From assembly GCF_012933555.1 (NCBI RefSeq), contig NZ_JABBPK010000001.1, positions 2,396,001-2,460,000 of the forward strand: a stretch of 64,000 bases of DNA, read 5' to 3'. A program made the position numbers and the translations under genes. The notes under the pieces were generated by a model. That model worked only from the letters and a program-made list of their open reading frames with translations, made no database searches and was not told the DNA's origin. The stretch is from Niallia alba (lineage in GTDB: Bacteria; Bacillota; Bacilli; Bacillales; Cytobacillaceae). The first letter of the stretch is position 1. Each line of letters opens with the position of its first letter. Of this stretch, positions 1 through 64,000 are shown piece by piece.

Positions 1-292
1 CTCGAAAAATACTGCCTAAACCTTTCTCGGGGAAAGTAATCGGTTAAAATAAAATCCGTTATTACTTGGAAATCAACTACAATTACTTTTGAACAAATCT
101 AAACTTAATAAGTTTTCAATGCTAGTTACTTTTAGTAAACCAGTGATCGACTTTTAATTCCCCAAATGTAGCAATAAAAACAAAAGAATATCTCCTAAAT
201 TCGCTGCGTATAGTCAGGCTAGCAAGTTCTCAACCGAAAACATGCTAGCCTGTTCAATCTAGTTATTCAACCACACTTAAAGTTCCAGTTTA
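1..292. other. Gene-free left edge with a short inverted repeat
   Basis: No coding region is visible. A perfect 10-bp inverted repeat (CAGGCTAGCA at 215-224 and its complement at 243-252) lies just past the 3' end of the minus-strand TetR gene. It has no T tract on either side, so it is a weak terminator candidate. Confidence 0.4.
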
Positions 293-841
293 TCATACAT
301 GAATTCCAGCTTCGACTAATTTCCAGACAGCTTCAAATTCTCTTTTAAAGTCAATTTGTGACCAATTTTCTGCAAAGGAAGGAGATGAAAAGTAAGCAAA
401 TGCCATGAACAGAGCTTTTAGTATACTCTCATCCTCAATTCTACTTGCTTCTTTTAAGCTACTAAGTAAAGCTGTCATGTGACGAGTTAAAACTGATAGA
501 TTTCCATCAATATATGTTGTATATAATTTAAACATTTCTGGTTCACGATGATACGATTGATATTTTGATTCACTTAAAATCCAAAACCAATCATGAATGA
601 TTTCCTTTGTAGAAGAATAATTTTTAGTGTCAAAAGGAAATAGTTTTGTTAGTTCATTATCAAGCCATGAAAGGGCGAGTGCTGTCCATAATTCTTCCTT
701 TCCTGTGAAATACTTGTATATCGCTGCATGACTTGTTCCTAGTTCTTGGCCAACCTTTGAAAGATTGACTTTTTCCATTCCTTGTTTCACTACCATACGG
801 TGAGCAGTTGCTAATATGAGTTCTTTACTTAAATTTTTCAT
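293..841 (-). CDS. TetR/AcrR family transcriptional regulator
   Basis: This 182-aa protein has the usual TetR size and layout. An N-terminal helix-turn-helix (about residues 25-47, with VNLSKVGQELGTSHAAIYKY) is followed by an all-helical ligand-binding and dimerisation half. It is divergent from the short-chain dehydrogenase at 978, and a strong palindrome lies between them, so it probably represses that gene and possibly itself. The ligand cannot be told. The ATG at 841 is the only good start; the next Met (residue 16) would cut the first helix. Confidence 0.85.
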   Translation of the reverse strand: MKNLSKELILATAHRMVVKQGMEKVNLSKVGQELGTSHAAIYKYFTGKEELWTALALSWLDNELTKLFPFDTKNYSSTKEIIHDWFWILSESKYQSYHREPEMFKLYTTYIDGNLSVLTRHMTALLSSLKEASRIEDESILKALFMAFAYFSSPSFAENWSQIDFKREFEAVWKLVEAGIHV

Positions 842-884
842 GTATTAATTATACAACATTATTGGTTGAGGTAAAATTGAATGT

Positions 885-960
885 CTAGTTACAAAAGTTG
901 ACTTTTGTAACTAGTTAAGATAAAGTTGGATTTGCAGTTACAAAAAAATAAATATGTAAC
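885..960. promoter_or_regulatory. Divergent TetR-type operator and SDR promoter
   Basis: A perfect 30-bp palindrome at 885-914 has 14-nt arms (CTAGTTACAAAAGT) around a TG centre. A second, partial site at 937-960 repeats the outer half-sites GTTACA...TGTAAC with a 12-nt core. A plausible sigma-A promoter for the SDR (TTGACT at 898-903, 17-nt spacer, TAAAGT at 921-926) begins inside the first palindrome, so bound repressor would block it. That the TetR protein next door binds here is inferred from position. Confidence 0.7.
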
Positions 961-977
961 CAATAGAGGAGAATCTT

Positions 978-1739
978 ATGAACATTTCAAATAATACCAT
1001 TATTATCACCGGCGGCACTTCAGGAATAGGTCTTGCTTTCGCTAAAGAGTTGTTAAAACGTGGGAATAAAGTCATTGTAATTGGTCGTAATCAAAAAGCA
1101 ATTGATAAGGTATTGAAAGATCACAAAGGACTAATCGGTTTACAGGGGGACGTTTCTAGTGTTGATTCAGTTCGCAAAATGGCAATATTCATTCAGGAAA
1201 ACTATCCCGAAGCTAATGTTTTATTCCATTCAGCCGGCATTATGCGTGCTTTTCCATTACTAGATGAAAAAATGGAGTTAGAGCAGGTCACAGCTGAAAT
1301 TACAACAAATCTTAATGGAACAATATGGATGACCCAAGCTTTACTACCACAACTTTGTGAGCAAAAGGAAGCGATGATCGTTACTGTTAGTTCTGGCCTA
1401 TCTTATGTAACTTCACCTGTTCATCCAGTGTATTCTGCAACGAAAGCTGGGATTCACATGTATACAGATGCCCTTCGTATTCAATTAAATAAGTCAGATA
1501 AAAATATTCATGTGATGGAGTTGGTACCGCCGCTTGTTGCGGAAACAAATCTAGAACCGAGCGTAAAAGAAGGAGACAAATTTCCAAATATGACTTTAGA
1601 TACATTAGTTAAACATGGTATCAAAGGTATGGAAAAGAACAAAAAACGAGTAGTTCCAGGTCTTTCAAAAGTCTTGCGCTTTGGCGGGAAATTCTTTCCT
1701 GACACACTGGCTAGCTCAATGGTGAAAAATGAGAAATAA
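978..1739 (+). CDS. Short-chain dehydrogenase/reductase (DltE-like)
   Basis: This 253-aa classical SDR has an N-terminal Rossmann motif TGGTSGIG (residues 12-19). The NAG-type motif appears as HSAG near residue 85, and the catalytic Ser and YSATKAG (Tyr-x3-Lys) lie at about residues 139-156. It resembles the DltE/YvaG-type oxidoreductases often paired with a TetR regulator. The substrate is unknown. The ATG at 978 follows a GAGGAGAAT ribosome-binding site. The gene stands alone behind the TetR operator and is presumably induced when the repressor binds its ligand. Confidence 0.88.
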   Translation: MNISNNTIIITGGTSGIGLAFAKELLKRGNKVIVIGRNQKAIDKVLKDHKGLIGLQGDVSSVDSVRKMAIFIQENYPEANVLFHSAGIMRAFPLLDEKMELEQVTAEITTNLNGTIWMTQALLPQLCEQKEAMIVTVSSGLSYVTSPVHPVYSATKAGIHMYTDALRIQLNKSDKNIHVMELVPPLVAETNLEPSVKEGDKFPNMTLDTLVKHGIKGMEKNKKRVVPGLSKVLRFGGKFFPDTLASSMVKNEK

Positions 1740-2328
1740 GATTCATACCACAGTAGGGTATTTAGCTCAAAATAATATTAGATGACACAGCACTATGACT
1801 AAACTCATAATAAAAGATGTTATATATGGATTATTAAATGTTTAAACAGTAGCTCGTGTTAGCATTTTTATAATAAATGAATGTGAAAATTAAATAAATT
1901 CTAGTTGGAAACGTCTATAACCTAGATATTTAGGAGATTAGACGTTTTTTAGTTTGCAAATTATTCTAAAGGTTTAACGCTCAATCTCTGAATTAATCCT
2001 CGTTATATTTATAATATTGGGTCTTTGCTATATATCAATCGGAATAGATTAATGGAAGAAGCATTCTATATGAAATAATTCCAAGAAAAGAAGTTATTAA
2101 GATTGAAAAAGTAGCATGCAGATAGAATTAAGGATTTGGCAGATGTGAACGAACTTACTCTATTGAAGAACGTCAGCCAGAACTAGAAATATAGCGTCAA
2201 AAACAGTTTTAGAATAAGCTGGACTACAAAAAGAAGGAATTTTAAGGTAAAATAGACTTTTACATAGTGAGTAGCTCAACTACCTGGGTACGTTTTTTCA
2301 TTAAGATGATGGACAACTCATAATAAAA
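1740..2328. other. Non-coding stretch with a decayed acetyltransferase tail
   Basis: There is no intact gene. Around 2190-2290 one plus-strand frame reads like the C-terminal end of a RimJ/RimL-type N-acetyltransferase (ASKTVLE, then AGLQKEGILR) but is broken by in-frame stops, so I read it as an old pseudogene. A probable hairpin with T run lies near 1908-1951. The rest shows nothing recognisable. Confidence 0.35.
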
Positions 2329-2536
2329 GGCTGTTTTCTAAAGAATTGTTGTTTTTCAATCGAAAAAAAGAATTAGTTGGAAAAATGAAGCAGCCGGAAT
2401 ACACGTAGACTCCTGTGGGATTAGCGAGACAGTCTGAGACCCCGGAGGCGAAGCTGAGGAGGCTTAAGCTTCGCCCCACGGAAAGCGAAGTGTATTCCAG
2501 CTGCGGGTAATCGCAACAAACTTTACGAAAACAGCC
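2329..2536. mobile_element. MITE-like palindromic element with 8-bp target duplication
   Basis: The 208-bp element has 23-nt imperfect terminal inverted repeats (start GGCTGTTTTC, end GAAAACAGCC). Both sides are flanked by the direct repeat TAATAAAA (2321-2328 and 2537-2544). Inside lies a second stem (2390-2404 with 2490-2504, 14 of 15 pairs) enclosing a GC-rich core with GACTCCTGTGGGAT. A related core occurs at 56377-56509. It encodes no protein. Cores of this kind are common interspersed repeats in Bacillaceae, and movement by an unlinked transposase is inferred. Confidence 0.75.
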
Positions 2537-2684
2537 TAATAAAAACTTAAAGAGCTTGGTCCAGAAGGCAAAGAGGAAAAGATTACAAGGTGAGTACCTT
2601 TTAAGATATCGCTTTTCTACGTATCCAAATAAACATTTTTTCTATAATATAATAAGATACAATAGTATTGTGAGGACTTTTCAA

Positions 2685-3905
2685 ATGATAGACAATGAAT
2701 TTTTACCAAGTATTAAGCTGTATCGTCTTATTATTAGCTTGTTAATTATATTAATGAGTGCAGGGTTAGTATTAATTTACGAAGAAGATGGACGAATTAT
2801 TTCTCTTTCTTTAGTTTTTCAATTTTTATTTGTAGCATGTATTGCATTTCTATTAATAATTTTTCCGAATAAAGATTCAATAAATGTTAGAGCTGCGATT
2901 ACTTTTTTCATGTCTGCATACTTTTTCTTTATGTTTTTACGATTTCCTGACAGATTTGCATCGTTATTACTTATTAGTTTTATCCCAGTAATCCCTATAT
3001 TGTTTCTACATACTAGATTGTTCTATGTAACATTGCTGAGTAATATTACGATAACTGTTAGCATTATTATCTACTTGATGATGTATGACACACGTAGTAT
3101 ACATACTTACACCTATTTGGATTACTATGGAGTAGCCATTAACTTCCTTGGGACACAGCTTATGCTACTTTTCCTCTTCCTTCTCTTCCAAAAAAAGATG
3201 AAGGATCAAGAGTTATATTACGTTCAAGTTAAGGAAGATGAAAAGCTAAGGACAACTGGACAGCTTGCGGCAGCTGTTGCCCATGAAATTCGCAACCCTA
3301 TTACGGTAGTAAAAGGATTTATCCAACTGCATGAAAATGATCATTCGATACCAGAGCATATCAAAAAGCATTACAAGCTGATGTTGGATGAGTTACAAGC
3401 CGCTGAAACAGTTATTTCTGATTTTTTATCACTCGCAAAGCCTGTGGAAACCAAGACAGAGATTGTATCAGTCAACCCTTCACTTCATACTGTGATGGAC
3501 TTATTAAACACCTATGCGTCGGTTGATACTATTCATATTGAGTTAGAAATTGAAAATGAATACAAAATCCAATGTAATATCTTGGAGTTTAAGCAGTTAT
3601 TTGTGAATTTATTAAAAAATGCGATTGAAGCTTCACATCATGGAGATACAATTCGAGTAAAAGTAACAAGTGAAAAGGATATAGTGAAAATTGTGATAGT
3701 CGATAGCGGTTCAGGAATGAACCGAGAACAACTAGAGAGGATAGGAACCCCTTTCTACTCATTAAAAGCCAAAGGAACAGGACTAGGCTTAATGATCTGT
3801 TATAACATTGTCCAAAAATATAATGGAACGATTAACTTTTGGAGCGAGGAAGGAATAGGGACAGAGGTTACAGTGACCTTTCCCATTGTAAAAACGGATG
3901 GTTAG
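2685..3905 (+). CDS. Sporulation-type sensor histidine kinase, orphan
   Basis: The protein is about 406 aa with six likely membrane segments in the first 170 residues. The HisKA dimerisation domain carries the phospho-acceptor His in AVAHEIRNPITVVKGFIQ (near residue 200), followed by an HATPase domain with N box (LLKNAIEAS), G1 (VDSGSGM), F (PFYSLKAKG) and G2 (TGLGLMI). It resembles KinB-type kinases that feed Spo0F, and no response regulator is adjacent, which fits a phosphorelay kinase. I chose the ATG at 2685 over the longer TTG start at 2556 because a GAGGA site lies 8 nt upstream and the extra 43 residues look non-coding. Confidence 0.85.
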   Translation: MIDNEFLPSIKLYRLIISLLIILMSAGLVLIYEEDGRIISLSLVFQFLFVACIAFLLIIFPNKDSINVRAAITFFMSAYFFFMFLRFPDRFASLLLISFIPVIPILFLHTRLFYVTLLSNITITVSIIIYLMMYDTRSIHTYTYLDYYGVAINFLGTQLMLLFLFLLFQKKMKDQELYYVQVKEDEKLRTTGQLAAAVAHEIRNPITVVKGFIQLHENDHSIPEHIKKHYKLMLDELQAAETVISDFLSLAKPVETKTEIVSVNPSLHTVMDLLNTYASVDTIHIELEIENEYKIQCNILEFKQLFVNLLKNAIEASHHGDTIRVKVTSEKDIVKIVIVDSGSGMNREQLERIGTPFYSLKAKGTGLGLMICYNIVQKYNGTINFWSEEGIGTEVTVTFPIVKTDG

Positions 3906-3976
3906 GAAATTATTATATACAAACTAAATGAAGTTGAAGTCAGTATATTTCAAAAGACTGTCCACAGCAACTGTCT

Positions 3977-4057
3977 TCAACAGCAGAGTGGATGGCAAAT
4001 CTAGCTACGGATTGGGATAGAAAGTTAGAATGGATTAAGCGCATAGCAGAAGATTAA
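3977..4057 (+). pseudogene. C-terminal remnant, possibly of an ArsR-type regulator
   Basis: A 26-codon open stretch ends at TAA 4055-4057 and reads STAEWMANLATDWDRKLEWI and so on. This looks like the final helix that follows the winged helix in ArsR-type regulators. No start or DNA-binding part precedes it. The assignment is weak and rests on sequence style only. Confidence 0.3.
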
Positions 4058-4127
4058 TAATGGAAGTTAAATAGACGATTATAGACTAGTTTTGATCGAG
4101 CTGTGTAATAAAATATTTGAATTAACA

Positions 4128-5532
4128 CACTAGTGTTGCATTAATTTAAATTCACTATTAAAAATACTCAAAATGTTCAATATTATTATTTTGCGCAAAG
4201 AAAAAGTCCTTTATAATGGATTAGTCAGGTGGTAACCCGTCCAAATCCACTAAAAAAGGACCATCACATGGACAAGATTACACGAAAAACTTCATTTGGA
4301 CAATGGTTTTCACCTATAAATCTTCAATTATTTGAAGAAAACGTGAAAACGATGAAATTAGATTACTATACGAAAAAATTAACGACAGAGTCATTTCTAA
4401 AATTACTACTTTTTGCGCAGCTACAAGAAATTGAAAGTCTGCATGCGCTGGGTGATTGTCTTTTCGATGACCAGCTTCAAAAAGGGATAGACCTTGATTC
4501 TATTAGTATTTCTCAGTTGTCACGGCGGTTAAACGGCATAAACCCTGATCTATTTCAAAGGCTTTTCCTTGATTTAGTGTCACAAATTCATGCCAAAACG
4601 CATTACACGAAACTCGTGATGCCGTTAAAAATCATTGATTCAAGCACATTGCCACTTAATTTGACCAATCATAAATGGGCTAAATTCCGCAAAACAAAAG
4701 CAGGTGTAAAGTTACATTTGCGCCTTGTGTTTATGGAAAAGGGTATATCCTATCCTGAAAAGGCCGTTATGACAACGGCAAAAGAACATGACCGTGGTCA
4801 GCTTGAAATCATGGTGGATGACAAGGAATGCATGTATGTGTTTGACCGTGGTTATCTAGACTACGAGCGCTTTGATCGCATGACTGATGATGGCTACTTC
4901 TTTCTTTCACGGCTACGCAAAAATGCAGTCATACGGAACGTTTACGATTTTAAGCTACCCAAGGATACAGCTGTTTTATCAGACCAAATGGTGTTGATAG
5001 GTACGACTCAAAACCGTGCTGAAAATTACTTTCGGCTTCTAAAAGTGATGGACTCAAAAGGAAATGAACTTCATTTAATTACAAATCGTTTTGATTTAAG
5101 CGCCGAAGAAATTTCAGAAATGTATAAATCACGGTGGGCAATTGAGCTGTTTTTTAAATGGATCAAACAACATCTCAGCATCAAAAAGTTCTACGGTCAA
5201 AGCGAATGGGCGATTCAAAATCAAGTATTTATCGCACTAATTGTTTTTTGCCTACATGTTCTCGTGCAAATCGAGACCAGAAGCAAGCGAAAAACCTTAC
5301 AGATTAGCCGTTATCTAAGGGCTGCATTGTGGAAACCAGCGAATGTTTGGCTTCGAAAGATTGAAGGAAAAGCCATCCCTTAAATATGCAAATTGTCGTC
5401 GTTGCAAAAGTCTAATTGTAAATAAATTTCCAAATGGATGGGGCCACCTTTGATTGGGTATTTACTTTTTTGCCTCTAAACAGGGAAGGTGAGTAAACTG
5501 AAAATTATGACACTATTTATGCAACACTAGTG
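4128..5532 (+). mobile_element. IS4-family insertion sequence, copy 1 (IS4Bsu1-like)
   Basis: The 1405-bp element has terminal inverted repeats CACTAGTGTTGCAT (4128-4141) and their complement (5519-5532). Perfect 9-bp direct repeats GAATTAACA flank it (4119-4127 and 5533-5541). One transposase gene fills the inside. Length, 9-bp duplication and transposase match what I know of IS4Bsu1. Copies 2 and 3 lie at 6762 and 28787 in opposite orientation. Confidence 0.95.
4268..5383 (+). CDS. IS4-family transposase, copy 1
   Basis: This 371-aa DDE transposase is intact. The catalytic residues are visible as the first Asp in IIDSSTLPL (about residue 131), the second Asp in YVFDRGYLDYERFD (about 195), and the Glu in the IS4 signature YKSRWAIELFFKWIKQ (about 300), which is a full Y-(2)-R-(3)-E-(6)-K motif. 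The ATG at 4268 follows AAAAAAGGACC. The 13 extra residues of a longer GTG frame from 4229 lack a ribosome site. The other two copies in the window are nearly identical. Confidence 0.95.
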   Translation: MDKITRKTSFGQWFSPINLQLFEENVKTMKLDYYTKKLTTESFLKLLLFAQLQEIESLHALGDCLFDDQLQKGIDLDSISISQLSRRLNGINPDLFQRLFLDLVSQIHAKTHYTKLVMPLKIIDSSTLPLNLTNHKWAKFRKTKAGVKLHLRLVFMEKGISYPEKAVMTTAKEHDRGQLEIMVDDKECMYVFDRGYLDYERFDRMTDDGYFFLSRLRKNAVIRNVYDFKLPKDTAVLSDQMVLIGTTQNRAENYFRLLKVMDSKGNELHLITNRFDLSAEEISEMYKSRWAIELFFKWIKQHLSIKKFYGQSEWAIQNQVFIALIVFCLHVLVQIETRSKRKTLQISRYLRAALWKPANVWLRKIEGKAIP

Positions 5533-5788
5533 GAATTAACATTAAATAAGCTTAATGTATTGCCGAAAGACACATTATTCGTAGGAGATGACTTAGAAAA
5601 AGATATTGGCGGATGTCAAAGGGCAAATATAAAGGGGATATGGTTCAATCCTTATAGAACGGAGAATCATACGAAAATAAAACCATATGCTGAAATTCAT
5701 ACATTTGATCGTTTATTAAGTTATATTACATGATTATAATAATTTATTTGGTGCTTTCTAACTGTTGTAATAAGGAAACTTTTCACCA

Positions 5789-5830
5789 ATATTCATAACC
5801 TCCATAAAGTATAATGGGGGTTATGAATAT
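5789..5830 (+). promoter_or_regulatory. Hairpin covering the ribosome site and start of the next gene
   Basis: Arms ATATTCATAACCTCC (5789-5803) and GGGGGTTATGAATAT (5816-5830) pair at 14 of 15 positions around a 12-nt loop. The 3' arm contains both the GGGGG ribosome-binding sequence and the ATG codons at 5823 and 5829. If transcribed whole, translation starts would be sequestered. As DNA it could equally be an operator. Confidence 0.55.
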
Positions 5831-6635
5831 GAAAAATATTGAGTATCATCAAAAATACTTTCGTCCATCTCGATTACCAGCATTAAATCTTGGACTATTA
5901 ACGTCCGAGTTTTTTAATCCTTTTTATGGTAAAATATATAATGAAATACAGTTACCTGCTGAATTAACTAAAACACCTGAAGACACTATTCTAAATTATT
6001 TTCGTATATTACTGGAAGCAGGAAATCTGTTAGGTAGAAGCTGTGGTTCGGTTGGTCAAGGACATATGCCATTTCCAATTGCTTATAATTTCTTATCAAA
6101 AGAATATCAAGAGAAAGTAAGTTATAAGGAGTACGTACAAACATTTGCTGGAGTTGGACATACGAGTTTAATCAAGCTTTCCAAAATAGCTACTGAAAAA
6201 CAGGCAATACGTTTTTTTTATGAAATTGAAACTATTGTAGGTTCCATAGATGTCACGGCTGAATATTTTGGGTATTCGTATGGATTTATGGAGATTATAT
6301 ATGAACATTCGGGCTACCGAATTAATACAAACCAACAAATTCGCGAAGATTTTCTATGTGCACCCTACCATCTTTGGGAGCATGATGCAGAAGCAGCTAT
6401 TGATATAAAATATGGAGAATGGTGCAAGCTGATTAAGAAAAGATATCCTACAATAAAAAAAGACTATGTGAAGTATATTTACTTTCAAGGCACCGATGAA
6501 GCTGACTATTGTATTATTTTCTTTACTTTAACGAATGGCACGGATATAGAAATTATTCAGTATCGTAAGGAAAGCAATGAAGATTGGAAACAGGTAAAAC
6601 TCGTTCCTGAAAAAGATTGTTTGCAAGAACCTTGA
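5829..6635 (+). CDS. Uncharacterised 268-aa protein
   Basis: I do not recognise the family. The protein is soluble-looking, rich in aromatic residues, with no signal peptide and no membrane span. Features include LLGRSCGSVGQGHMPFP (about residues 66-82), FAGVGHTSLIKLSKIATEKQ and a C-terminal acidic stretch with DEADYCIIFFTLTNGTDIEI. I place the start at ATG 5829 because it sits 8 nt from GGGGG; ATGs at 5814 and 5823 are too close. A hairpin covers the start region. The gene stands alone between two IS4 copies. Confidence 0.65.
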   Translation: MKNIEYHQKYFRPSRLPALNLGLLTSEFFNPFYGKIYNEIQLPAELTKTPEDTILNYFRILLEAGNLLGRSCGSVGQGHMPFPIAYNFLSKEYQEKVSYKEYVQTFAGVGHTSLIKLSKIATEKQAIRFFYEIETIVGSIDVTAEYFGYSYGFMEIIYEHSGYRINTNQQIREDFLCAPYHLWEHDAEAAIDIKYGEWCKLIKKRYPTIKKDYVKYIYFQGTDEADYCIIFFTLTNGTDIEIIQYRKESNEDWKQVKLVPEKDCLQEP

Positions 6636-6761
6636 AAACAAAGAGAATATATTATTAATAAAAAATTCAACCATTAGAGTACACTATTGGTGTACTAGAC
6701 TTTATGACGGCTTTATTTCAAAAGAAGAGAGATAAATTAGAGGGAATATTTTAATTTATAC

Positions 6762-8165
6762 CACTAGTGTTGCATAAATATTGTCGCAATTTTCAGTCTG
6801 ATTATCCTCCTTGTTTAGAGCCAAAAAGGTAAATACCTATTCAAAGGTGGCTCCATCCATTTGGGTTTTTTTTACAATTAGACTTGTGCGACAACAACAA
6901 TTTGCTTATTAAGGGATGGCTTTCCCTTCAATCTTTCGAAGCCAGATATGGGCTGGTTTCCACAATGCAGCCCTTAAATAACGGCTAATTTGTAAGGTTT
7001 TTCGCTTACTTCTTGTTTCAAGTTGTACGAGAACATGTAGGCAAAAAACAATCAGTGCGATAAACACTTGGTTTTGAATCGCCCATTCACTTTGACCGTA
7101 GAACTTTTTGATGCTGAGATGCTGTTTGATCCATTTAAAGAACAACTCAATTGCCCATCGTGATTTATACATTTCCGATATTTCTTCGGCGCTTAAGTCA
7201 AAACGATTTGTGATTAAATGAAGTTCATTACCTTTTGAATCTATTATTTTTAGAAGTCGAAAATAGTTTTCAGCTCGGTTTTGAGTTGTACCAATCAACA
7301 CCATTTGATCCGACAAAACAGATGAATCCTTGGGTAGTTTAAAATCATAAACCTCCCGTACGACTGCGTTTTTTCGTAGCCTAGAAAGAAAAAAGTAGCC
7401 TTCATCGGTCATGCGATCAAAACGCTCGTAGTCTAGATAACCTCGGTCAAACACATACATGCATTCTTTATCGTCAACCATAATCTCAAGTTGACCACGA
7501 TCGTGTTCGCTTGCCGTTGTCATCACGGCTTTTTCGGGATAGGATTCTCCCTTTTCCATAAATACAAGGCGTAAGTGTAACTTTACGCCTGCCTTAGTTT
7601 TGCGGAACTTCGCCCATTTATGATTGGTCAAATTTAGTGGCAAAGTACTTGAATCAATAATTTTTAACGGCATGACAAGTTTTGTGTAGTGTGTTTTGGC
7701 GTGAATTTGTCCGACTAAATCAAGGAAAAGTCTTTGAAACAAATCTGGATTTAGACCATTTAAACGGCGCGAGAGCTGAGAAATGCTTATAGAATCAAGG
7801 TCGATTTCCTTTTGAAGATGATCATCAAAAAGGCAATCACTTAACGCATGAAGACTTTCAACTTCTTCTAATTGTGCAAAAAGTAATAGTTTTAGGAATG
7901 ATTCTGTCGTTAACTTTTTCGTATAGCAATCTAATTTCAATGTTTTCACCTGTTCTTCAAATAATTGAAGATTAATTGGCGAAAACCATTGTCCAAATGA
8001 AGTTTTTCGTGTAATCTTGTCCATGAGATTGGTCCTTTTTTAGTGGATTTGGACGGGTTACCACCTGACTTATCCATTATAAAGGACTTTTTCTATGCAT
8101 AAAATAATAAAAGTGAACATTTCGAGTATTTTTAATAGTGAAATTAAATTAATGCAACACTAGTG
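6762..8165 (-). mobile_element. IS4-family insertion sequence, copy 2
   Basis: The 1404-bp element has ends CACTAGTGTTGCAT (6762-6775) and their complement (8152-8165). It is bracketed by perfect 9-bp repeats AATTTATAC (6753-6761 and 8166-8174). It is inserted in non-coding DNA and the transposase reads on the minus strand. Confidence 0.95.
6909..8024 (-). CDS. IS4-family transposase, copy 2
   Basis: This intact 371-aa DDE transposase is nearly identical to copies 1 and 3 and keeps the IIDSST, VFDRGYLDYERFD and YKSRWAIELFFKWIKQ motifs. A few substitutions separate it from copy 1 (for example LEEVESLHALSDC for LQEIESLHALGDC). The copies are therefore related but not fresh duplicates of one another. 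Confidence 0.95.
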   Translation of the reverse strand: MDKITRKTSFGQWFSPINLQLFEEQVKTLKLDCYTKKLTTESFLKLLLFAQLEEVESLHALSDCLFDDHLQKEIDLDSISISQLSRRLNGLNPDLFQRLFLDLVGQIHAKTHYTKLVMPLKIIDSSTLPLNLTNHKWAKFRKTKAGVKLHLRLVFMEKGESYPEKAVMTTASEHDRGQLEIMVDDKECMYVFDRGYLDYERFDRMTDEGYFFLSRLRKNAVVREVYDFKLPKDSSVLSDQMVLIGTTQNRAENYFRLLKIIDSKGNELHLITNRFDLSAEEISEMYKSRWAIELFFKWIKQHLSIKKFYGQSEWAIQNQVFIALIVFCLHVLVQLETRSKRKTLQISRYLRAALWKPAHIWLRKIEGKAIP

Positions 8166-8402
8166 AATTTATACATTTAAAATATTTATGCAATGCAAAG
8201 TAAACGTGATACTTAAGGTATTGCGTTTTTTTGTGTAGTTTCACATTAACTGGTAATGGTGGTTTCTTCATACATCCATCTTAAATTTTAAAATAAAACT
8301 ATAGATTGACGATTCTAAGCTGTTCTTTTGAATTATTTGGAAGAACGCTAGTCTATTTTATAGTAATACATCATATGTTTTTGAAGAGAAAGGGGGAAAA
8401 GT

Positions 8403-9560
8403 ATGAATAATTCCAAAAGTCGATCATTAATTAGGTATTTACATATAACTATTCTAGGTATTATCTTAGTTTTTATTTTAATAGCTTTAATTACTACATC
8501 TTTTTTTTCTTTTAAATTGACTTCCAATAATGTTGCTAATCTACTAAATGATATAAATTCTACAGAATTGTATTTGGAATTCATTCATAGTGAGAATCAT
8601 TTATTTCCCCCATCAGAAGCAAGAGAGTTTTCTCTTTCTAATTTTTTTCTACCATTATCATCAAATATCCATTTTGATGATATAAGAACATTATTGGGGA
8701 GAGAGCTACCAGCTTTAGCATTCTTTCATACAGAAATAGTCGTCGCTGAGGAAGGGACAACTATTGCAGATTTACCATTTGAATCCATTCCATCTAAGGA
8801 AATGTTAGAAAATCCAGTTGAGGTAGATGAAGAAAAGGCTGAGCAAGAGCAAAAAGAAGAACAGCCGACTAAAGAGGATCGTAATAGGGCTATAACAAAA
8901 CCAAAAAATAAAACTGTATTTATTTACAATTCGCATAATTTTGAAGCTTATCTCCCATTGCTAAAAAACACAAAAAATAATGATAATGTAGTCAGTGCAG
9001 ATGAACGAGCAAATGTAGTAGGAGTAAGTAGCAAGCTTTCAGAATTGCTTCAACAAGAAGGGTTAGGCGTTGAGTTAGATAAGACAAATATCAATCAGGT
9101 TATCCTTGACCGAAAATGGGACTATACTTATTCTTATACAGTTTCAAAAGAAGTAGTTGAAACGGCAATTAATAATAATGGTAATTTAAAATACTTAATT
9201 GATATACATCGTGATTCAGCTAGAAAAAAACAAACAACAGCAAATATTAACGGAAAAAACTACGCTAAACTCTTATTTATTATAGGAAAAGAAAATAAAA
9301 ATTACGAGCAGAACGAGCAATTTGCAACAAAATTGCATAATGCGCTAAAGAAAAAATATCCTGGAATTTCAAAAGGTGTTTATGCAAAAGGATATGAACT
9401 AGGCAATGGGGTTTATAATCAGAATTTTTCTGATCGTGCTATTCTTTTAGAAGTCGGTGGAGTAGATAATACAAATGCAGAATTGACGCGAAGCATAGAA
9501 GCTTTTGCGGACGTCTACAGTAAATTATATTGGGAAGAAAATCAGGCTACACAACAGTAA
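8403..9560 (+). CDS. spoIIP: SpoIIP-family sporulation cell-wall hydrolase (paralogue)
   Basis: The 385-aa protein has one N-terminal membrane span (about residues 14-36), a low-complexity acidic linker (about 138-170) and a C-terminal SpoIIP amidase/endopeptidase domain. The three expected metal and catalytic positions are present: His178 in YNSHNFEAY, His269 in IDIHRDS and Glu350 in AILLEVGG. SpoIIP works with SpoIID and SpoIIM in engulfment. The usual spoIIP lies next to gpr, and no gpr is seen here, so this may be a second copy. The start follows AAAGGGGGAAAAGT. Confidence 0.88.
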   Translation: MNNSKSRSLIRYLHITILGIILVFILIALITTSFFSFKLTSNNVANLLNDINSTELYLEFIHSENHLFPPSEAREFSLSNFFLPLSSNIHFDDIRTLLGRELPALAFFHTEIVVAEEGTTIADLPFESIPSKEMLENPVEVDEEKAEQEQKEEQPTKEDRNRAITKPKNKTVFIYNSHNFEAYLPLLKNTKNNDNVVSADERANVVGVSSKLSELLQQEGLGVELDKTNINQVILDRKWDYTYSYTVSKEVVETAINNNGNLKYLIDIHRDSARKKQTTANINGKNYAKLLFIIGKENKNYEQNEQFATKLHNALKKKYPGISKGVYAKGYELGNGVYNQNFSDRAILLEVGGVDNTNAELTRSIEAFADVYSKLYWEENQATQQ

Positions 9561-9708
9561 AATAAAATGCTTAGGTGAACATAATTTTCTTCTAGGTATC
9601 TTTTCTTTGACAGAGTAATGCTTGTTACCTTAATTTTAAAATAGCACTGTTTTCTGCTGAAATTTGTATGTAGACATTGTATAGGATAGGCGAAACAGGG
9701 GGAGAAAC

Positions 9709-9831
9709 ATGAACGTTGAATTAACAAGGTTTAAAGTTAAAAAAGGTAAATCGGAGAAAGTAGAGTTGCTGCTTAATGTGTTTTTATCTTTAATGGAAGG
9801 AAACTTTATAGGAGAGAGTCCAATAGTTTAA
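9709..9831 (+). pseudogene. Truncated DUF6176-like small gene
   Basis: A 40-codon frame with a strong ribosome site (AGGGGGAGAAAC) begins MNVELTRFKVKKGKSEKVEL, which resembles the start of a roughly 110-aa DUF6176-type protein. The rest of the domain is missing and the last 20 codons do not fit the family. I read it as a truncated relic; expression of the short peptide is possible. Confidence 0.5.
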
Positions 9832-9854
9832 CACAAACATTTTAAATGGTAGAT

Positions 9855-9890
9855 CAAAAAGGACACTTAGTTAGCAAGTGTCCTTTTTGA
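9855..9890 (+). terminator. Intrinsic terminator
   Basis: Stem AAAAAGGACACTT / AAGTGTCCTTTTT with a short loop and T run follows the truncated gene. It can act in both directions because the 5' arm is A-rich, so it may also end the minus-strand gene at 9954. Confidence 0.8.
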
Positions 9891-9953
9891 TTTTAATCGA
9901 TTAATACTTTATATACATGTCTTTTTCACTTATCGTTATTTAACTAATAAGAA

Positions 9954-10121
9954 CTATTTTTCAGATGTATTACCATTATTAGCGTTCTCAGTATTTTTGC
10001 GATTTTTAACACCTTTACTTTTGTAGGGTTTATTACTCTTGGCTTTGTTTGCACTAGCTTGCCAACGATTCCATCCCTTCTTACCAGTTCCCCTGCCTGT
10101 TCCACCTTTACCTTTAGCCAT
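9954..10121 (-). CDS. DUF3934 family small basic protein
   Basis: The 55-aa protein is very Lys/Gly/Asn-rich and begins MAKGKGGTGRGTGKKGWNRW, the signature I associate with DUF3934 proteins of Bacillus. It has no membrane span. The ATG at 10121 is preceded on the minus strand by GGAGATGATAGA. A longer overlapping frame (9944-10129) on the same strand is out of frame with this and looks non-coding. The function is unknown; the charge suggests nucleic-acid or spore association, which is a guess. Confidence 0.75.
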   Translation of the reverse strand: MAKGKGGTGRGTGKKGWNRWQASANKAKSNKPYKSKGVKNRKNTENANNGNTSEK

Positions 10122-10494
10122 TCTATCATCTCCGATTTTCTTGTGCGATTACATATCTATCAATAGTTAGTTTTATCTTTTTAGTTTGATAAAAATCATA
10201 CATAATGAACTATAAGTATATAACAGAAAGATCATGATTTAAACAATAAACATATTTAAAGTTATTTGGAGATATTTTCCTTAGAGCGAACCAGTTCCTT
10301 ATTAACTTTTTTTCAGGAAGGAATAAGGATCTTTGCTACAGAACTTATAAATGAATACAATATCTGATGCAAAATCGATTAAAAATAAATTATTTATAAA
10401 ATGAAAGTTCATAATGAACCTACCAATACGTTTCCGAGAAGGAAAAATTGATTTTGTAGGTATTGTAAGCCAATTAATTCATGGAGGGATATCT
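10122..10494. other. Gene-free, AT-rich spacer
   Basis: No gene is seen between the DUF3934 start and the phosphatase start. An imperfect inverted repeat (TTCCTTATT near 10289 and AATAAGGA near 10323) is present and could be a weak terminator or operator. Confidence 0.35.
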
Positions 10495-11340
10495 TTGAAA
10501 ATAGCACATATAACATGTAAAGGAGTAAGTGAGTTAAACGAAGATTCGTTAATAATTAATAACGATGCTCAAGTGTTTGGGGTTGCTGACGGTGTTTCTT
10601 CATTAGTACCAACAAAAGATAAAAATAATCGTACTGGTGGCTACATAGCTTCTAATGAAGTAAAAAGTTATTTTGAAACAATTAAAAATAGTAAGTCTCT
10701 TCTATCTGATGTGAAAATGATAAATGATACACTAAAAAAGAAAATGTTAAATAATAATATTAATATATTGGAGAAAGAACAGTTATGGGGAACAGCTTTA
10801 GCAGTTATAAAAGTATCGGAGAATAGCATAGAATATGTTCAGACTGGTGACTGTATGATTCTAGCGGTTTATGTAGATAACAATGAGATTAGACCATTAA
10901 CACGTCTCCAAGTAAGCCATTTAGAGAAAGGTGCAATCGTAAAGTGGAAGGAGTATATAAATAAAGGAATAACGAAAAGGGATGATTTATTAACAAAAGT
11001 TAAAGATATTCTCCTTTCAAACAGGCAAAAAAGTAATTCTAAAGATGGATATGGTGTTTTAAATGGCGAACCAGAAGCCATTAACTACATAGAGTACGGG
11101 AAGATAAACCGGAATAGATTAAAGCATTTAATACTAGTAACAGACGGATTATTATTGCCAAGAGAAATAGTTCCCACTCAAATAAATTATTGGGAGTATA
11201 TCACTAATTTAATTCTTGAAAAAAGTATGGAACAATATGCTTTGGAATTAATTAAGTTAGAAGATTCTGATCCAGAGTGTTTAAAATATCCAAGATTTAA
11301 AAAATCTGATGATAAAACAGGAATTGTTATTAGTTTTTAA
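10495..11340 (+). CDS. PP2C-like serine/threonine phosphatase
   Basis: The protein is about 281 aa and resembles PP2C-type phosphatases. An early Glu-Asp (LNEDSLII, about residue 18) is followed by FGVADGVSS, which carries the metal-binding Asp. GTALAVIKV and QTGDCMIL mark the central strand pair, and LILVTDGLL supplies the late metal-binding Asp. I chose the TTG at 10495 since GGAGGG lies 6 nt upstream; the longer frame from 10414 adds 27 unlikely residues. No partner kinase is adjacent. A metallophosphoesterase follows 72 nt downstream. Confidence 0.75.
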   Translation: MKIAHITCKGVSELNEDSLIINNDAQVFGVADGVSSLVPTKDKNNRTGGYIASNEVKSYFETIKNSKSLLSDVKMINDTLKKKMLNNNINILEKEQLWGTALAVIKVSENSIEYVQTGDCMILAVYVDNNEIRPLTRLQVSHLEKGAIVKWKEYINKGITKRDDLLTKVKDILLSNRQKSNSKDGYGVLNGEPEAINYIEYGKINRNRLKHLILVTDGLLLPREIVPTQINYWEYITNLILEKSMEQYALELIKLEDSDPECLKYPRFKKSDDKTGIVISF

Positions 11341-11412
11341 TATTCCATATGCTGATATTTAAATGTAAGTAATGATAGGCTGTTCTACTTAGTTAGATAA
11401 ATGGGGGATATT

Positions 11413-12141
11413 ATGTATAGAATTGCTATAATAACTGATATTCATGGAAATATTTACGCTTTAAATTCTGTATTAAAAGATATTAAAAAAAAATCAGTTG
11501 ATTACATATATTGCCTCGGTGATATGATTGGAATAGGGCCTTTTTCAAATGAGGTTTTAAATTCTTTATTTGAATTGAATAATATTGAGATGATTACAGG
11601 TAATCACGACGAAGCTGTTTTATCACTGTTAAACAATGAACCATATCCAGAAAGTAGAATCAATGTGATACTGCATCACAAATGGATTGCGAATAAATTG
11701 AATAAAGAATATATTCCTAAATTGAAAAAACTACCTCGCATATTGAATCCTACTATTTGTGAACAAAACTTACATTTAATTCATTATCCGATGAAGCAAT
11801 CATTATATGGAGTTCATATAAGTAAAGATCCATTTGATTTTACTGGTGTTCCTTCTCCAGAACATTTCTATGAATTAGATGGTTTAGATAATATATCTTT
11901 GGTCTGTTTTGGACATGACCACAATAGTCATCAATTTGTTTCTAAAGGTAAATTGTTTTATAATACTGGCTCTTTAGGTTGTTTCAATGAAGCTTTTGCC
12001 AGATATGGAATTATAGATATTAATAAGAGGGGAATTAACATTATGCAACAGTACGTTCCCTATGAATTTCATACGTATGTTGATGAGATTAGAAAAACAA
12101 ATATTCCTAGGAAAGAGATAATAATTGCCTTATATGAGTGA
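11413..12141 (+). CDS. Calcineurin-like metallophosphoesterase
   Basis: The 242-aa protein carries the YfcE/ApaH-type motif series: DIHGN (about residues 8-12), GDMIG, GNHD, and a late GHDHNSH. Together these bind two metal ions. Likely substrates are phosphodiesters or phosphoproteins, and the exact one is unknown. ATG 11413 follows GGGGGATATT; the ATG at 11401 overlaps that site and is unlikely. It probably forms an operon-like pair with the preceding PP2C-like phosphatase. Confidence 0.82.
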   Translation: MYRIAIITDIHGNIYALNSVLKDIKKKSVDYIYCLGDMIGIGPFSNEVLNSLFELNNIEMITGNHDEAVLSLLNNEPYPESRINVILHHKWIANKLNKEYIPKLKKLPRILNPTICEQNLHLIHYPMKQSLYGVHISKDPFDFTGVPSPEHFYELDGLDNISLVCFGHDHNSHQFVSKGKLFYNTGSLGCFNEAFARYGIIDINKRGINIMQQYVPYEFHTYVDEIRKTNIPRKEIIIALYE

Positions 12142-12358
12142 AAATTCAAGTTTGAACAAGCCTCCGTAATCTTTCTTATGATGAGGGGAAAATTAAGAAT
12201 TAGTAATGGTTTTGAAGAACGATACTCTTTAAGGGCAAAATAGGAAGCGGTACTTGTTTGTATGCTGCTGTATTAAATACAATGCCTAAGCATTTAATAG
12301 AAATAGGTACTACATTGCCAGATAATGATCTAAGATAAAAGATATAAGGGGTTAATGT

Positions 12359-12910
12359 ATGAAGAGAGAAAAGTGTACACATGTCATAGCCATTGCGTCG
12401 GTATCAGGAGGAGGGAAAACAACAATATCTACACAGCTAACCGAAAGTTTACAATCTTCAAAAATACTATATTTTGATAATTACGATTTTGAAGGACCAG
12501 TTGACATAATAGATTGGGTAGATAGAGGAGCTAATTATGATGAATGGAATTTGACTCCCCTAATTAAAGATTTAGAAGGACTACTTAATGAATCTTTGGA
12601 TTATATTGTTCTAGATTATCCGTTTGCCTATAAACATACGAAAATGAGCAAGTATATTGATAGTGCATTCTTTATCGACACTCCTTTGGATGTTGCAATG
12701 GCACGAAGAGTTACAAGAGATTTTAAGCATTCTACTGGTGAAGATATAATTTTGGAAATGAAAAATTATATCTCTTATGGTAGACGAGGTTATCTAGAAA
12801 TGTTAAAAACGATAAAAGCAAATTCAGATTTCATTGTCGATGGGGCTTTACCAATATTAGATATTGTTAATGTAATCTCTAAAAAGTTAGGTGAATTGAA
12901 TAGCAAGTGA
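12359..12910 (+). CDS. P-loop nucleoside-kinase-like protein
   Basis: The 183-aa protein has a Walker A-type loop SVSGGGKTT (residues 14-22) and a likely Walker B region (DYIVLDYPFAY, about residues 81-91). FFIDTPLDVAMARRVTRD has the style of the lid Arg region of uridine/shikimate-type kinases. The best guess is a uridine-kinase-like small-molecule kinase of unknown substrate. It is 217 nt after the metallophosphoesterase; the spacer holds a fragment (12180-12335) that I could not place. Confidence 0.7.
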   Translation: MKREKCTHVIAIASVSGGGKTTISTQLTESLQSSKILYFDNYDFEGPVDIIDWVDRGANYDEWNLTPLIKDLEGLLNESLDYIVLDYPFAYKHTKMSKYIDSAFFIDTPLDVAMARRVTRDFKHSTGEDIILEMKNYISYGRRGYLEMLKTIKANSDFIVDGALPILDIVNVISKKLGELNSK

Positions 12911-13207
12911 AAACTTGGGAAGTAGCTTCTTCTAGAAAGGGATAATGATTGCTACTACTAAATATAATTAGTTTTGAATTCGGTATTAACTCATTCATTT
13001 CGACTGAATAGGTAAGTGGGTATTGTAAATCGACTTTTCGCAGTATCGCTTCTAAGTCAACGATAGTTTCTAATAGAGGTGTCTAACCGGATTAACCCCC
13101 GAATTTTGGACAATAACTCTCTTATTCTTTCATTTCCTCAGTTTTTTATTTTATAGATTTCTTTCATTATTCTTCAAAAAGGCCATGTTGCTTGACATGG
13201 AGCCTCT

Positions 13208-13282
13208 GCGGGCATGATTCTCCTGCCAAGAAGCCAGCTGTTTTACAACATTGGCATCGCCGAACGAGGCTATCATGCCCGC
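13208..13282. repeat. Inverted repeat in the IS3 3' region
   Basis: A perfect 11-bp inverted repeat (GCGGGCATGAT at 13208-13218 and its complement at 13272-13282) encloses 53 nt. A smaller stem (CCATGT/ACATGG) lies just before it. The region is markedly GC-richer than its surroundings. Confidence 0.55.
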
Positions 13283-13321
13283 CACTCCAAATCAAGCTGA
13301 TGCTTTGAATGAATACATCCA

Positions 13322-14194
13322 TTACACCCGAACCTCCTTGATCACCAATGAATCTTGTTTTTGATAGAATTCCTTTGGTGACAAATCTAGTATACTAGAA
13401 TGCATACGTCTCTCGTTGTAGAACTCCATAAAATTCATGACTTCTTGATATGCTTCTGTGTAGGTTTCAAACTGCCATCTGGATAGGCAATCGTCCTCAA
13501 AAATGCGATGGAAAGACTCAATATGAGCATTCATATTTGGTGTTCTTGGTGGAATTCTTTCGTGCTCAATTTTGGAATCTTCACAAAACTTTTCAAAAGT
13601 ATGGGAAATAAACTGCGGTCCATTGTCTGTTCGGATTACAGGTTTTTCCAATTCATCATATTGTTGGCGTTTTAATAATGCCCTTTTCAGTGTCTGTTTG
13701 ACATCATCTCCAGTGCAGCTTAATCCCATATGATAGGTAATGATGCCCCTGTCATAAACATCGATGATGGACATGACAAAGAAAAAGCGATCCTCACCTT
13801 CGATAAAGCCATATTTAATGTCAGCTTCCCATAGCTGATTAGATCTTGTAATAATGCGATTTCTTGCTAGTTTCCTAGGGTATGAGACTTTCTTTTGGCG
13901 CTGTGGGCGTAAGATGCCCAATTCTTTACAAATCCGGTATACTTTTTTCTTGTTAATTTTAAGTTTGTATTTTCGCCTTAAGACCTTAGTGAGTTTGCGA
14001 TAACCATAGTTATAGCAATCACCGGCAATCTCTTCTAGTAGAAATTCTTTAATCTGTTCGTCTGATATCTTTTGACCGTCCTCTTGGATCGAATAACCTG
14101 GTGCTGGACGTCCCTCACTTACTTTTTTCTCCTCAACACGATAATTCTTTTGATAATAGTATGTGGATCGAGGAATACCTATGATTTTAAGCAC
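13322..14194 (-). CDS. IS3-family transposase OrfB (integrase catalytic domain)
   Basis: The 290-aa frame carries a helix-turn-helix-21-type region followed by an rve integrase core. The DDE triad appears intact: Asp in LWEADIKYG, Asp in RTDNGPQF and Glu in NAHIESFH, 35 residues later. The frame is open well upstream of the Met at 14194 and overlaps orfA. The real product is therefore most likely an OrfAB fusion made by -1 frameshifting. Confidence 0.9.
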   Translation of the reverse strand: MLKIIGIPRSTYYYQKNYRVEEKKVSEGRPAPGYSIQEDGQKISDEQIKEFLLEEIAGDCYNYGYRKLTKVLRRKYKLKINKKKVYRICKELGILRPQRQKKVSYPRKLARNRIITRSNQLWEADIKYGFIEGEDRFFFVMSIIDVYDRGIITYHMGLSCTGDDVKQTLKRALLKRQQYDELEKPVIRTDNGPQFISHTFEKFCEDSKIEHERIPPRTPNMNAHIESFHRIFEDDCLSRWQFETYTEAYQEVMNFMEFYNERRMHSSILDLSPKEFYQKQDSLVIKEVRV

Positions 14195-14232
14195 CTTTGA
14201 AATCGAGTAGCCTTTTTGAATCCATTTGTTAG

Positions 14233-14544
14233 CTACTTCATGCTTTTCAGCAAGTGAGGGTTTTTCTTTTTTATAAGATCCCTCAGGATCGCTATTTCAA
14301 GGTCTTTTTCACCTAATAACATTTTAAGTTTTTCATTTTCTTTGGATAATTCTTTGGAGTCTATATCTGGCAGCACAGCCACATCTACTTCACCAAATTT
14401 ACCATCTTTGTATTCACGAACCCAGCGACTAACCATATTGGGATTCAGATCATACCGGCGAGCTACAAGGGTATTCTTCCCTGTGTCTTGGGCTTCCTTG
14501 ATGACTTGTAATTTAAATTCTTTAGAATGTTTTATTCGTTTCAT
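14233..14544 (-). CDS. IS3-family transposase OrfA (helix-turn-helix)
   Basis: This 103-aa DNA-binding protein begins MKRIKHSKEFKLQVIKEAQD and contains RRYDLNPNMVSRWVREYKDG, a typical transposase_8 helix-turn-helix, followed by a leucine-zipper-like helix (LSKENEKLKMLLGEKDLEIA). Its 3' end contains the slippery heptamer for OrfAB. The ATG at 14544 is preceded on the minus strand by AAGGAGGCTGACATC. Confidence 0.9.
   Translation of the reverse strand: MKRIKHSKEFKLQVIKEAQDTGKNTLVARRYDLNPNMVSRWVREYKDGKFGEVDVAVLPDIDSKELSKENEKLKMLLGEKDLEIAILRDLIKKKNPHLLKSMK
14266..14272 (-). promoter_or_regulatory. Programmed -1 frameshift heptamer
   Basis: On the minus strand the bases read A AAA AAG in the orfA frame, the classic IS3-family slippery heptamer. 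Shifting by -1 here leads directly into KEKPSLAEKHEVANKW and on through the orfB frame with no stop. Confidence 0.8.
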
Positions 14545-14768
14545 GATGTCAGCCTCCTTGGTACATTAAGCAGTATAATAAATATTACTCTTATTGTCCA
14601 AGTTCATTTTGGGGCTTATGAGTAACAAGTTCCTAGTCCATTTATTCATAAATTACTCCTTACTTTTTCATTTAATAGTTCATACAAGCACTAAAGATTT
14701 GTCCATGAGTGGTTTAAATTAATCCTCGCTTTCATATAATCGATAGAAGACGAATGGAGGAGATAGTG

Positions 14769-14957
14769 ATGAGTCTTTTTGGAGTATTTCTCATTATTGT
14801 GTTAACTGTACTTGTTGACTACTTTTTATTAGACGTGAATAAAAAAAGATGGGGATGGATGAAAAATTGGACTAACCTGAGCAAAGGTTTATTTTTTACA
14901 GGTTTTATCATAGCTTTAGTGTTGATATACATTAGATTAAGTAATAAATATTTTTAG
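14769..14957 (+). CDS. Small two-span membrane protein
   Basis: The 62-aa protein has two hydrophobic helices (about residues 4-23 and 41-58) separated by a basic loop with KKRWGWMKNW. The ATG at 14769 is chosen because GGAGGAG lies 6 nt upstream, whereas the ATG at 14754 is inside that site. I do not recognise the family. Proteins of this size and shape are common in Bacillus. Confidence 0.6.
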   Translation: MSLFGVFLIIVLTVLVDYFLLDVNKKRWGWMKNWTNLSKGLFFTGFIIALVLIYIRLSNKYF

Positions 14958-15086
14958 ATTTTGAACTATAAAAAGAGGAACTTGTTTTGTTATTTATGCG
15001 AAGGAGAAAGGCGTGTAAAATGAATTAGGAATGGGACGAGATTATTAAAAATGGCTGGATCTATCCATAAGAGGAACGTAGAAAAA

Positions 15087-15120
15087 GAAACCCAAAAGAG
15101 CCTGTTTGCTTTTGGGTTTC
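15087..15120 (-). terminator. Intrinsic terminator of the lipoprotein gene
   Basis: Perfect 12-bp stem GAAACCCAAAAG / CTTTTGGGTTTC with a 10-nt loop. The T tract follows on the minus strand, so it ends the gene at 15156. Confidence 0.8.
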
Positions 15121-15155
15121 AATAAAGGGGCCTTACAGATTGCCAGCATTTATTC

Positions 15156-16220
15156 TTATTTTATTTGTTGGTATCCATATCCTTCCATTAATTTCTTAAC
15201 AGATTCTAATGAATAGGTTTTATCGTATGTATCGAAGTATTCATTGATTTCCGTTACATTCGCTTGATTATTTTCATCAAGAATGATGTCCGTATAGCCG
15301 AATACAGCGGTGAAAGTATCATTTAATGCACCATCCATATCATATTCTTTAATTGTATAGATATTTACTAACGTACCATTGCTTGGTGCGCTGCTAGACC
15401 AATTAGAAGAATCATTATCTCTCACGTATTGTCTATAGTATGTATTTTCTTTTTTTATTTCATATTTATAGTATCCAAAAGAGGAATCTGCATATTGTCG
15501 ATTAATACCTTCGCTAATTAAGCGCTCTATATCTTCTAAATTAGCGATGTCTTCTGGCTTTTCGGCAACTTCTGCTAATCCCGTAGCTTCAAATTTTGCG
15601 CTACCTTTGCCTGTTAAAATATAGCCTAAAGAAGCCAATGAATTTTTAGAGTCTTCATCTAAAGCAACTTCCACCATATCCCCATTTTTTATTTCACCAT
15701 CTTGCTTAGATTCAAATCCCAAGCTACTTAAATCTCCATCAAAGGTTGTATCAATTTGAATTTCTCCTCGTCCACTAACACCAGAGAAATTAACAACCAC
15801 ATTTTTATCAATTTCTTCATCACTCAATTTACCTGGTTCTTCAAGTCCTGACACTTTAACTTTCATTTCATCTTTAGATTTAATCTTTTCTGCTTTGTCT
15901 TTATCTAATTTTATATGAACAACAATTTCATCCCCATTAGATAAGTCACTTTCTTTATCTAGTGTAATAGTAAAGGAAGAAAGCATTTTATCAATCTCTG
16001 CGAGTGTTTCCATATTAAGGTTTAAATAATCATCCGATATTTCAAACACATCATTAATTAGCTTATCCTCATTTACAGAGTACGAAGCGTTTCCCATTGT
16101 ATCATAACCATCAAAATTTACTTCAATGTAGTCAGTTAACTCTGCCTTTGATCCACATCCAGTAAGGATAAATATAATTCCTAAGCATAAAGCTAATAAA
16201 TACAAATTCTTCTTTTTCAT
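15156..16220 (-). CDS. Secreted lipoprotein of unknown function
   Basis: The 354-aa protein has a lipoprotein signal peptide: basic start MKKKN, hydrophobic core, and lipobox LTGC at residues 19-22. The mature part looks like repeated beta-rich modules. IEVNFDGYDTMGNASYSV and VVVNFSGVSGRGEIQID start two similar repeats, each followed by a segment like LSNGDEIVVHI or IKNGDMVEVAL. The last 120 residues form another acidic domain. It is divergent from the ECF sigma operon, so it may be part of its regulon; that is inference. Confidence 0.75.
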   Translation of the reverse strand: MKKKNLYLLALCLGIIFILTGCGSKAELTDYIEVNFDGYDTMGNASYSVNEDKLINDVFEISDDYLNLNMETLAEIDKMLSSFTITLDKESDLSNGDEIVVHIKLDKDKAEKIKSKDEMKVKVSGLEEPGKLSDEEIDKNVVVNFSGVSGRGEIQIDTTFDGDLSSLGFESKQDGEIKNGDMVEVALDEDSKNSLASLGYILTGKGSAKFEATGLAEVAEKPEDIANLEDIERLISEGINRQYADSSFGYYKYEIKKENTYYRQYVRDNDSSNWSSSAPSNGTLVNIYTIKEYDMDGALNDTFTAVFGYTDIILDENNQANVTEINEYFDTYDKTYSLESVKKLMEGYGYQQIK

Positions 16221-16717
16221 TTCCTAACTCCTTTTTATTCCTTTGTGTCTAGATATTTCTTTGAAAGAACAACAAGAATAGCCTAACTAGAACTTTTTAA
16301 CTATCAACTTTTAGAATCTGTAGGGTCCCAATATCTATTATTTCGGCAAATTTATACAATTTATTAGCAAAAAATACTAATTAATTGTTATATTGATGCT
16401 TAAACGTTTAATTTTATTTTCAGCTCGGACATGTTTAGTTCAAATATAATAAAAAGATTGTATAAAGTATGTTACTATCAATTTAAATATTGTAATATTT
16501 TTCCTGATTGCAATTAAAATTTTTCAAATCGAAATGAAAGTATTGAATATAGACGAATATATAAATCTCTCTTTTTTATAATCACTATTTACTAAAAAAT
16601 TATAATTTGATGCAAAATCCTAATATAAATTTTATTAGTGGATTTTGCAATTGATGAGAAATACTACTTATCTAAAATCATCCCGATTATTAATAATGGT
16701 AAAAAAATTTAAAAATA
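16221..16717. other. Very AT-rich divergent intergenic region
   Basis: About 500 bp between the lipoprotein and the ECF sigma operon hold no open frame of note. It presumably contains the divergent promoters; only the ECF-type site near 16718 is recognisable. Confidence 0.4.
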
Positions 16718-16742
16718 GAACTTTTTCAAAATAGAAATCGTC
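16718..16742 (+). promoter_or_regulatory. ECF-type promoter for the sigma operon
   Basis: GAAC at 16718-16721 and CGTC at 16739-16742 are separated by 17 nt, matching the AAC/CGTC pattern of Bacillus ECF sigma promoters. The site is 33 bp before the sigma start, consistent with autoregulation. Confidence 0.5.
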
Positions 16743-16774
16743 TAAATTATAAAAAATTGATTGTGAGGAGCTTT

Positions 16775-17317
16775 ATGATTGAAAGGGTAGATGACTCTCA
16801 TTCTGAATTATTAACAGATATGAATCGGGAGGAAAAATTAAAATGGTTAATGAAAACCTATGGAAATGATGTTGTAAGAATTGCTTTTTCTTATTTAAAA
16901 CAAAAACAGCTTGCGGAAGATGTGGCACAAGAAGTGTTTATCAAATGCTATGAGAAAATGGATACCTTTCGAAACGACTCTTCCTATAAAACGTGGCTTA
17001 TAAGAATTACAGTGAATCGGTGTAAAGATGTTAGGAAGAGTAGGTATTTTAAAAATTTATTTATGATGGACTATTCTATATCCAATTATGCCAATTCCTC
17101 GCTGCAATTACATGATGTAGAGAAGGAGGATAGTGGAATTTCTCAAAGTATCGTTAAGTTACCAATTAAATTAAGAGAGGTAATTATCTTATTTTATTAT
17201 CAAGATTTAACGATAGATGAAATATCTTCTTTATTAAAGGTTAAGCCCAATACAGTAAAAACTAGATTGCATCGTGCCCGTATAAAACTAAAAGAATCCT
17301 TTGAAGGAGGGGAGTAA
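16775..17317 (+). CDS. ECF-type RNA polymerase sigma factor
   Basis: The 180-aa protein contains sigma region 2 (DVVRIAFSYLKQKQLAEDVA, then FIKCYEKMDTF; about residues 30-70) and region 4 (LPIKLREVIILFYYQDLTID to VKTRLHRARIKLKES; about 130-175). It resembles SigV/SigM-type factors. ATG 16775 follows GTGAGGAGC. The anti-sigma gene starts 3 nt downstream, so translation is probably coupled. Release is expected to depend on the extracytoplasmic domain of the partner. Confidence 0.92.
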   Translation: MIERVDDSHSELLTDMNREEKLKWLMKTYGNDVVRIAFSYLKQKQLAEDVAQEVFIKCYEKMDTFRNDSSYKTWLIRITVNRCKDVRKSRYFKNLFMMDYSISNYANSSLQLHDVEKEDSGISQSIVKLPIKLREVIILFYYQDLTIDEISSLLKVKPNTVKTRLHRARIKLKESFEGGE

Positions 17318-17320
17318 TTA

Positions 17321-18646
17321 ATGAAAAATAACTTCGATAATTTAAAGAAGGAATTGGATAATACACTCTTTCATGATGTGTATTTTGATGATAATCAATA
17401 TAAAAAAGTTTTAAATTCGATAGCAAGTAGTAAAAAGAATAGGGAATTTTACCCGTTTAAAAAACGGTTGAATGTCATTTTTTCAAGTTCAGTAATCTGT
17501 TTGTTATTTACTGGAATTATGTATTTTATAGGAATTGAACTAAATTTATTTAATGGAATACATAATAAACAGGCGAATTATATAGTGAAAAGTAAGAATG
17601 AGTTGCCGAATGAGGACTCTAAATATATTCCAGCAAAGCAAGAAGAAAACGATAAGGATATGACGAAAGAAGAAATTCTTACTAAAATGCTAAATACAGT
17701 AGACAATTTTGAAACTGCTCGTGGAGAATATATCATACATTATGCTAATATCCCAAGTAATGCAACGATAGAATATACAGTTAGTTTAAAAAATCACAGA
17801 GGTGGATTTGGTATAAGAACCGATATAGTAAATGGAGAAAAGACTGTTTCATCTGAATATTTTACTAAGGATGCATTATGGTTGGTATCTGAACAAACGA
17901 AGACTTATAGGGAATTGGGATATGTAGAAAATGATAATACAGGTAAGGAACTAAAACTGGAAGATGCATTTTCAAAAGATAGCAACGGGGTTAATGTTAC
18001 CAATTATCGGGAGAGTATTCCATTTGGATTAGCAAATGAAACATTATTTCCATATGAAATAGCATCTAACTATACAAGAGACTTAGATACATGGGAAATT
18101 GAAAAGCAAAATGAAGAACTACTAGGACATAATACTCTAGTCATTAAGGGAGAAATAAGCAGAGCAGATTTTCAGTCATTCCGTTTTTGGGTGGATAAAG
18201 ATACAGGCATCTTAGTTAAATATGAAACTTACAATGAAAAAGAAGAAGTAGTGGATTATTTGCATCCTAAAAAACTAGAGGTAAATGTTCCTATTGATAG
18301 TGAGAAATTTACCCCAAATTTAGTTGGATATGTAAATGAAGATGAATCTAAACAAAATCTTCCAAGAATGAAAACAGGCAATATTGATGAACTGGTTCCT
18401 GCACAATTAAAACAACAATGGGAGGAAGCAAAAAATTCATCAAATGAAACAACAATACTTCCTTTTGGTGATTCGGTATATATTTATCCTAAAAAAGGAT
18501 ATCTAGTGAATTATATAGAGGTTAATGGGAATAATGGAACACTATACTTGGCTAAGACTTCGAATCTAAAGTCAAGCGGAACTTTTCCGGCCTTGGCTGA
18601 AGGATATAAAGTGAAAAATCTTAAAATAGTTTATGAAGATGAATAA
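17321..18646 (+). CDS. Membrane anti-sigma factor with large extracytoplasmic domain
   Basis: The 441-aa protein has a short cytoplasmic N-terminus (about 1-50, which would bind the sigma factor) and one membrane span (about 52-72). A roughly 370-aa outer domain with beta-rich LolA/RseB style sequence follows (VDNFETARGEYIIHYANIPS, then LWLVSEQTKTYRELGY). It directly follows the ECF sigma gene behind GAAGGAGGGGAG. The outer domain probably senses envelope lipoprotein or peptide signals; the signal is unknown. Confidence 0.82.
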   Translation: MKNNFDNLKKELDNTLFHDVYFDDNQYKKVLNSIASSKKNREFYPFKKRLNVIFSSSVICLLFTGIMYFIGIELNLFNGIHNKQANYIVKSKNELPNEDSKYIPAKQEENDKDMTKEEILTKMLNTVDNFETARGEYIIHYANIPSNATIEYTVSLKNHRGGFGIRTDIVNGEKTVSSEYFTKDALWLVSEQTKTYRELGYVENDNTGKELKLEDAFSKDSNGVNVTNYRESIPFGLANETLFPYEIASNYTRDLDTWEIEKQNEELLGHNTLVIKGEISRADFQSFRFWVDKDTGILVKYETYNEKEEVVDYLHPKKLEVNVPIDSEKFTPNLVGYVNEDESKQNLPRMKTGNIDELVPAQLKQQWEEAKNSSNETTILPFGDSVYIYPKKGYLVNYIEVNGNNGTLYLAKTSNLKSSGTFPALAEGYKVKNLKIVYEDE

Positions 18647-18744
18647 GCAATATGTTTAAATTATTTGGCAATATCGAGTATATATGATAGTTGAGTACAA
18701 CTGTTGTAATAAAAGATAACAAAAGTTACTGTTTTCAAAAAAAA

Positions 18745-18813
18745 CTTGGAGATTGGTCCGCACATATATCGGCAAATAATTTCAGTTTCTATAAAAAGTA
18801 TGGTTTGAAGTAA
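18745..18813 (+). pseudogene. C-terminal remnant of a GNAT acetyltransferase
   Basis: A 22-codon stretch reads LGDWSAHISANNFSFYKKYG and then LK-stop. The FYKKYG turn after Asn is the usual C-terminal signature of GNAT enzymes. No upstream part is present. Confidence 0.4.
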
Positions 18814-18920
18814 GAGATATTAAAAAAATGACATAAGTATGTATTAATATATCCAAGCACGGAAAGGTCGGCATAGGTGAGTAGCTAATATAATTAAATT
18901 AAATGATTGGGGGGAATAGG

Positions 18921-19766
18921 GTGAATATAGAGAAAATAATAAAAGAGCTTCAACAGAATAATATTCTTTCTACCAAACAAATAAACTATGAACAATTGAA
19001 TGGTGGTACTGTTAGTGAGTTGTATCTTTTACATAATAATGGAAAGAAATATGTCGTTAAATCAAATGATTCGCAAGTAATTAAATCTGAGGCGAATTTT
19101 CTTGATACTTACAAGGATTTAAACTTCTTGCCTCAACTTCTCTTTGTTGAAGAATCATTTAACTATTTCGTTTATTCATTTATAAATGGTTCTACTAACT
19201 ATAGTAAAAAAAATAAAAAAGACATGCTCTGTGTGCTTGTTAATGAACTTATTAATAATTATAGGCCTATTAGTCAGTATATAGGATGGGGATGGGCAGA
19301 CGAACCAACCGCTTCTTGGAGGAGTTTTCTGATGACAGAAATCTTAGAGGCGAATAAAATAATAGGTTCTCAATTAAGTAGGAATGATTTTAACTTAATC
19401 CAAAACTTAGTTAAAAAGAATGGCAATGACCATATCCCATTTTTACTACACGGTGATTGTGGGGTTCATAATTTTATTTTTAACAATGGAAGGTTGACTG
19501 GTGTGATTGATCCCACTCCTGTTATTGGAGACCCTATTTATGATCTAATCTATGCCTTTTGCTCATCACCAGATGATTTAACAAAAGCAACACTCGATAC
19601 AGCGGCAAGCCAATTAGTTGTTATTAATAGAAATATTTCTAATCTATATGAACAATTGCTTATTGGTTTATTTCTTAGAATTGGATCATGTGTTAAGCAT
19701 CACCCTGATGATATCGGTGCATATTTAAAAGCATGGGAATATTGGAAGCGTATCGTAATAAGATAG
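18921..19766 (+). CDS. Aminoglycoside phosphotransferase-like kinase
   Basis: The protein is about 281 aa and belongs to the APH/choline-kinase fold. KKYVVKSND contains the ATP-binding Lys, LLHGDCGVHNFIF is the Brenner-type catalytic motif, and GVIDPTPVIGDPIYDLIYA is the metal-binding DxD-like loop. The start is likely GTG 18921, as GGGGGG lies 7 nt upstream; the ATG at 18903 precedes that site. It may phosphorylate an antibiotic, a sugar or another small molecule. Resistance should not be assumed. Confidence 0.78.
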   Translation: MNIEKIIKELQQNNILSTKQINYEQLNGGTVSELYLLHNNGKKYVVKSNDSQVIKSEANFLDTYKDLNFLPQLLFVEESFNYFVYSFINGSTNYSKKNKKDMLCVLVNELINNYRPISQYIGWGWADEPTASWRSFLMTEILEANKIIGSQLSRNDFNLIQNLVKKNGNDHIPFLLHGDCGVHNFIFNNGRLTGVIDPTPVIGDPIYDLIYAFCSSPDDLTKATLDTAASQLVVINRNISNLYEQLLIGLFLRIGSCVKHHPDDIGAYLKAWEYWKRIVIR

Positions 19767-19903
19767 TTTTGCATATATAGGGAATTAGGCGATAATATTT
19801 TATTATTAGTGGCTACCCTGCCAGAAGAGTTTAATATGATAAATAATAAATTATTGGAAGATGTGATGATTAATTTAAAAATTAATATTAAAAAAATGAA
19901 GAT

Positions 19904-19981
19904 ACCTCTCATATGTTACATTGGGATAATAGAGAGACAGTTGTTAATGAAATAAAAAGGTTTTTTACTAAAACCTTATAA
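19904..19981 (+). pseudogene. C-terminal remnant of an alpha/beta hydrolase
   Basis: A 25-codon frame reads TSHMLHWDNRETVVNEIKRF and then FTKTL-stop. This matches the catalytic-His end of an alpha/beta hydrolase (SHMLHWD). Upstream sequence (about 19800-19900) looks like decayed coding DNA in other frames. Confidence 0.4.
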
Positions 19982-20057
19982 AGCTGTGGTAATGGAAAGC
20001 GTAAAAACCATCTTAAATTGCGATAAAGGCGTCTTACAAGTACATATCATTCGATTC

Positions 20058-20087
20058 GAAAAGGATGCTCATTGGGTATCCTTTTTC
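20058..20087 (+). terminator. Probable terminator hairpin
   Basis: GAAAAGGAT and ATCCTTTTTC pair around a roughly 11-nt loop and a T tract follows. It separates decayed sequence from amj. Confidence 0.6.
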
Positions 20088-20211
20088 CTTTCAATTTATA
20101 AAGTAGTATTTAAAACATCCAACAAAGGAAAAATAAATTTTAGAAAAATTTTCTAGTTAATTCCAAAAAAAGAGTTATAATGTACCTAGAATAAAAATAT
20201 AAGGAGTTAAT

Positions 20212-21030
20212 ATGGAATTTATAACGACGAAGGTAGTAATCATATCTATTTTATTATTGATCATTACAATGGTAGAAACATTGGCTTATTCTACTAGAAT
20301 ATCTGGTACAAGAGTGAGGCTAATTGCTACTGCAATTTCTTTGTTCAGTACAATGGTTATTGTTTCACGGTTTTCTACTATGTTTCAACAGCCATTAACA
20401 GCAAAACTTATAGCAGAAGTTCCGAAAGGGGTAGATAAATTTGCTTTTATAGCTGGGCAATATAGGATTTTACTTGGAGTAACATCTATTGGAGTACTGC
20501 TTGGAATCTTGCTGTTCCCTACGTTTATTAATATTTTTTCACGAGCAATTGTTCAACTGGCAAACGAGCGAGGGTCTATGCTAGCTCTTTTTTCAAAGTT
20601 ATTCAAACAAAATGGTTTTATAAAGCTTATAAGCTGTATAAAAATGCCGAGAATATCCTATCTTAAGGGGATTACGCTAGAGACTATTCCCAAACGACTA
20701 TTTATTATGAATATCCTTATTTCTGCTATTTTTACAACAGGCGTTATTTCTTCAATGTATGCTTCCATTTTAGTTCCAGATGATATGCGGCAAGCTGCAT
20801 CGATGTCATCAGGTGTTATTAATGGGATTGCGACAATCATCTTGACCTTATTTATTGATCCGAAAGCATCCGTTTTAGCTGATCGAGTGATGAAAAAACA
20901 AACAGATTACATTTATTTGAAGAGCTATTCTTTAACAATGGTTAGCTCCAAATTTATTGGTACGATAGTAGCTCAACTTCTGTTTTTACCTGCAGCATAT
21001 TATGTAGCCTGGTTTGCAGAGTGGATTTAA
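20212..21030 (+). CDS. amj: Amj, alternative lipid II flippase
   Basis: The 272-aa integral membrane protein (about six spans) begins MEFITTKVVIISILLLIITM and continues VETLAYSTRISGTRVRLIAT, the recognisable Amj (YdaH) N-terminus, and has the usual Amj length. Amj flips undecaprenyl-linked peptidoglycan precursor across the membrane when MurJ is absent or inhibited. A TATAAT hexamer lies 38 bp before the start and AAGGAG is the ribosome site. In B. subtilis amj responds to envelope stress; no clear ECF promoter is visible here. Confidence 0.88.
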   Translation: MEFITTKVVIISILLLIITMVETLAYSTRISGTRVRLIATAISLFSTMVIVSRFSTMFQQPLTAKLIAEVPKGVDKFAFIAGQYRILLGVTSIGVLLGILLFPTFINIFSRAIVQLANERGSMLALFSKLFKQNGFIKLISCIKMPRISYLKGITLETIPKRLFIMNILISAIFTTGVISSMYASILVPDDMRQAASMSSGVINGIATIILTLFIDPKASVLADRVMKKQTDYIYLKSYSLTMVSSKFIGTIVAQLLFLPAAYYVAWFAEWI

Positions 21031-21087
21031 CTTTTTGAGTGAAAATAGGAAGGGGAGTAGGATGAAGAATCATTTAATTGCTATGTC

Positions 21088-21204
21088 GATTTTTAGGCTT
21101 TAGCCGAGAACCCTCGTGACTCAGTCATGAGATGAATCGGCTTCGGACAAGGGTTAGCTTCTGCTAACTCAATTGTCCGACATTCTCTTTTTTGGCTAAA
21201 ATCA
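21088..21204 (+). other. Structured segment like an IS200/IS605 right end
   Basis: A compact fold lies here. GATTTT...TAGCC at the left pairs with GGCTAAAATC at 21195-21204. Inside, TCGGACAA (21143-21150) pairs with TTGTCCGA (21173-21180) around an inner GTTAGC/GCTAAC stem. The phrase GTGACTCAGTCATGAGATGA and the 3' hairpin recall the ends of tnpB-carrying elements, where the guide-RNA scaffold lies. No tnpB gene is present, so this would be a relic. The call rests on appearance only. Confidence 0.4.
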
Positions 21205-21232
21205 CATATGATGTTTGAAAAAAGAATGAAAT

Positions 21233-21490
21233 GTGCAACAAATTACATTCACGCCATACATCACCCATCAAGGTGGATGGCGAGCTACGATTGAAGGGGT
21301 TAGAACTGCTTCATCTGTTCGGGGAAAAGGAGTAGGTACTAAAATGATCTATTGGGCAATCGAGCGTGCCAAAGAACGAGGGTGTCATTTAATTCAGCTT
21401 ACGACTGACAAACAAAGAGCAGATGCCTTGCGTTTTTATGAACGATTAGGCTTTCAAGCAACACATGAAGGAATGAAGATGAAACTGTAG
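21233..21490 (+). pseudogene. 5'-truncated GNAT acetyltransferase
   Basis: The 85-codon frame holds only the second half of a GNAT domain: the acetyl-CoA loop SSVRGKGVGTKMIYWAIERA and the end FYERLGFQATHEGMKMKL. The first strands, and any good ribosome site, are missing. The cut lies right after the structured 21088-21204 segment, suggesting that a mobile element removed the 5' part. Confidence 0.75.
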
Positions 21491-21665
21491 CATGAAAATT
21501 TGGAGGAAACAGAACGGGGTTAAGCAAAGTCCAGTATATGTTTTAACTAATACTTTTCTTTTTTCATAAGCTCCACATTACTTCTTACTAACTAATTTAT
21601 CTCAATCATGAGCTAAGATGGTTGCTTCAACCAACCATCTTCTACATTACTCACCGTTTTTAATG

Positions 21666-21715
21666 TTGCAAATGCAACAAAAATAAGTTATATTCAACGT
21701 AAGTAATTTTTGTTG
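21666..21715 (+). promoter_or_regulatory. MarR promoter with flanking inverted repeat
   Basis: Promoter TTGCAA (21666-21671), 17-nt spacer, TATATT (21689-21694). A perfect 10-bp inverted repeat CAACAAAAAT (21675-21684) / ATTTTTGTTG (21706-21715) places one arm in the spacer and one just after the -10. This suits autorepression by the MarR protein encoded 28 bp downstream. Confidence 0.6.
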
Positions 21716-21743
21716 TAAATGCGATAATAAAAAGGAGCAAATC

Positions 21744-22196
21744 ATGAAAGAAATTCTTCGCGAAATTGGAATGATCGCACGGGCCTTAGATTCTATTAGT
21801 AATATTGAATTTAAAGAATTTGATCTTACAAAGGGGCAGTACTTGTATGTTGTGAGAATATGTGAAAACCCAGGGATTATCCAAGAAAAATTAGCAGAAA
21901 TGATAAAAGTAGATCGAACAACCGCTGCACGCGCGATAAGCAAACTGGAGATTAATGGTTTCATTGAGAAGAAAAATGATCAACACAATAAAAAAATTAA
22001 AAAACTCTTTCCAACAGAGAGAGGCAAAAAAGTTTATCCTTTTATAAAAAGAGAAAACGAGTATTCAAATAATGTTGCATTAGAGGGTTTTTCTGAATCA
22101 GAGATAGAAGTGATATTTACTTTACTTCAAAGAGTAAGAAAAAATGTCGAAAAAGATTGGGATACAGTAAAGAAAGGAAACAAGAGGAATTATTGA
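21744..22196 (+). CDS. MarR family transcriptional regulator
   Basis: The 150-aa winged-helix protein contains the classic MarR recognition segment IQEKLAEMIKVDRTTAARAI followed by the wing EKKNDQHNKKIKKLFPTERG. It is followed 27 bp downstream by paiA, so the two probably form an operon. The ATG follows AAAAGGAGCAAATC. Confidence 0.9.
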   Translation: MKEILREIGMIARALDSISNIEFKEFDLTKGQYLYVVRICENPGIIQEKLAEMIKVDRTTAARAISKLEINGFIEKKNDQHNKKIKKLFPTERGKKVYPFIKRENEYSNNVALEGFSESEIEVIFTLLQRVRKNVEKDWDTVKKGNKRNY

Positions 22197-22211
22197 TTAA
22201 ATATATAGTAG

Positions 22212-22742
<531 letters not shown>

Positions 22743-22753
22743 TAGTTATAAAG

Positions 22754-22783
22754 ATGGTCAGCCATTATCTACTGACTGACCAT
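22754..22783. terminator. Hairpin between convergent genes
   Basis: ATGGTCAG (22754-22761) pairs with CTGACCAT (22776-22783). It lies between convergent paiA and nifS and may end either; the T tract is weak. Confidence 0.5.
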
Positions 22784-22792
22784 TCTAGAATC

Positions 22793-23923
22793 TTAACGAT
22801 ACTTTGCATATTCTTTCGCTAATTCGTTTATTAACTTAGCTAAATCCATTATATCTTCTTTCGAGTTATCTTTTCCCAATGATATCCGAATAAATTCCTT
22901 TGCTTCACCATCTGCTAATCCAAGCGCCTTCATGGTTTTAGAAGGAGTATGTTTTCCAACCTGACAAGCACTTCCTGTTGATATAGCAAAGCCTCGCCGA
23001 TTGCACTCAAGCATGAGCCATTGACCCTCCAATCCCTTTACTCGTAATCCAATAATTCCAGGATAATGTTCTATACATTCAAACAGTTTAATAGATTCAG
23101 CTTTAACGGTTTCTTTAAATAATGCACGAAGTTGGGAAAGTTCCTGTAAATTATCTGCTATCTTCAAGCATGTTTTTTGAGCAGCAACTGTCATACTGGC
23201 AATCCCTGCTGTATTTACGGTACCGGATCGAAAGCCTTTTTCATGACTGCCATTTGGCAAAAAGGGAATCCAAGCTGTTTGAGGATTAATATAGGCAATG
23301 CCGACTCCTTTAGGACCATAAAATTTATGTCCCGATATCGATAACCCATCAACAAATTTCGTCACTTCTGAAACGTCTATTTTTCCAAAACTTTGTACCA
23401 TGTCACTATGAAAAAGAACATTGTATTTTCTACAAATAGTCCCAATTTCTTTAATAGGCTGAATGGCACCAATTTCAGAATTAACGTGCTGAATGGAAAC
23501 TAGAATGGTATCTGGTCGAATAGATTGCTCTAAAAGTTGTGTATCGATTATTCCATTATCCAATAATGGGATATAAGTAATTTCATAGTCATTTACTGCT
23601 AATAATTGCATCGTACTATGAATGGAAGCATGCTCTGCAACAGATGTAATAATATGTTTTCCTTGTTTTTTTGTAGCGAGTACCAAATTTTGTATGATAA
23701 GAAAATTACTCTCCGTGCCGCCACTTGTAAAATAAACCCCATTTTTATCTGCGTTTAATAGTCTTCCCCATTCCTCGCGACAATTCTCCAAAATTTTTCC
23801 AGCTTTATCGCCCATATCATGAAGACTATTCGAATTAGCAAAGTATTTACAAGCAACGTCCACATAAACATTTGCTGCATCATTATCCAAAGGAGTAGTT
23901 GCAGCATAATCAAAATATTTCAT
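22793..23923 (-). CDS. nifS: NifS-type cysteine desulfurase of the NAD cluster
   Basis: The 376-aa PLP enzyme starts MKYFDYAATTPLD. The PLP-binding Lys is in SISGHKFYGPKG (about residue 200) and the catalytic Cys is in STGSACQVGKHTPS (about residue 322). It moves sulfur from cysteine as a persulfide. Its divergence from nadBCA matches B. subtilis, where the enzyme is thought to supply sulfur for the NadA iron-sulfur cluster. Start ATG 23923 follows GGGAGGAAATTTAT on the minus strand. Confidence 0.93.
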   Translation of the reverse strand: MKYFDYAATTPLDNDAANVYVDVACKYFANSNSLHDMGDKAGKILENCREEWGRLLNADKNGVYFTSGGTESNFLIIQNLVLATKKQGKHIITSVAEHASIHSTMQLLAVNDYEITYIPLLDNGIIDTQLLEQSIRPDTILVSIQHVNSEIGAIQPIKEIGTICRKYNVLFHSDMVQSFGKIDVSEVTKFVDGLSISGHKFYGPKGVGIAYINPQTAWIPFLPNGSHEKGFRSGTVNTAGIASMTVAAQKTCLKIADNLQELSQLRALFKETVKAESIKLFECIEHYPGIIGLRVKGLEGQWLMLECNRRGFAISTGSACQVGKHTPSKTMKALGLADGEAKEFIRISLGKDNSKEDIMDLAKLINELAKEYAKYR

Positions 23924-24150
23924 ATAAATTTCCTCCCATTATTATTTTTATAAAGTAGAAGAATCATAGTAAAGTTTATTTTTAAATGGAAAACATCTTT
24001 TAACAAATTTGAGCTATTTATAGTGAAAGGTATTTGATTCCTATGGGTAGAAGGGAAGTAAGATTTCACACAGGCTTTCTTTCTTCCCAGGGATTCTTGT
24101 GTCTAGAAAGGAAATCGACTTACTTTAATTAACGAAAATGAAAAAAACAC

Positions 24151-24193
24151 TTGTCATTAGTTTAAAACTATGTAAATATAAGTGTCAAGACAC
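24151..24193 (+). promoter_or_regulatory. nadB promoter and putative NiaR (NadR/YrxA) operator
   Basis: TTGTCA (24151-24156), 16-nt spacer, TAAATA (24173-24178) preceded by TG. Just downstream lies the palindrome GTGTC-AA-GACAC (24182-24193). In B. subtilis the nicotinate-responsive repressor controls the nifS-nadBCA divergent region, and sites with TGTCTTGACA-like cores are typical. The assignment of this palindrome is inference. Confidence 0.55.
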
Positions 24194-24215
24194 CTGTAAA
24201 ATAGGAGGGTGAAAA

Positions 24216-25811
24216 ATGGATACAGATGTACTGATAATCGGCAGTGGTATCGCTAGTTTACAACTAGCCAAAAAACTTTCAACTGAATTTAATGTGATTA
24301 TTCTCACAAAGTCTAAAGCTGAATTAAGTAATTCCTACCTAGCACAAGGAGGAATTGCTGCAAGTCTCGGAGATTCAGATGATTATAGAAAACATGCATT
24401 AGATACACTTGAAGCCGGACGCTTTCATAATAATCCAGAGGTAGTGGCAGAAATTACAAAGACAGCACCTCGTTTAATTGAAGAATTATGGCAAGATGGA
24501 TGTACATTTGATAAGGATTCAACAGGGAAACTTTCATTGGGCATGGAAGGTGCTCATTCGGAAAAAAGAATTGTCCACAGTGGCGGCGATACTACTGGAA
24601 AAAAGGTAATGGAGTTTCTTACAGAAAATAAGAATAACAATATAGAATTAATCGAAAATGTTTTTGTCTATGAATTAATGGTAAATACTAATAGTAATCA
24701 ATGTTTTGGAGCAAAGGGTATTACCGCAGATGGCACTCGAATAGAGTTTTATAGCGCGCATACTGTCATTGCAACTGGGGGATGTGGAACGCTTTATACT
24801 TATACAAGTAGTGCTTCCACCATTACAGGGGATGGTATTGCACTTGCATATTTAGCTGGTGCATCTATTATCGATATGGAATTTGTCCAATTTCATCCGA
24901 CCTTACTATATGTAAATGGAGAAACGGTCGGTCTTATTTCAGAAGCGGTAAGAGGAGATGGAGCACGACTAGTAACTGCATCTGGAAAGTACATTATGGA
25001 AAATGTACATTCATATGAAGATTTAGCGCCACGCCATATTGTATCGCAAACAATCTATCAGTACTTATCAAATGGGGAAACGGTCTATTTAGATATATCA
25101 ATGATTACAAATTTTCAAACAAGATTCCCTTCAATAACAAAAATGTGCATAGAGCATGGCATTGATTTGCAAAAAGGGTTGCTTCCCGTTGCTCCAGGCA
25201 GCCATTTCTTAATGGGAGGCATTGATACAGACCTTTTTGGAAGAACATCTGTTAATAACCTTTATGCCATCGGAGAAGCAGCTTGTACTGGATTTCACGG
25301 AGCGAATCGCCTAGCTAGCAATTCCCTTTTAGAAGGATTATATATGGGGAATAACTTGGCAAACCTCCTTCGGGAAATACCAAAGTCAAAAGTGAAAGGT
25401 TTCATATTAGAAAGGGAAGAATCGGATAATACATTGCATCCAATTTTTCCAGAAAAAGAAGAGTTACAACATCGCATGATGGCGAATGTGGGAATTGTTC
25501 GGAATGAAATAAACTTACAAAATCAGCTGCAATGGCTTGAGCGTTTTGGAATATCAGATTGCTTTAACCTTCCTCTAGAAAATAGATCGATTGAAGAGGT
25601 TGAGAAATATTTTATGCTTGTAACCTCTTGGCTTATTACAAGATCTGCTTTAGAAAGAAAAGAAAGCAGAGGTGGTCATTTCCGCTCTGATTATCCAGAG
25701 GAAAACGATGAATGGGTAAAGAAAAAGGTTAGCTTTAAACGAGAACTAACAAAGGAGAAGCCAAATGAATCAATTGAAATTGCACAAACAATTGGAAGCG
25801 TTCTTTATTGA
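24216..25811 (+). CDS. nadB: L-aspartate oxidase NadB
   Basis: The 531-aa flavoprotein oxidises L-aspartate to iminoaspartate, the first step of de novo NAD synthesis. The FAD-binding GxGxxS loop is VLIIGSGIASLQLAKKL (residues 5-21), the FAD-pyrophosphate region reads SNSYLAQGGIAASLGD, and TGFHGANRLASNSLLEGLYM is the C-terminal FAD signature. The ATG follows AGGAGGGTGAAAA. The 3' end overlaps nadC by 47 nt. It heads the operon nadB-nadC-nadA. Confidence 0.96.
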   Translation: MDTDVLIIGSGIASLQLAKKLSTEFNVIILTKSKAELSNSYLAQGGIAASLGDSDDYRKHALDTLEAGRFHNNPEVVAEITKTAPRLIEELWQDGCTFDKDSTGKLSLGMEGAHSEKRIVHSGGDTTGKKVMEFLTENKNNNIELIENVFVYELMVNTNSNQCFGAKGITADGTRIEFYSAHTVIATGGCGTLYTYTSSASTITGDGIALAYLAGASIIDMEFVQFHPTLLYVNGETVGLISEAVRGDGARLVTASGKYIMENVHSYEDLAPRHIVSQTIYQYLSNGETVYLDISMITNFQTRFPSITKMCIEHGIDLQKGLLPVAPGSHFLMGGIDTDLFGRTSVNNLYAIGEAACTGFHGANRLASNSLLEGLYMGNNLANLLREIPKSKVKGFILEREESDNTLHPIFPEKEELQHRMMANVGIVRNEINLQNQLQWLERFGISDCFNLPLENRSIEEVEKYFMLVTSWLITRSALERKESRGGHFRSDYPEENDEWVKKKVSFKRELTKEKPNESIEIAQTIGSVLY

Positions 25812-26601
25812 AGATATTGGTGAACGAGATGTTACAACAGATGCCATTTTCCCAAAGGAGCAGCAAGGAGAGATTGTGTTTCTAGCAAAGGACAATGGGA
25901 TTTTTTGCGGAGAAGAGGTTATTCAAGCAGGATTCCATGTGTTAAATCCAGCAATTGAGATAACGATGCTCGTCCGGGATGGAGATCGAATAGAAAGTAG
26001 CCAGCAAATAGCGACGGCAAAAGGGAATATTAGAGAGCTATTAAAAGGGGAACGAGTGATTTTAAACCTTGTTCAAAGAATGAGTGGGATAGCCACGAGA
26101 ACCCGTGAAGCGGTCGATGTGTTAAACAGTGGCTATACGAAAATTTGTGATACACGAAAAACAACACCAGGATTACGAATGCTTGAAAAGTATGCAGTAA
26201 CTGTTGGTGGCGGACATAATCATCGCTTTGGGCTGTATGATGCGGTCATGATTAAGGATAACCACATTGCTTTTGCTGGTTCGATTGCTAATGCGGTAAA
26301 GGCAGTTAAACAGTCGATTGGCCACATGGTCAAGGTTGAAGTGGAAACAGAGACGAAGGAACAAATGCTTGAAGCATTAGCAGCGGGTGCAGATGTCATT
26401 ATGTTTGATAATCGAAAGCCAGAGGAAATTGTGGAGTGGATTCCCCATGTTCCAGAAACAGTTACAACAGAAGCTTCAGGTGGAATTACTTTAGAAAATC
26501 TTGCTTCGTACCGAGAGTGTGGAGTGGACTATATTTCATTAGGATTCTTAACGCATTCTGTTAAAGCATTAGATATTAGTGTAAAAGTAAGTATTCATTA
26601 A
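25765..26601 (+). CDS. nadC: Nicotinate-nucleotide pyrophosphorylase NadC
   Basis: The 278-aa protein converts quinolinate and PRPP to nicotinate mononucleotide, CO2 and pyrophosphate. Diagnostic motifs are EDIGERDVTTDAIF, the active-site CDTRKTTPGLRMLEKYAV, GGGHNHRFGLYDAVMIKDNH and ASGGITLENL. The ATG at 25765 lies inside the nadB 3' end behind AAAGGAGAAGCC, so the two are translationally coupled. The order nadB-nadC-nadA is the B. subtilis order. Confidence 0.96.
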   Translation: MNQLKLHKQLEAFFIEDIGERDVTTDAIFPKEQQGEIVFLAKDNGIFCGEEVIQAGFHVLNPAIEITMLVRDGDRIESSQQIATAKGNIRELLKGERVILNLVQRMSGIATRTREAVDVLNSGYTKICDTRKTTPGLRMLEKYAVTVGGGHNHRFGLYDAVMIKDNHIAFAGSIANAVKAVKQSIGHMVKVEVETETKEQMLEALAAGADVIMFDNRKPEEIVEWIPHVPETVTTEASGGITLENLASYRECGVDYISLGFLTHSVKALDISVKVSIH

Positions 26602-26624
26602 AAAGGGATTGAGGGGAAGAGGAA

Positions 26625-27728
26625 ATGAATATATTAGAGGGGTTACAAGCATCCAATACAATACCAGAAAAGTACTTAGCAATGACAACTGCTGAATTAG
26701 AAGAAAGAGTAGCAAGTGTAAAGCAGAGATTAGGCAAAAAACTATTTATTCCAGGTCATCATTATCAAAAGGATGAAGTTATTCAATTTTCTGATGCTAC
26801 AGGAGATAGCTTGAAGCTTGCACAAGTAGCTGCAGAAAACACAGAAGCAGAATACATTGTTTTTTGCGGTGTTCATTTTATGGCAGAAACTGCCGACATT
26901 TTAACGACAAAGCAGCAAAAAGTCTATTTGCCAGACATGCGTGCAGGTTGTTCTATGGCAGATATGGCCGATATTTATCAGACAAATCGCGCTTGGACGA
27001 AACTGCAAGAATTATTTGGCGATACCATTATTCCTTTAACCTATGTCAATTCAACAGCAGCTATTAAGGCCTTTGTGGGTGAAAATGGAGGAGCAACCGT
27101 AACGTCCTCTAATGCAGAGAAAATGGTTTCTTGGGCATTTACGCAAAAGGAAAGATTGTTATTTCTACCAGATCAGCACTTAGGAAGAAATACAGCCTAC
27201 AATTTAGGAGTACCTTTAGACAGAATGGCCATTTGGGATCCAATCAAAAATGAACTTGTTCATGAGTGTCCGCTAGAAGAAATTAAAGTTATTCTTTGGA
27301 AAGGACATTGTTCTGTACATGAGAATTTTACTGTGCAAAATGTGGAACAAGTTAGAAAGCAATATCCTCATATGAAAATCATTGTCCATCCAGAATGCAG
27401 TAGAGAAGTAGTGGCAGCATCTGACTTAGCTGGTTCGACGAACTATATTATCGATATTATTGAAAATGCGAAGTCAGGTAGTGCCTTTGCGATTGGGACG
27501 GAAATGAACTTAGTGAACCGGATTATTAAAGATCATCCCGATAAACAGATTATCTCTCTTAATCCGTATATGTGCGCTTGTCTCACCATGAATCGAATCG
27601 ATTTGCCTCATTTTGTCTGGTGCTTAGAATCAATTGAACAGGACTTTGAAAGTAATCGTATTATCGTAGAAGAGCCAATTGCCTCGAATGCGAAATTGGC
27701 ATTGGATAGAATGTTGGCTTTATCTTAA
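26625..27728 (+). CDS. nadA: Quinolinate synthase NadA
   Basis: The 367-aa 4Fe-4S enzyme condenses iminoaspartate and dihydroxyacetone phosphate to quinolinate. Cluster ligand candidates are the Cys residues in [20 protein letters not shown] and [12 protein letters not shown]. The substrate-binding start [20 protein letters not shown] is present. It closes the nad operon, 23 nt after nadC with GAGGGGAAGAGG as ribosome site, and is followed by a strong terminator. Confidence 0.96.
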
Positions 27729-27764
27729 ATATTGTTTGGAAATTGCTTCTAAGATTTTTTGAAT

Positions 27765-27813
27765 GCTCCATTAAGTGTTAGATACGTCTCGTCTAACGCT
27801 AATGGGGCATTTT
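27765..27813 (+). terminator. Terminator of the nad operon
   Basis: A long stem pairs GCTCCATTAAGTGTTAGA with TCTAACGCTAATGGGGC around a 9-nt loop, followed by ATTTTG. Confidence 0.75.
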
Positions 27814-28786
27814 GTAATTCGTTTAAACAGAATATTGCATGAAGAAGGAATTTTCAAACAGATGATACTGACAACTTTTCTTCCATCATGTAAAATAAAG
27901 GTAATATAAAGGGCTTTCCAGAAAGGCGGAATGTGTTTGAAAATACGCCGTAAACATTTGTCAAAGCGAAATAATTTAAATGCAGATATAGAAGAATGGT
28001 ATTTATTGGGATTTTTATTAACTGGAGACAAAGTATTGACCGACCGATTAATTACTAGAACAGTTAATCAAGTAAAGGACAAGTTTATCTCAATAAGACT
28101 CGATCATTTTGTCTTAAAACCATTAATCAAGGAATATAAGAAATATTATCGTAATCATGACATTATCTATCAACCTATCGATGCTAGCCCCCTATTAAAT
28201 CGCCTTGGATTACTTAACGAACAAGCCCGTATTGCTTTTCTACTAAAGTATTATTACGATTATTCCTATAAAAAAATCGCCAACCATTTAGGGATTTCAG
28301 AAAGAAAAGCGAAGACAGTTATTTATGATGGCCTTACTATATGGACAAATAATGGTAAATTCGTATCAGTTAATAATATAGATGGGGTTTTAAAAAAAGA
28401 GATATTACTAATAAAAAGTAAATGGATAGAAAATGTAACGCCAGACAATAGAAATCAAGTCCTAGTTATGGGAACAAAAGGTAGGCATAAGCTACCAGGT
28501 TTATTATTAATATTATTAATTTTAGTTGCTGGCGGATCTATTAATCAAGAGACACTTAGCAAGACGAGAGTTAGTTTAGGACCTGATATTTATAAATATT
28601 TTAAAGAAGGAGGAGTGTTACAGATAAATCAAGACATTAAAGACAAAGGATTTGGGGACATTTATACCATACCTGATTCAGAGACAAAAACGATTGAAGT
28701 ATATTTTCCCACACCAGAAAGATTAGGTGAAAAGGAGGAAGTAGCAGCTTTAATAGAGTCCTATTTAGAAAATAGAGATCTTGAGT

Positions 28787-30189
28787 CACTAGTGTTGCAT
28801 AAATGTTGTTAGAATATTCAGTTTAAATATGTCCCCTGTTAAGAGCCAAAAAAGTAAATACCCAACTAAAGGTGGATCCATCCATTTGGAAATTTTTTTA
28901 CAATTAGACTTAAGAGACGACGACAATTTGTTTATTAAGGAATGGTTTTTCCTTCAATCTTTCGAAGCCAAATATGTGCTGGTTTCCACAAAGCTGCCCG
29001 TAAATATCGGCTAATTTGTAGGGTTTTTCGTTTACTTTTTGTCTCGATTTGTGCGAGAACATGCAGGCAAAAAACAATAAGTGCGATAAACACTTGATTC
29101 TGAATTGCCCATTCGCTTTGGCCGTAAAACTTTTTGATATGGAGATGTTGTTTAATCCATTTGAAAAATAACTCAATCGCCCAGCGTGATTTATACATCT
29201 TTGAGATTTCTTCAGCACTTAAATCAAAACGATTTGTGATTAAATGAAGCTCATTTCCTTTTGAATCAATCACTTTTAGAAGACGAAAGTAATTTTCGGC
29301 ACGGTTTTGCGTCGTACCAATCAACACCATTTGATCCGACAAAACAGATGTATTCTCGGGTAGTTTAAAATCGTAAACCTCCCGTATGACTGCGTTTTTT
29401 CGCAGCCTAGAAAGGAAAAAGTAGCCGTCATCTGTCATCCGATCAAAGCGTTCGTAGTCTAAGTAACCACGGTCAAACACATACATACATTCCTTGTCAT
29501 CAACCATTACTTCAAGCTGACCGCGGTCATGTTCTTTGGCCGTTGTCATAATGGCCTTTTCGGGATAGGATATACCTTTTTCCATAAACACAAGGCGTAA
29601 GTGCAATTTAACACCCGCTTTTGTTTTGCGGAATTTTGCCCATTTATGATTAGTCAAATTGAGAGGCAATGTGCTTGAATCAATGATTTTTAATGGCATC
29701 ACAAGTTTCGTGTTGTGCGTTTTGGCATGAATTTGTGAAACTAAATCAAGGAAAAGCTTTTGGAATAAGTCTGGATTCATGCCATTTAAACGGCGTGAGA
29801 GTTGGGAAATACTGATAGAATCAAGATCAATGCCCTTTTGCAGTTGATCATCGAAAAGACAATCGCTCAGCGCATGCAGACTTTCGACTTCTTCTAGCTG
29901 CGCAAAAAGTAATAATTTTAGAAATGACTCTGTCGTTAGTTTTTTCGTATAGAAATCTAATTTCAACGTTTTCACGTTTTCTTCAAATAATTGAAGATTT
30001 ATTGGTGAAAACCATTGTCCAAATGAAGTTTTTCGTGTAATCTTGTCCATGCGATAGTCCTTTTTAGTGGATTTGGACGGGTTACCACCTAACTTATCCA
30101 TTATAAAGGACTTTTTCTTTGCATAAAATGATAAAATTGAACATTTCAAGTATTTTTAATAGTTAAATTAAATTAACGCAACACTAGTG
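28787..30189 (-). mobile_element. IS4-family insertion sequence, copy 3
   Basis: The 1403-bp element has the same ends as copies 1 and 2; the right end reads ACGCAACACTAGTG, one mismatch. Perfect 9-bp repeats ATCTTGAGT flank it (28778-28786 and 30190-30198). It interrupts the sigma-like membrane gene. Confidence 0.95.
28935..30050 (-). CDS. IS4-family transposase, copy 3
   Basis: This intact 371-aa DDE transposase has the same triad motifs as copies 1 and 2. The start is the ATG at 30050 (MDKITRK); the longer frame to 30149 runs through the IS leader and lacks a ribosome site. Small differences (for example GMNPDLFQKLFLDLV) mark it as a distinct copy. Confidence 0.95.
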   Translation of the reverse strand: MDKITRKTSFGQWFSPINLQLFEENVKTLKLDFYTKKLTTESFLKLLLFAQLEEVESLHALSDCLFDDQLQKGIDLDSISISQLSRRLNGMNPDLFQKLFLDLVSQIHAKTHNTKLVMPLKIIDSSTLPLNLTNHKWAKFRKTKAGVKLHLRLVFMEKGISYPEKAIMTTAKEHDRGQLEVMVDDKECMYVFDRGYLDYERFDRMTDDGYFFLSRLRKNAVIREVYDFKLPENTSVLSDQMVLIGTTQNRAENYFRLLKVIDSKGNELHLITNRFDLSAEEISKMYKSRWAIELFFKWIKQHLHIKKFYGQSEWAIQNQVFIALIVFCLHVLAQIETKSKRKTLQISRYLRAALWKPAHIWLRKIEGKTIP

Positions 30190-30813
30190 ATCTTGAGTAT
30201 CAACTTGAATTTCAAGTACTAGACCAATTGGAAGTAGAACTAACTGATGAACAAAAAGATGCGAATAAAGTAATGGAAATGGAACAAGAGATATTCGAAT
30301 TAGTCTCTGAAAACCCGTATTATTATATGCAAAGAGGTACCAGCGAACAATCTGGAGAATCAACAGAAATTCTTTTATCTGAAGAAATTTCAGTAGAAGA
30401 AGAAGAGATTTTAAAAGAGGAAATCGAAAATATTATACATAAACACAATTTGGAATGGAATTTTTCTTTTGGAAAGGTTTCGGCAGATGTAGTAGATATG
30501 GAAAGAGCAAAGTGGGATATTTATCTTGCTATAATAGAGGCATTTTTCTTTGGAGAAAATAAATACAAACTATATGATGTGTATTCAGAATATATAAATG
30601 GTGTTATGGAATTTAATGTATATACAGAACTTTCCCTTACAACAGAAAAAGATGCAGATGAAACAGAAGAGATTATAAAAGAGCTGAGAAGATCTTTACA
30701 ATTTTTTCTCGAGCATGAAGATATTCAAGATCTAATGAATAATGTCCCTTATGTAATAAAGATACATGGAGAAAATAGAGAGGAAATATAAATAAAGAAG
30801 GGTAGGGGCTTTA

Positions 30814-32169
30814 TTGGACGGGTCAACCTTTGTTCATAGCAAACAAGTAAATGATTGGTTGTTATTTACGCAGTTCTTTATCGGAGACAAGGAAAAGTCA
30901 CAGGAAATCGTCAAAGCTTGGTTAATAAAACCTTCCACGAAATTTCAAAGAAATCATGTAATGGAAAGAGGATTCCGATATATTCTAAAACAAATGAAAG
31001 GGGAAAATAGGAGGAGAGTTTCAAAAGTTTTACTTTCGGAATATTCCTTCAAGTCAATAAAGGAAATTGATCAAGCTATTATTCTCTTACACTATTATTT
31101 TCAACTAGAGATAAAGAAGATTGCAAGAATCGTAAGGAAATCAAAAAGAGAGATTAGAAAAAGACTCTTTTCTTTTTTACAGGTGTTATCGACAAAGGGG
31201 ATTACAGTGCATACATTTAATAACATACTACATGCGGAAATAATGACGATATCGTTGCCTTTAACGCCAGTAGTTACTAAGGGGATAAAAATTAATAGGA
31301 AAAAGACTGCTTTATATTCGCTCCTAATTTTACATTTTCTTATTGTTGGTGGCGCCATGAATAGTGGTATTGTGGAAAAGACACAAGCAAAACAAGGGCC
31401 AGATTTATTAACAATATACCGGGATGGAACTTTTGAGCAACAATTAAAGAAGGATTTAGAGGAAACCTTTCAAAAAGAGTCATTTGCGATAAAAATCAAT
31501 TTTGAAGAAAGTGAAGTTTCTATTGGTATATTTGACGAAGTACTTTATCGTCAGAAAGCGGAAATCATTACTTTTGTAAACCAGTTTTTGAAAGAGAAAG
31601 ACATACCATACATTGTCCAATTAGATTATATGGAAGAGACAATTGGAGATGATGAAATAGCATATCAAGTGATTATAGAAGCCAATGCGAAAGGAATCAA
31701 ACTTTGGCCAGGAGATTATTCAGAGCAAGAAAAAGTGATGGAATGGGTTTTAGCACTTCCAGATGCTATTGAACTGGTAACCGAGCATGCTGAAGTAACA
31801 AGGGCTCAAGGAATTTTAAAAAAATATAACCATAAAGCACCTCTGATTGTATCCCATTATGATAAAGACAGAGTTGACCGACAAGAAAGATGGTTAGAAT
31901 TAACTCCTTATTTTGAGGAAGGATTCTTATTAGGAAAAGAATATAATATTGAAAGTATAAGTATTAATGCCTATACGAAAGAAGTTTCTATTGATGTATA
32001 TACATATTTTTTAATGAAAGATACTAACAAGGAAGAGATTGCTCGGGCTGTTAAACGTTCTATAGATCAATTTCTACAAAGTGAGGAAGTAAAACAAATC
32101 GTCCAAAATGATGCTTATACCATTAATATCTATTCGGCGGGAAAGAAAAAAATAAAGATCCATTATTAA
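30814..32169 (+). CDS. Sigma-like helix-turn-helix/transmembrane/extracytoplasmic protein
   Basis: The 451-aa protein is the intact paralogue of the interrupted gene just upstream. The cytoplasmic half (1-140) has a region-2-like segment (WLLFTQFFIGDKEKSQEIV) and a region-4-like helix-turn-helix (HYYFQLEIKKIARIVRKSKR). One span (YSLLILHFLIVGGAMNSG) lies near residue 175. The roughly 270-aa outer domain ends with IDVYTYFLMKDTNKEEIARA and INIYSAGKK, matching the end of the paralogue; I think this domain is DUF4030-like. The start is a TTG behind GGGTAGGGG. The role is unknown: a membrane-tethered regulator is my inference. Confidence 0.7.
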   Translation: MDGSTFVHSKQVNDWLLFTQFFIGDKEKSQEIVKAWLIKPSTKFQRNHVMERGFRYILKQMKGENRRRVSKVLLSEYSFKSIKEIDQAIILLHYYFQLEIKKIARIVRKSKREIRKRLFSFLQVLSTKGITVHTFNNILHAEIMTISLPLTPVVTKGIKINRKKTALYSLLILHFLIVGGAMNSGIVEKTQAKQGPDLLTIYRDGTFEQQLKKDLEETFQKESFAIKINFEESEVSIGIFDEVLYRQKAEIITFVNQFLKEKDIPYIVQLDYMEETIGDDEIAYQVIIEANAKGIKLWPGDYSEQEKVMEWVLALPDAIELVTEHAEVTRAQGILKKYNHKAPLIVSHYDKDRVDRQERWLELTPYFEEGFLLGKEYNIESISINAYTKEVSIDVYTYFLMKDTNKEEIARAVKRSIDQFLQSEEVKQIVQNDAYTINIYSAGKKKIKIHY

Positions 32170-32286
32170 ATTTTGTATATTTCATGTAGTTTGGGTAATA
32201 ATGCTTACAGGTTAAACTGCGCGGAGGAATGTGATAAAATAATAATTATAGCTTAAAATCATTAGCTAAATGTTAGTAAAAGGCAG

Positions 32287-33258
32287 TTGAATCAGTTGAC
32301 AATAAAGGAAAAAGTGGTTGTGTTAATCGGACCTACTGCTGTAGGTAAGACAAATCTTAGTATTGAGTTGGCGAAAAAATTCGACGGGGAAATTATTAGT
32401 GGAGATTCCATGCAGATTTATAAAGGAATGGATATTGCCACAGCAAAAATATCTAAGGAAGAAATGCAAGGAGTTCCCCATCATTTAATTGATATTGTAG
32501 ATCCTGATGATAGTTTTTCAGTTGCACAATTTCAGGAACTTGTCCGCAAGAAAATAACGGAAATAACGTCAAGAGGCAAATTACCGTTTATTGTTGGTGG
32601 AACAGGTTTGTACATTCAATCGGTCTTATTTGATTATCAGTTTCAAGAAACTGCTTCTGATCCCGAATTCCGTACAAAATTGGAAGAAATCGCACAAATA
32701 GAAGGAAGCTTAGCCATTCATGACAGACTTCAAGAAGTGGATCCAGAATCTGCAGCAGCTATCCATCATCATAATATTCGCCGTGTTATTAGAGCGTTAG
32801 AGGTCTTTCATGTAACTGGTAGAAAAATGTCAGACATTCAAAAAGAGCAGAGACAAGAGTCACTCTATGATGCTGCATTAATTGGCTTAACAATGGATAG
32901 AGAAGTTCTTTATGAGCGAATTAACAAAAGAGTGAATCAAATGCTTGAAATCGGATTGTTAGAAGAAGTCCAGCGTTTTTATGATGAAGGTATAAGAGAT
33001 TGCCAATCGATACAAGCGATTGGTTATAAAGAAATCTATAAGTATTTCGATGGTGTGCAAAGCTTGGATGAGTCTATTGAAGAATTAAAGCAGAATTCTA
33101 GGAGATATGCGAAAAGACAATTGACTTGGTTTCGTAATAAAATGAATGTACAGTGGTTTGATATGACAGAAAGTGTAAAAACACATGACATAACAAAAAA
33201 AATACAGGAAATTTCATCTTATTTAGAAGGAATGCTAAAAATTAAATCGAATACATAA
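32287..33258 (+). CDS. miaA: tRNA dimethylallyltransferase MiaA
   Basis: The 323-aa enzyme adds dimethylallyl to A37 of tRNAs that read U-starting codons. The P-loop GPTAVGKTNLSIELAKKF, the tRNA-binding DSMQIYKGMDIATAK, VGGTGLYIQSVL and the C-terminal SIQAIGYKEIYKYFDG and RRYAKRQLTWFRNK are all present. The start is a TTG (32287 or 32296); AAAAGG is close to the first and far from the second, so either may serve. hfq follows 27 nt downstream as in B. subtilis. Confidence 0.96.
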   Translation: MNQLTIKEKVVVLIGPTAVGKTNLSIELAKKFDGEIISGDSMQIYKGMDIATAKISKEEMQGVPHHLIDIVDPDDSFSVAQFQELVRKKITEITSRGKLPFIVGGTGLYIQSVLFDYQFQETASDPEFRTKLEEIAQIEGSLAIHDRLQEVDPESAAAIHHHNIRRVIRALEVFHVTGRKMSDIQKEQRQESLYDAALIGLTMDREVLYERINKRVNQMLEIGLLEEVQRFYDEGIRDCQSIQAIGYKEIYKYFDGVQSLDESIEELKQNSRRYAKRQLTWFRNKMNVQWFDMTESVKTHDITKKIQEISSYLEGMLKIKSNT

Positions 33259-33285
33259 TAGTATAGAGAAAAGAGGAGGATTTTC

Positions 33286-33522
33286 ATGAAGCAATCAGTT
33301 AACATTCAAGATCAATTTTTAAATCAATTACGTAAAGACGGCACAAACGTAACGGTATTCTTATTAAACGGATTCCAAATACGTGGATTTATAAAAGGCT
33401 TCGATAATTTCACTGTATTATTTGAATCAGAAGGAAAGCAGCAATTAGTTTATAAGCATGCCATTTCTACGTTTTCTCCGCAAAAGAATGTACAGATTGA
33501 TTTAGAAGGTACGCAGGCTTAA
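33286..33522 (+). CDS. hfq: RNA chaperone Hfq
   Basis: The 78-aa Sm-like protein starts [19 protein letters not shown] with the Sm1 motif [20 protein letters not shown] and Sm2 ([16 protein letters not shown]). It forms a hexameric ring that binds A/U-rich RNAs. It lies directly after miaA with an AAGAGGAGG site and ends at a strong terminator. Confidence 0.97.
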
Positions 33523-33618
33523 TAAGAAAAAGACGTTGAGCATTGCTTCTAGCATAATTCCTAGCTCTGTTTTTGAGATGAGGAATAGTATTTTATGTTA
33601 TAAGGTATTATTGCATAC

Positions 33619-33653
33619 AAAAAAACTTGAGGATATTCTCCTCAAGTTTTTTT
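33619..33653. terminator. Bidirectional terminator between hfq and pepE
   Basis: Perfect 15-bp stem AAAAAAACTTGAGGA / TCCTCAAGTTTTTTT with a 5-nt loop, between convergent genes. Confidence 0.9.
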
Positions 33654-33678
33654 GTGTCCTATAATTCCCTAAAATGTT

Positions 33679-34290
33679 TTATCTATTTACAAGAATGTAT
33701 TGGTTGTCCTGTAATCTAACAATAGAAACATGTTTATTGCTTTCAAATTCTCTTATACGATGCTCAATGCTTTGTCCAGAGTTGTCTTGAAAAACATCTT
33801 CTCTATCGTAATGCGGAAATATAGCCTTATCAGTTATGTTTAATGCAGTGAAATCATTCATTCCTATTTTGTTCATCTCTGGAGTAAAATGATTTACCAC
33901 TTCGATATGAGGTCCTAAAATTAGCGCACCTGCACTTGTCCCCATAATGATAGCATTCTGTTTGGACAACTTACTTATGACAGTATCAGCTCCACCTTTT
34001 TTTATGTAATAAAGTAAGTGAAATGGATTGCCTCCGTTAATATAAATGATATTATACTGTTTAAGTTTCTTTGCTTCTTCCACTTCTACATCAAGAAAAT
34101 CTACTTGTTTAAGCCCTATTTGTAACAAGTCATTTTTCGTTTTGCTGGCATATTTATTCTTTTCTTTTTGTGGAGACGCAGTGGTTATGATCACTGCTTT
34201 CGGGTTTGTCAATTGTTTTAGAGCTGTTATAAATTCATGTTTAATAATCTCTGTAGAGAGGCCATTTGATGTTAAAAATATTTTAGCCAT
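33679..34290 (-). CDS. Peptidase E-like (S51) hydrolase
   Basis: The 203-aa protein has the class I glutaminase-like fold of S51 peptidases. The nucleophile Ser is in IIMGTSAGALILG (about residue 109) and YINGGNPFHLLYY is the preceding conserved loop. These enzymes cleave Asp-X dipeptides or related bonds. The start is the ATG at 34290, preceded by GGGAGATAGGGAA; the Met 12 codons upstream is less likely. It sits as an insertion between hfq and spoVK compared with the B. subtilis order. Confidence 0.82.
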   Translation of the reverse strand: MAKIFLTSNGLSTEIIKHEFITALKQLTNPKAVIITTASPQKEKNKYASKTKNDLLQIGLKQVDFLDVEVEEAKKLKQYNIIYINGGNPFHLLYYIKKGGADTVISKLSKQNAIIMGTSAGALILGPHIEVVNHFTPEMNKIGMNDFTALNITDKAIFPHYDREDVFQDNSGQSIEHRIREFESNKHVSIVRLQDNQYILVNR

Positions 34291-34636
34291 TTCCCTATCT
34301 CCCTTTATATTTTTTTGTTTTTGCATGAGGAAACTACATCATAATCAAAAAGATTAATTATATTTTACTATAAATTTCTAATTAATTTTGGTTTGTCTTG
34401 AATAAACATAACAATTCAATGAATGAAATAGTTACATTCTCTTCTATAATATCTTGATAACAGAATTAAAAAATAATCTGAAAATAGTTTAATGAATAGA
34501 AGAGGTTCTGAATATACATTAACAATGGGGAATAGTAGCAAACAGTATGAAATCATTTAAATACTGTCAACATCAATAAATGGAACTTTTGATGAGCAAG
34601 ATTTTGAGCGTTTTGTTTTTAGAGGAGGTGTGGCTT

Positions 34637-35590
34637 TTGGAGCATCCAATCCGGATGAAGAATAATGGACAGATAAGCGTAGTAATCAACTCACAGAAGA
34701 AGAAGGTTCTTCCAAAGGAAAAGCCAGAAGCTGAGTCAATCCCCAGAACTGTTCCGAGTGAACATGAAGCACTTAGGGAAATTGAAGCAGAATTAGGAAG
34801 CCTTGTTGGTATGGACGAAATGAAAAAAATGATAAAAGAGATATACGCATGGATTTATGTAAATAAAAAGCGAGAAGAAAATGGCTTGAAAACAGGTAAA
34901 CAAGCATTGCATATGATGTTTAAAGGTAATCCAGGAACAGGGAAGACAACTGTTGCCAGGTTAATTGGCAAGCTTTTTCAAAAGATGAATGTTTTATCGA
35001 AAGGTCATTTAATTGAAGCAGAGCGTGCCGATTTAGTTGGTGAATATATTGGTCATACGGCACAGAAAACGAGAGATCTTGTCAAAAAAGCGATGGGAGG
35101 GATTCTCTTCATTGATGAAGCTTATTCATTAGGAAGAGGAGGAGAAAAGGATTTCGGAAAAGAAGCAATTGATACATTAGTAAAGCATATGGAAGATAAA
35201 CAGCATGATTTCATTTTAATATTAGCAGGCTATTCTAGGGAGATGGATTTTTTTCTATCCTTAAATCCAGGTCTACATTCCAGGTTTCCCCTTGTCATTG
35301 ATTTTCCTGATTATACGACCGATCAGTTAATGGAGATAGCAGATCGGATGTTAAAAGAAAGGGAGTATGCGCTCAGTCATGAGGCGGAAAAAAAGCTAAA
35401 AGAACATCTTTCCTATGTACGAAATGTGCAACATCCCAAAAGTTTTTCTAACGGACGATATATCCGCAATATTATTGAAAAATCAATAAGAGCTCAAGCA
35501 ATGCGATTACTTATGCAAAGCAATTATGATAAATACGAACTAATGACATTAAGAAGCAACGATATAGTGTTAGACTCTAAAGAAAAATAA
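34637..35590 (+). CDS. spoVK: Stage V sporulation protein K, AAA ATPase
   Basis: The 317-aa CbxX/CfqX-type AAA protein is required for spore maturation in the mother cell. Walker A is MMFKGNPGTGKTTVARLIGK, Walker B GGILFIDEAYSLGRGGEKDF, and the pore-loop region AERADLVGEYIGHTAQKTRD is highly conserved. TTG 34637 is chosen because GAGGAGGTG lies 6 nt upstream, giving MEHPIRMKNNGQISVVIN, which aligns with the known SpoVK N-terminus. Sigma-E control is expected but I see no convincing site. Confidence 0.95.
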   Translation: MEHPIRMKNNGQISVVINSQKKKVLPKEKPEAESIPRTVPSEHEALREIEAELGSLVGMDEMKKMIKEIYAWIYVNKKREENGLKTGKQALHMMFKGNPGTGKTTVARLIGKLFQKMNVLSKGHLIEAERADLVGEYIGHTAQKTRDLVKKAMGGILFIDEAYSLGRGGEKDFGKEAIDTLVKHMEDKQHDFILILAGYSREMDFFLSLNPGLHSRFPLVIDFPDYTTDQLMEIADRMLKEREYALSHEAEKKLKEHLSYVRNVQHPKSFSNGRYIRNIIEKSIRAQAMRLLMQSNYDKYELMTLRSNDIVLDSKEK

Positions 35591-35601
35591 AGGATAAGAA
35601 T

Positions 35602-35642
35602 GCTATTCTAAAAGAGTGAATTTCTTTTGGAATAGCTTTTTT
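35602..35642 (+). terminator. Terminator after spoVK
   Basis: Stem GCTATTCTAAAAG / CTTTTGGAATAGC with a 9-nt loop followed by TTTTTT. Confidence 0.85.
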
Positions 35643-35769
35643 AATATGCTTTTTTACAAACCATTTTTACTACGTTAAAATTTGGGTAACCTTATAAGGA
35701 GCAAATAGATGAAATGGTATTTGTTTGCTATAATAGATGAAGTTCAGCATGGAAAGAAGGTTTACATAG

Positions 35770-37044
35770 TTGAAGGAAACCAAAGTAGAGAAAGAAAAAG
35801 TAATCCTGGTTGGTTGCGAAACACAGAATGATGCTGCCAGATTTGAATATTCAATGGAAGAACTTGCAAATTTAACGAAAACAGCGAATGGACAAGTAGT
35901 TGCCACCTTAACGCAAATGAGAGAAAGAATTCATCCCTCCACCTATATCGGCAAAGGGAAGGTTGAAGAATTAGAAAGTCTTGCAGAGGAATTAGAAGCA
36001 GACTTAATTATTTTTAATGATGAATTATCACCAAGTCAGGTTCGGAATGTGTCAAAGAATTTGGATGCAAGAATCATTGACCGAACACAGCTTATTCTAG
36101 ATATATTTGCCTCAAGAGCAAGATCGAAAGAAGGAAAGCTTCAAGTAGAGCTAGCCCAATTACAATACTTATTGCCACGGTTAGGTGGACAAGGTCTCCA
36201 ATTATCAAGACTTGGTGCAGGTATTGGGACGAGAGGGCCTGGTGAAACAAAGCTTGAATCAGACAGAAGGCATATTAGACGAAGAATTGATGATATTAAA
36301 AGCCAATTAAACGTTATTGTCGAACATCGAGATCGCTACCGAGAAAGACGAAAGAAAAATAGAGCCTTCCAAATCGCATTAGTTGGTTATACGAATGCGG
36401 GGAAATCGACTTTGTTCAATCGTCTCTCTGAAGCAGATTCATTTGAAGAGGATATCCTGTTTGCAACATTAGATCCAATGACGAGAAAAATAATTTTGCC
36501 AAGTGGCTTTTCGGCCCTTATTACAGATACTGTAGGGTTTATTCAAGATTTGCCAACAACGTTAGTTGCCGCATTTCGCTCAACGTTAGAAGAGGTGCGA
36601 GAAGCAGACTTATTGCTCCATGTGGTTGATAGCTCAAATGAGGAATATTTTCAGCATGAAGAAACAGTACATAAATTACTAGAAGATTTGGAAATACCTG
36701 CAATCCCTCAATTAACTGTCTATAATAAAAAAGATTTAGTGCATGCGAAATTTGTGCCCACATCGAAAACGGAAAGCATTTTAATTAGCGCTTTTGATAA
36801 CGAAGATAGGGAACAGCTTAAGCAAACGATTGAACAAATCATGATTGAAAACATGGAATATTATGAGACAACGGTTGAAAGTAATAACGGAAAATTATTG
36901 TCTCAGCTAAAAAATGAGACAGTTTTGCGTAGCTTAATTTTTGATGAAGAAACGCAAAATTATTTATGTAAAGGGTATGCTCTAAAAGAACATGCTATAT
37001 TAAAATATAAAAAGCCTATAGAAGTAGAGGAATGGGAGAAATAA
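35770..37044 (+). CDS. hflX: Ribosome-associated GTPase HflX
   Basis: The 424-aa protein has an N-terminal HflX domain ([20 protein letters not shown]), a coiled linker ([20 protein letters not shown]) and a G domain with G1 [13 protein letters not shown]3 DTVGF and G4 NKKD. It binds 50S and 70S ribosomes and helps split stalled ribosomes. The start is TTG 35770 behind GAAAGAAGG. It runs directly into ynbB with no gap (TAA-ATG), as in B. subtilis ynbA-ynbB. Confidence 0.95.
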
Positions 37045-38313
37045 ATGTATAAGCAGTTAACATATGGAACACAGCTAGAAGCGTTAGTAAATGAAGTGGA
37101 AGAACAAATTAAAGAAGTACAACAAGCAATTGATAAAAGAATTGATACCAATCAATTTCGTGTTTTATCAAGCTTTCAAAATCATCGAGTGAGTGAATCA
37201 CACTTTATCCCATCAACTGGGTATGGATATGATGATAATGGCCGTGATACGTTAGAAAGTATTTATGCTGAAGTATTCGGTGGGGAAGCTGGTTTAGTGA
37301 GACCACAAATCATTTCTGGAACACATGCCATTAGCACGGCGTTGTTTGGGATCCTTCGACCAGGGGATGAACTTCTGTATATTACAGGTAAACCATATGA
37401 TACGTTAGAAGAAATTGTTGGAATTAGAGGCGAAGGAATTGGCTCACTCCGAGAGTTTAATATTGGCTATAACAGTGTAGATTTGCTTCCAGATGGACAG
37501 CCAGATTATGAAAAAATTGCTGCATCCATTCATGCAAATACAAAAATGATTGGCATCCAGCGTTCAAAAGGGTATGCAACAAGACCCTCTTTTACAATTG
37601 CAGAAATGGAAAAGATGATTGCATTTGTAAAAGAGATTAAAAAAGACGTCGTTGTTTTTGTAGATAATTGTTATGGCGAATTTGTGGAAGAAAAGGAACC
37701 TTGTCATGTTGGTGCAGATTTAATGGCAGGTTCTTTAATCAAAAATCCAGGTGGAGGAATTGCGAAAACAGGTGGATACATTATCGGGAAAGAAGAGCTT
37801 GTTAAAGCATGTTCCTATCGAATGACATCTCCTGGAATTGGGGCAGAAGCAGGAGCTTCCCTCTACAGTTTACAAGAGATGTATCAAGGCTTTTTCCTTG
37901 CTCCACATGTAGTTGGTCAAAGCTTGAAAGGGGCCATTTTTACAGCAGCGGTGTTAGAGAAACTAGGAATGAATTCCTCGCCTAGCTGGAATACGAAAAG
38001 AACCGATTTAATTCAGTCTGTTCAGTTTGATGATAAAGACAAAATGATTGCTTTTTGCCAAGCCATTCAATTTGCTTCGCCAATTAATTCCCATGTAACA
38101 GCTTATCCAAATTACATGCCAGGTTATGAAGATGACGTTATTATGGCAGCTGGTACATTTATTCAAGGGGCAAGCATCGAATTAACTGCAGATGGTCCAA
38201 TTCGTCCACCGTATGTTGCTTACGTACAAGGGGGCTTAACTTATTCTCATGTGAAAATCGCCATTTGTATCGCAATTAATCGATTAGCAGAACAAAAACT
38301 GATTACTATTTGA
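37045..38313 (+). CDS. ynbB: YnbB, PLP-dependent methionine gamma-lyase family protein
   Basis: The 422-aa PLP protein belongs to the aluminium-resistance/methionine gamma-lyase family. The conserved segments GYGYDDNGRDTLE, RPQIISGTHAISTALFG, VDNCYGEF and SLIKNPGGGIAKTGGYI (with the PLP Lys) are present. The true cellular role is unsettled. It is translated immediately after hflX and precedes the glnRA promoter. Confidence 0.92.
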   Translation: MYKQLTYGTQLEALVNEVEEQIKEVQQAIDKRIDTNQFRVLSSFQNHRVSESHFIPSTGYGYDDNGRDTLESIYAEVFGGEAGLVRPQIISGTHAISTALFGILRPGDELLYITGKPYDTLEEIVGIRGEGIGSLREFNIGYNSVDLLPDGQPDYEKIAASIHANTKMIGIQRSKGYATRPSFTIAEMEKMIAFVKEIKKDVVVFVDNCYGEFVEEKEPCHVGADLMAGSLIKNPGGGIAKTGGYIIGKEELVKACSYRMTSPGIGAEAGASLYSLQEMYQGFFLAPHVVGQSLKGAIFTAAVLEKLGMNSSPSWNTKRTDLIQSVQFDDKDKMIAFCQAIQFASPINSHVTAYPNYMPGYEDDVIMAAGTFIQGASIELTADGPIRPPYVAYVQGGLTYSHVKIAICIAINRLAEQKLITI

Positions 38314-38347
38314 ATATAGCAATCAGTTACATGGATTGGGAAGAAAG

Positions 38348-38387
38348 TGTAACATGAGTTGACATCTTTTTTTCCCAATCATATAAT
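38348..38387 (+). promoter_or_regulatory. glnRA promoter with GlnR/TnrA box
   Basis: TGTAA-N7-TGACA at 38348-38364 fits the GlnR/TnrA consensus TGTNA-N7-TNACA exactly. Its right half is the -35 itself (TTGACA 38359-38364), followed by 17 nt and TATAAT (38382-38387), a perfect sigma-A promoter. Bound GlnR would therefore block polymerase, matching feedback control of glnRA. Confidence 0.9.
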
Positions 38388-38424
38388 GAAGGTGGATTAA
38401 ATCATTTTAAAGGAGCCGAATGCT

Positions 38425-38844
38425 ATGTCTGGTAGTCAAATTCGTCGGTCGATGCCTCTTTTTCCAATAAGTATTGTCATGCAATTAACAGAGCTGTCTG
38501 CTCGACAAATTCGTTACTATGAAGAACACGAATTAGTGGCTCCAGCAAGATCGGATGGCAATAGAAGACTTTTTTCCTTATCGGATATTGATAAGTTGTT
38601 GGAGATTAAAGATCTAATTGATCAAGGAGTAAACCTTGCTGGAATTAAACAAATTTTCTCTGTTCAAGAAAAACAAGTGCTGACAGATGAAGTGAAGAAA
38701 GAAGCAGAAAAAGCACGCAGAGAATTATCGGATGAGGATTTACGCAAGTTATTGCGCAAAGAGTTATTAAATGCAGGACGCTTTAATGATACTCATCGTC
38801 CCTCTATGAGACAAGGAGACATGTCTCGTTATTTTCAAAAATAG
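38425..38844 (+). CDS. glnR: GlnR, MerR-family repressor of glutamine synthetase
   Basis: The 139-aa protein has an N-terminal MerR-type winged helix ([20 protein letters not shown]) and a short C-terminal tail ([15 protein letters not shown]) that binds feedback-inhibited glutamine synthetase. It represses glnRA under nitrogen excess. The ATG follows AAAGGAGCCGAATGCT. glnA follows 34 nt downstream in the same operon. Confidence 0.97.
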
Positions 38845-38878
38845 ATAAAACAGAAAAGTTGGGAGTGGAGGAATAGTC

Positions 38879-40216
38879 GTGGCTAAAAATTACACTAAGG
38901 AAGATATCAAAAGGTTTGCAAGTGAAAGTAACGTGAAATTTATCCGCTTACAATTTACGGATATCCTAGGAACAATCAAAAACGTGGAAATTCCAATCAG
39001 TCAGCTGGATAAGGCATTGGATAACAAAATGATGTTTGATGGTTCTTCTATCGAAGGTTTTGTTCGAATTGAAGAATCTGATATGTATCTATATCCTGAT
39101 CTAAACACTTGGGTTGTTTTCCCATGGACTGCAGAAAAAGGAAAAGTGGCACGTTTAATCTGTGATATTTATAATCCAGATGGAACACCATTTGAAGGAG
39201 ATCCTCGAAATAATTTAAAAAGAGTCTTAAAAGAGATGGAAGCCCTAGGATTCACTGATTTCAATCTTGGACCAGAGCCAGAATTTTTCTTATTTAAATT
39301 GGATGAAAAAGGCACACCTTCATTAGAATTAAATGATAACGGTGGATACTTCGATTTAGCACCAACAGATTTAGGGGAAAACTGTCGTCGTGATATTGTT
39401 TTAGAACTGGAAGAGATGGGCTTTGAAATTGAAGCTTCTCACCATGAAGTAGCACCTGGTCAGCATGAAATTGATTTCAAATATGCAGATGCGATTACTG
39501 CATGTGACCAAATCCAAACTTTTAAATTAGTAGTAAAAACAATAGCACGTAAGCATGGTTTACATGCAACATTTATGCCAAAACCATTATTCGGTGTGAA
39601 TGGATCAGGAATGCACTGCAACCTTTCCTTATTCAAAAATGGCGAAAATGTTTTCTATGATCCAAAAGGTGAATTAGAATTAAGCGAAACAGCATTACAG
39701 TTTATTGCTGGTATCGGTAAACATGCAACTAGCTTTACAGCTATTACGAACCCGACTGTAAATTCATACAAACGTCTAGTACCTGGCTATGAAGCACCTT
39801 GCTATGTTGCATGGTCAGCTAGAAACCGTTCACCATTGATGCGTATTCCAGCTTCACGTGGATTAAGCACTCGTGTAGAAGTGCGCAGCGTGGATCCAGC
39901 AGCTAACCCATACTTAGCAATGGCAGCTTTACTAAAAGCAGGATTAGACGGAATTGCCAACCAATTAACTCCTCAAGCTCCAGTAGATAGAAATATCTAT
40001 ATCATGAGCAAAGAAGAAAGAATTGCTGAAGGCATTGTTGATTTACCATCCACATTAGCGCAAGCATTAGATGAGTTAAAACAAAACGAAACAATGATCG
40101 ACGCTCTAGGAGAGCATATCTTTGTTCATTTTGTGGAAGCAAAAGAAATTGAATGGGATATGTTTAGAGTCCAAGTGCACCCATGGGAGCGCGACCAGTA
40201 TATGGAAATGTATTAA
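38879..40216 (+). CDS. glnA: Glutamine synthetase, type I
   Basis: The 445-aa enzyme makes glutamine from glutamate, ammonia and ATP. Motifs include [20 protein letters not shown] (with the Arg that mediates glutamine feedback in Gram-positive enzymes), [39 protein letters not shown] and [20 protein letters not shown]. The lack of an adenylylation-type Tyr loop fits the Gram-positive GSI-alpha class, which is controlled through GlnR/TnrA binding. The start is GTG 38879 behind GTGGAGGAATA. Confidence 0.97.
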
Positions 40217-40220
40217 AATG

Positions 40221-40256
40221 AAAAAGCCTTGGCGCTCTAAGCGTCGAGGCTTTTTT
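40221..40256 (+). terminator. Terminator of the glnRA operon
   Basis: Stem AAAAAGCCTTGGCGCT / AGCGTCGAGGCTTTTTT with a 3-nt loop and T tract. Confidence 0.9.
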
Positions 40257-40286
40257 CTTTCAGGGCAAAAGCAGAAGGGAAGGACA

Positions 40287-40478
40287 CTAATTTGTTTTGT
40301 ACACCTTTTCTGCCCCCCAAATAATTTTTTTTGTGTGATTTTCAAACTTTACGATAGAATCTGACTCAATGTTCTTACTAACATGAGAATAAACATCAGA
40401 TGGAATTTGCATAGATCTATGCCCTAATGCTTCTTGAATGTGTTTCATTTCCACCTTTGATTCTAAAAGTAATACAGC
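40287..40478 (-). pseudogene. C-terminal remnant of a tyrosine recombinase (integrase)
   Basis: A minus-strand frame ending at TAG 40287-40289 reads HAVLLLESKVEMKHIQEALG, HRS and, further on, SDVYSHVSKNIE. These are the last catalytic motifs of a phage-type integrase (LGHRS and the nucleophile Tyr in VYSHVS). The N-terminal two thirds are absent; homology fades about 40478. It lies directly behind the glnA terminator and marks an old integration. Confidence 0.75.
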
Positions 40479-40534
40479 ATGAGCGTATATTTAAATCTCT
40501 TGGTAATCCAACCTTTCCTAAGTGGCGAATATTT

Positions 40535-40726
40535 ATGTGGAATTATACCCCTTTATTTAAAAAAATGATGGAAGACTTTATAAGAATTCAAAATGAACCA
40601 AAATTAAACGAGCATCAGCTTAGAAGCCTAATAGATTTAGCCTTAGATTTAGGTCCAGAAGAGTGGTTTATAGAATTAACGGACAGGTTGAATGCACGTA
40701 TGTTAGTGAGAGAGAAAATATTGTGA
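40535..40726 (+). CDS. IDEAL-domain-like small protein
   Basis: The 63-aa frame MWNYTPLFKKMMEDFIRIQN ends with LNEHQLRSLIDLALDLGPEE and WFIELTDRLN, which resembles the IDEAL domain of short Bacillus proteins. The open frame extends upstream to 40427, where it overlaps the integrase relic on the other strand. The piece RIFKSLGNPTFPKWRIF may thus belong to a longer, truncated protein. The ribosome site for ATG 40535 is weak. Function unknown. Confidence 0.5.
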   Translation: MWNYTPLFKKMMEDFIRIQNEPKLNEHQLRSLIDLALDLGPEEWFIELTDRLNARMLVREKIL

Positions 40727-40748
40727 AGGAGGGAGGATTTTGTAGTTA

Positions 40749-40904
40749 GATTTATTTAGAGAAATTATAGTTGATAACTTTACTGGTGATGGTGGAGCTA
40801 GCACAGGAATATAATTAGCAACTGGATTATCAGTAGATATTGCTATAAATCATGATCCAGCTGCTATTGTCTTGCATAAGGCTAATCATCCAGATACAGA
40901 ACAT
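40749..40904 (+). pseudogene. N-terminal remnant of a DNA cytosine-5 methyltransferase
   Basis: The frame reads DLFREIIVDNFTGDGGASTG, then I, an in-frame TAA, and LATGLSVDIAINHDPAAIVL and HKANHPDTEH. This is the SAM-binding motif I region (F-x-G-x-G-G) and the following helix of phage-type C5 methyltransferases. The rest of the gene is gone, replaced by a terminator. Confidence 0.7.
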
Positions 40905-40936
40905 AAAAAGCCTACTTTTTATAAAGAAGGCTTTTG
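40905..40936 (+). terminator. Terminator hairpin
   Basis: AAAAAGCCT pairs with AGGCTTTT around an AT-rich loop, directly after the methyltransferase relic. Confidence 0.6.
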
Positions 40937-40942
40937 GAATAA

Positions 40943-41103
40943 TTAATTAGTTGTCTTTTCTTTATGACTAAATTTGTCTTTAAAGTATAGGTAATCAACT
41001 TTGTGTTTTGTAGCCATTAATTGGGAAGCTAATATGGCAGTATATATTGTTGTTAGAAGGACAGCTAATAATCCAATCCTAATACAGAATCATTTTTTGA
41101 CAT
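40943..41103 (-). pseudogene. Frameshifted small membrane protein gene
   Basis: A minus-strand start (ATG 41103) with an excellent GGAGGAGGTG site encodes MSKNDSVLG and then hits a stop. Another frame continues IGLLAVLLTTIYTAILASQL and MATKHKVDYLYFKDKFSHKE to a stop at 40943. The two parts fit one small single-span protein of about 52 aa broken by a frameshift. The family is not recognised. Confidence 0.5.
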
Positions 41104-41202
41104 AAAGATACACCTCCTCCTAAATTTATCTTTTGTAAATTAGAAATATTTATACAAATAAAAGTTCGTAATTTTGGACTTGGAAAGAAAGGGTGAAGGG
41201 AA

Positions 41203-41469
41203 ATGAAAGCTATAACTATTAGACAACCTTGGGCAAATTTGATTACCTTTGGTGAAAAAGAATTTGAGACCTCATCATGGCAAACAAAACATTGTGGAGC
41301 ATTAGCAATTCATGCGGGAAAGCAAATAGATAAGGCAGCCTTTGACGAGGTTACAATCATAGCATCTCTTTTGAGATACGGAATTAAATCGCATGAAAAA
41401 TTGCCAACAGGTGCGATTATAGCAACAGTGGATTTAATAGAATGTCACAAAGTTAAGGTGGATTATTAA
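41203..41469 (+). pseudogene. Truncated ASCH-domain protein
   Basis: The 88-codon frame starts MKAITIRQPWANLITFGEKE and continues FETSSWQTKHCGALAIHAGK, the first half of an ASCH domain (RNA-binding, PUA-like, common in phages). It stops after LIECHKVKVDY, about half the normal length. The ribosome site AAGGGTGAAGGGAA is good, so a short protein may still be made. Confidence 0.7.
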
Positions 41470-41597
41470 GAGCTTGTGGATGTTGCTTTTGCCGTTAATG
41501 GGAGAATATGATTTACTCTCCTTCCTTTGGGAGGGAGAGAATGGTGAGGATAATTTCTAGTTTATCAGATTAGGTAAAAATGGGTGTTGCGGCTTTG

Positions 41598-41738
41598 CTA
41601 ATCTAAAAATGTTAATTCTGATTCATGTATTAGTTTAACTTGAAAGGAATTTAAAGTTCTTATTTCGCAATAGCCTGTTTCATATTTATGGATGACTACA
41701 TATTCTTTCTCTTGGTATAAGACTCTTGATCCAATCAC
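41598..41738 (-). CDS. Small protein, paralogue of 47482-47640
   Basis: The 46-codon minus-strand frame begins at GTG 41738 behind AAAGGAAGTG and reads VIGSRVLYQEKEYVVIHKYE, then TGYCEIRTLNSFQVKLIHES and ELTFLD. The core YETGYCEIR...F-V-L-HES-LT recurs in the small gene at 47482 (YDTGYCEIRDIYNVFKVELV). A predicted all-beta miniprotein with an invariant Cys is my reading. I do not know a named family. Confidence 0.6.
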   Translation of the reverse strand: MIGSRVLYQEKEYVVIHKYETGYCEIRTLNSFQVKLIHESELTFLD

Positions 41739-41759
41739 AAAGTTCACTTCCTTTAAAGT

Positions 41760-42277
41760 GTGTAATACTAATCAAACTTACTAATTATGGTGATGAAAGT
41801 TGAAAATATTCTATCTTTGTGAAGCATTTTCGAAAATAAGTTGATGGAGAGGCTTTTGTAAATCAATGAATGGAAATATTTCTTTTTATTAATTCCTTTT
41901 TTAATAATAAAACAAAGTCATTCGATAATTTATATTTAATTGCAGAAATGTAAGCAGTAATTAAATTATCGTTATTTAGTTTTTTTAATGAATCCAACGT
42001 GATAAACTGCTTAAATTATTAATTATTTGAAGATTTACCCAAATTAAAGAAAAATGAAACTCGTTAAACTCTTGAAAAAATAAAATAAAAAAAGCTATAA
42101 ATACTCTTTTAGCATTTCAGAAGACATCCTAATACAAATTATATCATGAGGAGGGACGTCTGTTGAGATATTAAGAGCAGGTCTTATAAGTGGGTGCTTT
42201 TTAAGGTAAGCCAATAATTAACTCGAATAATAATCATTGTTTTTACAGACAATACCTCCAATTAGGGGGTGGGAATA
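41760..42277. other. Gene-free AT-rich region
   Basis: I see no gene or clear structure between the small minus-strand gene and the small membrane gene at 42278. Fragments of former coding sequence are likely but not identifiable. Confidence 0.4.
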
Positions 42278-42460
42278 ATGTGGAATGGTACGAAGAAAAT
42301 AATTTGGTTACTAATTGGGAGCACGATTTTATCGAGTGTTTTTAGTGCATTTATGCTTTTCTTTTGTCTAAGAGTTTATAATGACACTTCATTTTTAAAA
42401 AGAAAATTAAGTAATTCAGGTGATAATGCAATAAAATTTCAAAAGTACAGAAAACCATAA
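42278..42460 (+). CDS. Small single-span membrane protein
   Basis: The 60-aa protein MWNGTKKIIWLLIGSTILSS continues with VFSAFMLFFCLRVYNDTSFL. One hydrophobic helix (residues 8-33) is followed by a basic tail. ATG 42278 follows TTAGGGGGTGGGAATA, a strong site. A terminator follows directly. Function unknown. Confidence 0.6.
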   Translation: MWNGTKKIIWLLIGSTILSSVFSAFMLFFCLRVYNDTSFLKRKLSNSGDNAIKFQKYRKP

Positions 42461-42469
42461 TATTTATTA

Positions 42470-42500
42470 GGATTCTTCCAAAAGGAGGAGTCCTTTTTTA
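42470..42500 (+). terminator. Terminator of the small membrane gene
   Basis: Stem GGATTCTTCC / GGAGGAGTCC with loop AAAA and a following T tract. Confidence 0.8.
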
Positions 42501-42819
42501 ATAGGCTCATAAGCGGTGAGTCCGATTGAATAGCGGGTAAACAGAGAATGAAAATTCAAAAATTAGCAATAATACATCAATAAAAGTGGCTAGATTATTC
42601 ACTATATACAACTTTTGAATTCTATTGTAAAACATAAATGTATATAACTGTAGCATTTATCGCGAAAACGATTAATAATGTATTTATTAAATTATATGGA
42701 AATAGATTAAGAAATGAGAGGCTACTGAGTTGTAATCCTTTAAGACTTTGGGAGAGTTGAACGGTATAAAAAAGAGATAGTAATTAAAAATGATTGGGAT
42801 ATAAGGAATAAGCAGCGGA
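42501..42819. other. Gene-free AT-rich region
   Basis: No gene, repeat or clear hairpin was seen. Confidence 0.4.
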
Positions 42820-43410
42820 TTACTCCGCTGCTTCATTAGGTAATAAATTTAAAAATCTAGCCAATCCTATAAGTGTATGTTGTCGTTTATGGTACATATC
42901 CTCTGTTAATTTACAATAATTTTTAAATGCAAATTCTTCTTTAGTGTTTTTTTGCTTTATAGCGAGATTTTGTAATGTTTCATGGAGTTTCTCTGCCTCT
43001 GATCGGTAAGTTTGTTCTTTACTTTCGTATTCTTCCACTTTTGCTTTAATATTTTCTGGAATATAGTTTTCTGGTATTAAAAGGCTAACCATTGCTTTAA
43101 TTTTAGGGACATCTAATTGATTAGATAGAAAAGTGCGGTGATTTCCGTCAGAAGCTACTGTATATTTTCCGTTAGGAAGTCGGTATAAATGTAAATCGGC
43201 TGGACAATCATCTTTCCAACCTTTTTGTTCGACAGAATTCCGGAGCTCTTTGAGTTTATCGCCGTTTCTAACTTTGCTAACTGGTAAAGAAAGTCCTACA
43301 ATATCACTTGGAGAAACAGGCATAATACCATAATCAACCGTTACATAAGGCTTATATGGTTTCACGACTTGATCAAAGAGCATCCATCGTTTTTTAAATA
43401 ACTTAATCAA
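42820..43410 (-). CDS. ParB/sulfiredoxin-like domain protein
   Basis: The 196-aa protein has a ParB-N-like core (LKELRNSVEQKGWKDDCPAD, then YTVASDGNHRTFLSNQLDVP) in which DGNHR corresponds to the nucleotide-binding GxxR motif of ParB/Srx folds. The C-terminal half is charged and helical. It stands alone with no parA, so chromosome partition is unlikely; phage-type relatives are known. TTG 43410 is chosen because AGGAGGTG lies 6 nt upstream. The GTG at 43419 is the last part of that site. Confidence 0.65.
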   Translation of the reverse strand: MIKLFKKRWMLFDQVVKPYKPYVTVDYGIMPVSPSDIVGLSLPVSKVRNGDKLKELRNSVEQKGWKDDCPADLHLYRLPNGKYTVASDGNHRTFLSNQLDVPKIKAMVSLLIPENYIPENIKAKVEEYESKEQTYRSEAEKLHETLQNLAIKQKNTKEEFAFKNYCKLTEDMYHKRQHTLIGLARFLNLLPNEAAE

Positions 43411-43620
43411 TGGAAACACCTCCTAATTAATGCTATTTGAATAAAGGTAGTCTAATTACAATTAATTTTCTTAATCATTTTAAGAAATTAGCTATTATTA
43501 AATTAATTAGCATAATCTATATGTATCCTAATTTGTAACAAAACGGAAATAATAGTATCTACACGTATTTTACCATCTGTTCATAGTATAAATAAAAAAC
43601 AGAATGGAGAGTGAAGGTAC

Positions 43621-44487
43621 ATGGCAAAAATTTTTATAGATGCAGGGCATGGTGGTACTGATCCGGGAGCAGTTGGCAACGGCTTGCAAGAAAAAGTATT
43701 AACGCTTACAATTGCGAAAAAAATTGAAAGCTTATTAAAAAACTATGAAAATGTTAGTGTGAAAATGAGCAGAACGAGCGATACTACTTTATCTTTGTCA
43801 CAGCGCACGGATGCTGCTAATGCTTGGGGCTCTGATTTCTTCCTATCTGTCCACATCAATGCAGGTGGAGGAACAGGGTATGAGGATTACCGTTATAACA
43901 CCTTAACTGCTACTAGTGCGACAGGCAAAGTACAATCTACAATTCATTCTGCGGTTATGGCAGAATTAAAAGCATTCAATGTGATAGATAGAGGAGCAAA
44001 GTCGGCTAATTTTCATGTATTACGCGAAACGAATAGTCCAGCACTTTTATCAGAAAACTTATTCATCGACACTAAAGTTGATGCCAATTTATTGAAACGG
44101 AATGATGTCTTGGATGCAATTGCAAGAGGGCATGTTGAAGGATTGGCAAAAGCGCTTGGATTAAAGAAGAAAGTAATAGAAGTAGGGAAGGCGCAGAGTG
44201 GATCTTATACCGTTGCGCAAGGAGATACGCTATGGAGTATCGCGCAAACGCAAGGAGTTACAGTTGATCAGCTAAAAACATGGAACGCTGGTATTAATCC
44301 TAATGCCCTGCAAATCGGCAGTAAATTAAATATAGGTGTTACTATTCAAATATATAATATTCAAAAAGGAGATATATTTTGGGATATTGAAGAAAAATTC
44401 AATATAAAGCACGGTACATTGGAAAAATTGAATCCTTCAGTAAATGTGAACACTTTACAAGTCGGACAAACGATACCTATAAGATAA
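43621..44487 (+). CDS. N-acetylmuramoyl-L-alanine amidase with two LysM domains
   Basis: The 288-aa protein has an N-terminal Amidase_3 domain (IFIDAGHGGTDPGAVGNGLQ; zinc His near residue 10, Glu near 24, and SVHINAGGG), with a late catalytic Glu in LLSENLFIDT. Two LysM repeats follow (SYTVAQGDTLWSIAQTQGV and IYNIQKGDIFWDIEEKFNI). It lacks a signal peptide. Such amidases are made by prophages (with a holin) or in the mother cell (CwlC type). No holin is adjacent. Confidence 0.88.
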   Translation: MAKIFIDAGHGGTDPGAVGNGLQEKVLTLTIAKKIESLLKNYENVSVKMSRTSDTTLSLSQRTDAANAWGSDFFLSVHINAGGGTGYEDYRYNTLTATSATGKVQSTIHSAVMAELKAFNVIDRGAKSANFHVLRETNSPALLSENLFIDTKVDANLLKRNDVLDAIARGHVEGLAKALGLKKKVIEVGKAQSGSYTVAQGDTLWSIAQTQGVTVDQLKTWNAGINPNALQIGSKLNIGVTIQIYNIQKGDIFWDIEEKFNIKHGTLEKLNPSVNVNTLQVGQTIPIR

Positions 44488-44532
44488 ACAAGTTATACAA
44501 ATAATAACTGCACATCATGATTTAACACAACT

Positions 44533-44562
44533 TTCCCTGTTCTTTTTTGGAGCAGGGATTTT
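44533..44562 (+). terminator. Probable terminator after the amidase
   Basis: TCCCTGTTC and GGAGCAGGGA pair imperfectly, then TTTTC. The surrounding 44488-44816 region holds no gene. Confidence 0.5.
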
Positions 44563-44816
44563 CAAATTTTTACATATCATATAAAAAACATTTATTCTTT
44601 TTTTGAACAGACTTTGAATAAATGATACATTTTAGAATATATATAATTATTGTAAAATTGAAATTAAATAGCAATTTATTCATCCTTTTAAGTGATATAA
44701 TATAGAAAGAATAATCAGTTAGTATACATAGCAGATTTGTTTATTTGGAAGAAAATAAACAAAATTAAAAGATTAAAGCGTTATTATGGGAGAAGAGGAG
44801 GTGTCTTAGTACTAAT

Positions 44817-45047
44817 ATGAGTGGCTTAATATTTATACAATTAGTCGTTGGAATATTAGTAGCAGTTATTTTTTCGTTTTTACCTATATTAATCTTTTTT
44901 ATTGTGGTATTGTTTTCAAAGCTGAAAGGGTTTACTTTGTCAGGATGGTTTTTTAATAGTTATGTACTTATAGGAACGCTTATAGGATTAATTGTCCTTT
45001 TTTCATTCAGTATTCCTACAATATTACAATATGTTGACGTGTTATAA
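44817..45047 (+). CDS. Small two-span membrane protein
   Basis: The 76-aa protein has two long hydrophobic helices (about residues 5-34 and 48-74) with a KLKGFTLSGW loop. AGGAGGTG lies about 15 nt before the ATG, which is longer than ideal, so the start is uncertain. I do not recognise the family. Confidence 0.5.
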   Translation: MSGLIFIQLVVGILVAVIFSFLPILIFFIVVLFSKLKGFTLSGWFFNSYVLIGTLIGLIVLFSFSIPTILQYVDVL

Positions 45048-45141
45048 AGCAAGTGACAGTTTTAACGTCCTCTAGTGTAATCCCCTAATGGAAAATACCA
45101 TAGGGGAATTTTTTGTCTGCACTTTTTCTTTTACCAATTAT

Positions 45142-45726
45142 TTACCTCAGAAAATACAAAAACCAAACGGCATGATTTTGTTCATCATGTGCGGCTCTTA
45201 GAAATTCTTCTTTTACTTTTTTGTTATCTGTATGGTAAGCAATATCTAAATACAAATCCACGGTTTCTTGCTCATCGTTAAAAGCATAATCAATGCCTTT
45301 CTTATAGTCACTGGGGCATTTTTCTGTAATGATAGGTGTATGTTTCTTTCCAGTTAACTGTGTATATAAATTAGAAAAGGTGTTGAAATGCCTGATTTCA
45401 TCTTTTCTTATTTCATTTATGATTGTTTTTTCATTTTTTGTCGGAGCTAGGTTCTTAAGCTTTTGATAACAGGCTATAGCAGCATATTCTCCGTTAATTG
45501 CTTTCATCATTTGAGAAAGTATCTCGTGTTGCCTAACGTGTATTGGTGAATTTGGATCAAGATAATGATAAGCATGTTGGTTTGAGGATATTTGTTTACT
45601 AGGGTAGGATGGATAACCAAAATGAACATGATTACTTGCATGAGGACAATGTAATAATGGATTCCAAGGACTATGATAAAGAGATGGAATTACCCCATCC
45701 ATTACTGTAGTTATAGATGAACGCAT
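45142..45726 (-). CDS. Ferritin-like domain protein, possibly spore-associated
   Basis: The 194-aa protein has a His/Pro/Tyr-rich head (about 1-65) and then a four-helix ferritin-like domain. Metal-ligand candidates are INGEYAAIACYQKL, RKDEIRHFNTF, NDEQETVDLY and AAHDEQNHAVWF, giving the E...ExxH...E...ExxH pattern. It may bind iron or manganese. A CATANNNTA sequence lies just upstream, and the head resembles coat-protein composition, so late mother-cell expression is plausible. That is inference. Confidence 0.7.
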   Translation of the reverse strand: MRSSITTVMDGVIPSLYHSPWNPLLHCPHASNHVHFGYPSYPSKQISSNQHAYHYLDPNSPIHVRQHEILSQMMKAINGEYAAIACYQKLKNLAPTKNEKTIINEIRKDEIRHFNTFSNLYTQLTGKKHTPIITEKCPSDYKKGIDYAFNDEQETVDLYLDIAYHTDNKKVKEEFLRAAHDEQNHAVWFLYFLR

Positions 45727-45750
45727 AATATAACTCCTTCGTTTTTGAGT

Positions 45751-45759
45751 TATCCTATG
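45751..45759 (-). promoter_or_regulatory. Sigma-K-like -10 element
   Basis: On the minus strand CATAGGATA matches CATANNNTA, 25 nt before the ferritin-like gene. A clear -35 AC element at the right distance is not obvious. Confidence 0.4.
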
Positions 45760-45993
45760 CCATTTTTCCTAAGGATGATGGTTGTCTAGTTAAAATTCAA
45801 CGCTTTCTTTAAATCAATATTTCTCTGAGTTAGTCCAGGTGAGAATTACAGCATTTTACTCAAAGCAAACATAAAATAATTTTATAAAATTCGATTACTG
45901 TATAGTAATAAAATACATTTAGGAACATTTGTTCTATTTTTCTTGATTAAGAACTAATGTTCGTATATAATATTGTCAAAAGGAGGAGCTAAG

Positions 45994-46215
45994 ATGATAA
46001 AACAATTACAAAAAGCGTGGAAAGAAAAAAGACCGATAGAAATTATCTATGTTAAAAAAGATAGTACTGTATCCCAGCGATCGATTCTTGTGAATGGTCT
46101 CACAGATACATACATCAAGGCCTATTGTTTAAAAAAGAAGCAGCCACGTATTTTTAAAATGGATGCCATCTTAGCCGCTTCCTTTAAGTCAAATCCATAT
46201 AAAAAGTATGCTTGA
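45994..46215 (+). CDS. Small WYL-like protein
   Basis: The 73-aa protein MIKQLQKAWKEKRPIEIIYV continues with SQRSILVNGLTDTYIKAYCL and QPRIFKMDAILAASF. The order IEIIY...R-I-V-L...AYC...R-F-M--I resembles an isolated WYL ligand-binding SH3-like fold. ATG 45994 has AAAGGAGGAGCTAAG in front; the longer frame starts inside that. Possibly a nucleic-acid or nucleotide sensor; not established. Confidence 0.65.
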   Translation: MIKQLQKAWKEKRPIEIIYVKKDSTVSQRSILVNGLTDTYIKAYCLKKKQPRIFKMDAILAASFKSNPYKKYA

Positions 46216-46293
46216 TAAGGCCTTTCTTTTTCCCGAATAGACATTTCTCTTAGTTCTTCAGCATATTTTGACAAAGAATAGTATAAACGCTCG

Positions 46294-46321
46294 GACAAGC
46301 TCCTTTTCCTTACATAGTATA
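46294..46321 (+). promoter_or_regulatory. Sigma-K-like promoter of the CotD-type gene
   Basis: GACA at 46294-46297 and CATAGTATA at 46313-46321 are 15 nt apart, fitting the sigma-K pattern of an AC-containing -35 and CATANNNTA -10. Confidence 0.6.
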
Positions 46322-46360
46322 TAACGTAAGGAAATTTAAAAAAGGAAAGGAGCAAAAGAA

Positions 46361-46672
46361 ATGGGTCGCTATAATAATGATGATGTTTTAGGTACAGGTA
46401 ATAATAATTGTGGGAGAAAATGTGGAAATCGTGTTTCCCCTGTCCAAGATATTGTTCATCCAACTGAAACAGTCGTGAGAACTACAACAAACAAACGCAG
46501 AATTCGTAATATTCATCCAACTGAAATAATCAATGTGAATAGAACTGTTATTCGGAACGAGAACTATTATCCAGTAACGGAAAGACAAGTAAACGAAACA
46601 GTAGTAGAAGATTTCGATTGTGGTTCCAATGTAAATAACCCAAATAATTGCAGACCAAGAAGATTCTTTTAA
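46361..46672 (+). CDS. cotD: CotD-type inner spore coat protein
   Basis: The 103-aa protein is Asn/Arg/Thr-rich with Cys pairs and the repeated HPTE motif (IVHPTETVVRTTTNKRRIRN, then IHPTEIINVNRTVIRNENYY). This is typical of CotD coat proteins, although CotD itself is usually shorter and richer in His and Pro. A sigma-K-like promoter lies 40 bp upstream and AAAGGAGCAAAAGAA gives the ribosome site. A strong terminator follows, so it is monocistronic. Confidence 0.82.
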   Translation: MGRYNNDDVLGTGNNNCGRKCGNRVSPVQDIVHPTETVVRTTTNKRRIRNIHPTEIINVNRTVIRNENYYPVTERQVNETVVEDFDCGSNVNNPNNCRPRRFF

Positions 46673-46686
46673 TTGCAGCATAGGAG

Positions 46687-46718
46687 AAATGGTACCCTTA
46701 TGGAACAGGGTACCATTT
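46687..46718 (+). terminator. Terminator of the cotD-type gene
   Basis: Stem AAATGGTACCC / GGGTACCATTT around a 10-nt loop, then a T-rich tail. Confidence 0.85.
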
Positions 46719-46760
46719 CTGTTTTGTAAAGGTTGGAAAGAAGAATAAGTAAATTAGGAT

Positions 46761-46796
46761 AAAAAAAAGAAAGCACAAAAGTGCCTTCTTTTTTAG
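46761..46796. terminator. Terminator of the first YjcZ-type gene
   Basis: A/T-flanked stem GAAAGCAC / GTGCCTTC with long A and T runs on the two sides. It can stop transcription from the minus-strand gene at 46801. Confidence 0.75.
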
Positions 46797-46800
46797 CAAA

Positions 46801-46908
46801 TTAATAACCGCCCCAATAGGAAGCGCCAATGATAATTAACAAGATGAACAACACAACTAATAAAGCGAAGTTACTATTGTAACCGCCACCGCCATAACAA
46901 TCTGACAT
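46801..46908 (-). CDS. YjcZ family sporulation peptide 1
   Basis: The 35-aa peptide reads [20 protein letters not shown] and [16 protein letters not shown] Gly-rich head and one hydrophobic helix ending in IGASY are the YjcZ family pattern. GGAGGTGGCATAC precedes the ATG on the minus strand. Peptides of this family are widespread in Bacillus spores; the exact function is unknown. A near copy lies at 47152. Confidence 0.88.
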
Positions 46909-46938
46909 GTATGCCACCTCCTTCTCCAAGCTACATCA

Positions 46939-46947
46939 TATCTTATG
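46939..46947 (-). promoter_or_regulatory. Sigma-K-like -10 element
   Basis: On the minus strand CATAAGATA fits CATANNNTA, 31 nt before the YjcZ-type start. The -35 is less clear. Confidence 0.5.
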
Positions 46948-47070
46948 TAGGAATAATTTAAAGTGAGTGGACAAGAATCTATTATGGGGAATAAAAGGCT
47001 TTTTGATTAGAGGCTAGTTGTTCTAGTCTATTGAGGTTAGGGAGTGTGTATTTATAATTTGAAGGAAAAA

Positions 47071-47115
47071 CAAAAAGAGGGAAATTATAGGTAGACCTAT
47101 GATTTCCCTCTTTTG
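47071..47115. terminator. Terminator of the second YjcZ-type gene
   Basis: AAAAGAGGGAAAT pairs with ATTTCCCTCTTTT, with additional pairing of TAGGT/ACCTA in the loop. Confidence 0.8.
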
Positions 47116-47151
47116 AAACACGATTAGTTCCTAACGATAGAAGTATTACTA

Positions 47152-47247
47152 TTAACTTACATAAGATGCACCGATAATAACTAATAAAATAAATAATACT
47201 ACGATTAATGCAAAGTTACTTCCAAATCCGCCTCCATATCCAGACAT
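47152..47247 (-). CDS. YjcZ family sporulation peptide 2
   Basis: The 31-aa peptide reads MSGYGGGFGSNFALIVVLFI and LLVIIGASYVS, clearly paralogous to the peptide at 46801. GGAGGTGACTAGT is the ribosome site. Each of the two copies has its own terminator and its own sigma-K-like -10, so they are expressed separately but probably at the same time. Confidence 0.88.
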   Translation of the reverse strand: MSGYGGGFGSNFALIVVLFILLVIIGASYVS

Positions 47248-47276
47248 ACTAGTCACCTCCACCTTTAGATTTACTA

Positions 47277-47285
47277 TATTGTATG
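47277..47285 (-). promoter_or_regulatory. Sigma-K-like promoter of YjcZ-type gene 2
   Basis: On the minus strand CATACAATA fits CATANNNTA, with CACC 15 nt upstream as a plausible -35. Confidence 0.6.
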
Positions 47286-47481
47286 AAGGTAGCCGAATAT
47301 GGTGTGGACAAGTTCATTAAATTTTTTTCGGAAAATGGTCTAAATTCAGAAATAGGTATGTAAAATGGTACAATTAGCTTAAGCAAGCTATGATAACCAT
47401 TAGAAATTAAGCGATAGAAGAACGCTTACAATCATTTTGAAAATAAATTGTCATGATCCATGACAAAAAAAGAAAAATATC

Positions 47482-47640
47482 CTAATTAGTGCAGACGTCT
47501 TCTATCATTGTGAGTTGAGAATTATGTACGAGTTCTACCTTAAACACATTATAAATATCCCTAATTTCACAATAACCTGTATCATAGCAAAATAAAATTT
47601 TAAACACTCTGCCTTTATATAATACATTCCCTTTTGTCAT
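47482..47640 (-). CDS. Small protein, paralogue of 41598-41738
   Basis: The 52-aa protein starts at ATG 47640 behind AAGGAGGTTAAA and reads MTKGNVLYKGRVFKILFCYD, then TGYCEIRDIYNVFKVELVHN and SQLTMIEDVCTN. The middle matches the gene at 41598 (YETGYCEIR, VKLIHES, LT). The strong ribosome site and conserved core argue that both are real genes. No known family or function comes to mind. Confidence 0.7.
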   Translation of the reverse strand: MTKGNVLYKGRVFKILFCYDTGYCEIRDIYNVFKVELVHNSQLTMIEDVCTN

Positions 47641-47910
47641 TTTAACCTCCTTGATATTAGGTGTACTTATATTGTTTTAACTATCTCATACCCAGTTTCC
47701 AAACTTCTTAAACATATTTTTAAAAAATTATTTCATTTCAAAGGGAGATTGGAAAAATGTTCCTTCTTTTCGTTCCTTATTCGAGTTAAAATAGAAGGAG
47801 GAGAAAATTTTTCCAATCAAGATCTAATTTCGTAAACGAAGCAAATTAGTAAAGTACTAAATTGAAAGTATGAAATGTTCTCTTAACTTTGTAAAATGGA
47901 GGGATCAATA

Positions 47911-48492
47911 ATGAAAAGAATTGCTGTATTCTGTGGGTCGAGTGCAGGAGCTTCTCCCGTTTATACGGAGGAAGCAGTCGCATTAGGGAAAGAATTGACT
48001 AGACGTGAAATGGAGCTTGTATATGGTGGTTCTTGTATTGGTTTAATGGGTGCAATTGCTGATAGCATGGTGGAATCAGGAGGAAAGGTAATAGGTGTGC
48101 TGCCTGATTTTCTGCAAGAAAAAGAAATAGCCCATCCTGCTTTAAGTGAATTAATTGTTGTAAAATCTATGCATGAAAGAAAAGCAAAAATGACCGAGCT
48201 AGCTGATGGATTTATTACGCTTCCAGGTGGTGCTGGAACGATGGAGGAGTTTTTTGAGATCTTTACTTGGGCACAACTTGGTCTGCATAAAAAACCACTT
48301 GGGATTCTTAACATCAACCATTATTACGACCCCCTTGTTGGATTAATTAATCATATGGCTGATGCAGAATTTTTACAAGACCAATATCGAACCATAACAA
48401 TTGTTGATTCTGATCCAAAACAGTTGCTTGATAAATTTGCAACTTATACTCCCCCTGGGATAAAATCATTTATTCAAGTCAGTCAGACTTAA
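47911..48492 (+). CDS. LOG family nucleotide 5'-monophosphate phosphoribohydrolase
   Basis: The 193-aa protein has the LOG signature: VYGGSCIGLMGAIADSM, the PGGAGTMEEFFEIFTWAQLG motif and the Arg/Lys pair MHERKAKM. It releases the base from nucleoside monophosphates (in plants and some bacteria, cytokinin activation). B. subtilis YvdD is the nearest relative I recall. ATG 47911 has AATGGAGGGATCAAT in front; the ATG at 47896 overlaps this site. Confidence 0.92.
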   Translation: MKRIAVFCGSSAGASPVYTEEAVALGKELTRREMELVYGGSCIGLMGAIADSMVESGGKVIGVLPDFLQEKEIAHPALSELIVVKSMHERKAKMTELADGFITLPGGAGTMEEFFEIFTWAQLGLHKKPLGILNINHYYDPLVGLINHMADAEFLQDQYRTITIVDSDPKQLLDKFATYTPPGIKSFIQVSQT

Positions 48493-48539
48493 TCTCTTTT
48501 CATACTATGTAAATACTTGACGATAGGAGTAGGACAGCG

Positions 48540-49382
48540 ATGTTTCTTGTGCAAAAATTTTATGATGTTGAAGATTTCAAGCGAGTTATGATTCCATATT
48601 TAGAAAAGGAAGAAGCAGTTAATGGCTTACCTCTAGGAATCTTAATGAATATAGACGAGAAGATTAAGCCTACGGTAATGGCTGGAGTATATAAAGATGA
48701 ACAACCTATTCTTATGTTGTTACAGACACATCCTAAACAAATAATCGTTTCTGTTTTTCAGAAAATTATTCCTTTGGAACTCTCTTTGATCAGTAAACTA
48801 ATTCATGAAAGTATTACTGAAATCCCTGGTTTTATTGGCGAAAAGACGATTGTAAGAGAAATGGCCCAACATATTGCATCGTTACGTCAATTAAAAGTTA
48901 TTCTTGGAATGGATCAACGAATCTATCAATTGAACGAAGTCAAAAAGAAACCATCTAATCTAGGGAATTTTAGGTGGATAACCAAAAATGATCAATCTAC
49001 CATTCAACAATGGGTTTATGATTTCGCTGCATCAATAAACCAACCATTAGAAATGGAACAGGCAAGTAAGAGAGTCGAGGAGCTCATTCAAGGAGGCAAA
49101 CTTGCGGGTTGGGAAGTAGATCATCAGCTAGTTAGTATGGCAAATGCAAGTAGACCGACGAAAAACAATATAACGATTAATTTTGTGTACACACCGAAAG
49201 AGTTTAGAAACAAAGGTTATGCAACAAATTGTGTTGCGGAACTCTCAGAGAGGCTTTTGGAGAGCGATTTTTCTTCTACTAGTCTTTATACAGATATTAC
49301 TAACCCAACCTCGAATAAAATATATATGGAAATTGGTTATCAACCAATGATAGATTCTATTTTGTTATTTTTAGAGAAATAG
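48540..49382 (+). CDS. GNAT family N-acetyltransferase, two-domain
   Basis: The 280-aa protein carries a degenerate N-terminal GNAT-like half and an active C-terminal GNAT domain with VYTPKEFRNKGYATNCVAEL (acetyl-CoA loop) and LYTDITNPTSNKIYMEIGYQ. The substrate is unknown. It lies 47 nt after the LOG gene on the same strand with AGGAGTAGG in front and may be cotranscribed. Confidence 0.82.
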   Translation: MFLVQKFYDVEDFKRVMIPYLEKEEAVNGLPLGILMNIDEKIKPTVMAGVYKDEQPILMLLQTHPKQIIVSVFQKIIPLELSLISKLIHESITEIPGFIGEKTIVREMAQHIASLRQLKVILGMDQRIYQLNEVKKKPSNLGNFRWITKNDQSTIQQWVYDFAASINQPLEMEQASKRVEELIQGGKLAGWEVDHQLVSMANASRPTKNNITINFVYTPKEFRNKGYATNCVAELSERLLESDFSSTSLYTDITNPTSNKIYMEIGYQPMIDSILLFLEK

Positions 49383-49434
49383 AAGCTAGATTCTTAATTT
49401 TAAAAAACTGTGATAAATAATGGGGGAATATAGA

Positions 49435-49965
49435 GTGGATGAAAGGTATCCTATTGGAGTATTCGCGCATGAAGGAGAAATCTCGGAAGAAGTTCTGCAT
49501 AGCTGGATCAGCGAAATAGAGCGATATCCAGAAAAACTAGCGAAAACAGTTGCTTCATTAAGAGAAGAACAGTTAGATACGCCCTATAGGGAAGGCGGAT
49601 GGACGGTTCGACAGGTTGTGCATCATGTTGCAGATAGTCATATGAATGCATATATACGGACAAAGCTTGCTTTAACGGAAAAAACGCCAACTATTAAACC
49701 ATATGAAGAAGCATTATGGGCAGAGCTTGCAGATTACTCATTGCCTGTTAATGTGTCGCTCCAAATGCTTACTACCATTCATACAAGATGGGTACATTTA
49801 ATAAAATCCCTAATTCTAACAGATGAATTAGAAAAAGAACTGCATCATCCAGTTAGCGGAACGCAAACGGTTCGTTTATTAGTCGGAAACTATGCTTGGC
49901 ATGGACGTCACCACCTGGCACATATTACGAATCTGTGTGAGAAAAAGGGCTGGCTGGTGAAATGA
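49435..49965 (+). CDS. yfiT: YfiT, DinB-like metal-dependent bacillithiol transferase family
   Basis: The 176-aa DinB-fold protein shows three metal-binding His: [14 protein letters not shown] (about residues 61-74) and [13 protein letters not shown] (about 147-159). The N-terminus [20 protein letters not shown] is typical of YfiT. The family is linked to thiol (bacillithiol) transfer, though the substrate is not established. GTG 49435 is chosen as GGGGGA lies 6 nt upstream; the ATG at 49420 overlaps that site. Confidence 0.88.
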
Positions 49966-49991
49966 TACTTGCTTTTTCAAGATAAAGTATG

Positions 49992-50032
49992 GGAGGGAAT
50001 GAGAGAGAGTTATCTTATTTCCTCCTTTTTTT
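49992..50032 (+). terminator. Terminator after yfiT
   Basis: GGAGGGAATGAGA pairs with TCTTATTTCCTCC, followed by TTTTTTT. Confidence 0.8.
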
Positions 50033-50154
50033 CTGCACAAAAATCCACGTGATTGTACTCGAATAACCCATTGTTTGATATTTCTCCGTAAATTTATTAG
50101 TCTCTTTCCATATATTTCAGGTGAATTACTCATATATATATAAAGATTTGCAGG

Positions 50155-50172
50155 AAAACTTACGCAAGTTTT
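50155..50172. promoter_or_regulatory. Small palindrome before the hydroxylase operon
   Basis: AAAACTT-ACGC-AAGTTTT forms a perfect 7-bp inverted repeat about 89 bp upstream of the operon. It could be an operator; I see no PucR-type box. Confidence 0.35.
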
Positions 50173-50260
50173 TCGAATAGAAAGTACGTAACCATTCTTT
50201 TTCCAGTAACTTTTATTACTTAGAGAAAACTTCTATCCAATGAAAAAGAGGAGGGAAAGT

Positions 50261-52588
50261 GTGACATATATCGGCAAAAGTGTTTTTCGAAAGGAATCCT
50301 TGGAAAAAGTTTCGGGCACCGCAAGGTATACAGGTGATTACTTGGCGACAGATGCCTTGCATGTAGAAATGGTCAAAAGTTCGTACGCCCATGCATATAT
50401 TTCTTCGATTGATATAGAAGAGGCAGAAAAGTTGGAAGGCGTAAGAGCAATTATTCTTGGAGATAATTTACCTTTAATCGGAGAAGAGGTAATTGATCGC
50501 CCACCTCTTGCTGTTAAAAAAGTACGTTATTACGGAGAAGTAATTGCATTAGTTGTTGCTGAAACAATCCCTGTTGCGAGAAGAGCTGCTCAGCTCATTA
50601 ACATCGAATATGAACCGCTTCCAGTGGTGAATTCTGCCTTACAAGCACTTGAAAGCGATGCGCCGCTTCTCCATGATAATTTGCTCGATTACACAAAGGA
50701 TGAAGGCATTTATCCTGTGGAAGGTACAAATATGATTAATCACACAAAGATTAGAAAAGGCGATATTAACCTTGGAATGGAGGAAGGGAAAGTATCGATT
50801 GAGTCACATTTTTCGATTCCGATTTCTGATCATGCCGCTATCGAGACAAGAGCTGCTCTTTGTGAGATTAGGGAAAGTGGAATTGTTCGTATTGTAACAA
50901 GCTCGCAGGCACCTTATATGGTAAAAAAAATCATCAGTAGAGATTTTAAAGTGGAAACAGGCAAAGTAGTCGTCGAAACACCATTTGTAGGTGGTGGTTA
51001 TGGTGGAAAGGCATCGGTCCATTTAGAAATTTTTGCATTTATCGCATCTAGAGCAGTCGGTGGACGGAAGGTACGAGTTTTTAATACGAGAGAAGAAGAT
51101 TTAACCGTTTCCCCAGTTCATATTGGTTTAGAGGCAACTGTTCAGCTCTCTTGTACCCAAGAAGGTAAACTGACTGCCGCAAAATTAAAGTATGTATTTG
51201 ATGGTGGAGCTTATGCGGATAAGTCTCCACATTTAAGTACAGCTGGAGCAGTTGATTGTACTGGACCATATAAAATTGACAATGTTTGGTGTGATGCTTT
51301 ATGTGTATATACTAATCATCCATATGCAGCACCCTTTAGAGGATTCAGCCACGGAGAGGTCCATTTTGCTTTTGAAAGAGCCATTGATATGCTTGCAAAA
51401 AAAGCAAAAATAGATCCGCTTCATTTTAGAAAAATTAATGCCATTCATCCAGGTGATACAACACCTACACAAGTGGTGTTAACGAGCAGTAAAGTAGGAA
51501 ATGTTGAAAAATGTATTAATCGTTTAAGGGAAATAATGGAATGGGATAAGGGGCAAATCCATGCTATCGCCTCGAATAAAGTACGAGTAAAAGGGATCTC
51601 CTGTAGTTGGAAGAATTCAACTATTGGTCCTGCGGTTAGCTCTGGAGTCGTTCTCACCTTTAATTCAGATGGCAGCATAAATCTAATGTCTGGAATAGTC
51701 GAGATTGGTACCGGAACGAAAACAGTACTAGCGCAAATCTTAGCAGAAAAAATGAAAATGAATGTGGATCGAATTCATGTGAGAATGGCCGTTGATACAC
51801 AAACAGAGCCAGAGCATTGGAAGACAGTTGCAAGTAGAGGGACATTAATGGCAGGGAGAGCAGTCATGGCTGCAGCAGATGATGCAATTCGAAAACTGAA
51901 GAAAATGGGTGCAATCGTGTTAAGAGTGCCTGAAGATGATTTAGAAGTAGCAAATGAGATGATCTTTTTAAGAGATAATCCAAAGAATTCGATTCCATTT
52001 GAAGACATTGTCTATGGGTATACGTATCCCAATGGAAATTCTATTGGCGGTCAAATCATAGCCAATGGTAGTTATTCACTTACTGGCTTAACGAATTTAG
52101 ACCCAGAAACAGGTGCTGGTAACCCAGGTCCAGAATGGGCAGTAGCCGCCCAAGGAGTAGAAATAGAAATGGATATGAAAACATGGAGGTACAAGATTTT
52201 AAAAGCAATAACGGTGGTGGATTTAGGAGAAGTGCTTAATCATAAAGCAGCGCTTGGTCAAATCAAAGGGGCAATGAGTATGGGGATTGCTTGGGCATGC
52301 AGGGAAGCCTTTTATTTTGATGAAAACGGAAGAGTACTAAATCCACAATTACGCACATATCGACCATTAAGGTTTGGAGAACATCCAGAATATGAAGTTG
52401 ACATTATTAAAACACCACATATAGAAGCTCCATTTGGGGCAAGGGGAGCGGGAGAGCATGGATTAGTAGGTATTCCAGCCGCATTAGGAAATGCACTTTC
52501 CTTGGCGATAAACACCGAGTTAAAAAGTCTACCACTTACGCCAGAAGCAATTTGGAGACACGTGAAGGAGGCACATAATGGCATTTGA
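50261..52588 (+). CDS. pucD: Xanthine dehydrogenase-type molybdopterin subunit
   Basis: The 775-aa large subunit belongs to the molybdenum hydroxylase family. Conserved blocks are VSGTARYTGDY (N-terminus), FVGGGYGGKASVHLEIFAFI (cofactor site), PYAAPFRGFSHGEVHFAFER, and AGAGNPGPEWAVAAQGVEIE. The C-terminal GARGAGEHGLVGIPAALGNA carries the catalytic Glu. It heads a three-gene operon with the FAD and 2Fe-2S subunits. The start is GTG 50261, 5 nt after GAGGAGGG. Xanthine as substrate is the best guess; other purines or N-heterocycles are possible. Confidence 0.85.
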   Translation: MTYIGKSVFRKESLEKVSGTARYTGDYLATDALHVEMVKSSYAHAYISSIDIEEAEKLEGVRAIILGDNLPLIGEEVIDRPPLAVKKVRYYGEVIALVVAETIPVARRAAQLINIEYEPLPVVNSALQALESDAPLLHDNLLDYTKDEGIYPVEGTNMINHTKIRKGDINLGMEEGKVSIESHFSIPISDHAAIETRAALCEIRESGIVRIVTSSQAPYMVKKIISRDFKVETGKVVVETPFVGGGYGGKASVHLEIFAFIASRAVGGRKVRVFNTREEDLTVSPVHIGLEATVQLSCTQEGKLTAAKLKYVFDGGAYADKSPHLSTAGAVDCTGPYKIDNVWCDALCVYTNHPYAAPFRGFSHGEVHFAFERAIDMLAKKAKIDPLHFRKINAIHPGDTTPTQVVLTSSKVGNVEKCINRLREIMEWDKGQIHAIASNKVRVKGISCSWKNSTIGPAVSSGVVLTFNSDGSINLMSGIVEIGTGTKTVLAQILAEKMKMNVDRIHVRMAVDTQTEPEHWKTVASRGTLMAGRAVMAAADDAIRKLKKMGAIVLRVPEDDLEVANEMIFLRDNPKNSIPFEDIVYGYTYPNGNSIGGQIIANGSYSLTGLTNLDPETGAGNPGPEWAVAAQGVEIEMDMKTWRYKILKAITVVDLGEVLNHKAALGQIKGAMSMGIAWACREAFYFDENGRVLNPQLRTYRPLRFGEHPEYEVDIIKTPHIEAPFGARGAGEHGLVGIPAALGNALSLAINTELKSLPLTPEAIWRHVKEAHNGI

Positions 52589-53402
52589 ATATATAGTTGC
52601 TTCCACAATAGAACAAGCAACAAAAAAATATGCTGAAGTTGAAGGACAAAACAGATATCCGGCGTATTATGCTGGCGGGACGGAGATTATTACATTAAGG
52701 AGAATTGATCAATTAAATGTAGATGTCTCTATTGATGTAAAACAAATAGCCGCATGTAATATTCATCAGGTTGATAAAGAGTATTTCGTGATCGGTTCCT
52801 GTATTACATTGACGGATATAGAAGAGCTTAATTATTTTCCGTTATTAACAGATGTCTGTAAAGAAATTGCTGATCGAACAGCAAGAAATAAGATAACAAT
52901 TGGCGGGAATATTTGTGGCAATATCTTTTATCGAGAAGCGGTATTACCCTTCCTACTTACAGATAGTGTGTTAGTTCTCGCTAGTGAAAATGGAATTCGA
53001 ACAGAATATATTCACGATGTGTTTGAAGAACAATTATTGCTTGAAAACGGAGAATTATTGGTGCAAGCATTTATCGATAAAAAATACTTATCTAAAGAAT
53101 ATATAGCAATAAAGGTGAGACAGCAGTGGGAAACTGGCTACCCACTAATTACGATTGCTGGATTAAAGTTCGACGGACAAATAAGAGTAGCAATCAGTGG
53201 TTTATGCCCCTTTCCATTTCGATCACTTGAACTCGAAAATCTTATTAATAATAAAACATTGCGAAGAGAAGAGCGCATTGCAGAAGTAATAAACCATCTA
53301 CCTTCTCCAATCTTAAATGATGTAGAAGGATCGGATGAATATCGCTTGTTTGTGCTGTCCGACCTTTTAGAAAAAGTTTTGGATCGATTGGAGGGAATAT
53401 AA
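52578..53402 (+). CDS. pucC: Molybdenum hydroxylase FAD subunit
   Basis: The 274-aa FAD-binding subunit has PAYYAGGTEIITLRRI for the FAD loop and NKITIGGNICGNIFYREAVL for the second flavin site. It passes electrons from the Fe-S centres to the acceptor. It overlaps the end of the large-subunit gene by 11 nt, so they are coupled. Operon order is large-FAD-FeS. Confidence 0.88.
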   Translation: MAFEYIVASTIEQATKKYAEVEGQNRYPAYYAGGTEIITLRRIDQLNVDVSIDVKQIAACNIHQVDKEYFVIGSCITLTDIEELNYFPLLTDVCKEIADRTARNKITIGGNICGNIFYREAVLPFLLTDSVLVLASENGIRTEYIHDVFEEQLLLENGELLVQAFIDKKYLSKEYIAIKVRQQWETGYPLITIAGLKFDGQIRVAISGLCPFPFRSLELENLINNKTLRREERIAEVINHLPSPILNDVEGSDEYRLFVLSDLLEKVLDRLEGI

Positions 53403-53879
53403 TTGCCGGAAAGTGGACCAAATTTAGTAATAGTAAAACTGCGTGTAAATGGTGAAAATCACTTTGTAACCATTCCTCCATCAAAAACATTGCTGGCCAC
53501 ATTGCGTGAAAATCTATTTTTGACAGGCGCGAAGCCAGGGTGCTTTAATGGTGACTGTGGCGCTTGCACGATTATCATTGATCAAGTGGCGATGAAATCA
53601 TGTTTAATGCTTGCCGTAGAAGCGCAAGGAAAGGAAATCATTACAATAGAAGGACTAAAAGATAGCCCACTCCAACAAGCTTTTATCGAAGAATTTGCCT
53701 TTCAGTGCGGTTACTGTACACCTGGGTTCATTATGAATGGGCATGCTCTCCTCCTTAATGAGCACAATCCTAGTAGAGAAAAGATAAAAGAGTGGTTGGA
53801 ATCCAATATATGTCGTTGTACGAGTTATGAGGAAATAGAAGCAGCGGTGTTGAAAGCAATTGTGCATAAAAAAGAATGA
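53403..53879 (+). CDS. pucE: Molybdenum hydroxylase 2Fe-2S subunit
   Basis: The 158-aa protein has two 2Fe-2S domains: the plant-type CFNGDCGACTI and a later Cys in MKSCLML, then the helical CGYCTPGFIMNG and CRCTSYEEIE. All eight Cys ligands appear present. It starts with TTG 53403 immediately after the FAD subunit stop, behind GGAGGGAATATAA. A strong terminator follows, so maturation genes (XdhC/MobA type) must lie elsewhere. Confidence 0.92.
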   Translation: MPESGPNLVIVKLRVNGENHFVTIPPSKTLLATLRENLFLTGAKPGCFNGDCGACTIIIDQVAMKSCLMLAVEAQGKEIITIEGLKDSPLQQAFIEEFAFQCGYCTPGFIMNGHALLLNEHNPSREKIKEWLESNICRCTSYEEIEAAVLKAIVHKKE

Positions 53880-53888
53880 GCTCTTATC

Positions 53889-53923
53889 ATTACTCCTGCA
53901 AGAAGTATGCAGGAGTAATTTTT
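53889..53923 (+). terminator. Terminator of the hydroxylase operon
   Basis: Perfect 12-bp stem ATTACTCCTGCA / TGCAGGAGTAAT with 7-nt loop, followed by TTTT. Confidence 0.9.
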
Positions 53924-53927
53924 CGTT

Positions 53928-54074
53928 TTAATACTTTTGCTGATTATTTGTTTTGTTTATGGCATTCTCTTCCTTTGTTTCTGCCATACCATATAAGCCG
54001 TTCATTTCTTGTTCATCCGTATCTAAGCCTAAATTGTTTTGTTTGTTTATTTCATTCTTCTTTTGATCTTTCAT
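53928..54074 (-). CDS. Small hydrophilic protein
   Basis: The 48-aa frame starts at ATG 54074 behind GAAAGGAGCAAAAAAC and reads MKDQKKNEINKQNNLGLDTD, then EQEMNGLYGMAETKEENAIN and KTNNQQKY. It is Asn/Gln/Lys/Glu-rich, likely disordered, in the style of small spore proteins. A plus-strand frame over the same DNA lacks a ribosome site and I reject it. Family not recognised. Confidence 0.6.
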   Translation of the reverse strand: MKDQKKNEINKQNNLGLDTDEQEMNGLYGMAETKEENAINKTNNQQKY

Positions 54075-54151
54075 GTTTTTTGCTCCTTTCATGGTCTATT
54101 CTTTAATAGTCTGTCGAAAAATAAAAATTATATGTGAGAAAGAGAACATGC

Positions 54152-54715
54152 TTAGCTAGGAAGATGCTTCTTAATTTTTTCAAAAAGAGCCTTTAACATA
54201 ATACCTAAGATAATAAAACCAACAAAAGATTTCGTATGGGACCAATGTTCTCCTAATATAAACATTTTTCTTAGCATAAATAATGGTTCGATAATATATG
54301 AAAATAATATAGACCAACCTAAAGTAGCTACTAAAAATTTGTGCCAATTGCTAAAGTATTGATAGACAAGCATTGCTGTTATAGGAATAATGACCAAATT
54401 AGCAGGAATTAACGGAGTGATGATGGGGATAAGTTTATCCGGATAGCTCCATAGCATTAATTCTGTGCCAATAATGTCTAGGAGCATAGATATAGTGGCA
54501 CATACCATGCCATAAGAGAATATTTCAAAAAAACGATTTTTATCTACTAACCTCCACCAAATAAAATAGGGAATTATCGTTGCTAAGAAAAGAATCCACC
54601 AATTTGGCGAAAATAAATCATGCTGAAACCAATGATCGATGGACAGATGGTATAATTTCTCCTTTGCTTTATTAATTTCCATGTTAGTAGGAAGATGCAA
54701 TATTAAGCTATACAT
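54152..54715 (-). CDS. CBO0543-family integral membrane protein
   Basis: The 187-aa protein has about five membrane spans and the layout of CBO0543 proteins found in spore formers: a short amphipathic N-terminus, NWWILFLATIIPYFIWWRLV, then LLDIIGTELMLWSYPDKLIP and IIPITAMLVYQYFSNWHKFL. The function is unknown. The ATG at 54715 has GGTGACCT in front; the GTG at 54727 is part of that site. Confidence 0.8.
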   Translation of the reverse strand: MYSLILHLPTNMEINKAKEKLYHLSIDHWFQHDLFSPNWWILFLATIIPYFIWWRLVDKNRFFEIFSYGMVCATISMLLDIIGTELMLWSYPDKLIPIITPLIPANLVIIPITAMLVYQYFSNWHKFLVATLGWSILFSYIIEPLFMLRKMFILGEHWSHTKSFVGFIILGIMLKALFEKIKKHLPS

Positions 54716-54863
54716 ATAGGTCACCACTTTTATTTTTCAACAATAAAAAAGAATTTTATGGTATTAGTATGAATGAAGATTGGATTTTTTATTAGATATT
54801 TTTAGTATACATAAATTTACCAATGATGGGAGAGAATAAAAGTTATTAAAGGTGGGATATGTA

Positions 54864-54992
54864 ATGAAAAAAAAGTGGAAAAAATATAAAGTCTATATTG
54901 TTGGTTTGTTCTATATTATTTTTATTAATGGACTCATTGCTGCAAGCTATATTATAGGTTTTAAGGAATTTAAAAAACTTATTAACTTTTAA
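54864..54992 (+). CDS. Small single-span membrane peptide
   Basis: The 42-aa frame MKKKWKKYKVYIVGLFYIIF continues INGLIAASYIIGFKEFKKLI. It has a basic head, a hydrophobic helix (residues 11-33) and a basic tail. AAAGGTGGGATATGTA in front supports a real gene. Family unknown. Confidence 0.55.
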   Translation: MKKKWKKYKVYIVGLFYIIFINGLIAASYIIGFKEFKKLINF

Positions 54993-55097
54993 AAAAATAG
55001 TCTATGTATGATTACTTAAAATACTTTCAGTGTATTTTTCCTTTAAGGAATAGGATAAGGTATGGAGAAATAGGATGAAAGTGTAGGAGGTGATACA

Positions 55098-55526
55098 TTG
55101 GCAGTAGTACGAACAACAGATGCGGATATTGATTTATTAGCAAGACTTCTCCGTGCTGAAGCAGAGGGAGAAGGGGAATTAGGGATGTTATTAGTTGGGA
55201 ACGTTGGAATTAATCGGATCAGAGCAGATTGTTCTGATTTCAGGGGACTACGTACTGTTTCCGATATGGTTTATCAAGCCCATGCGTTTGAAGCAACAAC
55301 GAAAGGTTATTTTTATCAAAGACCAAGAGAAAGTGAACGACGGTTGGCGAGAAGGGTAGTGAATGGTGAATCCTTTTGGCCAGCAAAATATAGCTTATGG
55401 TATTTTCGTCCCCCAGGCGATTGTCCTCCTACTTGGTATAATCAGCCACATGTAGGGAGATTTAAGCTGCATTGTTTTTATGAACCAACTGCAGAAGAAT
55501 GCGAAAATGTTTATAACACATTCTAA
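55098..55526 (+). CDS. cwlJ: CwlJ, spore cortex-lytic hydrolase
   Basis: The 142-aa protein matches B. subtilis CwlJ along its length (MAVVRTTDADIDLLARLLRA, NVGINRIRADCSDFRGLRTV, CENVYNTF at the C-terminus). It degrades cortex peptidoglycan during germination, especially with Ca-DPA. The catalytic Glu is in RAEAEGEGE. TTG 55098 follows GTAGGAGGTGATACA. The usual partner gerQ is not adjacent. Mother-cell expression (sigma-E) is expected, but no clear site was seen. Confidence 0.95.
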   Translation: MAVVRTTDADIDLLARLLRAEAEGEGELGMLLVGNVGINRIRADCSDFRGLRTVSDMVYQAHAFEATTKGYFYQRPRESERRLARRVVNGESFWPAKYSLWYFRPPGDCPPTWYNQPHVGRFKLHCFYEPTAEECENVYNTF

Positions 55527-55553
55527 TTTTGAAGATTTTTTCTATTACTTATT

Positions 55554-55588
55554 AAAAAGGTGTCTGTATTTTGGAGGACATCTTTTTT
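55554..55588 (+). terminator. Terminator of cwlJ
   Basis: AAAAAGGTGTC / GACATCTTTTTT around a 12-nt loop. Confidence 0.85.
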
Positions 55589-55688
55589 GTGTAGAAATTT
55601 TGGAGAATTTTAAGAAATAAGCATTTGAGGTCTTGGTTAATTAGTGGTATATTTTAAAATATTATGAAAACTTAGGGAGTGTCTTACG

Positions 55689-56159
55689 TTGTCTTTAGAA
55701 AATGTACAAACATATTTAAGTAAATGGAATAGAGAGAAAGATATTCAAATTTTTGAAACCTCTAGTGCCACCGTTTTAGAAGCTGCAAACACATTAGGAG
55801 TAGAGCCGAAAAGAATCGCTAAAACGTTATCTTTTCGAAAGGAAGATGATGCAATCTTAATCGTAGCAGCGGGTGATGCCAAAATTGACAATAAAAAATT
55901 CAAGCAAACCTTTACAGAAAAACCAAGGATGCTATCCCCAGAAGAAGTATTGGAGAAAACGGGTCACGCAGTTGGCGGCGTTTGTCCTTTTGGTTTGACG
56001 GAAGATTTACCTGTCTATATGGATGAATCCTTGAAGCGATTCACCACCGTTTTTCCAGCTTGCGGAAGTAGTAATTCAGCCATAGAATTGACCAATGAAG
56101 AGCTATACATATACGGTAATGTAGTCGAATGGGTAAATGTATGTAAAGGTTGGGAGTAA
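55689..56159 (+). CDS. YbaK/EbsC-type aminoacyl-tRNA deacylase
   Basis: The 156-aa protein has the YbaK fold: TLGVEPKRIAKTLSFRK with the conserved Lys, LIVAAGDAKIDNKKFKQTF, and HAVGGVCPFGL for the substrate pocket, ending VFPACGSSNSAIELTNEEL. Such enzymes clear mischarged tRNA (for example Cys-tRNAPro). The start is TTG 55689 behind TTAGGGAGTG. It stands alone. Confidence 0.9.
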   Translation: MSLENVQTYLSKWNREKDIQIFETSSATVLEAANTLGVEPKRIAKTLSFRKEDDAILIVAAGDAKIDNKKFKQTFTEKPRMLSPEEVLEKTGHAVGGVCPFGLTEDLPVYMDESLKRFTTVFPACGSSNSAIELTNEELYIYGNVVEWVNVCKGWE

Positions 56160-56376
56160 AACAATAACACTATAAATACATTCGTGGGAGTTGGAGTTAG
56201 TGCAAAAATACATTGTAATCTTTTTAAGCATGACTATTACTTCTATAGTTATTAATGTGATTACTTCGATTACCAGTTTTGAATATAATTGGTAAGCATG
56301 ATTTCATCTCAAAAAAATTATCTACCTATATTTTAAAACCCGAGCGGTTAAAATTCTAGACTAACTTGATGAAACC
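56160..56376. other. Gene-free spacer before the palindromic repeat
   Basis: No coding region is seen. The strand is AT-rich until the GC-rich repeat begins at 56377. Confidence 0.4.
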
Positions 56377-56509
56377 ATGTTGATTGGAGCGGAAGGGGTG
56401 AGACTCCTATGGGAGATGCGAGAAAGTCCGAGACCCTGCAGGAGCGTAGCGACGAAGCGGCTCGGCGCTCGCCCCATGGAAAGCGAACCCCTGTAGCGGA
56501 AATTAACAT
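56377..56509. repeat. Bacillaceae palindromic repeat, second copy
   Basis: This 133-bp segment has arms ATGTT...AGGGGT and ACCCCT...AACAT around a GC-rich core containing GACTCCTATGGGA, GAGACCCTGCAGGAG and CGCCCCATGGAAAGCGAA. The core matches that of the element at 2329-2536 base for base in blocks, while the arms differ but still pair. No target repeat is seen. Also no open frame: the minus-strand frames over it are artefacts. Confidence 0.75.
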
Positions 56510-56580
56510 CCCTATTAGAAGGGGCCACAAAAAAAGACCATAGGCAAAACCTCAAATTTCAAGGAGTTTGTCTACAGTCT

Positions 56581-56610
56581 AAAGGCTTGTCTATAATGAC
56601 AAGCCTTTTT
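56581..56610. terminator. Bidirectional terminator, lexA 3' side
   Basis: AAAGGCTTGTC-TATAAT-GACAAGCCTTTTT, with A and T runs on opposite sides. It probably ends lexA on the minus strand. Confidence 0.85.
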
Positions 56611-56625
56611 CAATTAGAAAAGTAC

Positions 56626-57246
56626 TTATTGAATTTGACGGTATACACCAATTACTTTACCAAGAATGCTCACATTATGAAGAATGATCGGCTCCATTGT
56701 GCTATTCTCTGGTTGAAGGCGAATAAAGTCGCGTTCTTTAAAGAATCGTTTAACTGTTGCTTCATCTTCCTCGGTCATTGCGACAACAATATCCCCGTTA
56801 TTAGCTGAATGCTGTTGTCTGACGATTACATAGTCACCATCTAATATACCAGCTTCAATCATACTTTCTCCCATTATCTCAAGCATGAAAATTTGTTCAT
56901 CGCTCGGTGCAAGCCTTTCGGGTAATGGAAAATATTCTTCTACATTTTCAATAGCAGTGATAGGCATACCGGCTGTAACTTTTCCGACTACAGGAACATT
57001 AATAATATTATATTTTGGTATATTGCTTTCTTCTAAATCCAATATTTCAATAGCTCTTGGTTTAGTTGGATCTCGACGGATTAGTCCTTTACTTTCTAAT
57101 CTTGCTAAATGACCGTGAACTGTTGAACTTGATGCAAGACCAACTGCTTCTGCAATTTCACGAACAGAAGGTGGATATCCTTTTAGCTTTACTTCTTCTT
57201 TTATGTATTCTAGTATGTCTAATTGCCTCTTTGAAAGCTTCTGCAT
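56626..57246 (-). CDS. lexA: LexA repressor (SOS)
   Basis: The 206-aa repressor has an N-terminal winged helix ([19 protein letters not shown], then [20 protein letters not shown]) and a C-terminal S24 peptidase domain. The Ala-Gly autocleavage site is in GKVTAGMP, the catalytic Ser in [10 protein letters not shown] and the Lys in EATVKRF. RecA nucleofilaments trigger self-cleavage. ATG 57246 is chosen because GAGGTG precedes it and the N-terminus fits the family; the Met three codons upstream does not. It is divergent from yneA, sharing SOS boxes. Confidence 0.97.
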
Positions 57247-57278
57247 TATACGCACCTCGTTATATTATTCTTGTACTA

Positions 57279-57382
57279 ATTATAACACGATAAATAAAAG
57301 GATACAAACATAAGTTCTATTTTGTTGTTGACAGGAAACGTTTGTTCGTATTAAACTAGATTTATAAACGAACATACATTCT
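57279..57382. promoter_or_regulatory. Divergent lexA/yneA promoters with SOS boxes
   Basis: One perfect SOS box, read on the minus strand as CGAACAAACGTTTC, lies at 57335-57348. Two weaker boxes are CGAACATACATTCT at 57369-57382 and CAAACATAAGTTCT at 57305-57318. The lexA promoter is TTGTAT (57302-57307) and TATAAT (57279-57284) on the minus strand, 17 nt apart. The yneA -35 is TTGACA (57328-57333), with the perfect box between it and the -10. LexA would shut both directions. Confidence 0.88.
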
Positions 57383-57401
57383 AAAAAAGGTGGAATTATA
57401 G

Positions 57402-58398
<997 letters not shown>

Positions 58399-58453
58399 GC
58401 TAATCGTAAAAATAGGAAAGTGTACTTATTTATGCTATAATTAATTTTCAACA

Positions 58454-58482
58454 AGCCAGTTGCATTGTAAACTGGGCTTTTT
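58454..58482 (+). terminator. Terminator of yneA-yneB
   Basis: AGCCAGTT / AACTGGGCT with an 8-nt loop, followed by TTTTTT. Confidence 0.8.
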
Positions 58483-58593
58483 TATGTTTTGTGTAGCCTA
58501 CCTAATAGCCCTTCCATAATAGGACCAAAAGTTAAAGGCGTATAGGCAGGAATAATCTATATTTAAAGTAAACTTTAATAGAAGGAGAATAAA

Positions 58594-58827
58594 ATGTTCC
58601 CTAAAAATAAACTTAATCGTATAAATGAACTTGCAAAAAAGAAAAAGGAAATTGGTTTAACACCAGAAGAAGCAAAAGAACAAACGAAATTACGCGCTGA
58701 ATATTTAAAAAATTTCCGTTCTACGATGGTAAATACAATCGAAAATGTAAAGATTATTGATCCAGAAGGAAACGATGTTACCCCGCAAAAAGTTAAAGAT
58801 ATTCAAAACAAAAAGAAGATGCATTAA
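58594..58827 (+). CDS. ynzC: YnzC, DUF896 small protein
   Basis: The 77-aa protein has the DUF896 pattern: INELAKKKKEIGLTPEEAKE, QTKLRAEYLKNFRSTMVNTI and VTPQKVKDI. It forms a helical hairpin in B. subtilis and its role is not clear. GAAGGAGAAT precedes the ATG. It is in the expected position between yneB and tkt. Confidence 0.95.
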   Translation: MFPKNKLNRINELAKKKKEIGLTPEEAKEQTKLRAEYLKNFRSTMVNTIENVKIIDPEGNDVTPQKVKDIQNKKKMH

Positions 58828-58907
58828 TTCTATCAAAGATTTTTTTTACAAATAAAGAAGTCTACAAGAATATACCAAGCAAGATAGGATCAACTCTTTT
58901 AGTAGAA

Positions 58908-58942
58908 AAAAACCTTAGCATGAAAAAATGTTAAGGTTTTTT
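58908..58942 (+). terminator. Terminator of ynzC
   Basis: AAAACCTTAGCAT / ATGTTAAGGTTTTTTT around a short A-rich loop. Confidence 0.85.
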
Positions 58943-59078
58943 TATGTTTTCTTAAGGAATTAATGGGTAAAATACCAAATAAATGTCGAAATTATATAGT
59001 GGTGCTTCTTTCTAAATTACATAAATAGAAAAGAATCATATAGGAAACATAAATATGGAAAAGAGAGGATGTTGAAAG

Positions 59079-61085
59079 TTGAATACAAAATTAGATCATT
59101 TATCGATTGCTTCAATTAGAACACTATCCATTGATACAATTGAAAAAGCAAAATCAGGTCACCCCGGAATGCCAATGGGGGCTGCACCAATGGCGTATAC
59201 ATTGTGGACATCTTATATGAATCATAATCCCAAAAATCCAGATTGGTTTAATCGTGATCGCTTTGTTTTATCTGCAGGACATGGCTCTGCATTACTATAT
59301 AGCTTATTGCATTTATCCGGCTATGACTTATCACTTGATGATCTAAAGCAATTTCGACAATGGGGAAGCAAGACACCAGGTCACCCTGAATATGGACATA
59401 CTGTAGGAGTTGATGCAACCACAGGTCCTCTTGGCCAAGGGATTGCGATGGCTGTCGGAATGGCTCTTGCAGAAAAGCATTTAGCAGGTGTTTATAATAA
59501 AAATAACTATCCAATCGTTGATCATTTTACATACAGCATTTGTGGTGACGGTGATTTAATGGAAGGGGTATCGGCTGAGGCTGCTTCCCTTGCAGGACAT
59601 TTGCAGTTAGGAAAATTAGTAGTGATGTATGATTCTAATGATATTTCTTTAGATGGTGATCTAGATAAATCCTTTTCCGAAAGTGTGGAGCAACGTTTTA
59701 AGGCTTATGGCTGGCAATATATCCGAGTAGAAGACGGAAATGACACAGATCAAATAGCTAAGGCTTTAGAAGAAGCAAAAAAGGATCAATCTAAACCAAC
59801 ATTAATTGAAGTAAAAACAATTATAGGATTTGGTGCACCAAATAAAGCTGGGAAATCACTTGTTCATGGAGCTCCCCTTGGTGCTGATGAGTTGAAGTTA
59901 ACAAAAGAAGCATATAAATGGACTTTTGAGGAAGATTTCTATGTACCAGATGAAGTGTATAATCATTTTAAAGAAAAGGTTGCAATCCATGGGGATAAAA
60001 AGGAAAAAGAATGGAATGATCTTTTTTCAAATTACGAAAAAGAATTTCCAGAACTAGCTGATCAGTTAAAGTCTGCTTTATCTGATACATTACCGCAAGG
60101 CTGGGATAATGACTTACCAGTTTATGAAGAAGGTAGCAGCTTAGCAAGCCGTGCCTCATCAGGTGAAGTTATCAATAGTATTTCAAACAATCTACCATTT
60201 TTAATTGGTGGTTCTGCCGATTTAGCGGGAAGTAATAATACAATGATAAAAGGAGGAGACGATTTTACTCCAGAAACACCTGAAGGAAGAAATATTTGGT
60301 TTGGAGTTAGAGAATTTGCGATGGGAGCAGCACTTAATGGAATTGTCCTCCATGGTGGATTGAAAATTTTTGGCGGTACCTTCTTCGTTTTTTCAGATTA
60401 TTTAAGACCGGCTATTCGTCTTGCTGCATTGATGGGACTGCCGGTAACATATGTATTCACCCATGATAGTATTGCAGTAGGTGAAGATGGTCCAACCCAT
60501 GAGCCTGTAGAGCAATTAGCTTCCTTAAGAGCAATGCCAAATCTTTCTGTCATTCGTCCAGCCGACGGAAATGAGACAGCAGCGGCATGGAAAATTGCGT
60601 TAGAATCTACGGATAAGCCAACAGCATTAGTTTTAACTAGACAAAACTTGCCAACCATTAAAGGAACAAAGGATAATGCATATGATGGTGTATCTAAAGG
60701 TGGATATGTTATTTCTCCTACAGAAGCAGGAACACCAGATGCATTGTTAATCGCAGCAGGATCCGAAGTTGGTCTAGCAGTAGAAGCGCAGCAAGAATTA
60801 GAAAAAGACGGAATTAATATCTCTGTTGTAAGCTTACCTGCATGGGATCGGTTTGAACAGCAATCAAACGAGTATAAAGAGACAGTTCTTCCTAAATCAG
60901 TAAAGAAAAGATTAGCAATAGAAATGGGGAGCTCTCTTGGTTGGCATAAATATGTAGGGGATGAAGGAGATGTTCTTTCAATTGATACATTTGGAGCATC
61001 TGCACCTGGAAATAAAATATTAGAGGAATATGGATTTACCGTGCCCAATGTTGTAAAACGCTTAAAAGCATTGCTAGAAAGTTAA
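59079..61085 (+). CDS. tkt: Transketolase
   Basis: The 668-aa thiamine-diphosphate enzyme links glycolysis and the pentose phosphate pathway. The thiamine motif is [20 protein letters not shown]; other marks are [28 protein letters not shown]-like [11 protein letters not shown], and the pyrimidine domain [19 protein letters not shown] and [20 protein letters not shown]. The start is TTG 59079 behind GAGAGGATGTTGAAAG. Position and order match B. subtilis. Confidence 0.97.
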
Positions 61086-61106
61086 ACTAGTAAGAATGAC
61101 TGGGAT

Positions 61107-61136
61107 GTGATTTTCAAGAATGACGGAAAATCACTT
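61107..61136 (+). terminator. Terminator of tkt
   Basis: GTGATTTTC / GAAAATCAC with a 10-nt loop, then TTCTTT. Confidence 0.75.
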
Positions 61137-61160
61137 CTTTGTTCATTCTACTTTCTTTGA

Positions 61161-61168
61161 TTCGACAA
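61161..61168 (-). promoter_or_regulatory. Spo0A box upstream of sirA
   Basis: TTCGACAA is the complement of TTGTCGAA, a perfect 0A box, about 96 bp before the sirA start. In B. subtilis sirA is a Spo0A target, which supports this. A clear sigma-A -35/-10 pair in the right position was not found, only TATAAT at 61221-61226. Confidence 0.55.
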
Positions 61169-61263
61169 AATAAGTCTGTTTTTTTTACACCTTGAGACAC
61201 ATCTTGAAACAAACCTTCTTTATAATAGAAGGAAAAGAAGTGGACAGGTTGGTGAAGAGCAGT

Positions 61264-61707
61264 ATGAGAAGATATCAATTGTATTTAATTAAAGAAAAAA
61301 TCGCCATTCATTATAACGGTAGAGAACGCTTGTTTTACAATTTATTTTCGGACCATACTAAAACAGACGATGGACAACCATTAAAGGAAATTCTTCAAAA
61401 ACAGGTTGATTTTATTACACTGCCTATTTCCAAATGGATGATCGAGAATCAATTATATGCCGCTTTGCAGAGAAATAAGAGCTTCCAATATAAAGATGGT
61501 GTGTTTTATATTGAAAATGGAAATTTAAGCAGCGCATCATTAATGATGAAGGACGATTATTTATATATAGAAGCAGATGGTTATTATGACGCGGAATCCA
61601 TTTTCTTTGAAATTATTCGAAAGCACGAGCCTTCCTTTTTAGCAATAGATATAGAAAATGATCGATTTGGCTGGTTAAAACCGATAAAAGAAAGAAATTT
61701 TGTGTAA
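61264..61707 (+). CDS. sirA: SirA, sporulation inhibitor of replication
   Basis: The 147-aa protein matches the SirA (YneE) family in length and at the C-terminus (LMMKDDYLYIEADGYYDAES, IFFEIIRKHEPSFLAIDIEN, RFGWLKPIKERNFV). SirA binds DnaA domain I to block new rounds of replication when cells commit to sporulation. ATG 61264 is preferred over the TTG at 61192: it gives MRRYQLYLIKE like known SirA, with GGTTGGTGAAGAG in front. The upstream Spo0A box fits its regulation. Confidence 0.93.
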   Translation: MRRYQLYLIKEKIAIHYNGRERLFYNLFSDHTKTDDGQPLKEILQKQVDFITLPISKWMIENQLYAALQRNKSFQYKDGVFYIENGNLSSASLMMKDDYLYIEADGYYDAESIFFEIIRKHEPSFLAIDIENDRFGWLKPIKERNFV

Positions 61708-61793
61708 AATGGAGAAATTCTGTAACAGATATTGTATAATATTATCTGGTCTAGTACACTAAAGTATAGACAACATGAAGGAGGAAAAAAGAT

Positions 61794-62012
61794 ATGCCTT
61801 GGTACGCTTGGTTGAGTATTGTCGTAGCATTGATCGCCGGTATTGTTATCGGATTTTTTATTGCGCGTAAATACATGATGAACTACTTAAAGAAAAACCC
61901 ACCAATTAACGAGCAAATGTTAAAAATGATGATGATGCAAATGGGAATGAAACCTTCTCAAAAGAAAATCAATCAAATGATGACAGCGATGAACAAACAA
62001 CAAGGAAAATAA
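61794..62012 (+). CDS. yneF: YneF, UPF0154 small membrane protein
   Basis: The 72-aa protein has one N-terminal span ([20 protein letters not shown]) followed by a Met-rich tail ([20 protein letters not shown]). This is the YneF signature. Its function is unknown. GAAGGAGGAAAAAAGAT is the ribosome site. In B. subtilis the next gene is ccdA; here it is not. Confidence 0.95.
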
Positions 62013-62106
62013 TAGGACAAGCTAGTAGCAAAGCCTATTTTTCTGATTTGATAGGAGAGTATTCAGTCATTATTTATAAATAAATGGTAATCTCATCAAA
62101 ACTTCT

Positions 62107-62156
62107 TAAACCATATTTTTCTGTGAATACACAGCAGGAAAATATGGTTTTTATTT
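62107..62156 (+). terminator. Terminator of yneF
   Basis: AAACCATATTTTTCTG pairs with CAGCAGGAAAATATGGTTT around an 8-nt loop with a small bulge, then TTT. Confidence 0.75.
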
Positions 62157-62225
62157 GTTTTTACAGAATTTTATATACTAACAGAAGTGAAGGATGAAAG
62201 GAAATAAAAGAAAAGGAGATTTAGT

Positions 62226-62762
62226 ATGTTAACATACCAGATTAGACTAGAAAGCCTATACACTAAAATGGCATACATCCTTTATAAATCGAGGCAAGTA
62301 GGACGAAGTAATCTAGATGACGAAGTGGAGTCATACACTGATCTAAAATTAGTCCCAGTGATGCAATATGGAAATGAAATGTTAAAAGAAGGATTGATAG
62401 AAGAAGATTTGGAATATATTTTCTCATTAAGAAAAATAGAATACAGTAAAAACCCAATTTACAGTGGGGATGATTTGAAATTAATAAGTATATGTTTTAA
62501 GTACTTCATTCTCATCGCACAAGGTGATTATATGGAATTTAGCGATTTTAGTCGTTTAATTCTTCGTTATGAGAATGTTGAGAATAAACATTCATCTTTG
62601 GTTCAGTCAATAAATAGTTTAGAAGATGCGGAAGAAAAGAAAGTTCCTATTAGTTATGAAGAATATCTTAATCAAGTGGAGGAGAGAAAAAACAGCAAAA
62701 AACTCCTTTTATCTAAAGAAGACGTAGATCGATTGTTGTATCGTATGAATGAAGAAAAGTGA
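62226..62762 (+). CDS. Uncharacterised 178-aa protein
   Basis: I do not recognise the family. The protein is hydrophilic and mostly helical, with LKLVPVMQYGNEMLKEGLIE, LKLISICFKYFILIAQGDYM and a charged C-terminus (KKLLLSKEDVDRLLYRMNEE). There is no signal peptide. AAAAGGAGATTTAGT precedes the ATG. It occupies the place where ccdA lies in B. subtilis and stands just before a palindrome and an ISLre2 element. Confidence 0.6.
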   Translation: MLTYQIRLESLYTKMAYILYKSRQVGRSNLDDEVESYTDLKLVPVMQYGNEMLKEGLIEEDLEYIFSLRKIEYSKNPIYSGDDLKLISICFKYFILIAQGDYMEFSDFSRLILRYENVENKHSSLVQSINSLEDAEEKKVPISYEEYLNQVEERKNSKKLLLSKEDVDRLLYRMNEEK

Positions 62763-62800
62763 TTGATGTATGAGTAAAATGTTTGTGGGAGAATAAATAT

Positions 62801-62846
62801 CCTTTTTGTCTAGTTGGGGGACGAGTCCCCCAACTAGACAAAAAGG
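62801..62846. repeat. Perfect 46-bp palindrome
   Basis: Arms of 22 nt (CCTTTTTGTCTAGTTGGGGG plus AC) flank a 2-nt centre GA, with no mismatch. The 3' arm ends AAAAAGG, so there is no T tract for termination in either direction. It lies about 20 bp before the apparent left end of the ISLre2 element. Confidence 0.8.
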
Positions 62847-62952
62847 CCACCAAGCGAAAGCGCGGTAGCTGGAAAAAATTAAGTATTAAAAAAGAGAGCT
62901 TCCTTTTGTAAAGTAGAGTTTGACTAGAAAACTACGAAAAGGAGAGGCTCTC

Positions 62953-64000
62953 ATGAATCAATGTAACATAAAAATGCCATCATTAAAAGAATTGGAAAAA
63001 ACTTTATTTCGAACACTACAAATGACGTTTCAAGAAATCCTTATTCAAACGTTAGAAAATTGGGATCAAGAGATTGCCAAGCAACGAGACAAAAGAAGAT
63101 TTGCTTTACGTGATAAACGAGAAATACGATTAGATACAGCGTTTGGAGCTGTGGAGCTGAAGCGTAATTATTATTTTGATCGTGTGACTAAAAAATATAT
63201 TTGTCTATTAGATCACTATTTACAGTTTCAGGGGAATAAGGGATTTAGTCCGCTACTAGAAGAATGGGGGTTAGAACTAGCGACGAATGGCTCCTCCTAT
63301 CGAAAGGCGGTGGAAACGTTCGAACAATTTTTAGGCTATTCGGCGATGAGCCACGAAGCATTACGGCAACATCTTCTTCAAACAAGCGTACTTCCCGCTA
63401 AGGAAAAACGCCCTTTTCAAAAGGTATTGTTTGTCGAAGTAGATGGATTATATGTGAAGAGTCAAGAAAAGAAAAAGCGTGGATGGGAGTTGAAATTCGC
63501 CGCTGTACACGAGGGATGGAAAGAAAACGGAAAGCGAATCAGGCTCCGAAATAAAAGGCATTTTCTTTATGAAGGAAAAGAACCCTTTTGGGAAGCCTTT
63601 GAAACGTTCTTACAGAATCATTATGCGTATGATCCTACCCAAACCTTGCTTATTATTAATGGTGATGGAGCAGGCTGGATAACGGCATGTCGGGAGTATT
63701 TTCGGGAACGCGCCTTTTTCACCATGGATCGTTTTCATGTCGCTCGTTCGATGAAGCAACTAATGAAGAGCCATCCTCGATACCGCTACATGAAAAGAGC
63801 GTTAAGAAACTACCAGGTAGAAACATTACTTCTAGAGTTGAATAGCGCAGTAGGAACAATGGATACACCAGAAAAAGAAGAAAAACTAGAGCATTTCCTT
63901 GCCTTTTTAACGCATCATCAGGAAACCATAAAAGATTACCGTAGTTGGTTACAGGAAAAAGGTGTGGACACGACAGCGTATCGTCCAATGGGAAGTGCAG
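62953..64000 (+). CDS. ISLre2-family transposase (UPF0236), cut by the window edge
   Basis: The frame from ATG 62953 is open for 349 codons to the end of the window. It reads MNQCNIKMPSLKELEKTLFR at the start. Family marks are LRDKREIRLDTAFGAVELKR, LFVEVDGLYVKSQEKKKRGW (first catalytic Asp) and LLIINGDGAGWITACREYFR (second Asp), then FFTMDRFHVARSMKQLM. The missing 3' part should carry the third acidic residue. The ribosome site is AAAGGAGAGGCTCTC. The left border of the element is probably near 62866-62870 (GGTAGCTGG). Confidence 0.9.
   Translation, partial: MNQCNIKMPSLKELEKTLFRTLQMTFQEILIQTLENWDQEIAKQRDKRRFALRDKREIRLDTAFGAVELKRNYYFDRVTKKYICLLDHYLQFQGNKGFSPLLEEWGLELATNGSSYRKAVETFEQFLGYSAMSHEALRQHLLQTSVLPAKEKRPFQKVLFVEVDGLYVKSQEKKKRGWELKFAAVHEGWKENGKRIRLRNKRHFLYEGKEPFWEAFETFLQNHYAYDPTQTLLIINGDGAGWITACREYFRERAFFTMDRFHVARSMKQLMKSHPRYRYMKRALRNYQVETLLLELNSAVGTMDTPEKEEKLEHFLAFLTHHQETIKDYRSWLQEKGVDTTAYRPMGSA

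Follow-up and report, generated by a model that had tools for sequence, protein, structure and literature searches.

A hairpin-plus-tail module inside ISLre2, IS3 and ISL3 insertion sequences, a candidate primosome assembly site of the phiX174 type

The window, a stretch of 64,000 nucleotides from the genome of Niallia alba, ends within an insertion sequence of the ISLre2 family, and the palindrome described here is found near the left end of this element. The features concerned are collected in Table 1. The part of the transposase that lies in the window scores 220.7 bits against NCBIfam NF033529 (cut-off 200). The transposase, the terminal repeats and the 9-bp direct repeats of ISLre2 insertion sequences are all shared, and the element is a member of this family.

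Table 1. Features of the ISLre2 element in the window and the basis on which each was placed.
Feature	Position	Strand	Basis
ISLre2-family insertion sequence, continuing past the window end	62768..64000	+	17 aligned left ends; NCBIfam NF033529
Left terminal inverted repeat, GTATGAGTAAAATGTTTGTGGGAG	62768..62791	+	start common to 17 of 17 copies
Palindrome, 5' arm	62801..62822	+	arm complementarity
Palindrome, centre dinucleotide GA	62823..62824	+	alignment of 17 copies
Palindrome, 3' arm	62825..62846	+	arm complementarity
Conserved 21-mer (tail), CACCAAGCGAAAGCGCGGTAG, with mini-hairpin GC-GAAA-GC	62848..62868	+	phiX174 F/G-like part
Second leader hairpin (borders approximate)	62893..62952	+	RNA fold
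ISLre2 transposase gene, open beyond the window	62953..64000	+	NF033529 and PF06782

The palindrome, as computed from the complementarity of its arms, occupies positions 62801-62846 and has the form 22+2+22 nt: the arms are 100% complementary and lie 2 nt apart, giving 44 paired bases and a 2-nt spacer. An initial annotation had described a perfect palindrome of 46 bp, which holds for the 22-nt arms and fails at the centre, where the GA is not palindromic by itself and is left unpaired. That annotation had rightly seen that the arms of the window copy are free of mismatches and are followed by no T tract. The sequence 3' of the stem is CCACCAAGC, and the lack of a T run after the stem rules out an intrinsic terminator, in agreement with the initial annotation. 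The runner-up among close inverted repeats within 61500-64000 has only 16 nt at 94%, and when a 74-nt stretch containing the palindrome is folded as DNA it gives z = -9.1, with none of 200 shuffles equally good; given these two results, the palindrome is beyond what chance would produce. The two strands of the window module fold about equally well as DNA, with energies of -27.8 kcal/mol for the minus strand and -27.3 kcal/mol for the plus strand. Downstream of the palindrome is a conserved 21-mer, CACCAARCGNAAGYGCGGTAG, which is referred to here as the tail.

A search of the same genome with 62801-62952 gave 17 matches, all over the full query length and with identities of 94-100%. Alignment places the left end of the element at 62768 (GTATGAGTAAAATG...), with all 17 copies alike inward of this point and their flanks differing outward of it. 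In all 17 left ends the palindrome occupies element positions 34-79, that is, it begins 33 nt in from the end, and its arms are perfect in 16 copies, the other (L025) having one mismatched pair. The left terminal repeat partly matches the reverse complement of the right end, CTCCCACAAAAACTTGACTCAATC. A right end could be defined in 15 copies, 13 of them 1641 bp long, one 1624 and one 1639, and direct repeats of 9 bp or more are found just outside the ends of 13 of these 15 full-length copies, the two in which they are absent being L017 and L020. The copies with no defined right end are L019, which is cut at position 229, and the window copy, which is fused to another element. The palindrome is therefore internal to the element and not next to its left end, as it had first been described. 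The same annotation had suggested that it might be a preferred target or a resolution site in host DNA, to be checked by looking for palindromes at other ISLre2 copies and for direct repeats at both ends. Both are indeed found, the right end of the window copy itself having been lost; however, the palindrome lies inside the element and travels with every copy, and the direct repeats lie outside the ends. A target site is thus refuted by the element boundaries and the direct repeats, and we regard any reading as a target or resolution site as scarcely credible. Finding the palindrome in relatives that lack the insertion sequence, proposed as a counter-test, is not applicable because the palindrome is element sequence.

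The window copy is joined by its right end to the right end of another ISLre2 element, the junction falling at element position 1614. The fusion locus runs from 62768 to about 2 kb beyond the window (2458768-2461997 of genome contig 1) and contains two different ISLre2 elements in opposite orientation. The right termini are missing from both, and inspection of the outer flanks by eye revealed no evident direct repeat. The leader also contains the second hairpin listed in Table 1, which pairs the presumed ribosome-binding site of the transposase, AAGGAGAGG; by eye, a fold resembling it seems to be present in the leader of L120. This hairpin is a feature apart from the palindrome and tail, and from its predicted fold it possibly has a role in translational control of the transposase.

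Hairpins followed by a tail of this kind are found in other insertion sequences. In the same genome, a second ISLre2 element (6 copies) has a hairpin of unrelated sequence at the same place and, after it, a tail that fits the same pattern, CACCAAACGGAAGTGCGGTAG, and an IS3-type element (4 copies) has a palindrome and a related tail, CACCAAGCAAAGCGCGGTAG, after its transposase gene; the 162-aa C-terminal piece of this element scores 94 bits against the IS3 profile, which is under the cut-off of 160. Among 193 genomes of the family, 14 have the pattern CACCAANCGNAAGNGCGGTAG; these represent 9 of 25 genera, and a backward control pattern is present in none of the 193. Across the phylum, a pattern search matched 3 of 398 genomes, these being the window's own, G037 and G482. 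The match in G482 is phiX174 sequence itself, and is probably a sequencing control.

Scanning the genome collection with the tail pattern identified 116 sites, of which 113 were assigned by script, on the basis of an end sequence or a transposase motif on the same strand, to ISLre2 (61), IS3 (34) or ISL3 (18). Among the three leftover sites, L126 resembles IS3 and L205 resembles ISLre2 when viewed by eye, and L118 (Alteromonas), which has no hairpin, is probably a chance match. Profile searches on one example per family confirmed the IS3, ISL3 and ISLre2 transposases. Judged by record title, the hosts of module-bearing sites are mostly Bacillaceae-type, and E. coli genomes gave a single match, on a plasmid. 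Eight of the 116 sites are too near a contig end for a hairpin to be tested. At 104 of the remaining 108, a hairpin of varying sequence with a score of at least 12 is found upstream of the tail, compared with a control of 99 viral-contig sites with a looser tail, almost all of them chance matches, where the score is never above 9. The distinct hairpins scoring at least 14 have lengths of 43-52 nt, and 45 of the 51 counted stop one base short of the tail.

In the IS3 and ISL3 elements, the gene has the module on its 3' side, on the sense strand. The right repeat was matched convincingly in five of the eight copies tried, and begins 1-12 nt past the tail. For ISLre2, 30 loci were found by profile, and the tail is present in 21 of these, on the transposase-sense strand in every case (21/21), being on the 5' side of the gene in 16 and on the 3' side in 5. 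All but one of these 21 tails have a hairpin score of at least 12, the exception (L317) being cut by a contig end. It follows that the strand is kept and the position is not. The module is carried by only part of the ISLre2 family, a tail of the searched form being absent from 9 of the 30 loci examined, some of which are fragments; hairpins of other arm sequence recur within other ISLre2 elements. An ISLre2 module 3' of the transposase gene, again on the sense strand, was noted in L312, L315, L319, L320, L340 and L343, the last of these in Psychrobacillus phage Perkons.

In a set of 63 distinct arm pairs, which divide by sequence into 22 groups, pairing is kept throughout. This set was preselected for a hairpin, and the unbiased figure for pairing is the 104 of 108 sites given above, set against none above a score of 9 among the 99 mostly chance sites. 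The palindrome is thus selected as well as internal to the element. It had been noted at the outset that perfect arms of this length imply either a recent origin or selection, and it is the second of these that is borne out, the arms pairing despite their divergence. Where mismatches do occur in the arms, G-T is more frequent than A-C on the sense strand (21 against 8 events, p = 0.024), an excess that is expected if the sense strand folds as a single strand, be it RNA or DNA. The loops of the mini-hairpin include GATA, GTTA, GAA and GTA, which are outside the GNRA tetraloops of RNA. GNNA and GNA loops form a stable type in DNA, and these four loops fit that type. The loops AAA (L032-L035, L313 and L317) and GTAG (L342) belong neither to the stable DNA type nor to the RNA type.

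The module was also found in phages with single-stranded DNA. A 35-base query from the window matched three phage records. Two of these are Microviridae, in which the gap after the replication initiator gene contains a mismatch-free hairpin of 11 or 12 pairs before the tail, and the third is an ISLre2 element within Psychrobacillus phage Perkons. Of the 17 records matched by a 30-base query from one of these Microviridae, 16 belong to the Microviridae according to their name or taxonomy, and one match is to a phiX174 relative at 2353-2371; the reversed control query gave no Microviridae among the 20 listed of its 27 matches. Four weak matches to Dulem virus (E = 8) are on the minus strand of the records, and the one that was examined is antisense to its genes.

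In phiX174 itself (NC_001422), the gap between genes F and G contains a hairpin and ACCAAGCGAAGCGCGGTAG on the same strand. We take this gap to be the PriA (n') primosome assembly site, which Shlomai and Kornberg are said to have placed in the F/G intergenic region in 1980. The window copy has the same order of hairpin and then tail on one strand, with a loop that is one base longer (GAAA for GAA). However, spacing and stem length differ: the distance from stem to tail is 9 nt in phiX174 and mostly 1 nt in the insertion sequences, and stems are 10-15 bp in the microviruses examined compared with about 15-23 bp in most of the insertion sequences. The phiX174 site also belongs to a phage, whereas the window module is carried by an insertion sequence and its function is putative. 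In place of the PriA hexamer AAGCGG, the window copy has AAGCGA, and AAGCGG is found in variants with a GGAA loop, such as L102. The 19 tail bases of phiX174 are also present in four ISLre2 loci (L314, L316, L318 and L322), after a 20-pair stem with one mismatch and one G-T. They occur as well on pHTA426, a Geobacillus plasmid, next to a broken ISLre2 gene with partial profile matches only. This may be the GKP33 homologue of ISGka4, and transposition of ISGka4 is reported to have been observed.

The exact triloop tail was found in 11 viral contigs, three of which (L347, L352 and L355) carry the F capsid gene of Microviridae. Two others, L349 and L353, have a gene of the Zot type that is typical of filamentous phages, and in all five of these contigs the tail is on the gene strand. 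Hairpins are strong in L347, L349 and L353, absent or weak in L352 and L355, and weak also in L346, L350 and L354. The sequences suggest that the site may be used by filamentous phages as well. In the two filamentous-phage-like contigs, L349 and L353, an 18-bp perfect hairpin with its tail lies close to where a large open frame begins.

We propose that the palindrome and the 21-mer form one module, and that this is a primosome assembly or complementary-strand start site of the phiX174 type, to which, judging from sequence comparison, we would give a probability of roughly 70%. A published list of eight copy-out/paste-in families includes ISLre2, IS3 and ISL3, and the pathway is described there as requiring host replication of a circular intermediate (PMC9333248). 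Figure-eights are described as being turned into double-stranded circles by host replication, and a copy-out circle intermediate has been reported for the ISLre2 family. The primosome is described as converting phiX174 single strands to double strands (PMC4129139). The module would act as folded single-stranded DNA of the transposase-sense strand. In copy-out, the transposase would join both ends on one strand to form a figure-eight, synthesis by the host, starting at the 3' end thus freed, would displace the joined strand, and the displaced strand would be copied to give a double-stranded transposon circle. The displaced strand needs priming, and hence the role would be a fit one for a primosome assembly site: PriA and its loader proteins would assemble a primosome at the hairpin and mini-hairpin, and the element would be spared reliance on chance priming. 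The model predicts that the displaced strand is the transposase-sense strand. Exposure of a single strand in transposition, binding of PriA and a gain to transposition are what we infer from it. Several observations weigh against the proposal: stem length and spacing are unlike those of phiX174, the window copy has AAGCGA, some loops belong to neither stable type, two capsid-bearing contigs (L352 and L355) have the tail and lack a clear hairpin, the Dulem virus match that was examined is antisense, and the two strands of the window module fold about equally well. Given that 9 of the 30 ISLre2 loci, some of them fragments, have no tail of the searched form, the module is not essential to copy-out, and elements that do not carry it would rely on other priming.

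A hairpin with no replication role, shared by descent or exchange and hitchhiking with the ends of insertion sequences, would be expected to occur in many copies, near element ends, in three families of insertion sequence and in mostly Bacillaceae-type hosts, as is the case. It would not be expected to keep its pairing and its tail while its arms diverge fully, nor to appear in single-stranded DNA phages at what, for phiX174, is a recognised place of strand initiation. Moreover, only 1 of the 116 genome sites lies outside a recognisable end of an insertion sequence, so that spread of the hairpin by itself seems unlikely, and we consider such a passive origin improbable. A REP-type site, as recognised by HUH transposases, was considered from the terminal GTAG alone.

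The orientation and wobble data are compatible with RNA as well as DNA. The module, always on the transposase-sense strand where this could be assigned and with G-T wobbles outnumbering A-C, might thus be an RNA element of the transposase mRNA, its hairpin and GNRA-like mini-hairpin serving in translation, termination, decay or shielding from outside transcription. In the window it stands in the leader, ahead of the second hairpin over the ribosome-binding site, and it has a sub-threshold match to the Rfam family RT-3. We nevertheless find an RNA element rather unlikely, in that the module comes after the gene in IS3, in ISL3 and in 5 of the 21 ISLre2 loci, is present in intergenic regions of single-stranded DNA phages and on a small plasmid, and has triloop, GATA and GTTA variants that do not fit GNRA. 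Nor did four other loci that carry the module give an RT-3 match at E <= 0.1. RT-3 was the sole known RNA family to come close. Membership of RT-3 was rejected at 29.3 bits against a gathering threshold of 40.5, and at the gathering threshold no Rfam family matched within the module in eight other loci.

The centre of the palindrome also bears on this choice. Its dinucleotide is GA in 10 of the 17 copies, TC, which is the exact inversion of GA, in 6, and GC in 1. Copies L014 and L018 (GA) differ from L021-L024 (TC) only at positions 56 and 57 of 1641, and the chance that two random changes would give an exact inversion of the centre is about 8 in 10^8. TC is also found on another background, in L019 and L020, with 106 nt separating it from the next variable site; it may have arisen there by a further inversion or by gene conversion over a short tract. 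In an ISLre2 element of another genome the centre has 4 nt and reads GATA or its inverse, TATC, between identical arms. A spacer that inverts between perfect arms is a sign of a hairpin formed by DNA and so argues against an RNA element, an assembly error being the alternative for sequences taken from assemblies rather than reads. The initial annotation had offered a replication-sensitive cruciform as one of its readings, and the evidence does point to a DNA hairpin that matters in replication.

A wider proposal may be made tentatively, and we would rate it at slightly under even odds: copy-out insertion sequences of the three families may pass through a phiX174-like stage, in which the transposase-sense strand is set free as a circle of single-stranded DNA, which a PriA primosome converts to double strand at a site borne by the element, the centre inversions being scars of the folded single strand. 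If this is true, the element brings its own strand-conversion origin. The host factors that turn the figure-eight into a double-stranded circle are, to our knowledge, poorly defined, and copy-out/paste-in is described as the pathway of a majority of bacterial insertion sequence families. The module suggests how some families of jumping genes may get their circular copies replicated, and a primosome site on the element would make the question of circle replication testable by simple deletion. A search of the open-access literature found no description of a primosome assembly site within an insertion sequence in the titles and abstract openings of the matches listed.

Two systems may be likened to the proposed module from their descriptions. 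A theta plasmid of the same bacterial group is described as having a PriA-dependent site, in this case on a replicon (PMC5703833). Integrative and conjugative elements (ICEs) of Mycoplasma, which have related transposases, are described as having a putative single-strand origin between the transposase gene and the terminal repeat; this resembles the putative single-strand origin of a plasmid, and the element forms circles (PMC3942029), but it is not an insertion sequence.

It is worth adding that the module is also found on small plasmids, the one examined being a MobV plasmid of 2546 nt. The 5386-nt plasmid records H23-H28 and contig 14 of G482 (L365) contain phiX174-like sequence, and are probably control DNA. 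The leader of the ISLre2 locus L326 has a hairpin of 25 pairs, and the tail after it is a different one; this is perhaps an initiation site of another type. In the viral contigs L212 and L214, tandem units of the form CACCAA-stem-GCGGTAG are found about 310 nt upstream of a gene judged by eye to be integrase-like; their hairpin scores 9, their mini-hairpin shows a compensating C-G change, and they may be a distant relative of the module.
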